A stretch of 64,000 bases of DNA. Source: Polynucleobacter sp. HIN7. Its GTDB lineage: Bacteria > Pseudomonadota > Gammaproteobacteria > Burkholderiales > Burkholderiaceae. The position numbers and the translations under genes were made by a program. The stretch lies in contig NZ_AP028138.1 of the NCBI RefSeq assembly GCF_030297595.1, forward strand, positions 1,364,001 to 1,428,000, written 5' to 3'. The notes under the pieces are model-generated. The model was given only the letters and a program-made list of their open reading frames with translations. It did no database searches and was not told the origin of the DNA. This document shows positions 1 to 64,000 of the stretch, piece by piece (position 1 is the first letter of the stretch; the number at the start of each line of letters is the position of its first letter).

Positions 1-1060
1 CTCGATTGGATTCGGAGGTCGCGGCTACCACCGTACCGCCCGGGCACATGCAAAAGCTATAGACCGAGCGTCCGTTCTTAGCGTGATGCACGAGCTTGTA
101 GTCTGCCGCACCTATGAGTGGATGACCGGCATGCGGCCCCAAGCGAGCACGATCAATTACGGATTGGGGATGCTCAATGCGAAAGCCAACCGAGAACGGT
201 TTGGCTTCCATATAGACTCCGGCATCAAATAGTTCTTGGAAGGTATCGCGTGCACTATGACCAAGTGCGAGGACGACGTGATCGGCCGCCAGATACTCGC
301 CACTCTCCAATTTCAAACCTTTGAGTTGATGTTGATCAATATCAAAGCCCACCACCTTTTGGCCAAAGCGCACTTCACCGCCCAGATTAATTATTTCTTG
401 GCGGATCTTCTCAACCATTCCGACTAAGCGAAAGGTACCAATGTGGGGTTTTGAGACATACAGAATTTCCCCTGGAGCGCCGGCTTTCACAAACTCGTGT
501 AAGACTTTACGACCATAAAACTTGGGGTCCTTCACTTGGCTCCATAGCTTGCCATCCGAGAAGGTGCCCGCCCCACCCTCACCAAACTGGACATTGGATT
601 CCGGGTTCAATATCTTTTTGCGCCATAGCCCCCAGGTATCTTGAGTACGTTCACGTACCGCCTTACCGCGCTCGAGCACAATCGGCTTCAATCCCATTTG
701 CGCCAAAAGGAGTGAAGCAAAAATACCGCAAGGGCCAAAACCAATCACGACGGGTCGCAATGGAGATTTGGTTAGCTGATTATGACCGTGCTGAACAACG
801 AAGTGATACGACGTATCAGGACTCGGTCGTACATGGGGATCATGTGCATGCTTCTTGAGAATGCCAGCCTCATCACGCACGGATACATCGAGGGTATAGA
901 TAAAGGTTAGCGCACTATTTTTGCGAGCATCGTAACTACGCTTAAAGACCTCAAACCGCACGAGATCTTTGGGCGCAATGGCAAGCTTCTTTAGAATTTC
1001 TACTTCAAGCACTTCTAGCGCATGGTCAATTGGTAGGCGGAGCTCAGTAATACGAATCAT
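1..1060 (-). CDS. FAD-dependent dehydrogenase, COG2509-like (3' end outside window)
   Basis: The reading frame starts at the ATG whose complement is 1058-1060 and runs off the left edge, so only about 353 N-terminal residues are visible. A small N-terminal domain beginning MIRITELRLP precedes a dinucleotide-binding segment (VVIGFGPCGIFA, near residue 108) and the family signature around FGEGGAGTFSDGKL, which is typical of the COG2509 FAD-dependent dehydrogenases related to HI0933/YtfP-type flavoproteins. The substrate of this family is not established. The gene is divergent from the acetyltransferase at 1093, with only 32 bp between them. No strong Shine-Dalgarno is visible. Family assignment is good; function is unknown. 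Confidence 0.8.
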   Translation of the reverse strand, partial: MIRITELRLPIDHALEVLEVEILKKLAIAPKDLVRFEVFKRSYDARKNSALTFIYTLDVSVRDEAGILKKHAHDPHVRPSPDTSYHFVVQHGHNQLTKSPLRPVVIGFGPCGIFASLLLAQMGLKPIVLERGKAVRERTQDTWGLWRKKILNPESNVQFGEGGAGTFSDGKLWSQVKDPKFYGRKVLHEFVKAGAPGEILYVSKPHIGTFRLVGMVEKIRQEIINLGGEVRFGQKVVGFDIDQHQLKGLKLESGEYLAADHVVLALGHSARDTFQELFDAGVYMEAKPFSVGFRIEHPQSVIDRARLGPHAGHPLIGAADYKLVHHAKNGRSVYSFCMCPGGTVVAATSESNR

Positions 1061-1092
1061 AGGCCATAACGATAGCAGTTTATGATTTATCC

Positions 1093-1512
1093 ATGCAAGA
1101 AATCAGGATCATGCAATGGGATGAGGCGAAAGACCTTGCCTACCCGATTCGATTGACCGTATTTGTTCATGAACAAGGAGTCCCCGAGGCACTTGAGCTC
1201 GATACCGATGATGCATTAGCTTGGCATGCGGTTATATTGGATCATGGCAAAGCAATTGCAACGGGTCGCTTACTGAAAAATGGCAAGATTGGGCGTTTGG
1301 CGGTGCTCAAAGAGTATCGAGGTCTGGGTCTTGGAAGTGAACTACTAAAGACTTTAGTGTCTTATGGCCGCCAAGAAGGAATCACGCAATTCTTTTTGCA
1401 CGCACAGACAACCGCTATTGGCTTTTATGAACGTCATGGATTTAATGCAATCGGCCTCCCATTTGAGGAGGCCGGCATTGATCACATCAAAATGGTACTA
1501 ACACCCCATTAG
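1093..1512 (+). CDS. GNAT-family N-acetyltransferase
   Basis: A 139-residue protein with the single-domain GNAT layout: an N-terminal strand-helix region with VFVHEQGVPE, a central strand with IATGRLL, the acetyl-CoA pyrophosphate loop near residue 78 (EYRGLGLGSELL, matching the Q/RxxGxG/A pattern) and a C-terminal FYERHGF segment typical of the family. The HEQGVPEALE region resembles ElaA/YjcF-type small acetyltransferases. The acceptor substrate cannot be read from sequence. The stop codon overlaps the convergent 54-residue gene by 3 bp. Confidence 0.85.
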   Translation: MQEIRIMQWDEAKDLAYPIRLTVFVHEQGVPEALELDTDDALAWHAVILDHGKAIATGRLLKNGKIGRLAVLKEYRGLGLGSELLKTLVSYGRQEGITQFFLHAQTTAIGFYERHGFNAIGLPFEEAGIDHIKMVLTPH

Positions 1513-1673
1513 AAATACGTTTTAATCTCTTCGTCGTCTTTGGATCGGAACCAGGCCTGATAGAACAGGATCAGAAAACCAATCGCAAAATAGATCACGT
1601 TGCCCGTGGTGACATACGCAATAATGCCACCGATGGTAGCGAAAATACCTAGTAAAGCCCAGAAAATAGACAT
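1509..1673 (-). CDS. Small hydrophobic membrane protein, 54 residues
   Basis: A short frame on the minus strand starts with ATG at 1671-1673, preceded by a good Shine-Dalgarno (GAGGGAG) about 6 bp upstream. It encodes 54 residues: two hydrophobic stretches separated by a short turn (roughly residues 2-21 and 24-42), then a charged tail containing RSKDDEE. It ends in a 3-bp convergent overlap with the acetyltransferase. I do not recognise the family. The strong ribosome-binding site and the clean amphipathic layout argue that it is real. It sits 24 bp downstream of the histidine kinase and is probably co-transcribed with it. Confidence 0.6.
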   Translation of the reverse strand: MSIFWALLGIFATIGGIIAYVTTGNVIYFAIGFLILFYQAWFRSKDDEEIKTYF

Positions 1674-1697
1674 GATGATCTCCCTCGTTTTTCTATT

Positions 1698-3137
1698 TTA
1701 TTCGGTTTTGGGGAAGGTGATTTCAAAGGCAGCGCCACCTTGATAAGCGGAATCAAAACGAATCTTGCCGCCATGACGACTAATGATGTATTCGCATAAC
1801 CAGAGTCCTAGACCCATTCCCTCACGCTTGCTGCCCGAAAATAGATCAAATAGGTGTTGTGCCTGATCCCGAGGCACTCCTGGCCCATTATCTTCGCTAC
1901 GGATCATGATTTGCTCAGCATCCTCTTGTCCATTAATACGAATAATTCGCTCTGCTTGGATGCTAACTTGCAAGGCCTGAACAGAGTTATTGATCAGATT
2001 TAAGAAGATTTGTTGCGCCTCCCCAAAACTCATCGGCATGCTTATCGAGTTGGGAATATCGACTTCGATACGAACATGCTTTTCAAATAGGTCGGATTTA
2101 GATAACAAAATGACCGATTCAATTGCCTCGACGGCTGAGACTTTTTCGGAGAAAGAATCGTATTTCTCAGAGAAGATTGCTTTTAGGGTTCTAATAATGC
2201 GGGCAGCCCGCATATTATCTTTGGCAATATCGTCTGCAAGTCTTTTAATTAAATCCCGATCAACCGCTTCCTCAGAAATCTTCTTTTGCAGATACTCACT
2301 ATTAATCTGAATTGCCCCTAGTGGCTGATTAATCTCATGAGCGATCGAGGCAGTTAATGCCCCCGTAGTACTACTCTTGTTAGCCTTTAGTAATGAACTA
2401 ATGAGGGTTTCACGTTCATCGAGTAATTTCTTATAAGTTATATTTTGCGACTCGGTCTGACGGCTATCCATTGCCAACTTCTCAGACCAATAGCCCCAGA
2501 TTGCAATAAACGATAAGGTGTTCATCAAAATCTGGCCAAACGTAAAGATGATGAGAAGCTGCGGCAATTGCTCCATCGAACGAATCGGGAAATTGGTTTC
2601 GAACAAGACAACCAGTCGCGGTGCCAGGAAAAGTGCCTCTCCTATTGCAGCGTATTGAAAATACCGCAATTGCTGCAGACCCAATCCACGATTGACCATA
2701 CGGGCTTCTCGAATTTGCCAGGCAAGAATAATGGCGTAAGTAGATACTGCAAAAACCGTACGGGCCTCAAAGGTCCAATTCAGGCGTAAGTATTCAAAGA
2801 AGATACCGTAGCAAAGCGTTGAGATTCCTAGGGCCCATTTCAAGGATTTACTGACGGGATGATTAAAGGAGTAAAAAAATAAGCCTTGCAGAATTGCTGC
2901 CGCATAAAACAAAGTGTTGGCGAGCGTAAAGATAGGTGGGACTTTCTGAATATCATCAGTTAACAAAATCCCGATTGCAAATAATCCTAAACCGATAACA
3001 TTTGAAATCAATGCTCCAAGCCAATACGGATTCGGTTTTGATTTGGACTCACCCTGAAGATAATGAAGAATTCCAAAGAGTAATCCAAGCTGAATTGCTG
3101 CGAAGATAAAAAAATTGAGAGCGAGTAAAACTTTCAT
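1698..3137 (-). CDS. Membrane-bound sensor histidine kinase
   Basis: This 479-residue protein begins with about seven hydrophobic segments (residues 1-215), which look like an integral membrane sensor module rather than a periplasmic loop sensor. A short linker leads to a HisKA-type dimerisation helix with the phospho-acceptor histidine at 267 (SIAHEINQPLG) and a HATPase domain with an N box (NLINNSVQAL), G1 (DNGPGVP) and G2 (GMGLGLWL). The H box IAHEINQPLGAI is the type found in FixL/DctB-class kinases. No response regulator is adjacent; the nearest is the FixJ-type regulator at 15151. The signal is unknown. Confidence 0.88.
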   Translation of the reverse strand: MKVLLALNFFIFAAIQLGLLFGILHYLQGESKSKPNPYWLGALISNVIGLGLFAIGILLTDDIQKVPPIFTLANTLFYAAAILQGLFFYSFNHPVSKSLKWALGISTLCYGIFFEYLRLNWTFEARTVFAVSTYAIILAWQIREARMVNRGLGLQQLRYFQYAAIGEALFLAPRLVVLFETNFPIRSMEQLPQLLIIFTFGQILMNTLSFIAIWGYWSEKLAMDSRQTESQNITYKKLLDERETLISSLLKANKSSTTGALTASIAHEINQPLGAIQINSEYLQKKISEEAVDRDLIKRLADDIAKDNMRAARIIRTLKAIFSEKYDSFSEKVSAVEAIESVILLSKSDLFEKHVRIEVDIPNSISMPMSFGEAQQIFLNLINNSVQALQVSIQAERIIRINGQEDAEQIMIRSEDNGPGVPRDQAQHLFDLFSGSKREGMGLGLWLCEYIISRHGGKIRFDSAYQGGAAFEITFPKTE

Positions 3138-3223
3138 TGACTTATCGTAATAGTATTACCCGTGTAATCGATCAATAAATTGAATGCTAGAGCTATATCT
3201 TTAACAAAGGCGGTGCACTGAAA

Positions 3224-3673
3224 TTACTTTGGCTCGCGTGAGCCCCAATACTTTTGCATTTCTATAAATAGGAACGATGCAGACCAGGTAATCAGAATCA
3301 GACCGGTGAGTGCCTCAACTCCAGTTAGATAGCGAAGATAACCGTCTACCACAATGTCACCGTATCCTACAGTGGTATAGGTGACAAACGATAAATACGC
3401 ACTATCGAGCAGCAAGCCATGATCAGAGGCGGCCCCAATCACACTTCCAAGGTTGGGAAATATCAGCATGAGGTAATAAGCTAATGCAAAGATCCAAATC
3501 TCAATGATGTGTGCAATAAAAATCACACCGACTGCGATCAATACCTTATAGCGAGCATGAATGTGCTTAATCGCCGGCATGGCACTGTTTAGTTTGTACA
3601 AAACTTCATAATGAAATACGATCGCCAAAAGTGCAATCAGTGTATTGAGTATGAAGGTAATCAATAGAAGCAT
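3224..3673 (-). CDS. Two-pore-helix potassium channel family protein
   Basis: A 149-residue membrane protein with hydrophobic segments near residues 1-20, 45-75 and 110-137. The selectivity filter TVGYGD lies at residues 101-106, preceded by a pore helix (SAYLSFVTYT). This is the Ion_trans_2 pore pattern, so potassium conduction is likely. No cytoplasmic RCK/TrkA-N regulatory domain follows, which makes it a minimal channel. It starts 19 bp downstream of tRNA-Ser on the same strand. The gate and physiological role are not evident. Confidence 0.85.
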   Translation of the reverse strand: MLLLITFILNTLIALLAIVFHYEVLYKLNSAMPAIKHIHARYKVLIAVGVIFIAHIIEIWIFALAYYLMLIFPNLGSVIGAASDHGLLLDSAYLSFVTYTTVGYGDIVVDGYLRYLTGVEALTGLILITWSASFLFIEMQKYWGSREPK

Positions 3674-3690
3674 GCGAGGCTTTCAGGATA

Positions 3691-3781
<91 letters not shown>

Positions 3782-3798
3782 GATACTCGATGGCTCAA

Positions 3799-5127
<1,329 letters not shown>

Positions 5128-5135
5128 TCAAGCCA

Positions 5136-5807
5136 TTAGTTTAGTCGCAAGACCTCGGCACCCTGCGGTGGCTTAAATTGAAAGCGGCTGGCATCCACAC
5201 TGGGATTGATTTGCATCTGATTAAACACAACGAGCACCATACTGCCAAATCCGTCGGTCAACTCCAAGGCCTTGGGTAATCCAGAGCCCATACCAATCGC
5301 AATTTGGGTATAGGGCAGATCGCCCTGCCCGGGTTTAGATTTGGGCTTGAGATTCACCCACTGCAAATTGGTTTTGGTGCCTGCTTCCTCTAAATCAAAC
5401 TGCTGATCAAGAGCGACATCCCCAAACAGGATGGCGGCAGGCGAGGCGGCTAAGGCCTGATTGGCTGATCGGATGGTTAATTGATTGAGGTCCTTATCCC
5501 ACATTAAGAGTTGCTTACCATCCATGATGAGTTTTTGCTCATACGGCTTTTGGGTATCCCAGACAAAGCGCCCCGGGCGCTGGAAGATAAATTGCCCTGA
5601 GGTTTGCCGAATCATTTTTAGCTTATCTTGCGGCTCATTGGGCTTTGGGGTACGCATTTGTTGCTGGACAAACTCGCCTTGGGCAGAGCGCACGGTCTTC
5701 ACAAATTGCTTGAGCTGTTCAATCCCCGAAGGAGTTGTGGGTTGCGCATGAATCGCATTTGGAATAGCCAATGCTGCGACGACGAAATAGAAAATAAAGC
5801 GCTTCAT
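5136..5807 (-). CDS. lolA: Outer-membrane lipoprotein carrier LolA
   Basis: A 223-residue periplasmic chaperone that takes lipoproteins released by LolCDE and passes them to LolB. Residues 1-22 form a signal peptide ending in AIHAQP. The mature part contains typical LolA segments: GEFVQQQ, SGQFIFQRPGRFVWDTQKPYEQ, and DGKQLLMWDKDLNQLTIR. It lies 15 bp downstream of ftsK and 23 bp upstream of serS. The ftsK-lolA-serS order is widely conserved and supports the call. Confidence 0.95.
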   Translation of the reverse strand: MKRFIFYFVVAALAIPNAIHAQPTTPSGIEQLKQFVKTVRSAQGEFVQQQMRTPKPNEPQDKLKMIRQTSGQFIFQRPGRFVWDTQKPYEQKLIMDGKQLLMWDKDLNQLTIRSANQALAASPAAILFGDVALDQQFDLEEAGTKTNLQWVNLKPKSKPGQGDLPYTQIAIGMGSGLPKALELTDGFGSMVLVVFNQMQINPSVDASRFQFKPPQGAEVLRLN

Positions 5808-5822
5808 TCTTTAGAGTTTGGC

Positions 5823-9133
<3,311 letters not shown>

Positions 9134-9163
9134 TTGTTCTTGACTTAAGCCTGCTCCCTAAGC

Positions 9164-9190
9164 AAAACGCCCAGCAATGCTGGGCGTTTT
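9164..9190. terminator. Bidirectional intrinsic terminator between trxB and hppA
   Basis: A perfect dyad, ACGCCCAGC-AAT-GCTGGGCGT, is flanked by AAA on the left and TTT on the right. Each strand therefore sees a GC-rich stem followed by a short U tract. It lies between the convergent trxB and hppA stops and should terminate both. Confidence 0.85.
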
Positions 9191-9208
9191 AATTTGATCC
9201 GTTAAGAC

Positions 9209-11266
9209 CTAACGAACCACAGGCAAGAGTGGCACGATTAAGAGTGCCACGATATTAATGATCTTAATGAGTGGGTTTACTGCTGGGCCCGCAGTATCTT
9301 TGTAGGGGTCACCTACGGTATCGCCAGTCACGGCAGCTTTGTGCGCTTCTGAACCTTTGCCACCATGGTTACCCTCTTCAATGTATTTCTTGGCATTATC
9401 CCAAGCACCGCCACCGGTACACATGGAGATTGCGACAAAGAGTCCCGTAATAATCGTGCCCATCAAGAGTCCGCCCAATGCTGCTGGTCCCAAGAATAGG
9501 CCGACTAGAATCGGAACCACTACTGGTAAGAGCGAAGGAATAATCATTTCCTTGATCGCTGCAGAAGTGAGCATGTCGACCGCTTTGCCGTACTCTGGCT
9601 TTGCAGTTCCTTCCATGATGCCGGGGATCTCCCTGAACTGACGGCGCACTTCCTCCACCACAGCTCCAGCGCAACGCCCTACTGCCTCCATCGCCATCGC
9701 TCCGAAGAGGTAAGGAATCAAGCCACCAATAAAGAGGCCGATGATGACCATATGGTTCGAAAGATCAAAGGTAACTTGCTGACCAATTGCTTCTAAAGCA
9801 TGGGTGTAGTCGGCAAAGAGTACCAAGGATGCAAGACCGGCTGAGCCAATCGCATAGCCCTTGGTCACTGCCTTAGTAGTGTTGCCAACCGCATCCAATG
9901 GGTCGGTAATATCACGGACCGAATCCGGCAAACCTGCCATCTCGGCAATACCACCAGCATTGTCTGTAATTGGGCCATAGGCATCCAGAGCTACCACAAT
10001 CCCTGCGAGTGAAAGCATGGCCGTTGCGGCTACAGCGATGCCATAAAGACCGGCTAAGTAATAGGCTGCAAAGATGGCGATACAGACGAAGATCACCGGG
10101 TAAGCTGTCGAGCGCATCGATACGCCTAAGCCTGCAATGATGTTCGTGCCATGACCTTTGGTGGAGGCTTCGGCAATATGCTTCACTGGTTTGTAATCGG
10201 TACCGGTGTAGTACTCGGTGATCCACACTAAACCTGCAGTGAGTAACAGACCCACAATCGATGAGCCAAATAAGCGCCACTGACTACCCGGAATTCCTAA
10301 AGCATCGTCTGGAATAATCCAGTTGGTCACAAAGTAAAAACCCACTAATGAAATTAATCCGGAGATGATCAAGCCTTTATACAAAGCGGGCATGACGTTT
10401 TTCATGCCGGGGCTTGCTTTAACAAACGAGCAGCCAATAATCGAGGCAATGATCGAAATACCGCCAAGGACTAACGGGTAGACCACTGCCGCAACGGGAG
10501 CATTCATCACCATTAGTGCGCCCAAGACCATGGTTGCAATTAAGGTCACCGCATAGGTCTCAAATAAGTCGGCGGCCATTCCTGCGCAATCACCCACGTT
10601 ATCACCCACGTTATCGGCAATCACCGCCGGATTGCGCGGATCATCTTCTGGAATGCCTGCTTCGACTTTACCCACCAAGTCAGCGCCGACGTCGGCGCCC
10701 TTAGTAAAGATACCGCCGCCCAGACGTGCAAAGATTGAAATTAAGGAAGAACCGAATGCTAAACCAATTAGGGGGTGCAACACATCCGAGAGGTCTTGAC
10801 CGTTATCCATCGATACCAGGAGCATGAAAAATACACCGACGCCCAAGAGTCCTAAACCAACCACGAGCATGCCGGTAATAGCGCCGCCTTTGAAGGCGAC
10901 GTTCAAAGCTTGGTTCATGCCCTGAGTTGCTGCTTGCGCAGTACGCACATTTGCACGCACGGAGACGTTCATACCGATGAAGCCGCAAGCGCCCGATAAC
11001 ACGGCGCCGATCACAAAACCAATCGCAGTTGCTAAATCGAGAAAGACCGCCATCAGAATGGTTAGCACTACACCCACAATTGCAATCGTTTTATATTGGC
11101 GCGCGAGATAAGCAGCCGCACCCTGCTGAATCGCTTCGGCAATCTCAACCATCTTGGCATTGCCAGTGTCTTGTTTGAGAATCCACGTACGCATCACAAA
11201 GCCATAAACCACTGCGATGACGCCGCACGCTAAGGCAAAATACAGACCTACAGTCACATCACTCAT
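9209..11266 (-). CDS. hppA: Membrane-bound proton-pumping pyrophosphatase, K+-independent type
   Basis: A 685-residue, roughly 16-helix membrane protein that couples pyrophosphate hydrolysis to ion pumping. The substrate-binding signature [11 protein letters not shown] is at residues 192-202, followed by the acidic block [16 protein letters not shown]. The stretch [15 protein letters not shown] begins near residue 461. Lysine after GNTT is the known marker of K+-independent H+-pumping enzymes, where K+-dependent ones have alanine, so this should be the K+-independent proton pump. It is divergent from the soluble pyrophosphatase gene, with 185 bp between them. Confidence 0.95.
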
Positions 11267-11386
11267 GCTAAATCACTCCTACTTGGTTGAGGATTCAATT
11301 TAATTTTGATACGACAATCTTGCTATTCGCCTAAAGGCTTAAAATAGCAAGCCTGGCTTTCAAAAGTATCCAACAGATTTAGTGAT

Positions 11387-11415
11387 TTGCCACTTTGCTA
11401 AGATCAGGGTATCTA
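11387..11415 (+). promoter_or_regulatory. Candidate sigma70 promoter for ppa
   Basis: TTGCCA at 11387-11392 (five of six matches to the -35 consensus) is followed after exactly 17 bp by TATCTA at 11410-11415, a weaker -10. Transcription would start about 30 bp before the ppa ATG. The placement in the divergent hppA-ppa gap fits, but the -10 is poor. Confidence 0.4.
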
Positions 11416-11451
11416 CTAAGCAGACCGATTTTTATTTAATTTGGAGTATGT

Positions 11452-11988
11452 ATGAGTCTTGATAACGTCAGCCCAGGAAAACGGGTTCCCGAGAACTTTA
11501 ACGTCATTATTGAAATCCCCATGAACGCCGACCCCATTAAATATGAGGTCGATAAGGAAACCGGGGCGATCTTCGTGGACCGCTTTATGGGCACCGCCAT
11601 GCACTATCCCTGCAACTATGGTTACATTCCCAAGACCATTGCGGGCGACGGTGATCCAGTCGACGTCTTGGTAATTACACCCTTTCCATTGATTCCTGGC
11701 GTGGTGGTTAGCTGCCGTGCCCTAGGCGTCTTACAAATGAACGATGAAGCTGGTGACGATGCCAAGTTACTAGCCGTTCCTGAAGATCGCATTTTATCGA
11801 TCTATAGCCATTGGGAGAGCTCCGAGGATATCAACCAGATGCGTTTGAATCAGATTCAGCATTTCTTTGAGCATTACAAAGATCTTGAGAAAGGCAAGTG
11901 GGTCAAGGTCAAAGGCTGGGGCTCGATTGCCGACGCGCACAAAGAGATTACCGATGGTATGGCCCGCTATCAGAAAGAGAAGGCATAA
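11452..11988 (+). CDS. ppa: Soluble inorganic pyrophosphatase (family I)
   Basis: A 178-residue cytoplasmic enzyme that hydrolyses pyrophosphate to phosphate. Family I landmarks are present: [18 protein letters not shown] near the start, YPCNYGYIP, and the metal-binding [10 protein letters not shown] signature with its three aspartates. Length matches the E. coli-type hexameric enzyme. A TTTGGAG ribosome-binding site precedes the ATG. It lies back to back with the membrane pyrophosphatase gene, so cells can either dissipate or conserve pyrophosphate energy. Confidence 0.97.
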
Positions 11989-12013
11989 ATATGAATCGTG
12001 CATGGCGTAGGTT

Positions 12014-13645
12014 ATGAGTCAGCGCACTCATTCCCCCATGCAGATTGCCATGGCGCAACTCAATCCTCTTTTGGGGGATTGCGTTGGCAACGCGCAAGCG
12101 ATTTTTCAGGCAGCGCAAGATGCCCATGAACACGGCGCCAGTCTACTTTTAACTCCAGAGCTTTCTTTAACTGGCTACCCTCCAGAAGATCTATTACTGC
12201 GCCCCGGATTTATTCAAGAGACACGGACTGTACTTCAGTCTCTATGCGAACAACTTCAAGAGTTGAGTGGATTAACCGTGATTGTGGGCCACCCCTGCGA
12301 ATCCGATGCGGGTCTGCACAATTCAGCATCAGTCATTCAGAATGGCAAAGTGATTGCCACTTACTTCAAACAGGAATTACCCAACCATGAAGTGTTTGAT
12401 GAGAAGCGTTATTTCGTGGCGGGTGAGAATGCCTGTGTTTTTGATCATCACGGTTTAAAACTAGGTGTTTTGTTATGCGAAGACATTTGGCATTCAGAGC
12501 CAGCGCGTCTAGCCAAGAATGCGGGGGCGCAAATACTGGTAGTCCTCAATGCTTCACCCTACCATTTGCAAAAAGAACAGACTCGCTACGAACTACTCAA
12601 AGAGCAGAGTCAAGCCTGTGGCCTACCCATCCTTTATCTCAATATGGTGGGTGGACAAGACGAACTCGTCTTTGATGGCGGATCCTGCGCTGTGAACTCC
12701 TATGGCGAGCTGGTGTTTGCCATGCCGCAGTTTCAGGAAGGGGTCGGATTTATTGAGCTTATAGGAGACGAACCACAACGAGGCGAGATTACTCCCGCAT
12801 TAACTCTCGAGGCGCAAGTCTATGCCGCACTCGTGATGGGGACGCGCGATTATGTCCGTAAGAACTGTTTTCCAGGAGTAATTCTTGGCTTGTCAGGTGG
12901 CGTGGACTCCGCCTTAGTCTTAGCGATTGCAGTCGATGCACTGGGCGCAGAGAAAGTGCGCGCAGTCATGATGCCCTCGCCCTATACCGCTGAAATTTCT
13001 TGGCTCGATGCCCGTGAGTTGGCATCTAACTTGGGCGTGCAATACGATGAGATTTCGATTCAGGAGCCGGTGAAGGCTTTTGAAGATGCTCTACAAGCAC
13101 AGTTTGCCAATTTACCTAGCGACACCACCGAAGAAAATATTCAGGCACGGGTGCGTGGCACGATCTTGATGGCCCTCTCCAATAAAACGGGTCGCTTGGT
13201 TCTTACCACCGGCAACAAGAGTGAAATGGCTGTTGGGTACTGCACCCTCTACGGCGACATGGCCGGTGGCTTTGCCGTGATTAAAGATATTGCCAAGACC
13301 TTGGTCTATCAGTTGTGTCGCTATCGCAATCAGATCAAACCCGTGATCCCTGAGCGAATTCTGACGCGCCCACCGTCGGCAGAACTGCGCCCCAATCAAA
13401 CCGATCAAGATAGTCTGCCACCGTATGAGGTGCTTGATGCGATCTTGGCGCGTTATATGGAACAGAATCAATCAAGCGCTGAGATCATTGCAGCAGGCTA
13501 TGATTCTGCGGCAGTGCAAAAAATTACCCGCCTCATTCAAATCAATGAATACAAACGGCGTCAGGCGCCCCCGGGTGTCAGAATTACTGCACGCGCTTTT
13601 GGCCGCGATTGGCGCTACCCCATTACTTCTGGAGCAAAACTCTAG
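12014..13645 (+). CDS. nadE: Glutamine-dependent NAD+ synthetase
   Basis: A 543-residue two-domain enzyme that makes NAD+ from nicotinate adenine dinucleotide using ammonia released from glutamine. The N-terminal nitrilase-like glutaminase domain has the catalytic triad landmarks: Glu in LLTPELSLTGYPPEDLL, Lys in FKQELPN and Cys in GVLLCEDIW. The C-terminal synthetase domain has the P loop LSGGVDSAL and the TGNKSE motif. The gene begins 25 bp after ppa and is followed 66 bp later by the PII gene. Pyrophosphate from NAD synthesis is a substrate of the neighbouring Ppa. Confidence 0.96.
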   Translation: MSQRTHSPMQIAMAQLNPLLGDCVGNAQAIFQAAQDAHEHGASLLLTPELSLTGYPPEDLLLRPGFIQETRTVLQSLCEQLQELSGLTVIVGHPCESDAGLHNSASVIQNGKVIATYFKQELPNHEVFDEKRYFVAGENACVFDHHGLKLGVLLCEDIWHSEPARLAKNAGAQILVVLNASPYHLQKEQTRYELLKEQSQACGLPILYLNMVGGQDELVFDGGSCAVNSYGELVFAMPQFQEGVGFIELIGDEPQRGEITPALTLEAQVYAALVMGTRDYVRKNCFPGVILGLSGGVDSALVLAIAVDALGAEKVRAVMMPSPYTAEISWLDARELASNLGVQYDEISIQEPVKAFEDALQAQFANLPSDTTEENIQARVRGTILMALSNKTGRLVLTTGNKSEMAVGYCTLYGDMAGGFAVIKDIAKTLVYQLCRYRNQIKPVIPERILTRPPSAELRPNQTDQDSLPPYEVLDAILARYMEQNQSSAEIIAAGYDSAAVQKITRLIQINEYKRRQAPPGVRITARAFGRDWRYPITSGAKL

Positions 13646-13672
13646 GCCTAAAAATAGTGGGGGCATGAATAG

Positions 13673-15009
<1,337 letters not shown>

Positions 15010-15150
15010 CACCAAATGCGTCTCACTTTTATATAGTTTTTATAATTATTTGTAATTGAATCAATGCCTTGTATATCAATCGTATCGGCTTAATTGCTTC
15101 AGAATATGACATAAATAACAATATTTGGCTATCGACCCTAGGGCTAATAC

Positions 15151-15768
15151 TTACCTTGTTAAATTGGACTCCAAATAGAATTTCACCAAATCCTGAACCG
15201 AGTTCGCTTGCATTTTTTCCATGACCCTGGCCTTGTGGACCTTAATCGTGGCATCGGTCGTGCCTAAGCGCTCAGCAATTTCTTTATTCATGAGGCCCTC
15301 CACGAGTAAGGTACACACCTCCTTTTCTCGAGGTGTTAGGGTATTGAAGTTGCGCTTAATTTCCCCATCTTTTAAATTACGTTTGAGTTGTTTTTGGTCG
15401 TAATCAAGGGCTTGATCGATAGCTTGCAAGAGCTCATCAATATTGAAGGGCTTAAACAGAAAATCCAGCGCACCTTTTTTAAGACCTTTGACAATCTGCT
15501 GGGGATGGCTTTGGCCACTTAAAAATACGATGGGGGTTTTACGACCCAATTTCTCCAGTCGTTCCATTAAATCGAGACCACTGACATCCGGCATTTGCAT
15601 ATCAAGCACGATCACAGCTGGCGCAACTGGTAATGAATTTTGTAAAAACGAAGTGGCACTCTCAAAATCTTGTATCGAGTAACCAACATCGCGCAACATC
15701 CGCGCCAATGAATCTCTCATCGAGTTGTCATCATCGATGAGATACACGGTGCCGGTTAATCGCGTCAT
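15151..15768 (-). CDS. FixJ-family response regulator
   Basis: A 205-residue transcription factor. The receiver domain (about 1-125) has the acidic pocket IDDD, the phospho-acceptor Asp56 (VIVLDMQMP), the conserved Ser/Thr (FLSGQS) and Lys (LFKPF). The C-terminal LuxR/FixJ helix-turn-helix (about 143-190) contains LTPREKEVCTLLVEG and TDATIKVHKARVMEKM. No kinase is adjacent. The kinase at 1698 has a FixL-class H box and is also without a partner in the window. The targets are not evident. Confidence 0.9.
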   Translation of the reverse strand: MTRLTGTVYLIDDDNSMRDSLARMLRDVGYSIQDFESATSFLQNSLPVAPAVIVLDMQMPDVSGLDLMERLEKLGRKTPIVFLSGQSHPQQIVKGLKKGALDFLFKPFNIDELLQAIDQALDYDQKQLKRNLKDGEIKRNFNTLTPREKEVCTLLVEGLMNKEIAERLGTTDATIKVHKARVMEKMQANSVQDLVKFYLESNLTR

Positions 15769-15904
15769 GGCTTATCATTACCTTGAAATTACTTATAGAT
15801 CAACAATGTAACCCCCCATAACTGGACTGGCTATTAGCTATAAGGCTAATTTTGCTGGATATCCCTAAAATACCTTTCTACATCAATACGTGAATCACAA
15901 ACCC

Positions 15905-16069
15905 ATGAGAACTTATCTTTGTATTGTTTGCGGCTTTATTTATGACGAATCAGCAGGCCGCCCCGAGGATGGCATTGCACCAGGCACCAAATGGGACGAT
16001 GTCCCTGCCGATTGGGCCTGCCCTGATTGCGGGGCAGGAAAAGACAGCTTTGAAATGATGGCAATTTAA
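15905..16069 (+). CDS. Rubredoxin
   Basis: A 54-residue iron protein. The two metal-binding loops CIVCGFIYD and [12 protein letters not shown] supply four cysteines for a single mononuclear iron, and the intervening [16 protein letters not shown] is the classic rubredoxin core. The ATG at 15905 gives the standard MRTYLC-type start. It lies 16 bp upstream of ilvD on the same strand, which suggests co-transcription. The redox partner is not visible here. Confidence 0.95.
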
Positions 16070-16085
16070 TCGCGGAGACAATGAT

Positions 16086-17795
16086 ATGGCAGACCAAAAA
16101 CAAGCCCCAAAACGCATGAATGAGCGTTCACGCATGGTGACCGAAGGGGTTGCACGCGCACCCAATCGATCCATGTACTACGCCATGGGCTACAAAGAGG
16201 AAGATTTTGTTAAACCGATGGTGGGAGTGGCCAACGGCCACTCCACCATTACCCCATGTAATAGCGGCCTACAAAAACTAGCCGATGCGGCAATCGATGC
16301 TCTGGAGAAAGCGGGTGCCAAAGCCCAAGTCTTTGGGACGCCCACAGTCTCCGATGGAATCGGCATGGGTACCGAAGGCATGAAATATTCCCTCGTCTCG
16401 CGCGAGGTGATTGCCGACAGTATTGAGGTTTGTGTCAATGGCCTCTGGCAAGACGGCGTGGTGGTCATTGGCGGCTGTGACAAAAACATGCCCGGCGGCA
16501 TGATTGCGCTAGCGCGCACCAACGTCCCTGGAATCTATGTATACGGCGGCACCATCAAAGCAGGTCATTACAAAGGTAAAGAGCTCAATATCGTTTCTGC
16601 CTTTGAGGCCGTTGGCGAATTTACCTCTGGACGCTTAACCGAGGAGGACCTCAAAGGCGTTGAGCAAAACGCTTGTCCAAGCAGTGGTTCTTGTGGTGGC
16701 ATGTATACCGCCAATACCATGAGCTCCTCGTTTGAAGCGCTAGGGATGAGCCTGCCCTACTCTTCAACCATGTCCAACGTTGACCAAGAAAAGGTCGATA
16801 GCGCAGCCGAGTCAGCCCGCGTATTGGTTCAAGCGATCAAAAATAATATTCGGCCACGCGACATCATTACCAAAAAATCCCTTGAGAACGCGGTCAGTGT
16901 CATCATGGCCGTAGGTGGTTCGACCAATGCTGTTCTGCACTTTTTGGCAATTGCGAGTGCTGCCGAGATTGAGTGGACCATTGATGACTTTGAGCGGATT
17001 CGTAAACGCGTCCCCGTGATCGCCGACATGAAACCATCGGGCACGTATTTGGCACCCGATCTGCATCTAGCAGGCGGCATTCCACAGGTTATGAAGATTT
17101 TGTTAGACGGCGGTCTACTCCATGGTGATTGCATGACCATCACCGGCAAAACGATTGCGGAGACCCTCAAAGATGTTCCATCTAAACCAAGAGCCGATCA
17201 GAAGGTCATTCGGACTTTAGATAATCCGCTCTATCCCCAAGGGCACTTGGCGATCCTCAAGGGCAATATCTCGCCCGAGGGCTGTGTCGCCAAAATTACT
17301 GGCCTCAAGAATCCATCGATTACAGGTCCAGCTCGCGTATTCAACTCCGAAGACGAGGCCATGGAGGCCATCATGGCTCAGAAAATTAAGCACGGTGATG
17401 TGGTCGTGATTCGGTACGAGGGTCCCAAAGGCGGTCCCGGTATGCGAGAAATGTTAGCTCCTACTTCCGCTCTCGTTGGCCAGGGGCTTGGTGAGACCGT
17501 TGGACTTATTACCGATGGGCGGTTCTCAGGGGGTACCTGGGGAATGGTGGTCGGTCACGTTGCTCCCGAGGCCTTTGTAGGCGGCACCATTGCCCTAATT
17601 GAAGAAGGTGACTCGGTCACGATCGATGCGCATAAGTTGTTAATCCAACTCAATGTTCCAGAGGAAGAGATTGCTAAACGGCGCGCCGCCTGGAAACAAC
17701 CAAAATCCCGGTATACACGTGGTTTATTGGCTAAATATGCCCGTTTAGCAAGCTCTGCCAGCAAAGGAGCTGTTACTGACCGAAATCTGGATTAA
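16086..17795 (+). CDS. ilvD: Dihydroxy-acid dehydratase
   Basis: A 569-residue Fe-S enzyme of branched-chain amino acid synthesis that converts 2,3-dihydroxyisovalerate and its homologue to the 2-oxo acids. IlvD/Edd signatures are clear: CDKNMPGG and [16 protein letters not shown] supply cluster cysteines, with an earlier cysteine in ITPCNSGL. Three such cysteines at this spacing fit the [2Fe-2S] class of the family. The C-terminal [19 protein letters not shown] is also typical. The start follows a GGAGACA site directly downstream of rubredoxin. Confidence 0.97.
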
Positions 17796-17861
17796 TTAAC
17801 TTAACTCGACACAGCCTGAATCGCCCATAGCGAGGCAGGCTGTATGACTGCTGTGGCCTGA

Positions 17862-18350
17862 CTAGTGCTTCATGTGCCCAGAACCTGAGCCCATCTCGCG
17901 CACCGGTACCTTGATTTCGACTTCACCGGCTTTCTGAAATTTCAGCTTAACTGGGACAGATTCGCCTGCCTTGAGTGGGCTTTTAATATCGATAAACATT
18001 AGGTGCAAACCACCTGGTTTGAGCTCGACGGACCCGTTTGCTGGCACATCAATCACTTTCACCTCGCGCATTTTCATGACGTTGCCATCCATTGTCATGG
18101 TATGCAATTGCATCTCGCCAGCGACTGGGGAGCTTGCTGCAATTAATTGATCAGCAGCCCCTTTGTTTTCAATCTTCATAAATCCGCCTGCAGCTTTTTG
18201 CCCAGGGGCCGTCGCGCGTGCATAAGGGTGCTCAATCTTGAGTTGCCCAATTCGATACTCTGGGCTCTTCATATCATTGTGCGCCAAAGTGGAGCTTGAA
18301 AACGCGATCAGAGCACTTGCTGTCACTGCTTGTAAAAAATTGATGTTCAT
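17862..18350 (-). CDS. Periplasmic copper chaperone PCu(A)C
   Basis: A 162-residue periplasmic protein that binds Cu(I) and is generally involved in loading cytochrome oxidase CuA. It has a signal peptide of about 23 residues (SSSTLAHND at the end), the HxM-type copper ligands MQLHTMTMDG...MKMREV, and GGLHLMFIDI later in the cupredoxin-like fold, as expected for DUF461. A short His/Met/Gly tail (GSGSGHMKH) may add metal affinity. It lies 58 bp downstream of the DUF2946 gene on the same strand. Confidence 0.9.
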   Translation of the reverse strand: MNINFLQAVTASALIAFSSSTLAHNDMKSPEYRIGQLKIEHPYARATAPGQKAAGGFMKIENKGAADQLIAASSPVAGEMQLHTMTMDGNVMKMREVKVIDVPANGSVELKPGGLHLMFIDIKSPLKAGESVPVKLKFQKAGEVEIKVPVREMGSGSGHMKH

Positions 18351-18408
18351 ATAAATCCTTCAAATGAAAACTACATTGCATAAAGGGTTCAAAACCCCTG
18401 CCACTAAA

Positions 18409-18780
18409 TTAGACGCAATGATTTGAAGGCGGTCCCTGAGAGGGGAGCTTGACCCACGCAAAGAGAGTTTTGGGAGACTCCAAATAGAGACTGGGAGTCA
18501 AAATAGGTATTGCGGGGCTTGCAAATCCAAGATTGGTTAGTAGGTTCAATGGCGCCATTGATTGCGCGACACAGTAGGGACAGTCGCCGGCCATCGTAGT
18601 CGGCGCTTCAGTATCTAAATTAACGGTTTGCTTGGAACCATCCACCACACACAGTTCCATGGTCAGAAAATTTGTATTGGCCGAATGGAAAAAGGCTTGG
18701 GCTAACGATGGGGTAAAAATACTCCATGAAAAGGCGATCGCACAAAGCCAATGGATCAGTTTTTGGTGGGGGAAAAGCAT
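18409..18780 (-). CDS. DUF2946-like exported protein, probably copper-related
   Basis: A 123-residue protein with an N-terminal hydrophobic signal (about residues 10-29, ending SLAQAFF) and a central DCPYCVAQ motif, the hallmark of DUF2946 proteins, which are commonly found near copper and TonB-dependent genes. A further cysteine is present in TMELCVVDG. A second hydrophobic stretch follows the CPYC motif. The role is inferred from its copper chaperone neighbour rather than from any known activity. Confidence 0.65.
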   Translation of the reverse strand: MLFPHQKLIHWLCAIAFSWSIFTPSLAQAFFHSANTNFLTMELCVVDGSKQTVNLDTEAPTTMAGDCPYCVAQSMAPLNLLTNLGFASPAIPILTPSLYLESPKTLFAWVKLPSQGPPSNHCV

Positions 18781-18810
18781 ATCGTTATTTTATCCAGAAA
18801 GGCTCTGGAT

Positions 18811-18836
18811 GAAGAAAGGGGGCTTGCGCCCCCTTT
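18811..18836 (-). terminator. Intrinsic terminator after tctA
   Basis: On the minus strand a 9-bp stem, AAAGGGGGC-GCAA-GCCCCCTTT, is followed by CTTC. It lies immediately downstream of the tctA stop and upstream of the DUF2946 start. The T tract is short but the stem is strong. Confidence 0.75.
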
Positions 18837-18842
18837 TGGTGA

Positions 18843-20339
18843 TTATGCAGCTGCTGCCTTTTGAGGTCTCAATTTTGAGATCAAAGGCCAGAACAACAGA
18901 ATCAATGCTAGCCCTGTGATCGAACCGACCAAGGGGTTCGAGAAGAAGACTCCAAGATGACCTTGGGACACCAGCATCGCCTGACGGAAAGAATCCTCTG
19001 CGCGATCGCCCAATACCAAGGCCAAAACCATCGGCGCCATCGGGTAGTCAAGTTTCTTAAAGAGATAACCCAATACACCGAAGCCTAACATCAGCCATAC
19101 ATCGAACATCGCGTTGTTCACGGTATAAGCACCAACCGAGCAAATCACAATGATTACTGGCGCAATGATCGAGAATGGGATCTTCAAAATCGATGCGAAG
19201 ATGGGAACGCAGGTCAAGACCACAAACAAGGCCGCAATATTGCCCAGGTACATACTAGCAATCAAGCCCCAAACAAAGTCAGGCTGCTCCACAAACAGTA
19301 ATGGGCCGGGCTGTAAACCCCAGATTAAGAGACCTCCCAACAACACGGCGGCAGTAGGTGAGCCGGGGATACCCAAAGACAACATTGGCAAAAGCGCAGC
19401 GGTACCTGCTGCATTGTTTGCTGTTTCAGGAGCAACCAAGCCCTCTTCAGAACCCTTACCAAATTCTTTAGGATTTTTGGACATTTGCTTGGCAAGGCCA
19501 TAGCTCATAAATGCAGCTGGTGTTGCGCCACCGGGAGTAATACCCATCCAGCATCCAATTAAACAACTACGGAGTGTAGTTGCCCAGTAACGAGGCAGGC
19601 GCGCCCAGGTCTCAAAGACCACCTTCGCACGAATCTTGGCGGTCTTGCCCGAGAAATTCAAGCCCTCTTCCATTGATTGCAAGATCTCACCGATACCAAA
19701 GAGGCCGATCACCGCGATCAAGAAATCAAAGCCGCGCATCAGTTCAGTAGAACCAAAGGTCAAACGTAATTGACCGGTCACGCTATCCATACCAACGGCT
19801 GCCAGAGCAAAGCCGAGCATCATGGCCGAGAGCACCTTAAATGGCGAACCCTTGTTCATGCCCACAAAGCTACAGAAGGTTAAAAGGTAGACCGCAAAGA
19901 ACTCTGGTGGACCAAACCGCAGAGCAAACTTGGCCACAATCGGGGCTAAGAAGGTAATCATAATGATGGCAAACAAGGCGCCAACAAATGATGCGGTGAA
20001 GGAAATTGTTAAGGCTTCACCTGCTTTACCCTGCTGAGCCATCGGATAGCCATCAAAGGTTGTTGCAACCGACCACGGCTCACCCGGGATATTAAAGAGA
20101 ATAGAGGTAATCGCACCGCCAAATAACGCCCCCCAATAAATACAAGAGAGCATGATGATGGCCGAGGTTGGCGACATCGTGAAGGTCAATGGCAACAAAA
20201 TTGCAATGCCGTTGGCTCCACCCAAGCCAGGCAAGACGCCAATAATTACCCCAAGCGTCACGCCGACTAACATTAACATGATGTTAAATGGGGTTAGCGC
20301 AACTGCAAAACCGTTAAATAGTGCGTTAAGTTCTTCCAC
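18843..20339 (-). CDS. tctA: Tripartite tricarboxylate transporter, large membrane subunit TctA
   Basis: A 498-residue integral membrane protein with about 12 hydrophobic segments, the permease of a TctABC carboxylate uptake system. TctA hallmarks are GVIIGVLPGLGGANGIAIL near the start, the GGAITSILFNIPGEP block, and the second-half GITPGGATPAAFMSYG and SLGIPGSPTAAVLLGGL. It starts with GTG (complement 20337-20339) after an AAGAGGAA ribosome-binding site. It follows tctB by 43 bp. The substrate is unknown; citrate or another di- or tricarboxylate is usual. Confidence 0.94.
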   Translation of the reverse strand: MEELNALFNGFAVALTPFNIMLMLVGVTLGVIIGVLPGLGGANGIAILLPLTFTMSPTSAIIMLSCIYWGALFGGAITSILFNIPGEPWSVATTFDGYPMAQQGKAGEALTISFTASFVGALFAIIMITFLAPIVAKFALRFGPPEFFAVYLLTFCSFVGMNKGSPFKVLSAMMLGFALAAVGMDSVTGQLRLTFGSTELMRGFDFLIAVIGLFGIGEILQSMEEGLNFSGKTAKIRAKVVFETWARLPRYWATTLRSCLIGCWMGITPGGATPAAFMSYGLAKQMSKNPKEFGKGSEEGLVAPETANNAAGTAALLPMLSLGIPGSPTAAVLLGGLLIWGLQPGPLLFVEQPDFVWGLIASMYLGNIAALFVVLTCVPIFASILKIPFSIIAPVIIVICSVGAYTVNNAMFDVWLMLGFGVLGYLFKKLDYPMAPMVLALVLGDRAEDSFRQAMLVSQGHLGVFFSNPLVGSITGLALILLFWPLISKLRPQKAAAA

Positions 20340-20382
20340 CGTACGTTCCTCTTATCGTTTTAGTTTTTGGGATGAATTTGTT

Positions 20383-20898
20383 TTATTGAATACCAACCAA
20401 TGCAAGCGGGTTAATTAACGAACCGCTTGGCAATGGGATCTGGAACCAGAACTCAAACATCATGTAGAGCGCTACGCTAATGGCAACGCCGAGAGCAAAT
20501 GATTTCCAGGCGGCATACTTGCCAATCCAGATCATAAAAAAGGTAATGTAGATGGCAGCAGAAACATAGATACCAATGAGCTGCATCATCAGAACAAAAA
20601 CGAAGGCAGGAACTAAGACAGCTAAGACCTGACGAAATGGGCCTTTATCTACAAAAGACTCGTTACTCAATTCTTTTTGGCGAATCGCCTGAATCAAAGT
20701 TGCGGCACTGGAAATCAAAATAATCAAACTAATGTAAAAAGGGAAATAGCCTGCTTGAGGGCCATCGCTACCCCAGCTCGATCCCAATTTAATACTGCCT
20801 TGCATGATGACGATTGCAAAGACAAGGAAGGCAAGCGCAACCACGATTTCGGCGGTACGCATACTCAATAAAGCGTTTTGATTAGATTGCTCTGACAT
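20383..20898 (-). CDS. tctB: Tripartite tricarboxylate transporter, small membrane subunit TctB
   Basis: A 171-residue protein with four hydrophobic segments (about 13-33, 48-65, 85-107 and 130-150). The GSDGPQAGYFPFYISLI stretch after the first helix is characteristic of TctB. It sits between tctC and tctA and completes the transporter. A strong hairpin terminator separates it from tctC, so its expression probably depends on readthrough. Confidence 0.9.
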   Translation of the reverse strand: MSEQSNQNALLSMRTAEIVVALAFLVFAIVIMQGSIKLGSSWGSDGPQAGYFPFYISLIILISSAATLIQAIRQKELSNESFVDKGPFRQVLAVLVPAFVFVLMMQLIGIYVSAAIYITFFMIWIGKYAAWKSFALGVAISVALYMMFEFWFQIPLPSGSLINPLALVGIQ

Positions 20899-20933
20899 AA
20901 CCGTACTTTTCTAGTAGTTTTAAATCATTAGGT

Positions 20934-20968
20934 AAAAAAATAAGACCCCGCATTGAGGTCTTATTTTT
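20934..20968 (-). terminator. Intercistronic terminator/attenuator between tctC and tctB
   Basis: On the minus strand AAAAATAAGACC pairs with GGTCTTATTTTT around a 9-nt loop, followed by a run of seven T. It lies between the tctC stop and the tctB start, inside the apparent operon, so it should reduce transcription of tctBA relative to tctC. Confidence 0.85.
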
Positions 20969-20980
20969 CAAGTCACATAA

Positions 20981-21991
20981 TTACTTCGCAAGAAATCCTG
21001 CTTCTTTCATGAGCTGAGCATGGGTAGCATCAGCCTTTTCTAACCAGCTGACAAACTCTTTACCTGACATAAAGGTTTGATTGAATGCGCCGTCGATCAT
21101 AAATTTCTTCCACTCGGGTGTCTCACGAACTTTTTTGAACAAGTCAACATAGAAGTCAACTTGCGCCTGTGTTACGCCAGGTGGCATGAAAATGCCGCGC
21201 AACATGACATAGTCGGTGTTCACACCAACCTCACGGCAAGTTGGAACATCATTCCATGATTGAGTCGCTGTAATTTTCTCTTTGTAAGGCATACGCTGCG
21301 TGTCAAACACACACTGGGCAGTTAAAGAGCCAGCACGCCACTGAGCAACGGCTTCGATTGGGTTGTTAACCGTGGAATCCACATGATTACCCACCAACTG
21401 AACCGCTACGGCGCCACCACCAGCAAATGGCACATAAGTGAACTTAGTACCAGTTGCTTTCTCAAGCGCTACCGTAATGATTTGGTCCTCTTGTTTGGAT
21501 CCAGTTCCACCCATCTTGAACTTACCAGGTCCCGCAGCTTTAGCAGCATCGATGTAGTCTTTGGCAGACTTGTAACCTTTGCTGGTATTAGTCCACAACA
21601 CGAATTGATCAAGTGCCAACATCGCCACTGGGGTCATGTCTTGCCATTTGAAAGGCACTCCGGTTGCGCGTGGGGTGGTGAAAAGATTAGACAAAGTAAT
21701 AATGATCTTATGGGGATCACCTTTGGCTTCCTTGATTGCCAGATAACCCTCAGCACCTGCGCCAGCACCCTTATTCACAGGGATGACTGACTGCTTCATT
21801 AGGTTGTTCTTTGTAATAATTCCCTGAATCATTCGCGCCATTTGGTCAGCGCCACCGCCAGGACCGGCGGAGATAATGAATTCAACTGGTTTTGTTGGCT
21901 CCCACTTAGCCTGTGCTTGAGCGGTGGTGGTGGCAGCAAAACCTGCCATTAACGCAACACTCAATAAAGTGGACTTGAATTTCAAACGCAT
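20981..21991 (-). CDS. tctC: Periplasmic carboxylate receptor TctC (Bug family)
   Basis: A 336-residue solute-binding protein for the tctAB transporter. I chose the ATG at 21989-21991, preceded by a GGAGGAG site; it opens a signal peptide (MRLKFKSTLLSVALMAG, cleavage near AQAQA). An upstream in-frame start would add 17 residues. The first ligand-binding loop VEFIISAGPGGGADQMARM and the MGGTGSKQEDQI loop are typical Bug features, although this protein diverges from most Bug receptors. The ligand is not predictable. It is followed by a terminator hairpin and then tctB-tctA. Confidence 0.92.
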   Translation of the reverse strand: MRLKFKSTLLSVALMAGFAATTTAQAQAKWEPTKPVEFIISAGPGGGADQMARMIQGIITKNNLMKQSVIPVNKGAGAGAEGYLAIKEAKGDPHKIIITLSNLFTTPRATGVPFKWQDMTPVAMLALDQFVLWTNTSKGYKSAKDYIDAAKAAGPGKFKMGGTGSKQEDQIITVALEKATGTKFTYVPFAGGGAVAVQLVGNHVDSTVNNPIEAVAQWRAGSLTAQCVFDTQRMPYKEKITATQSWNDVPTCREVGVNTDYVMLRGIFMPPGVTQAQVDFYVDLFKKVRETPEWKKFMIDGAFNQTFMSGKEFVSWLEKADATHAQLMKEAGFLAK

Positions 21992-22119
21992 GGCTGCTCC
22001 TCCAAAAAGTTTTTTCAAAGTATTAAATTTGTTATGTAGCAACTTTGATGACTAATTCTTCAATAAAAGTTTTAGACAAAAATTGACAGACATCAACAAA
22101 CAAAAATTTTCACATAAGT

Positions 22120-22151
22120 AAAACCCGTACTGACTAGTGAAAACCCGTACT
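22120..22151. repeat. Tandem 12-bp direct repeat upstream of tctC
   Basis: AAAACCCGTACT occurs at 22120-22131 and again at 22140-22151, exactly 20 bp apart, about two helical turns. It lies 129-160 bp upstream of the tctC start and between that gene and tRNA-Thr. Two perfect copies on one face of the helix suggest a regulator-binding site, but no regulator gene is adjacent. Confidence 0.5.
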
Positions 22152-22176
22152 TTAAGCACTTATTTGAGGGGCAAAC

Positions 22177-22252
22177 TGGTGCCGGAAATAGGAATCGAAC
22201 CTACGACCTTCGCATTACGAATGCGCTGCTCTACCAACTGAGCTATTCCGGC
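22177..22252 (-). tRNA. tRNA-Thr (anticodon CGT)
   Basis: A 76-nt tRNA on the minus strand. The acceptor stem GCCGGAA pairs with TTCCGGC, the D arm is GCTCAGTTGGTAGAGC, and the anticodon loop TTCGTAA carries CGT. The T arm has GGTTCGATTCC, the discriminator is A and CCA is encoded. It closely resembles the E. coli thrW product and reads ACG codons. Confidence 0.97.
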
Positions 22253-22303
22253 ATGAACCTTTGGAAAATACTGCGTTCAGACTGAGATTTTATCCCAGCA
22301 AAA

Positions 22304-24979
22304 TCAATGCCTTTGCGAGGCGCTAGGATGAGCGTCTCCCAACGCTTTAGAAACAACCTCGCGCACGTCTGGGGAAAGCCGACTGACTGTTGCTAGGGTC
22401 TTTAGCGCCGCTTTCATCGGCTTCTGGTAGCGTGATGCAAACTGACGCCAACGGTCTAAGCCACGGGCCAGTCGCGCCGCTACTTGAGGATTAATCTCAT
22501 CTAATGCAATCACTTGCTCGGCCCAAAAGGCATAGGTCACACCATCGACCCCATGAAATCCACCTGGGTTACTCAAACAAAATGCATGAATGAGGCTGCG
22601 CACCCGATTGGGATTATTCATCTGAAATGCGGGGTGTCGCATCAGCTCTTGCACATGACTAAGCACAGACTGACCCTTGGTTTGCGGGGGTCGCATTGCT
22701 TGTAAGGCAAACCACTTATCAACCACGAGCGGGTCTTCCGCAAAGCGCTGATAAAAATCAGCTAAGGCATTCTCAGCCTGGGGTGCGTGAGCGAATACAA
22801 GGGCCTGTAATGCCGCAAAGCGATCGGTCATGTTGTTCGCTAACTCGTATTGCTCTTCGGCCACCTCATACCAGTGAGTGTCCTTGGTTTCTAAGAGCAT
22901 CATCAGCGCATCATTTTTGAGAGCGCGCCGACCCATACTCATTGCGTCCGGGCTATAGCTCGCTGAGGTTTGGAGCGAGCGGTAGGTCTTTTCCCAGTCG
23001 GATTTAAGCGCTTGCGCTAGAGCATACTTAAAGCCTCTACGCGCCCAATGCAATTGCTGAGGGTCAACCAACTGAACCTGCTCATACAAATAGGTTTCGG
23101 CTGGCAGTGTAAAGAGAAGTTGTTTGAACGCCGGATCCAATTGCGGATCGACCAACAATTCACGGTAGGCCTCAAGCAATCGCCGATCGGGCTCTCGACC
23201 TACCAAAATCAATTGCTGAGCTAGTTTTTGCACAGCCTCCCACCGATTAAATGAATCCGTCTCATTTGCCATGAGAGCGAGCAACTCTGCTTCGCTTTGC
23301 TCGTGCTCAATCACAATGGGTGCCGAGAAATCCCGATTGATCGAAAGCACTGGTTTTGCCGGGATTTGCTTGACTACCCACGTTTGCTCTGACTGGGTTA
23401 GCTCTAGCAATACTTCTTGACCAAAATGCTTTGCTTCTTTTGCAGTAATGGATGCGCCCTTTTCAAATAACAAACTCGCCTTCAAGGGAATATGAAATGG
23501 TTTTTTGGTCTTCTGCCCAGGTGTTGGGGGGCAATGTTGTTTGAGGGTCAAGCGATATTCTTTCTTCCGAGCATCAAACTGTTCATTGACTTCAACTCGC
23601 GGAGTACCCGATTGGCTGTACCAGTTTTTAAACTGGCTGAGATCGCGCTCATTCGCATCAGCCATCGCGGCGATGAACTCATCACAGGTCACCGCCGTCC
23701 CATCGTGACGCTTGAAATACAAATCCATGCCGCGACGAAAGCCATCAACCCCAAGTAAGGTTTGGTACATGCGCACTACCTCCGCACCCTTCTCATAGAC
23801 CGTTACTGTATAGAAGTTATTAATTTCTTGATACTCATCGGGCCGTATCGGATGAGCCATGGGCCCCGCATCCTCGGGGAACTGTAGCTGGCGAAGTAAA
23901 CGCACATCATCGATGCGCTTAACCGCCCGACCAGACTCTGTACCTATTTGATCGGCTGAAAACTCTTGATCCCGAAAGACGGTTAAACCTTCTTTCAGTG
24001 ATAGTTGAAACCAATCCCGACAGGTCACGCGGTTGCCTGTCCAATTATGAAAATACTCGTGGGCTACTACGCTCTCAACATTGGCAAAATCCGTATCCGT
24101 TGCCGTTTGCGCATCCGCCAGCACAAACTTGGTATTGAAGATATTGAGGCCCTTGTTCTCCATCGCCCCCATATTGAAATCACTCACCGCCACAATCATG
24201 AAGCGCTCTAAATCAAGCTCTAAACCAAAGCGCTTCTCATCCCAAACAATCGATCGCTTTAGCGAGTCCATCGCGTGGTGGGTTTTATGCAGATCCCGCG
24301 GCTCAACCCAAATTTGCAATAGTTTTTTATCACCACTCCGAGACGTAATGACATCTTCCAAGCAAACTAATTTTCCAGCCACCAAGGCAAACAGATAGGA
24401 AGGCTTTGGAAACGGGTCTTCCCAAATGGCGCTGTGCCAACCATCGGCCAAATCCTCTTTGGCAATCAAATTGCCATTCGAGAGCAAGACTGGGTAATCG
24501 GCTTTGAGTGCTCGCATGGTCACGCGGTAGCGCGCCATCACATCGGGACGATCCTGGAAATATGTGATTTTGCGAAACCCTTCCGCTTCGCACTGCGTGA
24601 AGAAATTACCACGTGAGACATACAAGCCCATCAATGAGGTGTTTTTCTCAGGAATGCATGCGGTTTTGATTTCAATCACAAAACGCTGCTTGCCTCCTTG
24701 AGGTAAATCATGAATCACCAGTCTCCCCGGCGTTAGCTCCAAATGGCGATGCGTCTCGCCATTGATACGCAGGCTAATGAACTCGAGCTCTTCACCATCC
24801 AAAATAAGGGGGAGCTCGTCTTTCGAGGTTTGCGTGATCTCACTAGGGATCACCTCAATGCGACTATGCACAAGGGTGCGTTGCGGCATTAATTCAAAAT
24901 CAAGCTCTACTTGGCCAAATTGATAATCGGGAGCTTTGTATTGAGAGCGCAAAAAGCGCTTGGCAGAATCGGTTCGCAT
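22304..24979 (-). CDS. pepN: Aminopeptidase N (M1 family)
   Basis: An 891-residue zinc metallopeptidase that removes N-terminal residues from peptides. The substrate-recognition motif GAMENKG is at 271-277 and the zinc site HEYFH at 307-311 with the third ligand Glu330 (SLKEGLTVF). The length and the C-terminal helical domain match the bacterial PepN subfamily (DUF3458 region). The gene stands alone on the minus strand between tRNA-Thr and the GDT1 family gene. Confidence 0.97.
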   Translation of the reverse strand: MRTDSAKRFLRSQYKAPDYQFGQVELDFELMPQRTLVHSRIEVIPSEITQTSKDELPLILDGEELEFISLRINGETHRHLELTPGRLVIHDLPQGGKQRFVIEIKTACIPEKNTSLMGLYVSRGNFFTQCEAEGFRKITYFQDRPDVMARYRVTMRALKADYPVLLSNGNLIAKEDLADGWHSAIWEDPFPKPSYLFALVAGKLVCLEDVITSRSGDKKLLQIWVEPRDLHKTHHAMDSLKRSIVWDEKRFGLELDLERFMIVAVSDFNMGAMENKGLNIFNTKFVLADAQTATDTDFANVESVVAHEYFHNWTGNRVTCRDWFQLSLKEGLTVFRDQEFSADQIGTESGRAVKRIDDVRLLRQLQFPEDAGPMAHPIRPDEYQEINNFYTVTVYEKGAEVVRMYQTLLGVDGFRRGMDLYFKRHDGTAVTCDEFIAAMADANERDLSQFKNWYSQSGTPRVEVNEQFDARKKEYRLTLKQHCPPTPGQKTKKPFHIPLKASLLFEKGASITAKEAKHFGQEVLLELTQSEQTWVVKQIPAKPVLSINRDFSAPIVIEHEQSEAELLALMANETDSFNRWEAVQKLAQQLILVGREPDRRLLEAYRELLVDPQLDPAFKQLLFTLPAETYLYEQVQLVDPQQLHWARRGFKYALAQALKSDWEKTYRSLQTSASYSPDAMSMGRRALKNDALMMLLETKDTHWYEVAEEQYELANNMTDRFAALQALVFAHAPQAENALADFYQRFAEDPLVVDKWFALQAMRPPQTKGQSVLSHVQELMRHPAFQMNNPNRVRSLIHAFCLSNPGGFHGVDGVTYAFWAEQVIALDEINPQVAARLARGLDRWRQFASRYQKPMKAALKTLATVSRLSPDVREVVSKALGDAHPSASQRH

Positions 24980-25011
24980 GGAACGATTTTAGTTGGATCT
25001 TTACTTAGCGC

Positions 25012-25599
25012 TTACGCAAGATCCCCACCCCAAAGTAAGGTCGCCATTCCAAGCACAATGAATATCATCGCCGCAATACGATGCACCCACGTAATTGGCA
25101 AGCGCTTGGTAAATTGTTTACCAAGCCATACCGCAGGAGCATTCGCGAGCATCATGCCAAGAGTTGTCCCAATCGTGACCGACACCACACTGTCATACTT
25201 CGCTCCCAGAGCAATCGTGGCGATTTGGGTCTTATCACCCATTTCGGCAATGAAAAATAAGCTAGTGGTTAACACAAATATTGCCCAAGCCCCCTTAGCT
25301 GGTTTTGCAGCTTGGTCCTCATCCAATTTGTCGGGGATAAGTAGCCAAGCGCCAAGGGCTAAAAATCCAATTCCCAGAATCCAACGGAGTAAATCAGGGC
25401 TTAGTAGCCCGGAAACCCAATGTCCCACATAAGCAGCGAGCGCATGGTTAACAAGCGTTGCCAGCAAGATCCCCCAAATAATCGGCCAGGCATGCTTGGG
25501 ATAGCGCGCTGCGAGCATGAGTGACAAAAGCTGGGTCTTGTCCCCGATTTCTGCCAGGGCAACCACCCCAGTAGAAATGAATAATCCATAAAAATCCAT
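25012..25599 (-). CDS. GDT1/TMEM165 (UPF0016) family cation exporter
   Basis: A 195-residue membrane protein made of two homologous halves of three helices each. Each half carries the family signature ExGDKTQ: EIGDKTQLLS at residue 17 and EMGDKTQIAT at 119. The two acidic motifs form the metal path in this family, whose bacterial members (for example MneA) export Mn2+. A charged loop (KLDEDQAAKPAKG) separates the halves. I see no manganese riboswitch in the AT-rich sequence upstream. Manganese export is likely but rests on family knowledge. Confidence 0.88.
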   Translation of the reverse strand: MDFYGLFISTGVVALAEIGDKTQLLSLMLAARYPKHAWPIIWGILLATLVNHALAAYVGHWVSGLLSPDLLRWILGIGFLALGAWLLIPDKLDEDQAAKPAKGAWAIFVLTTSLFFIAEMGDKTQIATIALGAKYDSVVSVTIGTTLGMMLANAPAVWLGKQFTKRLPITWVHRIAAMIFIVLGMATLLWGGDLA

Positions 25600-25712
25600 A
25601 TAAATCAGATATTTAAATAAAATCTATCAATATTTTTAATTAATACAATTTGGCTATCATAGGAAAAAACCCTAAACTGCGTGCATCTTAATTTTTCTCT
25701 AAAGGCAATTCC

Positions 25713-27050
25713 ATGACTTTACGCGAAGGCAATCTCGAAGCCCCAACCAGACACCCCCTAGACTGGACCAATCCAGACTTCTACGACACGAAAAAGCTCG
25801 AAGCTGAGATGGAACGGGTGTTTGATCTTTGCCATGGTTGCCGCCGCTGCGTCAATCTTTGCGGCTCATTCCCCACCCTCTTTGACCTCGTCGATGCGAC
25901 GGAGGAAGGTGAAGTAGAAGGTGTGGCAAAAGCCGATTATCAAAAGGTGGTTGATCAGTGCTATCTGTGCGACGTTTGCTACATGACTAAGTGTCCCTAC
26001 ACCCCACCCCACCCTTGGAATATTGATTTCCCTCACTTAATGTTGCGCGCCAAGGCGGTTGCCTTCAAAGAAGGAAAAACCACCTTCCGCGACAAGCTGC
26101 TGTCTTCCACTGACAAGCTTGGTCAGTTTGCCGGCATCCCAATCGTGACCCAAGCGGTCAACGCAGTGAACAATATGGGCGTCACTCGCTTAATGATGGA
26201 AGGCGCCTTGGGTGTTGATAAAAAAGCGTGGGTTCCTGAATATGCTTCGAAGACCTTCCCCCAATTGGCGAAGCCATCGGCAGCGTTTCCAGTGAAAGAT
26301 GGTCAACGCACCCCCGGTAAAGTCGCGATCTATGCTACTTGCTACATCAACTACAACGAGCCTGGTATCGGTCAAGATCTCATTAAGATCCTCAATCACA
26401 ACCTGATCCCGTATGCGCTGGTTGATAAAGAGGCTTGCTGTGGTATGCCTAAACTCGAATTGGGTGACCTTGAGTCCGTAAAAGAAAACAAGGAAAAGAA
26501 CATCCCCAAACTTGCGAAGTTGGCACGTGAGGGCTATGCCATCGTGACGCCAATTCCATCGTGCACTTTAATGTTTAAGCAAGAGCTGCCATTGATGTTC
26601 CCTGATGACGATGATGTGCAAGCAGTCAAAGACGCGATGTGGGATCCCTTTGAGTACTTTATTGCGCGCAGCAAAGATGGTCTCTTAAACCAAGACTTCA
26701 AAGAGGAGTTGGGTCATGTGAGCTATCACGTCGCCTGCCATTCGCGCGTACAAAACGTTGGTCAGAAAACCGCTGAGGCATTGAAACTCATTCCCGGTAC
26801 TGAAGTGAATGTGGTGGAGCGCTGCTCAGGCCACTCGGGAACCTGGGGTGTCAAGAAAGAGTTTCATGCGATGGCAATGAAGATTGGACGTCCAGTATTT
26901 CGCAGCATGGCTGAAGAGTCACCAAACTACATTAGCTCCGATTGCCAACTCGCTGGGCACCACATTGCGCAAGGGATGGATGAACTGGGTCTACCAAAGA
27001 CCGCCATGGCTCATCCACTCACACTAATGGCTAAGGCCTATGGACTCTAA
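25713..27050 (+). CDS. GlpC-like Fe-S oxidoreductase with CCG domains
   Basis: A 445-residue protein. The N-terminal part has two cysteine-rich cluster motifs, CHGCRRCVNLCG and CYLCDVCYMTKCPY, expected to hold two [4Fe-4S] clusters. Two heterodisulfide-reductase-type repeats follow, one ending KEACCGMPK and the other containing VERCSGHSGTWG. This resembles the anaerobic glycerol-3-phosphate dehydrogenase subunit C family, but no glpA or glpB lies nearby. It is followed 3 bp later by a DUF3501 gene; the two usually travel with a rubrerythrin, which is missing here. The substrate is unknown. Confidence 0.85.
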   Translation: MTLREGNLEAPTRHPLDWTNPDFYDTKKLEAEMERVFDLCHGCRRCVNLCGSFPTLFDLVDATEEGEVEGVAKADYQKVVDQCYLCDVCYMTKCPYTPPHPWNIDFPHLMLRAKAVAFKEGKTTFRDKLLSSTDKLGQFAGIPIVTQAVNAVNNMGVTRLMMEGALGVDKKAWVPEYASKTFPQLAKPSAAFPVKDGQRTPGKVAIYATCYINYNEPGIGQDLIKILNHNLIPYALVDKEACCGMPKLELGDLESVKENKEKNIPKLAKLAREGYAIVTPIPSCTLMFKQELPLMFPDDDDVQAVKDAMWDPFEYFIARSKDGLLNQDFKEELGHVSYHVACHSRVQNVGQKTAEALKLIPGTEVNVVERCSGHSGTWGVKKEFHAMAMKIGRPVFRSMAEESPNYISSDCQLAGHHIAQGMDELGLPKTAMAHPLTLMAKAYGL

Positions 27051-27053
27051 ATC

Positions 27054-27659
27054 ATGACAACAGGATCAATTGAAATGGGAAAAATTACTCGCGATAGTTT
27101 ATTAAGCCTTGAGGCTTATCACAAAGCACGCCCTGAAATGAGAGCGCGCGCCATTGCGGAACGCAAACTACGTACCGTCCACTTGGGCGAGCATCTCACG
27201 CTGATTTTTGAAAACGAGTTCTTAATGCGCTATCAGATTCAGGAGATGTTGCGCGTTGAGAAAACCTTCGAAGACGAAGGCATTCAAGATGAGTTAGATG
27301 CCTACAATCCAATGGTACCGAGTGGTTCAGACTTTAAGGTCACTATGATGATTGAGTATCCCAATGAGGCCGATCGTCGCGTAGCACTGGCTAAATTAGT
27401 TGGTGTAGAAGATCAGATTTTTATTGAGATTGAAGGTCAGCCACGGGTCTATGCGATTGCCGACGAGGATCTAGAGCGAGCAACGACCGAGAAAACCTCG
27501 GCCGTGCACTTCCTGCGCATTCCATTAACACCTGCGATGAAAGAGGCGCTAAAGGCCGGTGCTCAAATGATGGTGGGTTGCGACCACAAGGGATACCCCA
27601 TGCATGTCGAAACCCTCCCTCATGAAACACTCGCCTCCTTAGTCACAGACCTCGACTAA
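27054..27659 (+). CDS. DUF3501 family protein
   Basis: A 201-residue soluble protein with the family's conserved N-terminal region (KITRDSLLSLEAYHKARPEMRARAIAERK split over residues 9-37) and a cysteine near the end (MVGCDHKGYP). It has no assigned activity. It is tightly coupled to the preceding Fe-S oxidoreductase, so a joint redox function is likely. An alternative ATG at 27075 (MGKITRDSL) would match other family members slightly better. The 3' end overlaps ald by 21 bp in the convergent direction. Confidence 0.82.
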   Translation: MTTGSIEMGKITRDSLLSLEAYHKARPEMRARAIAERKLRTVHLGEHLTLIFENEFLMRYQIQEMLRVEKTFEDEGIQDELDAYNPMVPSGSDFKVTMMIEYPNEADRRVALAKLVGVEDQIFIEIEGQPRVYAIADEDLERATTEKTSAVHFLRIPLTPAMKEALKAGAQMMVGCDHKGYPMHVETLPHETLASLVTDLD

Positions 27660-28781
27660 ATCGGGGCGCAGCAAAGCCTCATCTGCTGAGACGTACGACC
27701 GCTTCTGTGCCCGGGCGACGGGTGCCGAAGTGAGTTGCCCTTGATAGACGCTTAAGCCATTCCTTAAATGCGTGCTCTGGCGCAATGCTTCTATCACCCC
27801 AAGATTAGCAATCTGCTCAATGAAGGGATAGGTTGCATTGGTTAAACCAATCGTGGATGTTCTGGCAACCGCGCCTGGCATATTAGCCACACAATAATGA
27901 ATCACCCCATGCTCAACATAAGTGGGTTCCGCATGGGTGGTGGGTCGCGAGGTCTCAAAGCAACCACCCTGGTCAATCGCTACATCCACCACCACCGATC
28001 CAGCTCGCATCTGCCCGATCATGGCTGCGGTCACCAATTTTGGCGCCGAACCACCTGGTAATAACACTGCGCCAATCACTAAATCACTATCTCTCACTGC
28101 ATTCTCAATACTCTGCTGATCAGAAAATAGGGTTTGGACTCGATTGCCATAGAGTGCATCAATCTGCCGCAGTCGATCCAAGTCGCGATCCATAATGCTC
28201 ACGTGAGCGCCCATACCGACGGCAATTTGTAAGGCATGGCGCCCTACAACACCTGCGCCTAAGATCAATACCTTTGCCGCAGTAACCCCAGGAATGCCGC
28301 CTAACAATAATCCAGAGCCACCTTTGGATTTCTCCAAATGCGCCGCCCCCGCCTGAATGGACATCCGCCCAGCCACCTCACTCATGGGTGCCAAGAGCGG
28401 GAGTGCGCCACTCGATGAGGTCACCGTCTCATAAGCAATACAGATGGCCTTGGACTTGATTAATGCTTCCGTTTGCACTGGATCAGGGGCCAGGTGTAAA
28501 TAGGTAAAGAGAGTTTGATCCTCGTGAAGCATCGCGCACTCCTGTGGCTGTGGCTCCTTCACCTTCACAATCAACTCAGCATCTGCGAAGACCGCTTTAG
28601 CATCTGCCATTAATTTTGCTCCAGCTGCTTCGTATTGCTCGTTAGCAAAACCAATTTGTGCCCCAGCATGTTGCTCCACTAACACTGTGTGACCTTGCTG
28701 CATCAGACTACTCACCAAACTAGGGGTGAGGCCAACTCGAAACTCATTGTTCTTAATTTCTTTTGGAATACCAATAATCAT
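27639..28781 (-). CDS. ald: Alanine dehydrogenase
   Basis: A 380-residue NAD-dependent enzyme that interconverts L-alanine and pyruvate plus ammonia. The N-terminal KEIKNNEFRVGLTP and VKVKEPQP carry substrate-binding Arg and Lys residues of the family, and LILGAGVVGRHA is the NAD-binding GxGxxG. The C-terminal MPGAVARTSTIGLTNATYP is the second family signature. It overlaps the upstream permease stop by 4 bp, indicating translational coupling; together they suit alanine uptake and use. Confidence 0.95.
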   Translation of the reverse strand: MIIGIPKEIKNNEFRVGLTPSLVSSLMQQGHTVLVEQHAGAQIGFANEQYEAAGAKLMADAKAVFADAELIVKVKEPQPQECAMLHEDQTLFTYLHLAPDPVQTEALIKSKAICIAYETVTSSSGALPLLAPMSEVAGRMSIQAGAAHLEKSKGGSGLLLGGIPGVTAAKVLILGAGVVGRHALQIAVGMGAHVSIMDRDLDRLRQIDALYGNRVQTLFSDQQSIENAVRDSDLVIGAVLLPGGSAPKLVTAAMIGQMRAGSVVVDVAIDQGGCFETSRPTTHAEPTYVEHGVIHYCVANMPGAVARTSTIGLTNATYPFIEQIANLGVIEALRQSTHLRNGLSVYQGQLTSAPVARAQKRSYVSADEALLRPDLVEVCD

Positions 28782-30163
28782 TTTTGCTCTCCTAATTGAA
28801 GTACGTGTTTTTTATCAATCCCCAATACGAAATACAGGATCAAATAAATGGTTAATAAGATCGGACCCACAATGAGTGCCATGCGCGCATCCTCATGAAA
28901 ACTCATCAAGACAATGACGAGCGCGATGAAGGCCAAGGCAAACCAACTGGAATAGGGCCACAATGGTGTGCGATACGACAATTGAGCAAGCTGATCTTTG
29001 CTAAGGCTTGCCCGAAAGCGATAGTGTGTATACAGAATGGAAATCCAAACCATGAGGCCCACAAATGTAACGGCTGCCATCATGTAGTGGAATGCCTTCT
29101 CGGGGACAAAATAGTTCAGGATCACGCCTACCATTGGTACGCAAACCGTTCCAATCACAGCGCGATGCGGCACGCCATTGTTTGACAGCTTGACAAAAGG
29201 CTTTGGTGCGTAGCCATTAGCTGAGAGTGCATACAGTAATCTGCCACCACTAAATACACCAGCGTTACAAGCAGATAAGGCAGCGGTAATGACCACAAAA
29301 TTAACAACACCTGCAGCCTCACGCAAACCAATACGCTCAAACATCGCTACAAATGGACTGCCTTGCTGACCTACTTCATTCCAAGGAAAGATAGCCAAGA
29401 TCACCATCAATGCGCCCAGATAAAAAATCAGGATGCGCCAGATCAATGAATCAATTGCCATTGGGATCGTCTGTTTTGGATTTTGTGCCTCGCCCGCCGA
29501 TAGGCCGATCATCTCAATACCAACATAGGCAAACAAGACCATATGCAAGGAGAGCAAAAATCCACTAAAGCCGTTCGGGAAAAATCCGCCATGCTGCCAA
29601 AGATTTCCCAATCCCATTGGTACCCAATCGTTGGTAAACCCAAAGAAAATGACCGAGCAGCCCAAAGCGATCATGAGCACAATCGCCATGATCTTGATGA
29701 GCGCAAACCAAAACTCAAACTCACCAAATACTTTGACTGCAATCAGATTAATGAGCCCCATCAGGATGATGGACGATAGCGCCCAAATCCACTGCGGTAT
29801 ATCTGGGAACCAAACCCCCATATAGATACCAACCGCGGTGACTTCGGCAATAGCTACCACCACCCAGTAGGTCCAATAGCCCCAACCCACCATGTATCCA
29901 GCTAAGGGATTGACATAGGTATTGGCATAGGTGGCAAATGACCCTGTGACTGGCTCGTGAACCGCCATTTCACCTAAGGTTCGCAAAACCACGAATGCAA
30001 CCAGGCCGGCTAAAAAATAAGCAAGCAAAATTGATGGTCCTGCAATTTGAATTGCGGTGGCAGATCCTAAAAACAAACCGACACCAATGGTCGAACCCAA
30101 AGCCATTAAGCGAATGTGTCTGACTTTGAGATGGCGCTTTAAGCCTTCTTCATTCTTCTCCAA
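28778..30163 (-). CDS. Amino acid permease (APC superfamily, AAT/GabP-like)
   Basis: A 461-residue transporter with 12 hydrophobic segments. The opening RHLKVRHIRLMALGSTIGVGLF (split here as RHLKVRHIRLM then ALGSTIGVGLF) is the amino acid transporter signature of the AAT family. The start is most likely the TTG at 30161-30163, because AAAGGAG sits five bases before it and the product then begins MEKNEEGLKRH like its relatives; an ATG 15 bp upstream has no ribosome-binding site. It is translationally coupled to ald, so alanine or a related amino acid is a reasonable substrate, though this is inference. Confidence 0.88.
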   Translation of the reverse strand: MEKNEEGLKRHLKVRHIRLMALGSTIGVGLFLGSATAIQIAGPSILLAYFLAGLVAFVVLRTLGEMAVHEPVTGSFATYANTYVNPLAGYMVGWGYWTYWVVVAIAEVTAVGIYMGVWFPDIPQWIWALSSIILMGLINLIAVKVFGEFEFWFALIKIMAIVLMIALGCSVIFFGFTNDWVPMGLGNLWQHGGFFPNGFSGFLLSLHMVLFAYVGIEMIGLSAGEAQNPKQTIPMAIDSLIWRILIFYLGALMVILAIFPWNEVGQQGSPFVAMFERIGLREAAGVVNFVVITAALSACNAGVFSGGRLLYALSANGYAPKPFVKLSNNGVPHRAVIGTVCVPMVGVILNYFVPEKAFHYMMAAVTFVGLMVWISILYTHYRFRASLSKDQLAQLSYRTPLWPYSSWFALAFIALVIVLMSFHEDARMALIVGPILLTIYLILYFVLGIDKKHVLQLGEQK

Positions 30164-30178
30164 GAGAACTCCTTTCAT

Positions 30179-30402
30179 GATGACAGTGGCACAACGCCAC
30201 CGCATGAGAGTCTATGGAGCGAATACGTTTGAAACTAGTGCTTAAAAACTATAGAAGTATCAAGAACGAAATTAATAATTAAGTAACTTTGAGAATCTAC
30301 TGAATAATCAATGAATGCTGCCATTAAAAAAATAGTTACTTACAGAAAAATCAGTAAATTCTTACAGGGATAGCCCTAGTGATTCTGAGCAAATTTTGGA
30401 TG
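30179..30402. other. AT-rich intergenic region upstream of the permease
   Basis: This stretch holds no open frame with a credible start. It is strongly AT-rich and must include the permease-ald promoter, read leftward. An 8-bp inverted pair (AAGTAACT near 30280 and AGTTACTT near 30340) is present but widely separated. I see no other recognisable element. Confidence 0.4.
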
Positions 30403-30428
30403 AAAAAAAACCCCAGCAAGCTGGGGTT
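30403..30428 (-). terminator. Intrinsic terminator of the small exported peptide gene
   Basis: On the minus strand the hairpin AACCCCAGC-TTG-CTGGGG is followed by a run of eight T. It lies 18 bp beyond the stop codon of the 51-residue peptide gene and is an unambiguous factor-independent terminator, showing that the short gene is its own transcription unit. Confidence 0.92.
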
Positions 30429-30445
30429 CTCTTAAACAAGAAGAA

Positions 30446-30601
30446 TTACTTCTTGGCTGGAGCAGCAGGAGCAGCAGCAGGAGCTGGAGCAGCAGCAGCT
30501 GGCTTAGCGTCTTTCTTGTCATCTTTCTTAGCTGGAGCAGCTTGAGCGAAAACACCAGCAGAGAACAAACCAGCAACTAACATAGCAACGATCTTTTTCA
30601 T
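30446..30601 (-). CDS. Small exported Ala/Pro/Lys-rich peptide, 51 residues
   Basis: The ATG at 30599-30601 follows a TTTGGAG ribosome-binding site. The product has a clean signal peptide (MKKIVAMLVAGLFSAGVFAQ, cleavage expected near FAQ/A). The mature part, about 30 residues, contains only Ala, Pro, Lys and Asp: a charged KKDDKKDAK block followed by an Ala/Pro repeat ending PAKK. It would be a disordered, basic periplasmic peptide. A dedicated strong terminator follows. GCT dominates the alanine codons, unlike a random low-complexity tract, which suggests high expression. No function is known to me. Confidence 0.8.
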   Translation of the reverse strand: MKKIVAMLVAGLFSAGVFAQAAPAKKDDKKDAKPAAAAPAPAAAPAAPAKK

Positions 30602-30780
30602 GTAAAACTCCAAAGTAAAAATTAATAAACGTAGTCTCCTACGGAATTACTACAGCCTAGGAAAAACCAATGTAGCTACGAATGGCTTTTTCGAAGACTA
30701 TTCCTTTAACGCTTAATGATTGGAAAGGGTTGACACGCCATTGAATTGAAAATAACTGTTCAAAAACAATCAGTTAGTTA

Positions 30781-31560
30781 TTAATTTTTGGTTTGACTTT
30801 GGATTGCACTCAAAATTTCTGCAGCAGCCAAAAACCCAAAAGAGGCGGTGACGTTCACTGTAGAGCCATAACCTGAACATGCCAAGCCACTACTTCCGTC
30901 TCCACGCATATTCTCTGCGGAGTAAACCGCCCGAATCCCCATCGGCAACTTCAGGTCCTTGGTAAAAGAATGGTTTTTTCTGAGCTCAGCCCTGATTTTT
31001 GCTAATAGGGGGTCGTGTGTGGCTTTGGCTAAATCATCCGCATTTAAAAAACGTGGGTTGACCTTTCCGCCTGCGCCTCCGCACATCACCAATGGAATCT
31101 TCTGTTTTTTACAAAAACTAGCCAGCACTACCTTCGCCGATACATCGTCACAGGCATCCAGTACAAAAGAGTTATGCGGAATGATCTGCTCCAAATTGGC
31201 TGGCTCCGCAAATACATCATGCATGGTAATCGTGATCATTGGATTAATGGCTTGAAGACGCTCAGCCATAGCCAGCACTTTAGCTTTCCCAAAACTACCT
31301 TCAATGGCATGCAACTGACGATTCACATTACTGGGGGCAATATGATCAAAATCGATCAAAACCAAATGCCCAACCGCAGAGCGAGCCAAAGCCTCAGCAG
31401 CCCATGAGCCAACCCCACCCAAGCCGATCACCGCAACCGTGGCTTGGCCAAATGCTTTAAAGGCATCCTCGCCATAAAGACGAGCCACCCCAGCAAATCG
31501 TCGATCTGCCACTTCATTGCTTTCACACGTACTTGGGTCAAGCACTCTTTCGTTTGTCAT
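30781..31560 (-). CDS. tcdA: tRNA threonylcarbamoyladenosine dehydratase
   Basis: A 259-residue E1-like (ThiF/MoeB superfamily) enzyme that uses ATP to cyclise t6A37 in tRNA to ct6A. It has the nucleotide-binding [16 protein letters not shown], then [16 protein letters not shown] with the arginine finger, and a TcdA-type C-terminal segment with ACSGYGS. The absence of a C-terminal rhodanese domain or zinc CxxC pairs argues against MoeB. It is divergent from pdxH with 22 bp between the starts. Confidence 0.92.
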
Positions 31561-31582
31561 ACGCTCTCTTTATACTCAATCC

Positions 31583-32230
31583 ATGAGTTCAATCAGTAAA
31601 AACTTAGCCGATTTACGGAAAAACTATACCGCAGGGCAACTATCGGAACATGAGCTGCCTTTAGATCCCATCATCCTGTTTGAAAGCTGGTTTGAGCAAG
31701 CTAGTCAGGCAGAATGTCCCGAGCCCAATGCCATGGTGCTAGCAACGGCGGATGCATCAGGTACGCCCTCAGCCCGGGTGGTTTTATTAAAAGGAATCAG
31801 CCAAGGTGATTTTTGTTTCTTTACGAATTACGAAAGTCAAAAGGGGCAAGAGCTTGCAATCCGCCCACAAGCGGCACTACTATTTCATTGGCACGAGCTA
31901 GAACGCCAAGTAAGGATTAATGGGATTGTCTCCAAACTAAGTGCAGCTGAGAGCGATGATTACTTTTTTCAACGCCCCCCAGCCTCTCGCATAGGCGCCT
32001 GGGCTTCACCCCAAAGCCGAGAAATTGAAAGTCGTGCTTTTTTAGAACAAGAAGAATTACGCTTTAAACAACAATTTGGCGAAAATCCCCCAAGACCAAG
32101 CCAGTGGGGAGGATATCGTTTAAGGCCCGAGAAGATTGAGTTTTGGCAAGGTCGCCCCTCACGTTTACATGATCGTATTTTGTACACCAAGGCTCAAGAG
32201 ACATGGCGCATTAGTCGCTTGGCGCCATAG
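31583..32230 (+). CDS. pdxH: Pyridoxamine 5'-phosphate oxidase
   Basis: A 215-residue FMN enzyme that oxidises pyridoxine or pyridoxamine 5'-phosphate to pyridoxal 5'-phosphate. Family landmarks include [10 protein letters not shown] near the N-terminus, the FMN-binding ARVVLLKGI and [13 protein letters not shown], and the C-terminal [30 protein letters not shown] signature (seen here as [16 protein letters not shown] then [10 protein letters not shown]). I chose the ATG at 31583; an upstream in-frame start would run back into tcdA. Confidence 0.96.
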
Positions 32231-32241
32231 AAGGTTCTCTC

Positions 32242-32784
32242 TCAATCTTTCAGTAAAGATGAGAAAGTCTTTTTAAACTTACTAACCTTAGGACCTACAA
32301 CTGCCATGCAATAACCCTGAAATGGGTGATTGCGATAGTAATTCTGATGGTAGTCTTCCGCAGGATAAAAAACGGGGGCCATGATCACTTCCGTAACAAT
32401 CGGATCAGAAAACTGTCTTTGCTCCTCAAGCTCTATGACTAGCTCCTTAGCAATTTGTAATTGCTGATCGTTAAGGGCATAAATCACCGAGCGATATTGC
32501 GTTCCTACGTCATTACCCTGGTAGTTCAATGTGGTTGGATCATGAATCACAAAGAAGATCTCTAGCAACTGCCGATAGGAAATAATGCTGGGATCAAACT
32601 CAATCTCAACAACCTCGGCATGCCCAGTCGACTCCGAGCAGACCGCCTCATAACTGGGATTAACAACATGGCCACCAGCATATCCCGAGATCACATGCGT
32701 AACGCCCTGAACGCGCTGATAGACCGCCTCGAGGCACCAGAAACACCCACCGCCCAATATCGCCTTCTCTAAGATCGTTGCCAC
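32242..32784 (-). CDS. msrA: Peptide methionine (S)-S-oxide reductase MsrA
   Basis: A 180-residue enzyme that reduces methionine sulfoxide in proteins. The catalytic motif GCFWC lies near residue 13, and GYAGG, TGHAEVVE and YHQNYYRNH are all family hallmarks. There is no ATG at the start; GTG at 32782-32784 (or the TTG just before it) follows TTGGAG, so a non-ATG start is used. No fused MsrB domain is present. The gene lies 25 bp downstream of the LysE-type exporter. Confidence 0.93.
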   Translation of the reverse strand: MATILEKAILGGGCFWCLEAVYQRVQGVTHVISGYAGGHVVNPSYEAVCSESTGHAEVVEIEFDPSIISYRQLLEIFFVIHDPTTLNYQGNDVGTQYRSVIYALNDQQLQIAKELVIELEEQRQFSDPIVTEVIMAPVFYPAEDYHQNYYRNHPFQGYCMAVVGPKVSKFKKTFSSLLKD

Positions 32785-32809
32785 CAAGATTCTCCAATAC
32801 TGTTTGTAC

Positions 32810-33481
32810 TTAACCGCCTATCAATAAGCGTAACGCAAAATAGATAAATAGTGCGCCAACCCCAAACCACATCACAGCCGCCCATTGCGGATGGCGCTCC
32901 ATTCGATGAGCCAGAGTTTCACCAACCCAAATCAGTGCCCCCAAGTAGGTGATGCTAATCATCTGCAAAATGATGGCAAGGTATAAAAAACTCTGGGCTG
33001 GATTGGCAAATTGTGGATCGACAAACTGGGTAAAGAAGGAGATGAAGAAAAAAATGGCCTTGGGATTGGTGAGCGATAAAACGAGTGCAGCCACAAATGG
33101 ATGCATTTGCATGAGTCGCATCGAGTTTGTTTGGTCATTTTTCTGCAAAGATCGGTTTTGAAGGCGATTCCAAGCGGTTTGCATCAGGCCCCAAGCTAGC
33201 CACAGCAAGTAAATCGCCCCCAGCCAACGTAATGCCATGAAAAGGCCTGGAGAGTTCTGTAGGAGCGATGCGGCACCCAAAACAATGGCAATCATCAGAA
33301 TTGAATCGCCCACCACAATGCCCAATGATGCCCACGCCCCGGCCCTCCAGCCCAGCTTGGATGAGGCTGTCAGAACATAAAGGGAGTTTGGGCCCGGCAA
33401 TAAAACAATCGCGATGGTGCCCAGAATAAAGGTTGGCAACTGTACGACGCCAACATGGGTCAAATTCATCCAATCCAGCAT
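32810..33481 (-). CDS. LysE/RhtB family amino acid exporter, LeuE-like
   Basis: A 223-residue, six-helix exporter. The family signature LLPGPNSLYVLTASSKLGW is near the N-terminus and LSLTNPKAIFFFISFFTQF lies in the middle. It resembles the leucine exporter LeuE. I use the ATG at 33479-33481 (MLDWMNL); a longer frame to 33544 would add a non-hydrophobic leader not expected for this family, and MNLTHVGVV four codons later is also possible. Direction of transport follows family knowledge; the substrate is uncertain. Confidence 0.85.
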   Translation of the reverse strand: MLDWMNLTHVGVVQLPTFILGTIAIVLLPGPNSLYVLTASSKLGWRAGAWASLGIVVGDSILMIAIVLGAASLLQNSPGLFMALRWLGAIYLLWLAWGLMQTAWNRLQNRSLQKNDQTNSMRLMQMHPFVAALVLSLTNPKAIFFFISFFTQFVDPQFANPAQSFLYLAIILQMISITYLGALIWVGETLAHRMERHPQWAAVMWFGVGALFIYFALRLLIGG

Positions 33482-33590
33482 GACTAGATCATAAACAGGA
33501 AACGTGTCATAATGGAGGGCTTTTTGAAACATCGTCCCCAGCAATTTACATTTTTCAGCGTTTTGGTTTTTACCCCGCTGCCGCTTGTCT

Positions 33591-33673
33591 GATGGTCGAT
33601 GCCCTTGACCATCGCGCCTTTACATAAACTTGGCGCACAACCGGAGACCATCCTGTAAGAGGATGGGTATTGC
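33591..33673 (+). promoter_or_regulatory. Structured 5' leader of the DEAD-box helicase with competing hairpins
   Basis: Three adjacent stems precede the start codon: GATGGTC/GACCATC (33591-33597 with 33607-33613), GCGCC/GGCGC (33614-33618 with 33632-33636) and CCATCC/GGATGG (33648-33653 with 33661-33666). The last covers the AGAGGA ribosome-binding site. GACCATC occurs a second time at 33646-33652, so the first arm can pair there instead and release the ribosome-binding site. This is direct sequence structure; its regulatory role is inferred. Confidence 0.55.
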
Positions 33674-34996
33674 ATGTCACATTCTACTGAAATTACGAAC
33701 CATTCATTTGCTTCATTGAACTTAGCTGCGCCCTTACTCAAGAACATTGAGGCGCTGGGCTATACACAAGCCACCCCCGTCCAAGCACAGGTTATTCCTG
33801 CGGCCCTCGAGGGCGGCGATTTATTGGTGAGCAGCCAAACTGGAAGCGGTAAAACTGCTGCTTTTTTATTGCCACTTCTTCATCAACTTGTTCTTGCCAA
33901 TCCCAATGGTAGCCCTGTACCTGGTCGCGCTCAGCCCAAGATCTTGGTCTTGTGTCCAACCCGCGAACTAGCGCAACAAGTTGCCACCGATGCGATTAAT
34001 CTGGCGCGCGGTATCAAGAGCCTACGGATTGCCACCATCATGGGTGGTATGCCCTACGGCAAGCAAATCCAAGCGATTAAGGGGGCAAGCTTAGTGGTAG
34101 CGACTCCAGGTCGCTTACTGGACTTATTTAACTCACGCGCCATTCGCTTAGATCAAGTTGAGTGCTTGGTGGTCGATGAGGCTGATCGCATGTTGGATCT
34201 TGGCTTTGCTGAAGATCTTGAGGCAATTGATGAGCGTTGCAAAGGTCGTTCTCAAACACTCATGTTCTCAGCAACGTTTGCCCCGCGCATCATGAGCCTA
34301 GCGTCAAACCTCACAAAAGACGCCAAACGGATCGAGCTTGCCCATGCTGGTGAAGCGCATGCCAATATCGCCCAGAAACTTCATTGGGCTGACAACATGG
34401 CGCACAAGCATCGCCTGTTGGAGCACCTGCTCTCCGACCCCGAGCTCGATCAAGCAGTTGTCTTCGCGAGCACCCAAGTAGAAAGCGAAAAGATTGCTGA
34501 CACCTTGCGTGCCAATGGCTATCAAGCGAGCGCCTTGCATGGCGCGATGCCACAGGCCGTTCGCAACCGTCGCCTCGATTCATTACGCAAAGGCCAAACC
34601 CGGATTTTGGTCGCCACTGATGTAGCTGCGCGTGGAATTGACGTGCCCCGAATCAGTCACGTGATCAATTTTGGTCTGCCCATGAAACCAGAGGACTATA
34701 CACACCGTATCGGTCGTACTGGTCGTGCTGGACGCAATGGCATTGCCATTACACTAGCTGAGCATCGTGATCGCGTGAAGATTAGAGCGATTGAGCGATT
34801 TACTCAGCAACCCATGGCTGCTGCTGAAATTGCAGGTCTTGAGCCTCAACAAAAACCAAGCTCACATAAACCTAATCATCGCCCTGGAGCTGCCAAACGC
34901 AGTAAACCCAAGTTTGGGGGTCAGGCGCGTAAAAGTTCAGGGCCGCGCTTTGGTTCACGTACTGGCTCATTTCAAAATAGCACACGTCAGCACTAA
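33674..34996 (+). CDS. DEAD-box RNA helicase, RhlE-like
   Basis: A 440-residue ATP-dependent RNA helicase. The RecA-like core has the Q motif (TQATPVQAQVIP), motif I (SQTGSGKT), Ia (PTRELAQQ), II (DEAD in VVDEADRML), III (SAT), and in domain 2 motif V (ARGIDVP) and VI (HRIGRTGRAG). A basic, disordered C-terminal tail of about 50 residues rich in Lys, Arg, Gly and Ser probably binds RNA. Such helicases act in ribosome assembly or mRNA decay and are often cold-induced. A structured leader covers its ribosome-binding site. Confidence 0.93.
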   Translation: MSHSTEITNHSFASLNLAAPLLKNIEALGYTQATPVQAQVIPAALEGGDLLVSSQTGSGKTAAFLLPLLHQLVLANPNGSPVPGRAQPKILVLCPTRELAQQVATDAINLARGIKSLRIATIMGGMPYGKQIQAIKGASLVVATPGRLLDLFNSRAIRLDQVECLVVDEADRMLDLGFAEDLEAIDERCKGRSQTLMFSATFAPRIMSLASNLTKDAKRIELAHAGEAHANIAQKLHWADNMAHKHRLLEHLLSDPELDQAVVFASTQVESEKIADTLRANGYQASALHGAMPQAVRNRRLDSLRKGQTRILVATDVAARGIDVPRISHVINFGLPMKPEDYTHRIGRTGRAGRNGIAITLAEHRDRVKIRAIERFTQQPMAAAEIAGLEPQQKPSSHKPNHRPGAAKRSKPKFGGQARKSSGPRFGSRTGSFQNSTRQH

Positions 34997-35008
34997 TTAG
35001 CGCCTTGT

Positions 35009-35599
35009 ATGTTGTGGCGGAAGTCTCGCTCCCCATCGACCTGGCATCAACTTGACCATGGAGCACCCTTGGGTGCTCCATTGGCATTACAAGAATGGTT
35101 AAGCGATACTGGATCGCTCACACGCAAACTCGAGAAAGCACTTCACTATCCCGAAGATCGCCACCTTGAATTACAAATCCTTGCCGATGGCAAACAAAAT
35201 TTAGTTGCATCCGAAAAAAAATTCTTTCGACGCCCAATCCATCGCTCGCGGGTTCGTGAGATTTTGCTGTGCGATCAGGGTGACCCAATTGTGATGGCGC
35301 GTAGCGTATTGCCCATCACAAGTTCGATTGGCAGTAACCATACGATTCTGAAATTGGGTCATAAACCCTTGGGTGCCGTTTTATTTGCCAAAGTTCTCAA
35401 AGGGCGCTTTCGCCCCATTCGGCAAATTGTTCGTTTGGACCATCATCATCCAGAGTGGAAAGCCTGCCAACGACGGTATGCGGATCTCCCCAAACGCGTT
35501 TGGGCCAGACGCACACTCTACCAACTCAACGGTCACCCTCTACTGGTTATGGAAATCTTTTTACCTGCTCTACTAACCAAGCTGCCGCAGACTGACTAA
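35009..35599 (+). CDS. ubiC: Chorismate--pyruvate lyase
   Basis: A 196-residue enzyme that converts chorismate to 4-hydroxybenzoate and pyruvate, the first committed step of ubiquinone synthesis. Family features are VREILLCDQGDPIVMARSV, the LGHKPLGAVLF strand and a C-terminal basic segment (KRVWARRTLY). Arg and Glu residues in these stretches form the active site in the family. It starts 12 bp after the helicase and its last 53 bp overlap hemD on the opposite strand. Confidence 0.87.
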   Translation: MLWRKSRSPSTWHQLDHGAPLGAPLALQEWLSDTGSLTRKLEKALHYPEDRHLELQILADGKQNLVASEKKFFRRPIHRSRVREILLCDQGDPIVMARSVLPITSSIGSNHTILKLGHKPLGAVLFAKVLKGRFRPIRQIVRLDHHHPEWKACQRRYADLPKRVWARRTLYQLNGHPLLVMEIFLPALLTKLPQTD

Positions 35600-36386
35600 T
35601 TGACTCGTCCCGCGGCTCACAAACCGAGATATTTCTAAAACCGATTTGCTGAGCTGCATATGCGATATTGGCATGACTGCACAAAGCCGAGCTATTCTCA
35701 ATCGCAAGTCTTGGAATTCGGTTGACCTCTTTACAGCGCTCACCCAAATGCCGCACCGCCTCAGACGAGGTTAAGATCCACAACGTATGCCGTGGATCAA
35801 GTTCGGTGCACGACTGCCATAATGGGCTAGCAAGATCTAATGGAGCACGCGAGTAAATTGATACGATCTCAAGCCCAGCGCCGACTGAACGCAATTGCTC
35901 GATTAGGGTCTCACGACCCCCCTCTCCCTTAATAATCAAAACGGATTCCTTAGGCCAGTCAGTGATCTTGGATTGAAGGACCCTCCATAGACCCTCAGAG
36001 TCCGATTCATCGTGGGCGGGAACCAAGATGGATGCTTTGGTTAGGCCGTGCCGGATCAGCGCCTCTTGACTGCTCTGCCCCACCACCCCAATCTTTACTC
36101 CAGGATTCACTAATTGCCCCCAAGACGAGTTCGCATCATCAACGGCTCGCATGGCGCACTCAATCGCATTGGGGCTCACAAAAATGATCAGTGTTGAGCG
36201 TTGTAAGGCTGTGCGTAATTGCGTTAGGAGCGCGAAATCATTTTTTGGAATAATCGTCAGCAAGGGAAGACTCACCATCCGCACCGATGGATAAACTGCC
36301 TGCGTAGCTGCTTGGATTAATTCAGTTAAGCGGCGTGCTTGACCGGTCGGTCGGGTTACGATGATCGCCGGTTCAAACCCCTTCAC
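35547..36386 (-). CDS. hemD: Uroporphyrinogen-III synthase
   Basis: A 279-residue enzyme that closes and inverts ring D of hydroxymethylbilane. HemD is poorly conserved, but IIVTRPTGQARRL at the N-terminus, FVSPNAIECAM and the C-terminal TSSEAVRHLGER are typical. No ATG is available; I chose GTG at 36384-36386, four bases after the hemC stop codon, giving MKGFEPAIIVTRP. A TTG further upstream would overlap hemC. Adjacency to hemC supports the call. The 3' end overlaps ubiC by 53 bp. Confidence 0.88.
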   Translation of the reverse strand: MKGFEPAIIVTRPTGQARRLTELIQAATQAVYPSVRMVSLPLLTIIPKNDFALLTQLRTALQRSTLIIFVSPNAIECAMRAVDDANSSWGQLVNPGVKIGVVGQSSQEALIRHGLTKASILVPAHDESDSEGLWRVLQSKITDWPKESVLIIKGEGGRETLIEQLRSVGAGLEIVSIYSRAPLDLASPLWQSCTELDPRHTLWILTSSEAVRHLGERCKEVNRIPRLAIENSSALCSHANIAYAAQQIGFRNISVCEPRDESISQSAAAWLVEQVKRFP

Positions 36387-36390
36387 AGAT

Positions 36391-37320
36391 TTAGTGCGGC
36401 AATAAGGCTGCCGCCCCCTTCGCAATCAGATCATCAGCAATCGCCAGGCCAAATGCTTCCGCTTCTTGATAATTGCTGATCGCACGCGAACCAGAAGCCA
36501 AACAAATTTGCCGACCATCAGTACTGGCCACATAGGAGCGCATCGAGAGCTCTTGCGGGTTTTGCCATTGTGCGTGAGCCGCCAGAGGCACCTCGCACGA
36601 GCCACCCAATTTACGTGATACCGCCCGCTCGGCGGTCACTGCGAGAGCGGTTGGTAAATCATTTAAAGGCGCTAGCCAGGCTTTCACATCAGGGCGTGCA
36701 CTTAAGGTTTCAATGCCTAATGCCCCTTGGCCAGCAGCTGGGGTATGGGGATCATAAGGCAACAGTGCTTTAATGCGAGCACCCATCCCTAGGCGCTTTA
36801 AGCCAGCGGCAGCCAGAATAATGGCCTGGTATTCACCGCGGTCCAGCTTGGCCATCCGCGTATCTAAATTACCGCGCAATGGCTCAACCCGTAAATGAGG
36901 ATACTGACTCCGAATAATCGCTTCACGCCGCAAGCTTGAGGTACCGACCACTGCTCCTGCGGGTAACTCAGCCAAGCTGGCATAGTCATTGGATACCAAG
37001 GCATCGCGCGCGTCCTCGCGCACCATGATGCATGAAAGATCAAAGCCCTCTGGCATCACCATCGGCACATCTTTTAATGAGTGCACGGCAAGATCAGCGC
37101 GACCATCTTCCAGAGCGGTTTCCAGCTCTTTTACAAAGAGTCCTTTGCCCCCCACTTTGGAGAGGGCGCGGTCTAAGATTTGATCGCCTTTGGTGGTCAT
37201 TCCTAGGATGATGACCTCGCAGCCGGGGTACAACTTTTTAAGGCATGCTTGAACATGTTCGGCTTGCCACATGGCAAGCCTGCTCTCACGAGAGGCAATA
37301 ACTAAACGCGTTGGGCTCAT
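36391..37320 (-). CDS. hemC: Hydroxymethylbilane synthase (porphobilinogen deaminase)
   Basis: A 309-residue heme-pathway enzyme that links four porphobilinogen units. It has the N-terminal [13 protein letters not shown], catalytic-site KDVPM with its aspartate upstream, the GTSSLRRE arginine block, and Cys242 in [10 protein letters not shown], which carries the dipyrromethane cofactor. It is divergent from argH and co-oriented with hemD, which follows directly. Confidence 0.97.
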
Positions 37321-37361
37321 AGGGCAACTTCAGAATTAAAATAAACTGTTACGACACACAA

Positions 37362-37367
37362 TATACT
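37362..37367 (+). promoter_or_regulatory. Candidate -10 element of a leaderless argH transcript
   Basis: TATACT matches five of six -10 positions and lies six bases before the argH ATG at 37374. There is no Shine-Dalgarno between them. If used, transcription would begin at or next to the A of the ATG. The -35 region is not recognisable, so this is tentative. Confidence 0.3.
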
Positions 37368-37373
37368 GTGTTT

Positions 37374-38801
37374 ATGAGCTCATCCAAAAATTCTTTAGCC
37401 AATAAATCCAAAGCGTGGTCTGGCCGCTTTGCTGAACCCGTCGATTCCCTAGTTCAGCACTACACTTCCTCACTGGCCTTCGACCAGCGGCTAGCCCTTG
37501 TGGATATTGCCGGATCTCTGGCCCACGCCGAGATGCTGGCTGCCCAGAAAATCATTTCGAAGGCTGATTTCATGGCCATTCAAAAGGGCATGGCCCAGAT
37601 CGAAAAAGAAATTGTGTCTGGACGCTTTGATTGGCAATTAGCCCTTGAAGATGTTCACCTCAATATTGAAGCTAGGCTTACCAAATTGATCGGGGATGCG
37701 GGCAAACGTCTGCATACTGGCCGCTCACGCAATGATCAAGTCGCCACCGATATTCGTTTATGGCTAAGAAGTGAAATTGATTTAATTTTGGGTGACCTCA
37801 CACGTTTACGCGAGGCATTTCTCAACTTGGCGGAGCAACACGCCAATACCATCATGCCGGGTCATACCCATCTGCAAGTAGCTCAACCCGTGACATTTGG
37901 ACATCATCTGCTCGCTTACTACGAGATGTTTACCCGTGACGCAGAGCGCTTGGCCGATTGCCGTGCGCGAGTGAACCAATTGCCTTTGGGTGCCGCCGCT
38001 CTGGCTGGTACCAGCTATCCGATTGATCGGGCCCGTGTTGCCAAAACCCTGGGTTTTGATGGAGTCTGCCAAAACTCGCTCGATGCAGTGTCTGATCGTG
38101 ATTTCGCAATTGAGTTTTGTGCAAACGCTGCAATCCTCATGATGCATGTCTCCAGATTATCTGAAGAGTTGATTTTGTGGCTCAGCCCACGCTTTGGTTT
38201 TATTGATTTGCCAGACCGGTTTTGTACCGGCAGCTCAATCATGCCGCAGAAGAAAAATCCCGACGTCCCTGAGTTAGCCCGTGGCAAGACCGGGCGGGTG
38301 AATGGTGATTTGATTGCTCTTCTCACCCTCATGAAAGGACAACCACTTGCCTATAACAAAGATAATCAAGAAGATAAAGAGCCTCTCTTTGACGCCGTCG
38401 ATACAGTTAGCCAAACGATCCAAATTTTTGCAGATATGGTCCCTCACATCAAGGTTAATCAAGCCGCAATGGAATACGCAGCAGAAGAGGGTTTTGCAAC
38501 CGCTACGGATCTGGCCGATTACTTGGTTAAGCAAGGATTGCCATTTCGGGATGCGCATGAGGCGGTTGCTCATGCAGTCAAACGCTGCGTTGAGAAAGAT
38601 TGTGCTTTAAGCGATCTCACTCTGGCGGAGCTCATTAAGGCTTGCGGATTAACCACCAAATCTAAGTTAATTACTCAGGATGTGTTTGCGGTATTAACCC
38701 CTAAGGGTTCAGTGGGTGCCCGCAATCATGTGGGAGGTACTGCCCCCAAACAGGTCATTGCAGCTATTAAACGTGCCCGCACCGCCCTGAAAAAGAAGTA
38801 A
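37374..38801 (+). CDS. argH: Argininosuccinate lyase
   Basis: A 475-residue enzyme that splits argininosuccinate into arginine and fumarate, the last step of arginine synthesis. The fumarase/aspartase superfamily signature [15 protein letters not shown] holds the catalytic serine, and [13 protein letters not shown] and [12 protein letters not shown] are further conserved blocks. I use the ATG at 37374; a GTG two codons upstream is in frame. No ribosome-binding site is visible. It ends 9 bp from the convergent decarboxylase gene. Confidence 0.97.
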
Positions 38802-38810
38802 TTAAACTCG

Positions 38811-41063
38811 TTAAGCACGCACGCAGTCGACGTAGTAACCGTTATTGCCATCGGCATTTTTAACTAGGCCATGGATATCGGTTTCAAAGCCCGGGAACCG
38901 TTGGTTAAAGTCACGTGCAAAGCGTAAGTAATCCACAATCGCTTTATTAAAGCGCTCACCCGGAATTAGCAGTGGAATGCCCGGGGGATATGGTGTTACC
39001 AGCATGGCGGTAATGCGACCCTCAAGCTCATCAATCGGTACTCGGTCAATGTCTTTATGGGCCATCTTGCTCCAGGCGTCGCCTGGAATCATCGCTGGCT
39101 CCATATTCGAGAGGTACATTTCAGTGGTCATGCGGGCTACATCGCGGCTCTTATAAAAAGAATGAATTTGCGCAGAAATCTCTTGTAGTCCCACGCGTTC
39201 GTAACGGGGGTGCTTAGCAACAAACTCAGGCAGCACCTTCCACAGGGGTTGGTTCTTATCAAAGTGATCCTTGAACTGTTGCAACTCGGTCACCAGAGTA
39301 TTCCAACGCCCTTTGGTAATACCAATCGTGAACATGATGAAGAATGAATAGAGCCCGGTCTTCTCAACAATCACGCCGTGCTCGGCCAGGTACTTGGTCA
39401 CGATACTTGCCGGAATACCAATCTCACCAAAATTACCTTCAATATCCAAGCCCGGAGTAACCACCGTTGCCTTGATCGGATCAAGCATGTTGAAGTTCTT
39501 GGCCAAAGGACCAAAGTCATGCCAATAGGCGTTGGGCTCCAAAATCCAATCGTCACGCGTTCCAATGCCCTCTTCAGCCAAATGATCTGGGCCCCAAACC
39601 TTAAACCACCAGTCAGAGCCAAACTCCTCATCGACCTTACGCATCGCACGCCTAAAATCTAAGGCTTCCGCAATCGACTCTTCAACCAAGGTGGTGCCAC
39701 CGGGTGACTCCATCATGGCTGCCGATACATCGCATGAAGCAATAATCGCGTACTGAGGACTGGTCGAGGTATGCATCAAGTAGGCCTCGTTAAAGCAATC
39801 TCGATCAAGCTTGCGCTCCTGGGCATCCTGCACCAAGACTTGGGAGGCTTGCGATAAGCCAGCGAGTAATTTATGGGTTGATTGGGTTGAGAACAACAAA
39901 CTCTTTTGTGGAGGTTTACGATTCTGACCAATCGCATGCATGTCCTGATAAAAAGGATGAAAAGCTGCATGCGGTAACCATGCTTCATCGAAATGTAAGC
40001 TATCGACCTTACCATCGAGCATGGACTTGATCATCTCAACGTTATAGACAATCCCGTCATAGGTGCTCTGGGTTATGGTTAAGACCCTTGGAACAACATT
40101 TTTATCTTTGATAAAGGGGTTAGCCGCAATCTTTTTCTGAATATTGGCCCACTCAAACTCTTCTTTTGGAATAGGCCCAATAATGCCAAGATGATTACGG
40201 GTGGGCATCAAAAATACTGGGATCGCACCCATCATCATGATCGAATGAATCACCGATTTATGGCAATTGCGATCGACTAGAACCACATCGCCCGGAGCCA
40301 CTGTCGAGTGCCAAACAATTTTGTTCGAAGTCGATGTGCCATTAGTGACAAAAAACAAATGGTCTGCATTGAAGATACGTGCGGCATTGCGCTCGCTGGC
40401 CACCACGGGTCCGGTGTGATCTAAGAGCTGACCTAACTCTTCCACCGCATTACAGACATCGGCACGCAACATGTTCTCACCAAAAAATTGATGGAACATA
40501 CGACCAACAGGGCTCTTCAAAAAGGCAACGCCTCCTGAGTGCCCCGGGCAATGCCAGGAATACGAACCCTCGGAGGCATAGTGAGTGAGCGCCCGAAAGA
40601 AAGGGGGCGCTAAGGAATCAAGATAGACCTTAGCCTCACGAATGATATGGCGCGCCACGAACTCAGGCGTATCTTCATTCATATGAATGAAGCCATGCAA
40701 CTCACGCAGAATATCGTTGGGAATATGGCGCGAGGTACGGGTCTCGCCATACAAAAAGATCGGAATATCTTCATTGCGCTTACGCACTTCAACGACAAAC
40801 GAGCGCAGGTTGGCAATTGCTGGTAAATCGCTATCTTCAGGATCCACCACCGCATCAAACTCTTCATCGTCAATCGACAAAATAAAGCATGATGCTCGCG
40901 AGGCTTGCTGCGCGAATGAGGTGAGATCACCGTAACTGGTCAAACCAATTACCTCAATTCCTTCCTTCTCAATCGCAACTGCAAGGTCACGAATACCAGA
41001 ACCCGAAATGTTCTCGGAGCGAAAGTCTTCATCAATGATGATGATCGGGAAACGAAATTTCAT
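38811..41063 (-). CDS. PLP-dependent Arg/Lys/Orn decarboxylase
   Basis: A 750-residue fold type I decarboxylase. The N-terminal response-regulator-like wing domain (about 1-145) precedes the PLP domain with HCPGHSGG at 171, FDEAW at 358-362 and the Schiff-base lysine Lys398 in STQSTHKLLAG. The C-terminal domain ends near 750, as in the E. coli inducible and biosynthetic enzymes of this group. Sequence alone does not separate arginine, lysine and ornithine activity; a polyamine role is likely. It follows dcd by 6 bp. Confidence 0.9.
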   Translation of the reverse strand: MKFRFPIIIIDEDFRSENISGSGIRDLAVAIEKEGIEVIGLTSYGDLTSFAQQASRASCFILSIDDEEFDAVVDPEDSDLPAIANLRSFVVEVRKRNEDIPIFLYGETRTSRHIPNDILRELHGFIHMNEDTPEFVARHIIREAKVYLDSLAPPFFRALTHYASEGSYSWHCPGHSGGVAFLKSPVGRMFHQFFGENMLRADVCNAVEELGQLLDHTGPVVASERNAARIFNADHLFFVTNGTSTSNKIVWHSTVAPGDVVLVDRNCHKSVIHSIMMMGAIPVFLMPTRNHLGIIGPIPKEEFEWANIQKKIAANPFIKDKNVVPRVLTITQSTYDGIVYNVEMIKSMLDGKVDSLHFDEAWLPHAAFHPFYQDMHAIGQNRKPPQKSLLFSTQSTHKLLAGLSQASQVLVQDAQERKLDRDCFNEAYLMHTSTSPQYAIIASCDVSAAMMESPGGTTLVEESIAEALDFRRAMRKVDEEFGSDWWFKVWGPDHLAEEGIGTRDDWILEPNAYWHDFGPLAKNFNMLDPIKATVVTPGLDIEGNFGEIGIPASIVTKYLAEHGVIVEKTGLYSFFIMFTIGITKGRWNTLVTELQQFKDHFDKNQPLWKVLPEFVAKHPRYERVGLQEISAQIHSFYKSRDVARMTTEMYLSNMEPAMIPGDAWSKMAHKDIDRVPIDELEGRITAMLVTPYPPGIPLLIPGERFNKAIVDYLRFARDFNQRFPGFETDIHGLVKNADGNNGYYVDCVRA

Positions 41064-41069
41064 GATGGC

Positions 41070-41636
41070 TTAGGTTTTGGGTAACGTAACGCCGTGTTGG
41101 CCTTGGTACTTACCGCCACGATCTTTGTAAGAGGTACCGCATACTTCATCGCTCTCAAAGAAAAGGACTTGAGCGCAACCCTCGCCCGCATAAATTTTGG
41201 CTGGCAATGGAGTGGTATTCGAAAACTCCAGAGTGACATAACCTTCCCACTCGGGCTCAAACGGTGTGACATTGACGATGATTCCGCAACGCGCATAGGT
41301 ACTCTTGCCTACGCAAATGGTTAACACATTGCGAGGGATCTTGAAATACTCCACCGTTCTTGCCAAGGCAAAGGAATTGGGGGGGATGATGCAGACATCA
41401 CCCTTGAAATCCACAAATGACTTTTCATCAAATTGCTTCGGATCCACAATCGTGCTGTTGATATTGGTAAAGATCTTGAACTCATTCGCGCACCGAATGT
41501 CATAGCCATAACTTGATGTGCCATAACTCACAATTTTTTGCCCTGCGGCGTTCGTCCGAATTTGGCCGGGCTCAAAGGGGCTAATCATGCCCCCCTCGGC
41601 CATCCGGCGAATCCAATGGTCAGATTTAATAGTCAT
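41070..41636 (-). CDS. dcd: dCTP deaminase
   Basis: A 188-residue trimeric enzyme that deaminates dCTP to dUTP for thymidylate synthesis. The start [13 protein letters not shown] at 41634-41636 is the family's usual N-terminus; an in-frame start 36 bp upstream is less likely. Family features are [13 protein letters not shown], the catalytic-site [10 protein letters not shown] and the C-terminal [13 protein letters not shown] lid. It is co-oriented with the decarboxylase that follows. Confidence 0.96.
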
Positions 41637-41684
41637 GGCGGGATTGTAAGACTTTCGTGCCCAAGTGGACACAAACCCTCGCTT

Positions 41685-42533
41685 TCAGGTCGAGGGTGTC
41701 TGAAAAACCACACGCTCTGGGGCGTTGTAGATCTCAAAGTGCTTACCGGAGCAGCGCGAGAGCAAGGTTAAATGGGTCTTTTTGGCCAGCTCCAAGCCCA
41801 TCTGCGTAACCCCGGAACGGGTCAGCAAAAAGGGAATACCCATCTGAGCCCCCTTGATCACCATCTCCGAAGTTAGGCGCCCGGTCGTAAAAAAGATGAG
41901 GTCCTCACCATGGCGCTTAGCCAACCAAAGTAAGCCCGAAATGGAGTCAACTGCATTGTGCCGGCCCACATCCTCAATCAGATGCAAGAGTCTGACCCGA
42001 TCGTCCCCAGCACGCTCAAATACCGCACAGGCATGCACAGAGCCCGCTTTCTTGTAGATGGTTTCATGAGCCCGGATTTGCTCTAAGAGATCCACAATCG
42101 CCGCCTGATGAAGCTTAGGGCCGTCTGGTAGCCGAATCTGGGCCATATCCTCCATCAGCCCACCAAACATGGTGCCTTGGCCACAGCCCGTGGTCACGAC
42201 ACGCTTACTGGTGATTGCATCAATATCGACTGTGGCTCTGCGGGTCTTCACCGCCGCTGAGTCGGTTTCCCAATCAACCTGAATGCTCTCAATATCCTCA
42301 GCCGACTCCACCAATCGTTGGTTGCGTAAATATCCTAGGACCAAGGCCTCGGGCGCCGCACCCAAGGTCATGAGGGTTACCACCTCGCGCTTATCCAAGT
42401 AGATGGTCAAGGAGCGCTCGCCTGGAATAAAGGTTGTTTTCTGACGTCCTAACTCATCAATAATCGCCACCTCATGAACCACGGGTACAGAAGCGTTGGT
42501 CATTGCAATAGTGGATTGCGAAGTCTTACTCAT
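41685..42533 (-). CDS. fdhD: Formate dehydrogenase accessory sulfurtransferase FdhD
   Basis: A 282-residue protein that passes sulfur from IscS to the molybdenum cofactor of formate dehydrogenase. Family landmarks include LGAAPEALVLGYLRNQRLV, VTTGCGQGTMFGG and HACAVFE, and the mocofactor-binding region IEDVGRHNAVD. In E. coli the sulfur-carrying loop is CxxC; here the second cysteine position reads Gly (CGQG), leaving one cysteine. The formate dehydrogenase itself is outside the window. Confidence 0.92.
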   Translation of the reverse strand: MSKTSQSTIAMTNASVPVVHEVAIIDELGRQKTTFIPGERSLTIYLDKREVVTLMTLGAAPEALVLGYLRNQRLVESAEDIESIQVDWETDSAAVKTRRATVDIDAITSKRVVTTGCGQGTMFGGLMEDMAQIRLPDGPKLHQAAIVDLLEQIRAHETIYKKAGSVHACAVFERAGDDRVRLLHLIEDVGRHNAVDSISGLLWLAKRHGEDLIFFTTGRLTSEMVIKGAQMGIPFLLTRSGVTQMGLELAKKTHLTLLSRCSGKHFEIYNAPERVVFQTPST

Positions 42534-42620
42534 CGGCGGTCTGATCTTTGTCCATCATCGATACCCCACGGTATCTCACCATACACTTTAACCGCAGTCT
42601 AAAATCAATGTTTAATAAGA

Positions 42621-44288
42621 ATGATTGATATGCGTCAACTGCTCGTCACCTCCGCCCTACCCTACGCTAATGGCCAAATCCATATTGGACATCTCGTGGA
42701 ATACGTACAGACGGATATTTGGGTTCGGTTTCAAAGAATGCGTGGCCATGAGGTGCATTACGTCGGTGCCGACGATACCCACGGCACCCCGATCATGCTG
42801 CGGGCTGAAAAAGAGGGGATTACGCCCAAAGAGCTAATCGACAAGGTGTGGCATGAACACAAGCGGGATTTTGATCACTTTTTGATCTCGTTTGATCATT
42901 ACTACACCACCGATAGTCCCGAGAATGAGCAGTTATCGCGGGAAATTTATCTGAAGTTGCGAGAGGCAGGATTGATTGAAAAGCGGGCCATTGAGCAAGC
43001 TTATGATCCCGTCAAAGAGATGTTTTTGCCTGATCGCTTCATTAAGGGTAATTGCCCTAAATGCGGTGCGGCCGACCAATATGGCGACTCATGCGAGAAA
43101 TGCGGCGCAACCTACGCGCCCACCGATCTCCAGAATCCATACTCCGTGGTAAGTGGTGCTACGCCAATTCGTAAGGTCTCGGATCATTATTTTTTCAAAC
43201 TATCCGATCCGCGTTGTGAAGCATTTTTACGCGAATGGACCCAAGTAAAAACCCCGCTACAGATTGAAGCCAAGAACAAGATGAAAGAGTGGGTGGGCAC
43301 CGAGGGGGATAGCAAACTATGTGACTGGGATATTTCGCGTGATGCGCCCTACTTTGGCTTTGAAATCCCCGACGCGCCCGGTAAATATTTTTATGTATGG
43401 CTTGATGCTCCCATTGGCTATTACGCGAGCTTCCTAAAGTATTGCAAGGAACGAGGCCTTGATTTTGCAAACTGGGTTAAGCCCGATAGCACTACCGAGC
43501 AATACCATTTCATTGGTAAAGACATTTTGTATTTTCATACGCTCTTTTGGCCTGCGACCTTGCACTTTTCAGGCTATCGCACACCCACCAATGTTTTTGC
43601 TCACGGATTTTTAACCGTGGATGGCGAGAAGATGAGTAAATCACGTGGCACGCTTATTTCTGCCAACAGTGTGATTGAAGCTGGTCTTAATCCTGAATGG
43701 TTTCGCTATTACTTTGCAACAAAGTTGAATGCAACCATGGAGGATCTGGATCTAAACCTCCAAGATTTTGTGGCACGCGTTAACAGCGATCTTTTGGGGA
43801 AGTACATCAACATCGCTAGTCGTACCGCTGGATTTTTAGTAAAACGCTTTGAGGGTCGAGTTACGGATGCAGCGATGACGCATCCATTACTAGAATCGAT
43901 TGCCAATGCAAGTGACTCAATCGCAGATCTTTATGAATCTCGCGAATTTGCAAAAGCAGTACGTCAAATCATGGAGCTCGCGGATCTGGTCAATGCCTAC
44001 GTCGATGAGAACAAGCCTTGGGAGCTTGCCAAGGATCCCCAAGGGTCAAGCAAACTACATGAAGTGTGTAGCGTCATCCTAGAATCTTTCCGTCGCTTGA
44101 GCTTGTATTTAAAGCCTGTCTTGCCAAATCTTGTTACTCAAGTTGAAGAATTTTTATCGATTGAGCCCATGCAATGGCACGACATCCGCAAATCATTAAA
44201 GAGCGACATGGCCATTAAACCTTATCGTCATTTAATGACCCGGGTTGAGCCAACCCAGGTCGAGACTCTCCTCCAATTAAATCGCTAA
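42621..44288 (+). CDS. metG: Methionyl-tRNA synthetase (short form)
   Basis: A 555-residue class I synthetase. The HIGH motif is at 21-24, the zinc knuckle [17 protein letters not shown] follows around residue 140, and KMSKS starts at Lys337. The anticodon-binding helical domain has [10 protein letters not shown] and NKPWELAKD. The protein ends soon after that domain, so the C-terminal tRNA-binding/dimerisation module (about 120 residues) found in E. coli MetG is absent. An ATG three codons downstream (42630) is an equally possible start. Confidence 0.96.
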
Positions 44289-44355
44289 GACTCCCCAAAA
44301 ATCGTTAATAATGAAGGGTGTTGGAATTTGTTTTATTAGCTAAGTTATTGATTTT

Positions 44356-44530
44356 ATGAAGAAATATAAATCTCAAGCCACCTTGTTTTTAGAAAAACTC
44401 AAGTCTCAAAATCCCCATCTGGAACAAGCGCAGCGTGAAGGTCGTGCCCTATTGTGGGATAAGCCTGCACTGAGCCCCGAAGAGATTCGACGCAACCAAC
44501 TGGCTAAAGTCAAGCAACGCGCCTACGTAT

Positions 44531-44544
<14 letters not shown>
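44356..44544 (+). CDS. DUF3460 family small protein
   Basis: A 62-residue basic, soluble protein beginning MKKYKSQATLFLEKLK, with WDKPALSPEE in the middle. It is a conserved betaproteobacterial family with no known function. The gene overlaps the scpA start by 14 bp, and this arrangement with scpA is conserved in Burkholderiales. Translational coupling to scpA is likely. Confidence 0.85.
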
Positions 44545-46257
<1,713 letters not shown>

Positions 46258-46260
46258 GGT

Positions 46261-47196
46261 TTAAGCGTCAAAGAACTGGCCGACTTGAATACCGGCTGCA
46301 CTGGCACACTCAGAGCCAGAGACTTTGGAACCTTTTCCAACTTTGGCTTTCAGAACCTCGATCTGGCCGCCATGGCAGGCCACCTTAAACGAGTCTGAGC
46401 TAACCTCAACCACTTCGCCAGGCTTACCCTTAACCGATCCGAAGGTCGGGGTGACATGCTTGCGCACATCATAGATCTGAACCTTCTCACCATTAAGCGC
46501 AGTCCATGCACCTGGGGCTGGATTGCATGCCCGAATCAAGTTATAGATTTGGCTGACGTGATTTGACCAATGAATCCGAGCGGCGGCTTGGTCAAACCAC
46601 CCTTCATAATTTGCTTGCGACTCATCTTGCACAATCTCTTGATGCTTGCCGGCCGCTACGAGGTCAGCTGCTTCCAATAATGCCTTTACCCCCAATGGGA
46701 AGAGATGATTAAAGTACACCTGACCCAGGGTATCGTCTGGACCAATTGGCACTTCCTTTTGCAAAATGATTTCACCCTCATCTAAACCATCTGAGGGTCG
46801 AAAGATCGTTAATCCGGTTTTGGTTTCGCCCAAAGCAATCGACCAACCAATAGCGCTGGGACCACGGTATTTTGGCAACAGTGATGGGTGATACTGAATC
46901 GTGCCAAACCGAGGAATCTTCACTAAATCCTGGGGTACAAATTGCAATACATAGGCCATCACACAAATATCAGCCTTGCTATCGCGCATTGCATTGGCAG
47001 CCTCAGGCCCCTTGAGACTAGGGAACTGGAGCATATTGAGGCCCCGAGCCAAAGCGGTCTCTTTAAGGATCTCGGGCTTGGTGGCTTTCGGATTATCGGG
47101 TGGACAAAACACAGCCACCACCTCATCCCCACGCTCCAGAAAAGCCTCGAGTGCGGCCTTACCAAAATCTTGACTGCCAATCAGTGCAATGCGCAT
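46261..47196 (-). CDS. Formyltransferase-like protein of the oxalate module (10-formyl-THF hydrolase-domain type)
   Basis: A 311-residue protein with an N-terminal formyltransferase fold (IALIGSQDFGKAALEAF) and a C-terminal Fmt_C-like domain. The catalytic histidine is at 103 (QYHPSLLPKYRG) and the aspartate at 139 (DGLDEGEIILQKE). The DGLD...FPLGVKALLEAADLV...NYEGWF pattern resembles the hydrolase domain of 10-formyltetrahydrofolate dehydrogenase more than Fmt, and no dehydrogenase domain is attached. Its start overlaps the frc stop in TAATG. In this context it may handle the formyl unit made from oxalate, by moving it to or from folate; that is inference. Confidence 0.75.
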   Translation of the reverse strand: MRIALIGSQDFGKAALEAFLERGDEVVAVFCPPDNPKATKPEILKETALARGLNMLQFPSLKGPEAANAMRDSKADICVMAYVLQFVPQDLVKIPRFGTIQYHPSLLPKYRGPSAIGWSIALGETKTGLTIFRPSDGLDEGEIILQKEVPIGPDDTLGQVYFNHLFPLGVKALLEAADLVAAGKHQEIVQDESQANYEGWFDQAAARIHWSNHVSQIYNLIRACNPAPGAWTALNGEKVQIYDVRKHVTPTFGSVKGKPGEVVEVSSDSFKVACHGGQIEVLKAKVGKGSKVSGSECASAAGIQVGQFFDA

Positions 47197-48443
47197 TAGA
47201 TGACTTTCTTATGTCGTAAATCAATCAGATCATCGATATTAAAGCCAAGTTCTTGCAAGATCTCATCGGTGTGCTCGCCCAATAGAGGGGAACGAGTGAC
47301 CTCGGTGGGGCTATCCGATAGTTTGATCGGATTACCAACCGTCAAATACTTACCTCGAATGGGGTGATCAACTTCCACCACCGTACCCGTGGCACGTAAA
47401 GCAGGCTCTTCAGCAATCTCTTTCATCGAGAGAATTGGGCCACAGGGCACATCATATTGATTGAGAATATCCATCACCTCAAACTTGGTCTTGGTCATGG
47501 TCCACTTCTCAATCTCTGCAAAGATTCCCATCAGACGTGGTAAGCGCGCCATTGGCGACGCATAATTAGTATCGGTAATCCAATCCTCACGACCAATCAC
47601 TTTACAAATGGCTTCCCAGACAGCTGCTTGAACCACGATGTAGATATAGGAATTAGGATCAGCTTCCCAGCCTTTACACTTCAAAATCCAACCGGGCTGG
47701 CCGCCACCAGACGCATTGCCCGCGCGAGGCACTGCATCACCAAACTTACCATTGGGAAACTGTGGATACTCTTGCATCGTGCCGTTACGCTCCAAACGCT
47801 GTTGGTCACGGAGCTTGACGCGGCAAAGGTTGAGAACCGCATCTTGCATGGCAGCATCGACCTTTTGCCCCTTGCCAGAGTGGGTGCGATGATAAAGTGC
47901 GGTCACAATACCAAGCGCCAAGTGCAAACCAGTTCCACTATCACCAATCTGCGCACCCGTTACCATGGGTGGGCCATCATCAAAACCCGTGGTTGATGCA
48001 GAACCGCCCGCACATTGCGCAACGTTCTCATACACCTTGCAATCCTCATAAGGCCCTGGTCCAAATCCTTTAATCGACGCCATGATCATGCGAGGGTTGA
48101 GTTCTTGAATGCGCTGCCAGGTAAATCCCATGCGATCCAAAGCGCCTGGAGCGAAGTTCTCAACCAAGACATCACACTGCTTAATTAGACGCTCCAGAAT
48201 ATCCTTCCCTTCTGGTGTTTTGGTATTCACGGTAATCGAGCGCTTGTTGTGATTGAGCATCGTGAAATACAAGCTATCGGCATCAGGTATATCTTGGAGT
48301 TGATTGCGTGTTGCATCACCCTCACCCGAGCGCTCCACCTTAATGACATCCGCTCCAAACCAAGCGAGCAACTGGGTGCACGTCGGCCCAGATTGAACGT
48401 GCGTAAAGTCGAGGATCTTAATCCCCTCAAGTGCTTTAGCCAT
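47196..48443 (-). CDS. Formyl-CoA:oxalate CoA-transferase paralogue (distal copy)
   Basis: A 415-residue class III CoA-transferase. The catalytic aspartate is at 168 ([11 protein letters not shown]). The flexible glycine loop reads ASGGGQPGW (245-249), with serine replacing the first glycine of the GGGGQ found in the proximal copy. The two proteins are otherwise closely similar along their whole length. It is the fifth gene of the oxalate module, coupled to the formyltransferase by TAATG. It may move CoA between formate, oxalate or a different acid; specificity is not readable. Confidence 0.88.
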
Positions 48444-48545
48444 AAAAAAGTCCTAAAAAGTATGAAAATATGATGAAAGCCATTTTACCAGTGCTGGTAT
48501 TAGCCAAAAATGGTGTTCGATGACCAATTTGAGTCAACACGCCAA

Positions 48546-48977
48546 TTAAGCCCCCGGCTTGGATTCCAGCTCGATCAGACGCTTTTTGAGTTCTTTTTCC
48601 TCCAAGAATCGTGCGGTCTCATCCCGAATCACCGCAACCACACCGTTAACCCGATGATGTTCATCATGAAGCATGGCGACCGTGAATGCGATCGACAGGG
48701 TATGCCCATCTTTATGAATAGCTGGCACTCGCAGGGTTTGCTTGCTGTACTTTGTGGTGCCTGTTTCCATCGAGTGGTGATAGCCTTCCCAATGACGCGC
48801 CCGAAATCGCTCCGGTGTAATGATGTCTAGATTTTGTCCCAAGGCCTCTGCCGCGGTGTATCCAAACATTTCTTCGGCAGCACGATTCCACAGGGTAATT
48901 TTGCCTGCTACATTGGACACCACGACAGCATCGCCAATCGCCTCAATCAGCTGATGAAGATCGACCTCATCCTCCAT
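48546..48977 (-). CDS. Free-standing PAS domain protein
   Basis: A 143-residue protein consisting of a single PAS S-box (about 10-125) and a short C-terminal helix (KELKKRLIELE); no kinase, GGDEF or DNA-binding domain follows. The start ATG at 48975-48977 is preceded by AAGGAGAG; a longer frame to 49031 would begin inside the upstream terminator. The segment PERFRARHWEGYHH contains a histidine at the place where FixL-type PAS domains bind heme, but that residue is also common in non-heme PAS domains. It lies between two frc genes, so it may sense a redox or metabolic signal of oxalate use. Confidence 0.8.
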   Translation of the reverse strand: MEDEVDLHQLIEAIGDAVVVSNVAGKITLWNRAAEEMFGYTAAEALGQNLDIITPERFRARHWEGYHHSMETGTTKYSKQTLRVPAIHKDGHTLSIAFTVAMLHDEHHRVNGVVAVIRDETARFLEEKELKKRLIELESKPGA

Positions 48978-48992
48978 GATCCGCTCTCCTTG

Positions 48993-49021
48993 AAAAACAA
49001 ATGGCGCCCGCAGGCGCCATT
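48993..49021 (-). terminator. Intrinsic terminator between proximal frc and the PAS gene
   Basis: On the minus strand the stem AATGGCGCC-TGCG-GGCGCCATT is followed by TGTTTTTC. It lies 18 bp after the proximal frc stop and just before the PAS ribosome-binding site, dividing the oxalate module into an upstream part (oxc-frc) and a downstream part fed by readthrough or its own promoter. Confidence 0.85.
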
Positions 49022-49039
49022 GCTTAATCACGAATACGA

Positions 49040-50290
49040 TTAGACTGCTTTTGCTGCATGCAACTGAGCAATTTGGTCTTTGCTGTAGCCAAGATCTGAG
49101 AGAACTTCATCGGTGTGCTCACCCAAAACTGGGGATGGCTTCACTTCAACTTTCAGTTCGGAGAACTTAATGGGGCTACCAATTGTCAGGTACTTGCCGC
49201 GTACTTTGTGATCCACTTCCACGATGGAACCGCTGGCACGCAAATCAGGTGACTCAGCAATCTCTTTCATCGAGAGTACGGGTGCGCATGGAATATCGTA
49301 CTTACGCAAGATATCAACCGCTTCGTACTTGGTCTTATCTTTGAGCCAATCTTCAATGGTTGCGAAGATGTCAAAAATCTTATCTTGACGAGCTTCTGCA
49401 GTCATATAGGCTGGATCGGTTGCCCACTCCGGCTTACCGAGAGCTTTGGTAATTGGTTCCCAAGCATGACCTTGAATCGTGAAATAGATGTAGGCATTTG
49501 GATCAGTTTCCCAGCCTTTGCACTTTAAGACCCAGCCAGGCTGTCCGCCACCACCGGCGTTACCGCCACGGGGCACGACATCAGTAAATTTGCCATGAGG
49601 ATACTGTGGGTACTCTTCGAGATAACCGACGCGATCCAAACGCTGCTGGTCACGCAACTTCACACGGCAGAGGTTCAATACGGCGTCTTGCATTGAGCAA
49701 GCCACTTTTTGACCTTTACCGGTCTTTTGACGATGCATGAGGGCAGTCAAAATACCAATCGCCAAGTGCATACCGGTATTGCTATCGCCCAATGCGGCAG
49801 CAGATACGGTGGGGGGGCCGTCCCAGAAACCAGTGGTCGATGCAGCACCGCCAGCACACTGAGCCACGTTCTCATACACTTTTAGATCCTCATAGGAGTG
49901 ACCGTCGGAGAAGCCTTTTACGGAAGCCAAGATCATCTTGGGGTTCAATTCCATAATGCGATCCCATGAGAAACCCATGCGATCTAAGGCACCAGGACCA
50001 AAGTTCTCAACCATCACATCAGAAACTTTAATCAACTTCTCGAGCACTTCTTTACCCTGAGGAGTTTTGGTATCCAAGGTTAAGGAACGCTTGTTACCGT
50101 TGAGCATCGTGAAATACAAGGCATCAGCATCCGGAATATCGCGCAACTGACTGCGGGTCACGTCGCCAGAGCCGGGACGCTCTACTTTAATGACGTCGGC
50201 ACCATAAAAGCCAAGCAATTGGGTGCAAGCAGGACCTGCTTGTACGTGGGTGAAATCGATAATCCGAATTCCGTCTAGTGGTTTACTCAT
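49040..50290 (-). CDS. frc: Formyl-CoA:oxalate CoA-transferase (proximal copy)
   Basis: A 416-residue class III CoA-transferase that exchanges CoA between formyl-CoA and oxalate. The catalytic aspartate is Asp169 ([11 protein letters not shown]), the same number as in Oxalobacter formigenes Frc, and the glycine loop is [10 protein letters not shown] (GGGGQ at 246-250). The start [17 protein letters not shown] is canonical. It follows oxc by 37 bp on the same strand, so the two are a single catalytic pair. Confidence 0.95.
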
Positions 50291-50327
50291 CTTGAATCTC
50301 CTTTGGACTCTTTATATCAATTAATGA

Positions 50328-52064
50328 TTACTTCTTAGTTGCAGTAGAAGCTGGGTTGAGGTTGGTTAAACGACCACTCTCAGTACCGGCAGTTTCATCG
50401 ATCACAGCATTGATGACGGTGGGCTTGCCAGAAGCTAATGACTTGTTCAATGCATCAGTCAACTCCTCAGGGGTGGTGACGTTATATCCGACTCCACCAA
50501 ACGCCTCCATCATGATGTCGTAACGGGCATTCTTCACAAACACGGTTGGCGCAACATCAGAGCCACCCGTGGGGTTCACATCAGTACCACGGTAAACGCC
50601 GTTATTGTTAAATACCACCGTGATGATTGGCAAGTTATAACGGCAGATGGTTTCGAGTTCCATGCCGCTAAATCCAAATGCGCTATCACCCTCGATCGCA
50701 ATGACCGGTAACTTACTTACCACTGCGGCGCCGATGGCGTAACCCATACCAATACCCATAATGCCCCAAGTTCCGGAGTCAAAACGCTTACGTGGCTTGT
50801 ACATATTGACGATGCTACGGGCATAGTCAAGCGTATTGGCACCTTCGTTCACGATATTGACTTCGGGATTGGCCTTCACCACTTCGCGAATTGCACGCAA
50901 TGCGCTGTGGAAGTTCATAGGCGATGGGTTCTTGGAGAGTGTCTCCTCCATCTTGGCAATGTTCTTCTCTTTTTTCTCGTTGATTGCATTAATCCATTCA
51001 GCGCTGGGCTTGGGAACGCTTGCAATTTGCTTCAAGATCTCAGTCACACACGAACCAACATCACCAATGACAGGTGCTGCGATCGGAACGTTACTATCGA
51101 TTTCGGTCGGTGCGATATCAATTTGAATAAATTTCTTCAAATGATTGCCCCAAGTTTTACCTTTACCATGAGCCAATAACCAATTTAAGCGGGCACCAAC
51201 TAACATCACCGCATCGGCTTCTGCCAACACAAATGAACGCGCTGCGGATGCGCACTGTGGGTGGTTATCGGGTAATAAACCCTTGGCCATGGACATTGGC
51301 AAATAAGGAATGCCTGATTTCTCAACCAAATCTTTGATCTCTTGGTCGGCTTGCGCATAAGCAGCGCCTTTACCCAACAAAATCAAGGGGCGCTTAGCAT
51401 TCTTCAATACATCGATAGCGCGCTTGATCGCGTCTGGAGCAGGAATCTGCTTCGGTGCTGCGTCAATCACGCGGAACAATGATTCTTGTCCCTTTTGAGC
51501 CGGAATACTTTGTCCCAATAACTGTGCAGGCAGGTCGAGATAAACGCCGCCTGGACGTCCAGAGACCGCAGCACGAATGGCGCGAGCGACACCAATGGCA
51601 ATATCTTCTGCCTTATTAATCCGGTAAGAAGCTTTCGCATAAGGCTTAGCAGCATTGAGCTGATCCATCTCTTCGTAATCACCCTGTTGCAAGTCCACAA
51701 TCTCACGCTCGCTCGATCCAGAAATCAAGATCATGGGGAAGCAGTTGGTAGTTGCATTAGCAAGGGCAGTCAGACCATTTAAGAATCCGGGGGCCGACAC
51801 CGTTAAGCAGATGCCAGGCTTTTGGGTCATATAACCAGCAATCGCTGCAGCATTACCAGCATGCTGTTCGTGACGGAAGCCAATGAAGCGCATTCCTTCC
51901 GCCTGGGCCAAACGTGCTAAATCGGTAATTGGAATACCAACGAGTCCAAAAATGGTATCGATATCGTTGGCCTTTAAGGCATCGATCACTAAATGGAAAC
52001 CGTCGGTTAATGGGGTATCTTCTGCAGCAGCATTGGCAGAATGCTCTTTCGTCGCTGTCAACAT
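50328..52064 (-). CDS. oxc: Oxalyl-CoA decarboxylase
   Basis: A 578-residue ThDP enzyme that converts oxalyl-CoA to formyl-CoA and CO2. The ThDP-activating glutamate is Glu66 (GFRHEQHAG); [32 protein letters not shown] (a close match to the O. formigenes enzyme) and the C-terminal ThDP block [15 protein letters not shown] (here IEGDSAFGF) are present. I chose the ATG at 52062-52064 after GGAGAGAG; a second in-frame ATG at 52112 with GGAGAC upstream is possible and would add 16 residues. It heads the catalytic part of the module. Confidence 0.95.
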
Positions 52065-52248
52065 AACGTTGTCTCTCTCCGTGGGATTGGTTGTCTTCAG
52101 CATTGCCTCCATAAAAGAGTCTCCGCTGAACTGAAACGAATCTTAGGACTCATAGATAGCTTCAGCATTGACTTTCGTCAATTTCCCCTAAAATCCAATA
52201 AAAACCTAGGGTTAGAGCCTACTCAATCCCCTAAAAAACCCTTTTATT

Positions 52249-52866
52249 TTATATAAATAGCTCTTTGTGTTTACTCTTTAAACGGCTTAGAGTTTCGGGC
52301 GAAAGATTGAGATAGGCGGCTAATTCTTTCTTGGGCAAAACATCGAACAAGTTTTCATATTTCCGCAAAAATCGCTCGACTCGGCCCGGGGCATCGAGCA
52401 TGTGCAGGGTAATGGTGTGCGCCATGATTTCACTCATGAGACGCATTACCTCAAACTCGAAACTTTCTTTCAGTTTTGGATGATTCTCTAGAAACTCAGC
52501 CCACTTTTTAAGCGGCATCCTCGCCACCCTTGCCTTGGTAACCGAAGCGATGCTGTATGGAGCGGCGCGCTGTAAGCGCCAAGCGGCGTAGCTGGTTTCA
52601 ATATCTTTCTCAATGGCAAAACGCAAGATCATTTCTTTTGCATCGGCACTCGACACAATGCGCTTCAAGATTCCATCGAGAACAAAATACTGCTCCATTT
52701 GATAGTTACCTTGGCGCAATAAGATCTCGGATTTCTTCAGATCCGAGATCTCAAGAGAGCTCTCTAATTCAGCCATGCTGCCCGGGTCTAGATTACGCAG
52801 GACAATGTTTTGGCTTAGCTGCAAGCGAATTAGGTTTTTCTCTGGATGTCTGTCTAGTATGGTCAT
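52249..52866 (-). CDS. Crp/Fnr-family transcriptional regulator
   Basis: A 205-residue regulator with a cyclic-nucleotide-type sensor domain (about 18-135, including ILLRQGN and a YFVLDGILKR strand), a long dimer helix and a C-terminal winged helix (PKKELAAYLNLSPETLSRL). It contains no cysteine, so it cannot carry an FNR-type Fe-S cluster. It lies upstream of oxc in the same direction, with 184 bp between them, and is the obvious candidate regulator of the oxalate module. The effector is unknown. Confidence 0.88.
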   Translation of the reverse strand: MTILDRHPEKNLIRLQLSQNIVLRNLDPGSMAELESSLEISDLKKSEILLRQGNYQMEQYFVLDGILKRIVSSADAKEMILRFAIEKDIETSYAAWRLQRAAPYSIASVTKARVARMPLKKWAEFLENHPKLKESFEFEVMRLMSEIMAHTITLHMLDAPGRVERFLRKYENLFDVLPKKELAAYLNLSPETLSRLKSKHKELFI

Positions 52867-53271
52867 TGAAATATGTGCTTGAACCTCTCATTGTAAGCCT
52901 TTCAACATCACATATTCGGGTTATTCCTAGTCGCAGATAGGGTAATATAGGGCTGTCGTGGTGCCCAAATGCTTGCATTTGGGTTAAACGGGAAACACTA
53001 CCCAAACGTGTGCTGCCCCCGCAACGGTAAGTGAATGCGCTAGTCATTTAGCGCTATGGTTTGATAAGCCACTGTGTGTCAATACATGGGAAGGCCAAAT
53101 CTAAAGTTCACCAGCCCGGATACCGGCCAAGACAGGTGGAATTTCGCGGACGGGGATCTTCGCGCGCCAATATAGGGTCCTCGCACACCCTCATTGACGC
53201 TCATCCCTATTCCGAATTCTGTATCGCCCGCTAACGGGGAGGTTGGCAGGCATTACAACTTGGGATTCATC
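52867..53271 (+). other. Intergenic region carrying the cobalamin leader
   Basis: This 405-bp gap separates the leftward regulator from the rightward btuB-like gene. It holds the regulator's promoter at its left end, the cobalamin aptamer in the middle (listed separately), and about 130 bp of expression platform on the right. TAATAT at 52943-52948 could be the -10 of the leader transcript. No further gene is seen. Confidence 0.6.
52955..53140 (+). ncRNA. Cobalamin (AdoCbl-type) riboswitch
   Basis: The leader shows the conserved B12 elements in order: an opening GGTGCCC...GGGTTAAACGGGAAAC region, the core TGCCCCCGCAACGGTAAG, variable peripheral stems, and the B12 box AGCCCGGATACCGGCC followed by AAGACA. 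It lies directly upstream of a TonB-dependent receptor and a BtuM-like gene, the expected targets. Cobalamin binding should repress both. The aptamer edges are approximate. Confidence 0.95.
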
Positions 53272-55248
53272 ATGCAACCTTGCCGTAACTCTTTCGGAGC
53301 CAAGAACCGTTGGCGCCTATCTGCACTCACCCTCGCCTCAACCCTTGTTTTCAGTAACCCAACTACATTTGCTCAAAGCAGCAGTGTCTCGGTCAGTACA
53401 GCCAATAATCCAATGGATCCGGTAATTGTCACTGCAACTCGTACCCCCACGCGTGCCAATGACGTTCTAGCTGACTACGTCTACATCGGCCCCGAAGAAA
53501 TTGCTGATGCGGGGCAAACAAGTCTAGTGGAGCTATTACAGCGACAAAGGGGGGTGGAGATTTCTACTATTGGCGGCCCGGGGTCAGCAGCAAGCGTGTT
53601 CTTGCGGGGATCAAACTCCAATCAAGCTCTTTTATTAGTCGATGGCGTTCGCAGTCAAGCTGCGGGAACGGGTGGATTTTCTTTACAAGCAATTCCACTT
53701 GGCATTATTGATCGAATCGAAATCATTTTTGGGCCGCAGAGTAGCTTGTATGGCTCTGACGCTATTGGTGGCGTCATTCAGATATTCACCAAAAAGGGAA
53801 CAGGGCCTTTTCAAGCGAACGCTTCAACGGGATATGGCAGTTATGGCACGAGTATTACGGATGCAAGCCTCTACGGTTCCTTTGGGGATACCAAGACAAC
53901 TAGCTATGCCCTCAGTGGATCCCAAGAGATTTCTACTGGATTTACTTCAGTTGCAGCAAATAACGTTTGCAATCCCAATACTCAATCAAGGGCGACTCTG
54001 AACAGGAATTTTTGTGGCAATGGCCTAGATATGAATCGAACCGGCTATACAAAGAGTGGTGGCGCTGGTCGTATTGCCCAGGAATGGGATCGTGGTCAAG
54101 AGTTTGGATTTCAGTTTTTGGCTTCGCGACTCGACAATCAATATCCCGTTGCTAATTTTTATGGTGGCGGTATAGGAAGCCAAATTAGTAATTTGGGGAT
54201 CTTTTCTTTGTTTTCGAATAATCAAATCAACAAAGACTGGAAAAGCATGCTTCAAATCTCCCAATCAAATGATTACTCACAAAACCTCTATAGCTCCGGG
54301 AATCCTGTTTATAAAACAAAGCAGATGATTTATTCCTGGCAGAACGATATCAAAATTGGCAGCGATTTGTTGCAACTCGTTGCCGAGCGAAAAACTTTAA
54401 ACGGGTATTCGAATGATGGTGGAATTGTCAGTCAAAACCAAAATACCAATACCGTGGCAGGTTCTTATCAACTTAAGCGCGGATCTCACTTAGCAAACCT
54501 CGCGCTTCGCAATGACAGTATTACCGGATATGGGCCACAAACAACCGGTAGCGCATCGTATGGCTATTTTTTCTCTAAACAAATTCGAGGCAATATTAAT
54601 TACGGCACCGGCTTTAAGGCGCCCTCGTTTAATGATTTGTATTTTCCAGATTACGGCAATACAAATTTGCAAGCGGAAAAGAGTAAAAATACCGAGATTG
54701 GTCTGCACTATGAATCTAGCAAATTAGATCTACATTTAATTGGATTTAATAGCACCATCACCAACCTCATTCAGTACACCACCACGGCTCCCCCGTGTAC
54801 GATTGCACAACTCAATGGTCCAAACTATGGTTGTGCTGGAAACGCTGGCGTTGCAAAAATCTCTGGTGTATCGGTTGGCGGCATTGCAAAGTTATCAAGT
54901 CTTCGCTTAAAGGCGTCCTATGATCAGCAAAATCCAATTGATCAGACTACTGGGTTTTTGCTAGCAAAACGTGCTCGTCAATTCGGAAACCTTGGCGCCG
55001 AGTACCGCTATCGGAAAGTGAATATGGGTGCCGAAGGAACTTTCCAAGGTGGTCGCTATAACTCTGGTAACTCCGGTTATATGGGCGGCTATGCGATCTT
55101 CAACTTGTATGGCAATTACGAGTTTGCCAAAGATTGGTCGATCTTTGGTCGTTGGAACAATATCTTCAATAAGGATTACCAGCTGTCCTATGGATTTAAT
55201 ACCCCGGGATCGAACCTTTTTGTCGGGGTTCGGTACGCCATGAAATAA
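53272..55248 (+). CDS. btuB: TonB-dependent outer-membrane cobalamin receptor (BtuB-like)
   Basis: A 658-residue outer-membrane transporter. I start at the ATG at 53272, which opens a signal peptide ending near TTFAQS; a start 78 bp upstream would add an uncharacteristic leader. The TonB box region (DPVIVTATRTPT) precedes the plug domain (SLVELLQRQRGVEI, FLRGSNSNQALLLVDGVR, IDRIEIIFGPQSSLYGSDAIGG). A beta-barrel follows and ends FVGVRYAMK with the aromatic-proximal C-terminus usual for barrels. The cobalamin riboswitch in its leader identifies the ligand. Confidence 0.93.
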   Translation: MQPCRNSFGAKNRWRLSALTLASTLVFSNPTTFAQSSSVSVSTANNPMDPVIVTATRTPTRANDVLADYVYIGPEEIADAGQTSLVELLQRQRGVEISTIGGPGSAASVFLRGSNSNQALLLVDGVRSQAAGTGGFSLQAIPLGIIDRIEIIFGPQSSLYGSDAIGGVIQIFTKKGTGPFQANASTGYGSYGTSITDASLYGSFGDTKTTSYALSGSQEISTGFTSVAANNVCNPNTQSRATLNRNFCGNGLDMNRTGYTKSGGAGRIAQEWDRGQEFGFQFLASRLDNQYPVANFYGGGIGSQISNLGIFSLFSNNQINKDWKSMLQISQSNDYSQNLYSSGNPVYKTKQMIYSWQNDIKIGSDLLQLVAERKTLNGYSNDGGIVSQNQNTNTVAGSYQLKRGSHLANLALRNDSITGYGPQTTGSASYGYFFSKQIRGNINYGTGFKAPSFNDLYFPDYGNTNLQAEKSKNTEIGLHYESSKLDLHLIGFNSTITNLIQYTTTAPPCTIAQLNGPNYGCAGNAGVAKISGVSVGGIAKLSSLRLKASYDQQNPIDQTTGFLLAKRARQFGNLGAEYRYRKVNMGAEGTFQGGRYNSGNSGYMGGYAIFNLYGNYEFAKDWSIFGRWNNIFNKDYQLSYGFNTPGSNLFVGVRYAMK

Positions 55249-55300
55249 AGGATTTTTGCTAATTTAGGTCTAAAATAGGCTCATTACTCAAGGAGGAAAC

Positions 55301-55837
55301 ATGTTTAATCTTTCGACCAAACAGACCGTTGGGATTGCAGTCGTTTTTTCCTTGATTCTGTGGGCTACTCGAGGTCAGCATGTGGCCTCCATGATGAGTC
55401 TGCCGGATGCCACCTGGGCAATCGCCTTTATGCTTGGCTTTTTATTGAGCCCGATTCTTTTTCTAATCGTTTTAGCTCAGGCTTTTGTGATCGACTACTT
55501 GGCGATGGGCAGTTACCTCTTTAACTTTGCCTACGCAGCCCTGATCCCTGCATATTTAGCACTTTGGCTAGCTGGTCGGTGGTTGCGGCAGCACTTCGAA
55601 CTGCAAGGTTTTAGGATTGGTCAATTTGTTGTGGCCCTAATTGGTGGCGTCGCCATTTGCGAGCTGATCTCGAGTGGGGCTTTTTATTTCCAAAAAAGCA
55701 ATGCCTCACTATTAGGATTTGCTGAATTGTTTGGCACCTACTTCTTTGGTAATTTGTTCTTCACCCTCTGCTACGTTGCTGTTGCCTCGCTAGCGTTCTA
55801 TCTGGTGACCGAGACCTCCAAAAAGAAATTAGCCTAG
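55301..55837 (+). CDS. btuM: BtuM-like cobalamin uptake membrane protein
   Basis: A 178-residue protein with six hydrophobic segments and an AGGAGG ribosome-binding site. The ATRGQHVASMMSLPDATWA segment after helix 1 and YLALWLAGRW in the middle fit my memory of BtuM, the solitary ECF S-component used for cobalamin in betaproteobacteria. It lies 52 bp downstream of btuB under the same riboswitch. Its only two cysteines are in later helices (AICELI, FTLCYV), so the cobalt-binding loop cysteine described for Thiobacillus BtuM appears absent. The context supports cobalamin transport well. Confidence 0.75.
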   Translation: MFNLSTKQTVGIAVVFSLILWATRGQHVASMMSLPDATWAIAFMLGFLLSPILFLIVLAQAFVIDYLAMGSYLFNFAYAALIPAYLALWLAGRWLRQHFELQGFRIGQFVVALIGGVAICELISSGAFYFQKSNASLLGFAELFGTYFFGNLFFTLCYVAVASLAFYLVTETSKKKLA

Positions 55838-55856
55838 TTCTGATACGATCTTGTTT

Positions 55857-56096
55857 ATGTCGCAAGATTCCATCGAGCAAACGCTCCGACGTCTTTCTGA
55901 GAAGTTAAAAATGGTGAATGCCTCCGTTGAGGCATTACGAAACGATCGCGTTGCCCTTGAGTCAAAAATTGAGGATGCCCAAAAGCGTATTGAGCACATC
56001 CTAAAGCGCCTACCAGAACAAAGCGATTCTCGCCAAATGAACCTGTTAGGCGATAACGCAATCATCGATAAAGACCATGACCCAACAACGCATTGA
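55857..56096 (+). CDS. Small coiled-coil protein upstream of zapA
   Basis: A 79-residue, mostly helical protein with heptad-like spacing across residues 3-60 (IEQTLRRLSEKLKMVNASVE). Family resemblance is to short coiled-coil proteins found before zapA in betaproteobacteria (TIGR02449/ZapB-like); I cannot assign it firmly. The ATG at 55857 is preferred to an upstream TTG. It overlaps zapA by 20 bp, so the two are translationally coupled and a cell-division role is likely. Confidence 0.75.
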   Translation: MSQDSIEQTLRRLSEKLKMVNASVEALRNDRVALESKIEDAQKRIEHILKRLPEQSDSRQMNLLGDNAIIDKDHDPTTH

Positions 56097-56430
56097 AGTG
56101 AGCCTTGCTGGCCATAAAATCACGCTAGCTACATCAAGCGATCATGAGCCATTACTTCGCGAGGCCTGCACCTTAGTAGATGAACAGATTAAGTTAGCTC
56201 TAGCCAGTGGTAATAAAAGTATTGAACGGGCAGCCATGATGGCGGCCATTAAATTAGCGGGTGACCTGATTCAAGCTCAGCAATCTTTGGCACAAGCAGC
56301 CAACGCCCCCAAGGTTGACCCCGAACAACTGACTTTGATTGAGCAGGAAGTCAATGCGCTTGAACAGCAAGTCGATTCCCTGATCAAAACACTTTCCCTG
56401 CCTGGTGCGCCAAGGCCAATAGTTCCTTGA
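56077..56430 (+). CDS. zapA: Cell division protein ZapA
   Basis: A 117-residue protein that binds FtsZ filaments and stabilises the Z ring. The N-terminal VSLAGHKITLATSSDHEPLLREAC and the central helix with AAMMAAIKLAGDLIQAQ match ZapA, and a coiled coil forms the C-terminal half. It is followed directly by 6S RNA, the conserved order in many proteobacteria. Confidence 0.92.
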   Translation: MTQQRIEVSLAGHKITLATSSDHEPLLREACTLVDEQIKLALASGNKSIERAAMMAAIKLAGDLIQAQQSLAQAANAPKVDPEQLTLIEQEVNALEQQVDSLIKTLSLPGAPRPIVP

Positions 56431-56434
56431 ACCG

Positions 56435-56612
56435 ATGCGTAAGCATACGGAACGGGTATTGCAGTATGGGCGCGAGCGTCTGATCGATTTACAGTGTGGG
56501 CTAGTCCGATACTCCCTGAGTCATTTGATGCACCCGAAGTATTGCTACCGTGCCACCTTGAACTTTAGGGTTCAGGATGACGGTCTAGCGACCAAGGCGG
56601 GGATCCTTGCAT
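56435..56612 (+). ncRNA. ssrS: 6S RNA (ssrS)
   Basis: The sequence between zapA and the TauE gene contains the recognisable 6S segments GGGCTAGTCC, CTCCCTGAG and, in the 3' bubble strand, CACCTTGAAC-TTTAGGGTTCAGG, a hairpin close to the E. coli CCTTGAACC...GGGTTCAAGG. 6S RNA mimics an open promoter and binds sigma70 RNA polymerase. Synteny with zapA supports the call. Ends are estimated; the 3' end may run into the next start codon. Confidence 0.8.
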
Positions 56613-57429
56613 GTTTCTGACTGATATTGCAATCCTGCTGGTTTGCGGAGCCTGTGCAGGGTTCTTAGCGGGTCTGCTTGGGATTGGCGGGGGAATGATT
56701 TTGGTCCCCTTCATGATCATTGTCTTTAATCACCAGGGCTTTAGCCAAGACATCATTGTTCATATGGCCATTGCCACTGGAATGACCACCATTTTGTTTA
56801 CCTCACTGTCAGCCATTCGGGCGCATCATCGCCATGGCTCAATTGACTGGAAACTGGTTGCGGGCTTCACCCCCGGAATCATTGTGGGGAGTTTTTTAGG
56901 AGGTAGCGAACTATTTGAGGCATTCAATACTGGCTGGCTCTCCCTCTTCTTTGCCATCTTTATTGTGTACACCTCGATTCAGATGTTCATCAACAAAAAG
57001 CCCAAGCCCGAACGTGAGCTACCTGGTAAGGTCGGCTTATTCTCTTATGGCGCCTTCTCCGGAGGGCTATCGAGCTTACTAGGTGCCGGTGGCGCCTTTG
57101 TCACCGTGCCATTCATGATCTGGTGCAATGTGAGTCCCCATGTCGCAATGGCAACCTCCTCGGGGCTCGGATTTCCGATTGCGCTTGCCTCAACCTTGGG
57201 TTACGTCTTTGGTAGCTTTGGTCGGCCCGACTTACCGGCAGGATCTTTTGGCTTCATTTATCTACCGGCCGTTGCCTGCATCGTAGCAACGAGTATTTTT
57301 ACTGCCCCACTTGGAGCAAAATTAGCTCGCAAGCTCAATGTCGTTCAACTCAAGCGAGTCTTTGGGGTAATGCTAATGTTCTTGGCGCTCTTTATGTTCA
57401 ATGAGGCCCATAAAGCGCTTGGCGCTTAA
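56611..57429 (+). CDS. TauE/SafE family anion exporter
   Basis: A 272-residue membrane protein with eight hydrophobic segments in two repeats. Each repeat contains a glycine-rich turn: GFLAGLLGIGGGMILVPF in the first and GGLSSLLGAGGAFVTVPF in the second. This is the TauE/SafE (DUF81) signature. Members export sulfite or organosulfonates, but the substrate here cannot be deduced. It sits immediately after 6S RNA, where many proteobacteria have a 5-formyl-THF cyclo-ligase gene. Confidence 0.88.
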   Translation: MFLTDIAILLVCGACAGFLAGLLGIGGGMILVPFMIIVFNHQGFSQDIIVHMAIATGMTTILFTSLSAIRAHHRHGSIDWKLVAGFTPGIIVGSFLGGSELFEAFNTGWLSLFFAIFIVYTSIQMFINKKPKPERELPGKVGLFSYGAFSGGLSSLLGAGGAFVTVPFMIWCNVSPHVAMATSSGLGFPIALASTLGYVFGSFGRPDLPAGSFGFIYLPAVACIVATSIFTAPLGAKLARKLNVVQLKRVFGVMLMFLALFMFNEAHKALGA

Positions 57430-58949
57430 TGGCTGTACTGCTGGCGCAATACGTTCTTTTGGACCTTACCCATGGCGTTTCGGGGTAAGTCGTTGACAAT
57501 TTCAACCCGCTTGGGAACTTTGAAGTTTGCAATCTTTGACTTGAGAGCATCGATCATCGATTGGCTATTGAGTTTGGCGCCTGGCTTTGGAACCACCACG
57601 GCCATGACCGCCTCACCAAAGTCTTTATGCGGAATCCCAATCACCGCGCTTTCCTCAACCCCATCCATGTCATCAATAAAACTCTCAATTTCTTTTGGAT
57701 AGACGTTGTAGCCACCCGAGATAATTAAATCCTTATTGCGACCCACGATGCACAGATAGTGATCAGGCACTTTACCGGCACTGGTTTCACCGCCCCAACG
57801 ACCCACATCACCCGTTTTAAACCAACCGTCTTTAGTGAACTCCTCAGCGGTCTTCTCAGGCATGCGCCAGTAGCCCTTAAATATATTCGGACCGCGCACT
57901 TCAATGGCACCAATCTCGTTGACATCACAGAGTGATCCGGATTCATTCACGACACGAACCTCAACTCCAGGAAGAGGAACGCCAACGGATCCCCCAACTC
58001 TGGCACCCTTATACGGATTAGAGACCAACATCACAGTCTCACTCATACCATAGCGCTCAAGAATAGTATGACCAGACACTTTCTGGAAATTATTAAAGGT
58101 CTCAGTTAATAAAGGTGCGGAGCCTGAAACAAAGAGGCGCATGTTTTTACAGACGCTCTGATTAAAGTTCGGATCCAGCAGAAGGCGTACATAGAATGTT
58201 GGCACGCCCATCATGACGGTTGAGCGTGGCAAATGCTTAATGAGTTGTGCAGTATCCAAACGAGGCAACCAAATCATTTTGCTGCCGTTTAATAAAGCGC
58301 CATGGGCAGCAACAAACAATCCGTGCACATGGAAAATGGGCAGAGCATGCAAAAGGACATCACCTTTTTTCCAGCCCCAAAACTCTTTTAATACCAGGGC
58401 ATTACTACCCAGGTTACCGTGCGTGAGCATGGCACCTTTACTGCGACCTGTAGTACCGGAGGTGTACAAAATAGCAGCTAGTTCGTCGTCGGCTTTTTTA
58501 ACGGTCTTAAATTGATCGGAACACTGAGCAGCGCGATCTAAAAGTGATCCGGTCCGATTCTCATCGAGGGTGAATACATTTTGAGTGCCGCTCTTAAATG
58601 CAATCTTTGAAATCCAAGAAAAGTTCTTGGAACTGCAAACGACAACGGCTGGTTCTGCATTCTCTAGAAAATACTGAATCTCAGACTCTTGATACGCCGT
58701 GTTCAAGGGTAAGTACACATACCCGGCACGTAGAGTGGCCAGATATAAGAAAAGTGCCTCTGGGGATTTTTCAACTTGGACAGCAACTCGTGAGCCTTGG
58801 GGTAACTTCAAGCTCTTAAGAAGATTTGCCATCATGGCCGTGGCGCGATCGAGATCGCGCCACGAGTAATACAGTCCGTCTTGGGTTTCTAGTGCACAGT
58901 CCTCGCGATTTTTAGGAAAGCCAGACTCTAATAATGCGTATAAGTTCAC
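57426..58949 (-). CDS. matB: Malonyl-CoA synthetase
   Basis: A 507-residue AMP-forming acyl-CoA synthetase. The phosphate-binding loop YTSGTTGRSKGAM, LPIFHVHGLF, YGMSETVM and the GWFKTGDVG hinge are all intact, and PRNAMGKVQKNVLR near the end carries the catalytic lysine. HALPIFHVHGLFVA and similar blocks match MatB. It starts with GTG at 58947-58949. Its operon partners, a malonyl-CoA decarboxylase and a Bug receptor, identify malonate as substrate. The stop overlaps the convergent TauE gene by 4 bp. Confidence 0.9.
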   Translation of the reverse strand: MNLYALLESGFPKNREDCALETQDGLYYSWRDLDRATAMMANLLKSLKLPQGSRVAVQVEKSPEALFLYLATLRAGYVYLPLNTAYQESEIQYFLENAEPAVVVCSSKNFSWISKIAFKSGTQNVFTLDENRTGSLLDRAAQCSDQFKTVKKADDELAAILYTSGTTGRSKGAMLTHGNLGSNALVLKEFWGWKKGDVLLHALPIFHVHGLFVAAHGALLNGSKMIWLPRLDTAQLIKHLPRSTVMMGVPTFYVRLLLDPNFNQSVCKNMRLFVSGSAPLLTETFNNFQKVSGHTILERYGMSETVMLVSNPYKGARVGGSVGVPLPGVEVRVVNESGSLCDVNEIGAIEVRGPNIFKGYWRMPEKTAEEFTKDGWFKTGDVGRWGGETSAGKVPDHYLCIVGRNKDLIISGGYNVYPKEIESFIDDMDGVEESAVIGIPHKDFGEAVMAVVVPKPGAKLNSQSMIDALKSKIANFKVPKRVEIVNDLPRNAMGKVQKNVLRQQYSH

Positions 58950-58976
58950 TCAAAACCCTTGACTACGAATACAAAA

Positions 58977-59963
58977 TTAATCGAGCTTAGCGCCTGATTT
59001 CTTAACAACCTCAGCCCAACGGGTTACGTCAGACGCAACTTGCTTACCAAATGCCTCTCCGTAAAGATTTGGATTATCCGCACCGTTTTGAGCCCAAATC
59101 GCTTTCAACTTTGGTGAGTTAAGAGCCTTTTGAACCTCAGCTGTCATCTTATCGATGATTGGCTTTGGTGTGCCAGCAGGAGCAAACATACCGTACCAAG
59201 TCGAAACGCGATAGTCAGGCAAACCAGCTTCTACAAATGTTGGTACGTTTGGAATTGCTGGATTGCGCTTCTCAGAAGCAACGGCGATCGCAAACAACTT
59301 ACCAGCATTAATTTGTGGGGCGGATGTTCCCAAGCCATCGAATTCCAAATCAACCTGGCCAGCTAAGAGGTCGCTCATTGCGGGACCTGCACCACGATAC
59401 GGAATATGAACAATGAAGGTGCCTGTTTGGATCTTAAATAACTCACCAGCTAAGTGATGCACTGTGCCACTACCGGCGCTGGCAAAGTTGTATTTACCAG
59501 GGTTCTTCTTCATAAGAGCAATGAAGTCTTTTAAGTTACGAGCACTCACACGATTGGGGTTTACTACCAATACCTGTGGAACGCTGGCTAAAAGAGCAAC
59601 TGGAATGAAGCTCTTTTGAATGTCATAGTCCAAGTTCTTGTACATGGAAGGAGCAATGGTGTGATGGGATGCGCCAATAAACCAGGTATAGCCATCTGGT
59701 GCTGCTTTCGCTGCAACCGATGCACCTACCGTACCACCTGCACCACCACGGTTATCAATAATGAACTGCTTACCCAATTGCTCGGTTAACTGAGCAGCCA
59801 AAGGACGGGCGAATGCATCCGTGCCACCACCCGCTGGGAATGGGTTCAAAAATGTGACGGTTTTTACTGGCCACTCTTGCGCATGAGCGGTGCTTGATAA
59901 GCCCACTACTGCTAATAAGCTAAGCACGAGGCCCGCTATTTTTTTCTTCTGAATTAATGCCAT
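58977..59963 (-). CDS. Bug/TctC family periplasmic receptor in the malonate operon
   Basis: A 328-residue periplasmic binding protein. The ATG at 59961-59963 follows GAGGAGAC and opens a signal peptide cleaved near AHAQEW. Bug hallmarks are KTVTFLNPFPAGGGTDAFAR, the GSGTVHHLAGE loop and FVEAGLPDYRVSTWYGMFAPAGTP. Its place between matA and matB suggests malonate or another dicarboxylate as ligand. No membrane subunits are adjacent, so it must use a distant TctAB pair or act as a sensor. Confidence 0.92.
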   Translation of the reverse strand: MALIQKKKIAGLVLSLLAVVGLSSTAHAQEWPVKTVTFLNPFPAGGGTDAFARPLAAQLTEQLGKQFIIDNRGGAGGTVGASVAAKAAPDGYTWFIGASHHTIAPSMYKNLDYDIQKSFIPVALLASVPQVLVVNPNRVSARNLKDFIALMKKNPGKYNFASAGSGTVHHLAGELFKIQTGTFIVHIPYRGAGPAMSDLLAGQVDLEFDGLGTSAPQINAGKLFAIAVASEKRNPAIPNVPTFVEAGLPDYRVSTWYGMFAPAGTPKPIIDKMTAEVQKALNSPKLKAIWAQNGADNPNLYGEAFGKQVASDVTRWAEVVKKSGAKLD

Positions 59964-60047
59964 TATTGTCTCCTCTTCAATTCTTATAAAGGGTAAAACG
60001 ATTGCGAACATCATTCTAAATCGAACTTCAAAAACTAGGGCAAAACC

Positions 60048-60076
60048 CCTAAAAGTCTTATATAGGACTTGTTAGG
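60048..60076 (-). promoter_or_regulatory. Imperfect hairpin between matA and the Bug gene
   Basis: On the minus strand CCTAACAAGTC pairs with GACTTTTAGG around an 8-nt loop, followed by GGTTTTG. It begins at the matA stop. The stem has one bulge and the T run is short, so it may be a weak terminator or a processing site. Confidence 0.4.
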
Positions 60077-60077
60077 C

Positions 60078-61382
60078 TTATGTTTTGATCAGCTTACCAA
60101 CCGAACGGGAATAAATAATATCGCCGTTCACGAAGCGCTCATGATTTTCCTCAACGCTCGACAGATCATACAGATAATTCACCATTAAACCAGCGGATTG
60201 CCGCAGGCCATTTTTGGACAAATCACCCGCCCAATTAATTTGATGCAGCTTGGCACCATTACCTAGATGGAATTTAGCGACAGGATTGCCGTCCCGACTT
60301 GGGGTAACCACGGTCAGATAAATCGCGGTTAAAGCCATCAGGGCAGCCTTTTCGTCCTCACTGCATTGATCTGGATGCCAGGACTTGCCTAGCTTATCCA
60401 TCCAATTAGCACCATTGAGTTTCAAAAGTTCAAGCGCCTCGTCACGGGCCTTACGAATCGCCGGCTTCATTTTGTCAGAGCTTGGCAGGTCGCCCAAATG
60501 GGCTCCATCGGTAATCCACTCCATGAGGCCCGGAATCGGGGATAGTGTCACAAAGGTTTTTAATCCCGGGAACTCGGCATGGAGTTGCTCAGCAACGCGC
60601 TTAATTAAGAAGTTGCCCATCGAAACCCCCCGCAGTCCAGACTCGCAGTTACTAATGGAGTAAAACGCAGCCACTTTGAATTGGTTGGTTTGCTCTACAG
60701 GGATAGATTTTTTATCCACTAAAGGCATGATGGCAACTGGAATCTCGGGAAGCAGAGCAACTTCCACGAAGATTAAGGGCTCATCCGGTAGCTGGGGATG
60801 GAAAAAGGCAAAACAACGCCGATCGGGTTGCAAACGCCGGCGCAGATCATCCCAGCCATCAATGGCATGGACGGCCTCGTGGGCAATGATCTTCTCCAAA
60901 ATCTCTGCCGGTGACTTCCAGTCAACACGGTGCATCTTCAAAAACCCAGGATTAAACCAGGACGACAAGAGGTGTCGCATGTCGTAGTCCAAGCCCATTA
61001 ACTCCGGTTTCTTATTTAGTAAGGTCAAAAGATCGCGACGCATTTCGACGACTGCAGCCGTACCACCCGGAGCTCGATTGAGGCGCCTTAAAAGCTCTTG
61101 GCGAGGGGATTCAGAGATCTTCTGCAGGCGAATGTAATTTCTTGCATTTGGATCTGCCGCAAAACTTTGCGCTGCCTTCGTCAGTTGCTCAGCATCAATA
61201 TTGAATTGTTCAGCGAGCATCATAAAAAATTTAGAACGGTGATCGGCATTGAGCTTGCGGTAGCTTGAGATCACATCTAAGGCCATACTGACAGCGTTTG
61301 ATTCACCCCGCTCAGAAATAAGCTGGCGAACCGCACTGTTGGCTCGAGATAGGTAACGGGTTTGGGCAATTTTCTCTAGCAT
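60078..61382 (-). CDS. matA: Malonyl-CoA decarboxylase
   Basis: A 434-residue enzyme that decarboxylates malonyl-CoA to acetyl-CoA. The helical N-terminal domain (about 1-150) and the acyltransferase-like C-terminal domain match the MCD family; conserved blocks are KMHRVDWKSPAEILEKII, HEAVHAIDGWDDLRRRL, RRCFAFFHP, SISNCESGLRGVSMGNFLIK and FVTLSPIPG, the last two around the proposed catalytic Ser and His region. It is the first gene of the matA-bug-matB operon. Confidence 0.95.
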   Translation of the reverse strand: MLEKIAQTRYLSRANSAVRQLISERGESNAVSMALDVISSYRKLNADHRSKFFMMLAEQFNIDAEQLTKAAQSFAADPNARNYIRLQKISESPRQELLRRLNRAPGGTAAVVEMRRDLLTLLNKKPELMGLDYDMRHLLSSWFNPGFLKMHRVDWKSPAEILEKIIAHEAVHAIDGWDDLRRRLQPDRRCFAFFHPQLPDEPLIFVEVALLPEIPVAIMPLVDKKSIPVEQTNQFKVAAFYSISNCESGLRGVSMGNFLIKRVAEQLHAEFPGLKTFVTLSPIPGLMEWITDGAHLGDLPSSDKMKPAIRKARDEALELLKLNGANWMDKLGKSWHPDQCSEDEKAALMALTAIYLTVVTPSRDGNPVAKFHLGNGAKLHQINWAGDLSKNGLRQSAGLMVNYLYDLSSVEENHERFVNGDIIYSRSVGKLIKT

Positions 61383-61438
61383 GCTGACAGCATAACCAGA
61401 TTTTGTAACAGGGGCTTAAATCACTCAGTCAAAAGGGT

Positions 61439-62221
61439 TTATTGGCGCGGCGTTCGCAGCAATAAGTAGATTCCCAAACCAATCATCGGCATCGATAGCC
61501 ACTGACCCATAGATAGTCCCAAGCCGAGCAAGCCCAAGAACGCATCCGGCTCCCTAGCAAACTCCGCCAGAAAACGAAGTAGCCCATATCCAAGTAAGAA
61601 AAGTCCGGATACCTGCCCCACGCGTTTTGGTTTACTTGCATAGAGCCACAATACCAAAGCTAATAGAAGGCCTTCACCTGCAAATTGATACAACTGTGAT
61701 GGATGGCGGGCCACTTGGTCCACCATCGGAAACACCATCGCCCACGGCCAATCGCTCGGACGTCCCCATAACTCACCATTAATAAAGTTTCCAAGGCGTC
61801 CAAAAGCAAGTCCCAGTGGCACGAGTGGCGCCACAAAATCCGTAATCACAAAGTATGAGAGTTGGCGCCGCTTCGCAAACCATGCCAAAGCGATTAGGAC
61901 TCCTAATAACCCACCGTGGAAGGACATTCCGCCTTCCCAGAGCTTAAAAATACTGAGGGGGTTTTGCAGATAAAAACCGGGCATGTAAAAGAGCACATAA
62001 CCCAAGCGACCCCCAACAATCACCCCCACCACTCCCCAAAACAGAATGTCCTCAACATCTTTAAAGGTCCAACGCATCGCTTGATATGGTTCTTGGCGAA
62101 CACGCAGTCGTCCCAGTAATAAAAATTGGGCAAATGCACATAAGTACATCAGGCCATACCAATGAATCGCCAACGGGCCTATTTGCAGTGCGACTGGATC
62201 GATTTGGGGATGCACCAACAT
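61439..62221 (-). CDS. lgt: Prolipoprotein diacylglyceryl transferase
   Basis: A 260-residue inner-membrane enzyme that adds diacylglycerol to the lipobox cysteine of prolipoproteins. It has about seven hydrophobic segments, the Lgt signature [17 protein letters not shown] and the [10 protein letters not shown] block. It overlaps the holC stop in TAATG and is in the holC-lgt order on the minus strand. Confidence 0.97.
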
Positions 62222-62691
62222 TAGGCCGCCGCTTTGCTTTGATCAAAATGATGAAGCTCATGGCCTAAGGCACGATAACCCTTAAAGCGCTCGCGCCCTG
62301 CCTTCAGTTCATTCTCTTGTGTGGTCACCACTTCAATCCAACGAGGGAAGCGTTCCAGCAAGGCATCAAGACCTTGTGGAGCTTGTGCATGAAGGTAAAT
62401 CAAGACATCCCGATGCGCTGGCGCTTGGTGGTCTAGCTCGGATAACTGATCCACCAGGAGAATCGGGGTCTCGTGGGCACCCTCGTGATGCAACCAAGCA
62501 TGAGGTAAAAAGTCAGTTTTACTGAAGGTCCACAATAAATCATCAAGATTGTTGAGGTCGTTTTTACTTCCGGTAATCACGATCGTGCGTGGCAACCCCT
62601 GGGGATGAGAGCTGGCCAGAATTTTGCGGCTTAAACGACAGCAGTACTGTAATTTGTCCGAAACATGACTATGAAAATCAATTCTGGCCAT
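62221..62691 (-). CDS. holC: DNA polymerase III subunit chi
   Basis: A 156-residue clamp-loader accessory protein that links polymerase III to single-stranded DNA-binding protein. The start [20 protein letters not shown] at 62689-62691 is the usual chi N-terminus; the frame extends further upstream into pepA but those residues are not chi-like. FLPHAWLH and ILLVDQL are typical. It follows pepA by 19 bp, the classic pepA-holC order, and couples to lgt. Confidence 0.92.
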
Positions 62692-62710
62692 TCGCGCTAT
62701 TAATGGGTGC

Positions 62711-64000
62711 TTATTGATCGAGCAAGAAATTGAGCAATAGGGGAACTGGTCTCCCTGTTGCCCCTTTGGCCGCCCCGCTCTTCCATGCAGTTCCAGCGAT
62801 ATCCAGATGTGCCCATCGGAATTTTTCAGCAAAGCGCGAGAGGAAACAAGCTGCGGTCACACTTCCAGCAGGTCGTCCGCCAATATTTGCGACGTCCGCA
62901 AAGTTTGACTTCAATTGCTCGTGATATGCTGCATCGAGCGGCAGACGCCAGACGGTATCTAAGGATTGATGACCAGCTTTATTCAAGGCTTTTACGAGGG
63001 CTTCGTCATCGGAGAACAGACCGCTATGCACATGGCCTAATGCAATGATGCAAGCACCTGTCAAAGTAGCGACATCAATGACAGCTTTAGGCTTAAAGCG
63101 CTCTACATAGGTAAGCGCATCGCAGAGAATAAGTCGGCCTTCGGCATCGGTGTTTAAAACCTCGATGGTCTGCCCTGACATACTCTTCACAATATCGCCC
63201 GGACGGGTTGCGCGACCCGATGGCATATTCTCACAAGTTGGCACCACACCAATCACATTCTTCTTTAATCCCAACAACGATACGGCATACATGGTGCCAA
63301 ATACCGATGCTGCACCACACATGTCGTACTTCATTTCGTCCATTGCTTCGCCAGGCTTCAATGAGATGCCGCCCGTATCAAAGGTGATGCCTTTGCCAAC
63401 CAAAACGATCGGATCCTCATTTGTTTTCCCACCCTCATGACGCATGATGATGAACTGTGGAAGAGTCTCTGAACCCTTAGCAACTGCTAAGAATGAACCC
63501 ATACCCAAGGCTTCAATTTGTTGCTGATTGAGAACCTGGACTTTTAACTTGGTCTTCTTAGGAAGATTCAGTGCGGTTTGTGCCAAAAACGTTGGAGTGC
63601 AAACATTGGGTGGCAAGTTACCCAAATCTTTCGTGAGGTTCATTCCCTCAATCAAAGCCGATCCCTCCTGAACTGCAGTCTTCAGAAGCCCAGCTTGCTT
63701 GGTATTGGTCAGCAGGGTGAAGTGCGCTAAGGTATCTGCTTTTTCTTGCGGCTTGGTCTTATATTGTTCTTGTCGAGCTCCAAATCGATAAACCTGATCT
63801 CCCACAATTTGCGCTAGTAAACGAATCCGCTCGGCAATTGCATTAGGACTTTGATTGGCCTTTTGCTTGCCAGTAAAGCTAGGCGCATGCCAAAGCACTG
63901 ACTGAATAGAGCCGCCACTCAATACCTTAAGGGTCGAGCGCGCAATCTTGGCAAAATCCCCCAAGGACTCTTTATCACCAAGACCCACTAATAAAACACG
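62711..64000 (-). CDS. pepA: Leucyl aminopeptidase (5' end outside window)
   Basis: About 430 C-terminal residues of an M17 aminopeptidase; the frame remains open to the right edge, so the start lies outside. The catalytic block [14 protein letters not shown], the metal-binding [16 protein letters not shown] and DMCGAASV are intact. PepA removes N-terminal residues from peptides and in some bacteria also binds DNA. It heads a pepA-holC-lgt run. Confidence 0.97.

Follow-up and report, generated by a model that had tools for sequence, protein, structure and literature searches.

In CoA-dependent oxalate breakdown, formyl-CoA:oxalate CoA-transferase (Frc) activates oxalate and oxalyl-CoA decarboxylase (Oxc) decarboxylates oxalyl-CoA to formyl-CoA, as established for both families. 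Paired CoA-transferases in this Frc/Oxc pathway have been described for E. coli yfdXWUVE and Acetobacter uct, and the accessible part of the same paper already mentions clusters with two YfdW-type copies (PMC3720670); paired frc genes near oxc are thus not new. For C. necator and P. phytofirmans growing on oxalate, the published accounts, as far as these were available, describe oxc and frc and mention no formyltransferase gene.

Within a 64,000-nucleotide window (the whole stretch of Polynucleobacter sp. HIN7 DNA analyzed, to which all coordinates refer), six genes lie on the minus strand in the order crp-like, oxc, frc1, PAS, frc2 and FT, as a preliminary description of the locus had laid them out. 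The oxc product (50328..52112) passes the NCBIfam cut-off for oxalyl-CoA decarboxylase (TIGR03254; 995.5 bits versus 739.4) and aligns over residues 30–594 of 594 with the solved Oxc chains (relatives 7ayg and 2c31); judged by eye, a second ATG with a ribosome-site-like sequence at 52064 is its likely start. The products of frc1 (49040..50290) and frc2 (47196..48443) reach 730.3 and 739.2 bits, respectively, against the formyl-CoA:oxalate CoA-transferase model TIGR03253 (cut-off 504.2) and align over residues 1–411 of 416 and 2–411 of 415 with solved Frc chains, the best solved relative of each being YfdW (1pt5). The YfdE-type model PRK11430 (cut-off 522) is matched with 208.4 and 181.1 bits, and frc2 as a YfdE-type primer was rejected by its score far below this cut-off. 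Compared with yfdXWUVE and uct, where CoA-transferases are likewise paired in the Frc/Oxc pathway, both copies here are of the Frc type rather than the YfdE type, and an FT, a PAS and a Crp-like gene are added.

The FT gene (46261..47196), which overlaps frc2 by 1 base, encodes a stand-alone formyltransferase of 311 residues, for which we propose a putative formyl-CoA/10-formyl-THF formyltransferase activity. No description of FT in an oxalate cluster was found in the accessible parts of PMC3720670, PMC6802093, PMC3308952, PMC5018217, PMC11961710, PMC7486775, PMC12188714, PMC3886118 and PMC4388273, nor did a literature search linking oxalotrophy or oxalyl-CoA decarboxylase/formyl-CoA to formyltransferase/tetrahydrofolate return anything, most subscription journals lying outside both searches.

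The Crp/Fnr-like regulator (52249..52866; 205 residues) matches cNMP_binding with 27.8 bits, barely above the cut-off of 27.5, and no DNA-binding domain model matched at E ≤ 0.001. Of the order's 55 other FT loci, 47 have a relative of this regulator (53–64% identity) no more than 8 kb from FT. The PAS protein (48546..48977; about 143 residues) consists of a single PAS domain (PF00989, 62.3 bits versus 22.6; TIGR00229, 74.6 versus 22.9) and has no effector domain; its reading frame is open up to a GTG at 49031, and the start was placed by eye at the ATG at 48977, which has a ribosome-site-like GGAG. A terminator-like hairpin on the minus strand (49000..49021; nine pairs, six of them GC, with a T-rich tail) follows frc1 ahead of PAS, in a region whose eight terminator-like sites represent no excess over shuffled sequence (mean 7.8). 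A promoter scan of the region returned three promoter-like sites, fewer than in shuffles (mean 8.2).

The arrangement recurs in relatives, as crp-oxc-frc1-(PAS)-frc2-FT is found in 63 of 80 fetched FT loci; in 16 more the locus ends at a contig end and the visible part agrees with this order, and in one (L075) FT stands without the other cluster genes. The six-gene order is thus not a product of chance. PAS is present in 54 of the 63 complete clusters and absent from nine; it was consequently rejected as an essential part and is dispensable. It also follows frc1 in three other loci without FT (L112, L115 and L136), and the sensing role suggested earlier is left without direct support.

FT and oxc are found together in 47 of 300 genomes of the order, FT only in 11, oxc only in four and neither in 238, and they lie no more than 10 kb apart in all 41 genomes that carry both on one contig. 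Across 22 genomes of Polynucleobacter the two genes go together, 18 genomes having both and the remaining four neither. Of the order's 55 other FT loci, 49 have a frc gene directly upstream of FT, as do eight of 16 outside it. Nine of the genomes with FT only (11 in all) carry a lyase-like ThDP enzyme in place of oxc; one such enzyme is nearest to a solved 2-hydroxyacyl-CoA lyase, the product of which is formyl-CoA as well. Two loci (L170 and L171) have frc-FT within a serine-cycle-like cluster, and six of the 16 loci outside the order, as well as L188 and L075, have none of these neighbors; the L188 genome carries oxc away from its FT locus. FT is rare in a sample of the phylum (10 of 398), and a tblastn search of plasmids with one FT (L214; E ≤ 1e-60) gave a single match, in Paracoccaceae (CP031587.1, 48.8%). 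With regard to the preliminary description, which had asked whether the extra genes are unlinked from oxc in relatives, frc and FT stay linked and PAS does not; the extra C1 handling that it had suggested is supported for FT by linkage, through its association with oxc and frc in the order and with fhs outside it (see below).

The two frc genes have different affinities. frc1 groups with frc1 of three members of the same family (G002, G009 and G020) and of G201; the oxc loci of these three family members lack FT, which is also absent from their genomes. Together with the descriptions of C. necator and P. phytofirmans, in their accessible parts, these loci indicate that FT is not required for oxalotrophy. 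frc2 is 80–81% identical to the second frc copies of G009 and G020 (64% to that of G002, an exception), 72–77% to most FT-adjacent frc genes outside the order (exception L215, 59%) and 53–61% to the FT-linked frc genes of other genomes within the order, whereas FT itself falls among the FT sequences of the order in the tree. Inheritance of frc2, FT and crp as a single block was rejected on these grounds, and, frc2 and FT having different nearest kin, the cluster looks like a mosaic. Such a mosaic, together with the PAS-free clusters, would fit an ordinary oxalate cluster with FT, PAS and frc2 as passengers devoid of joint function; as frc and FT are also neighbors in a second class, and the frc genes next to FT belong to different lineages, we consider this highly improbable.

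FT contains PF00551 (104.8 bits; cut-off 26.1) and PF02911 (68.2 bits; cut-off 21.1) and no other domains, and it keeps the HxSLLP motif and the His/Ser/Asp triad (positions 103, 105 and 139). Its predicted model has a pLDDT of 82.8 and a pTM of 0.71. By sequence and by Foldseek alike, 10-formyl-THF dehydrogenase provides its closest solved match, a hydrolase domain (38.4% identity, 242 columns) in which, according to the available text of PMC6802093, the formyl acceptor is a phosphopantetheine thiol. In the tree, a very long branch places this domain inside the FT rows, and FT as a separate group is thus not established by the tree. The transferase Asn preceding HxSLLP, described as crucial for Fmt, ArnA and GART in the accessible part of PMC4388273, corresponds to Gln101 in the FT of the window and is Gln in all 134 FT sequences compared (81 of them from Polynucleobacter-type loci); in 16 FT sequences from outside the order the position is Gln in 13 and Cys in three.

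FT also scores below the Met-tRNA formyltransferase cut-off (TIGR00460, 171.2 versus 201.5 bits), which, together with the lost Asn, led us to reject it as the housekeeping Fmt; with three Fmt-like sequences from the order it shares 33–35% identity. The database name of FT, methionyl-tRNA formyltransferase, its retained C-terminal domain and the Fmt structures that rank closely behind the best fold-search match would suit a Met-tRNA formyltransferase paralogue, or another amine formylase, that lies in the cluster by history. The missed cut-off, an Asn missing from every FT compared and the loss of FT together with oxc in the genus make this very unlikely. FT could also be a 10-formyl-THF hydrolase that frees formate and THF and so balances the folate pool during oxalate degradation, as its nearest solved relative is a hydrolase domain with Ile in place of the transferase Asn that FT lacks too. 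However, the FT residue is Gln or Cys rather than Ile, hydrolysis beside Fhs would be a futile cycle and a hydrolase would have no reason for a tie to frc, and we judge this possibility improbable. The best reading is that FT would move formyl between CoA and tetrahydrofolate.

Outside the order, fhs adjoins FT in six of 16 loci, five of them as frc-FT-fhs; within it, fhs lies no more than 15 kb from FT in 25 of the 31 genomes in which one contig carries the two. The idea that FT simply takes over from Fhs was rejected because Fhs is present in 51 of the 58 FT genomes of the order. No Fhs match was found in the HIN7 genome, nor any in the four Polynucleobacter genomes searched. Working in the opposite direction, FT would make formyl-CoA from 10-formyl-THF and CoA, starting or refilling the Frc/Oxc cycle, and Fhs plus FT would form a route by which formate is turned into formyl-CoA at the expense of ATP. 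The frc-FT-fhs gene order would fit such a route, yet Polynucleobacter has FT and no Fhs match, an objection qualified by FolD as another possible source of 10-formyl-THF. Formyl transfer in this direction has been proposed for the HypX N-terminal domain (PMC6802093), and priming of oxalate cycles has been argued for, with YfdE and acetyl-CoA suggested for the task (PMC3720670); in contrast, succinyl-CoA or acetyl-CoA can substitute for formyl-CoA (PMC12188714), each point being taken from the accessible part of its source. On balance, we consider the opposite direction unlikely.

We suggest instead, with about even confidence, that the cluster would combine a CoA-dependent oxalate module with a folate exit, FT transferring formyl from CoA to THF; this reaction and its direction are proposed from the observed gene identities, linkage, co-occurrence and residue signature. 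Part of the formyl-CoA would pass its CoA to oxalate through Frc, with release of formate. From the remainder, FT would transfer the formyl group to tetrahydrofolate, yielding 10-formyl-THF and free CoA, so that FT probably passes the remaining one-carbon unit of oxalate to the folate pool, from which purine, fMet and serine synthesis could be supplied. In relatives with an adjoining fhs, one folate pool may be common to FT and formate; in Polynucleobacter, with no Fhs in the four genomes searched, FT may be a direct path for oxalate carbon into folate. Quite unlikely, in our estimation, is a version in which FT, as a formyl-CoA:THF formyltransferase, couples Oxc or the lyase-like ThDP enzyme to folate and Fhs runs in reverse in frc-FT-fhs operons, catching the thioester energy as ATP; if true, the breakdown of oxalate or glyoxylate would include an unrecognized substrate-level phosphorylation.

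If FT feeds the folate pool as suggested, this would indicate how oxalate carbon could enter biosynthesis in freshwater bacteria described as non-assimilating: four Polynucleobacter species are so described for oxalate in the accessible part of PMC5018217, and two of the species reported not to assimilate it carry the cluster. These descriptions also weigh against the proposed folate exit. The database name of FT would have to be corrected. The only reported role of formyl-CoA had been that of substrate for formyl-CoA:oxalate CoA-transferase (PMC6802093, available text), and a recent synthetic pathway takes it to C1 assimilation via free formate and formate-THF ligase (PMC11961710, available text); FT would provide an ATP-sparing link.

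Among known formyl-transferring systems, FT shares the fold, the HxSLLP motif and the His/Ser/Asp residues with the hydrolase domain of ALDH1L1 (1s3i/4qpd), but it stands alone, lacking carrier and aldehyde dehydrogenase domains, and the Ile that precedes the His in that domain is Gln in FT. The N-terminal domain of HypX/HoxX (6j0p) has the same fold at 19–20% identity, and formyl transfer from 10-formyl-THF to CoA has been proposed for it in the accessible part of PMC6802093; unlike HypX, FT has no enoyl-CoA-hydratase-like C-terminal domain, and it retains the triad Ser that HypX lacks. Fmt has both Pfam domains in common with FT, which differs in its sub-threshold score and in the replacement of Asn by Gln. 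Finally, Fhs, which uses formate and ATP, would fill the same 10-formyl-THF pool as FT, with FT drawing on a formyl thioester.

All six genes listed in the preliminary description were found, in the order it gave and on the minus strand (46261..52866): a Crp-like regulator gene, oxc (oxalyl-CoA decarboxylase), frc1, a PAS protein gene, frc2 and a stand-alone formyltransferase gene (FT; 311 aa, 46261..47196). The intergenic gaps along the cluster are, ORF to ORF, 136, 37, 8, 102 and -1 bases, and, given their 1-base overlap, frc2 and FT are probably translated together. A better ATG for PAS at 48977 gives a longer frc1-PAS gap, inside which a terminator-like hairpin lies. The host genome is a single contig of 1.8 Mb with a completeness of 99.96%. 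Divergent from the cluster runs an ORF (53194-55248) that looks TonB receptor-like by eye, with a cobalamin riboswitch upstream of it (52942-53145; 89.4 bits, cut-off 31.5), and a 6S RNA match is located at 56392-56607 (56.9 bits, cut-off 46.4). About 4.6 kb from the cluster lies a malonyl-CoA-synthase-type ligase (57426-58949; 847.8 versus 558 bits), and about 3.7 kb from it an FdhD-like protein that stays below both cut-offs (41685-42533; 125.3 versus 269 and 118.6 versus 140.9).

A scan based on FT yielded 196 relatives. Among the best 80 of these 196, the complete cluster order was seen in 63, with PAS in 54 and without it in nine, the frc1-frc2 gap of the latter (172-264 bases) being too short for it. 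Sixteen of the 80 loci end at contig edges and are consistent with the cluster order as far as visible. The sole locus of these best 80 with FT amid other genes (L075) comes from a MAG named Ferrovum; its FT, 76% identical, adjoins ModA and ModB-like genes, neither frc nor oxc was found in the stretch examined around it, and the contig could be wrongly binned. Across 22 genomes (our own and others of the genus), FT (E <= 1e-40) and oxc (E <= 1e-100) were present together in the same 18 and both missing from the same four.

Among 300 sampled genomes of the order Burkholderiales, oxc (E <= 1e-180) occurred in 51 and FT (E <= 1.8e-99, 52-100% identity) in 58; a second group of matches, in four genomes (E 1e-50 to 4e-46, 33-36% identity), was taken as resembling methionyl-tRNA formyltransferase (Fmt) and excluded. 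Both genes were found in 47 genomes, FT only in 11, oxc only in four and neither in 238 (Fisher p 2e-39, with kinship among genomes ignored). FT and oxc lie within 10 kb of each other in 41/41 genomes that have both on the same contig, and on separate contigs in the remaining six of the 47. We retrieved all 47 oxc loci outside our own genus and 20 others (17 centred on FT, three around Fmt-like matches). Ten loci entered the neighbourhood survey without FT: six oxc contigs whose genomes have FT on another contig, and L111, L112, L115 and L157, from genomes without an FT ortholog; the first three of these four, from our own family, carry oxc and frc1, and two of the three PAS. FT neighbourhoods were compared in 55 order loci from genomes other than Polynucleobacter, namely L188 and the 54 of the order sample. 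In 49 of them frc is directly upstream of FT, on the same strand and within 300 bases, while oxc (37) or a ThDP enzyme in its place (nine) is found within 8 kb in 46, a Crp-like gene within 8 kb in 47 and a TctA-type transporter gene in 34. We consider it very improbable that FT, PAS and frc2 are mere passengers in the cluster. Three loci (L144, L149, L151) have the order antiporter-FT-oxc, with frc at another place in the genome. Several genes recur in the retrieved loci (L123, L126 and others), often after FT: one for a CHASE2-protein kinase in 19 loci, one for a PP2C phosphatase in 14 and one for an FHA protein in seven.

In nine of the 11 FT-only order genomes (loci L158-L162, L164-L166, L168), the ThDP enzyme, 25-27% identical to Oxc, adjoins frc and FT, and a relative 53-55% identical to the L165 copy is present in four of 16 FT loci outside the order (L206-L208, L215). 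The L165 enzyme remains under the cut-offs of PRK05858 (487.3 versus 587 bits) and of the 2-hydroxyacyl-CoA lyase model NF058623 (372.2 versus 600 bits); among solved structures it comes closest to 2-hydroxyacyl-CoA lyases. The ThDP enzyme is a candidate second oxalyl-CoA decarboxylase or 2-hydroxyacyl-CoA lyase, and either activity would yield formyl-CoA. Both frc1 and frc2 score above the Frc cut-off. In a quick tree built from 82 Frc sequences, many forks of which are left open, frc1 groups with frc1 of genomes G002, G009 and G020, from our own family, and of G201, and frc2 is set apart from the FT-accompanying frc of other order genomes; by this placement, the Polynucleobacter cluster appears to be mosaic, part oxc-frc1-PAS type and part FT type.

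FT contains PF00551 and PF02911, no other domains, and scores under the Fmt cut-off. Sequence comparison and a Foldseek search with an AlphaFold2 model (pLDDT 82.8, pTM 0.71) both place it closest, among solved structures, to the hydrolase domain of 10-formyl-THF dehydrogenase (ALDH1L1 type), with Fmt structures next in the Foldseek ranking at a nearly equal score. A quick tree separated FT and this hydrolase domain from three Fmt-like sequences and put the dehydrogenase inside the FT rows on a very long branch (support 84), so that FT is not resolved there as a separate group. We regard hydrolysis by FT, which kinship to the hydrolase domain would suit, as unlikely. The active-site His, Ser and Asp are invariant in 79/79 aligned FT rows. 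Where Fmt, ArnA and GART have an Asn, described as crucial in a passage of PMC4388273, the dehydrogenase has Ile, whereas FT has Gln in 134/134 order sequences (81 of them from the window and Polynucleobacter-type loci; L171, with an internal stop, omitted); outside the order, 13 of the 16 sequences have Gln and three have Cys. According to a portion of PMC6802093, the hydrolase domain passes formyl to a phosphopantetheine thiol, and formyl handover to CoA by HypX has been proposed without direct experiment. On these precedents, a thiol partner for FT is the natural reading, which, with Frc and Oxc as neighbours, would naturally be CoA. The most likely mechanism, with about an even chance of being right, is that FT transfers formyl from formyl-CoA to THF.

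Fhs (formate-THF ligase; PF01268, fragments above cut-off scored as present) was detected in 51/58 FT genomes versus 70/242 other order genomes, and in 25 of 31 order genomes with both on one contig no more than 15 kb separates fhs from FT. Our own genome has a formate dehydrogenase above cut-off; Fhs had no match there, nor in the three other Polynucleobacter genomes of the order sample. Operation of FT the opposite way, from 10-formyl-THF to formyl-CoA, would agree with the direction proposed for HypX and less readily with these Fhs-less genomes, and seems improbable to us. FT is not common, as only 10/398 sampled phylum genomes have it (E <= 1e-55; four new, including G828 from our own order); it occurred in 14/220 genomes sampled from the class of genome G753, which we take to be Alphaproteobacteria (none listed from our own order, one known before). 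Of the 16 FT loci outside the order, six have fhs next to FT, as frc-FT-fhs (L206, L207, L213, L214, L215) or fhs-FT (L190); a formate-dehydrogenase-like gene is present as well in L206, L214 and L215. In L170, frc-FT stands alongside PEP carboxylase (above its cut-off), SucCD-type ligase subunits (above general cut-offs) and proteins that resemble malic enzyme, CitE and NuoF and score below cut-offs; together these may represent a serine-cycle set. The gene clusters recur in L171, and in both genomes oxc is on a different contig from frc-FT. With frc or oxc as well as fhs among its neighbours, FT has thus been retained next to both the formyl-CoA and the 10-formyl-THF side of the proposed formyl-CoA to THF transfer. 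Six of the 16 loci outside the order lack all such neighbours. Use of another acceptor we rate lower still than the reverse reaction. In L209 and L216, a small ORF adjoining FT resembles pterin dehydratase by eye.

P. asymbioticus, P. duraquae, P. yangtzensis and P. sinensis are recorded, in excerpts of PMC5018217 (cf. PMC3308952), as not assimilating oxalate. The full cluster is present in records of P. yangtzensis (L029) and P. sinensis (L025). A role of oxalate as main carbon source is thus unlikely; it would fit better as a source of C1 units and reducing power. Growth on oxalate requires frc-oxc in Cupriavidus necator (PMC7486775) and oxc in B. phytofirmans (PMC3886118), FT not being mentioned in the available portions of either paper, and searches of an open-licence library yielded no FT link in print. 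Paired Frc near oxc has already been reported (PMC3720670), and the oxalate module as a whole can be placed among known oxalate clusters as a variant.
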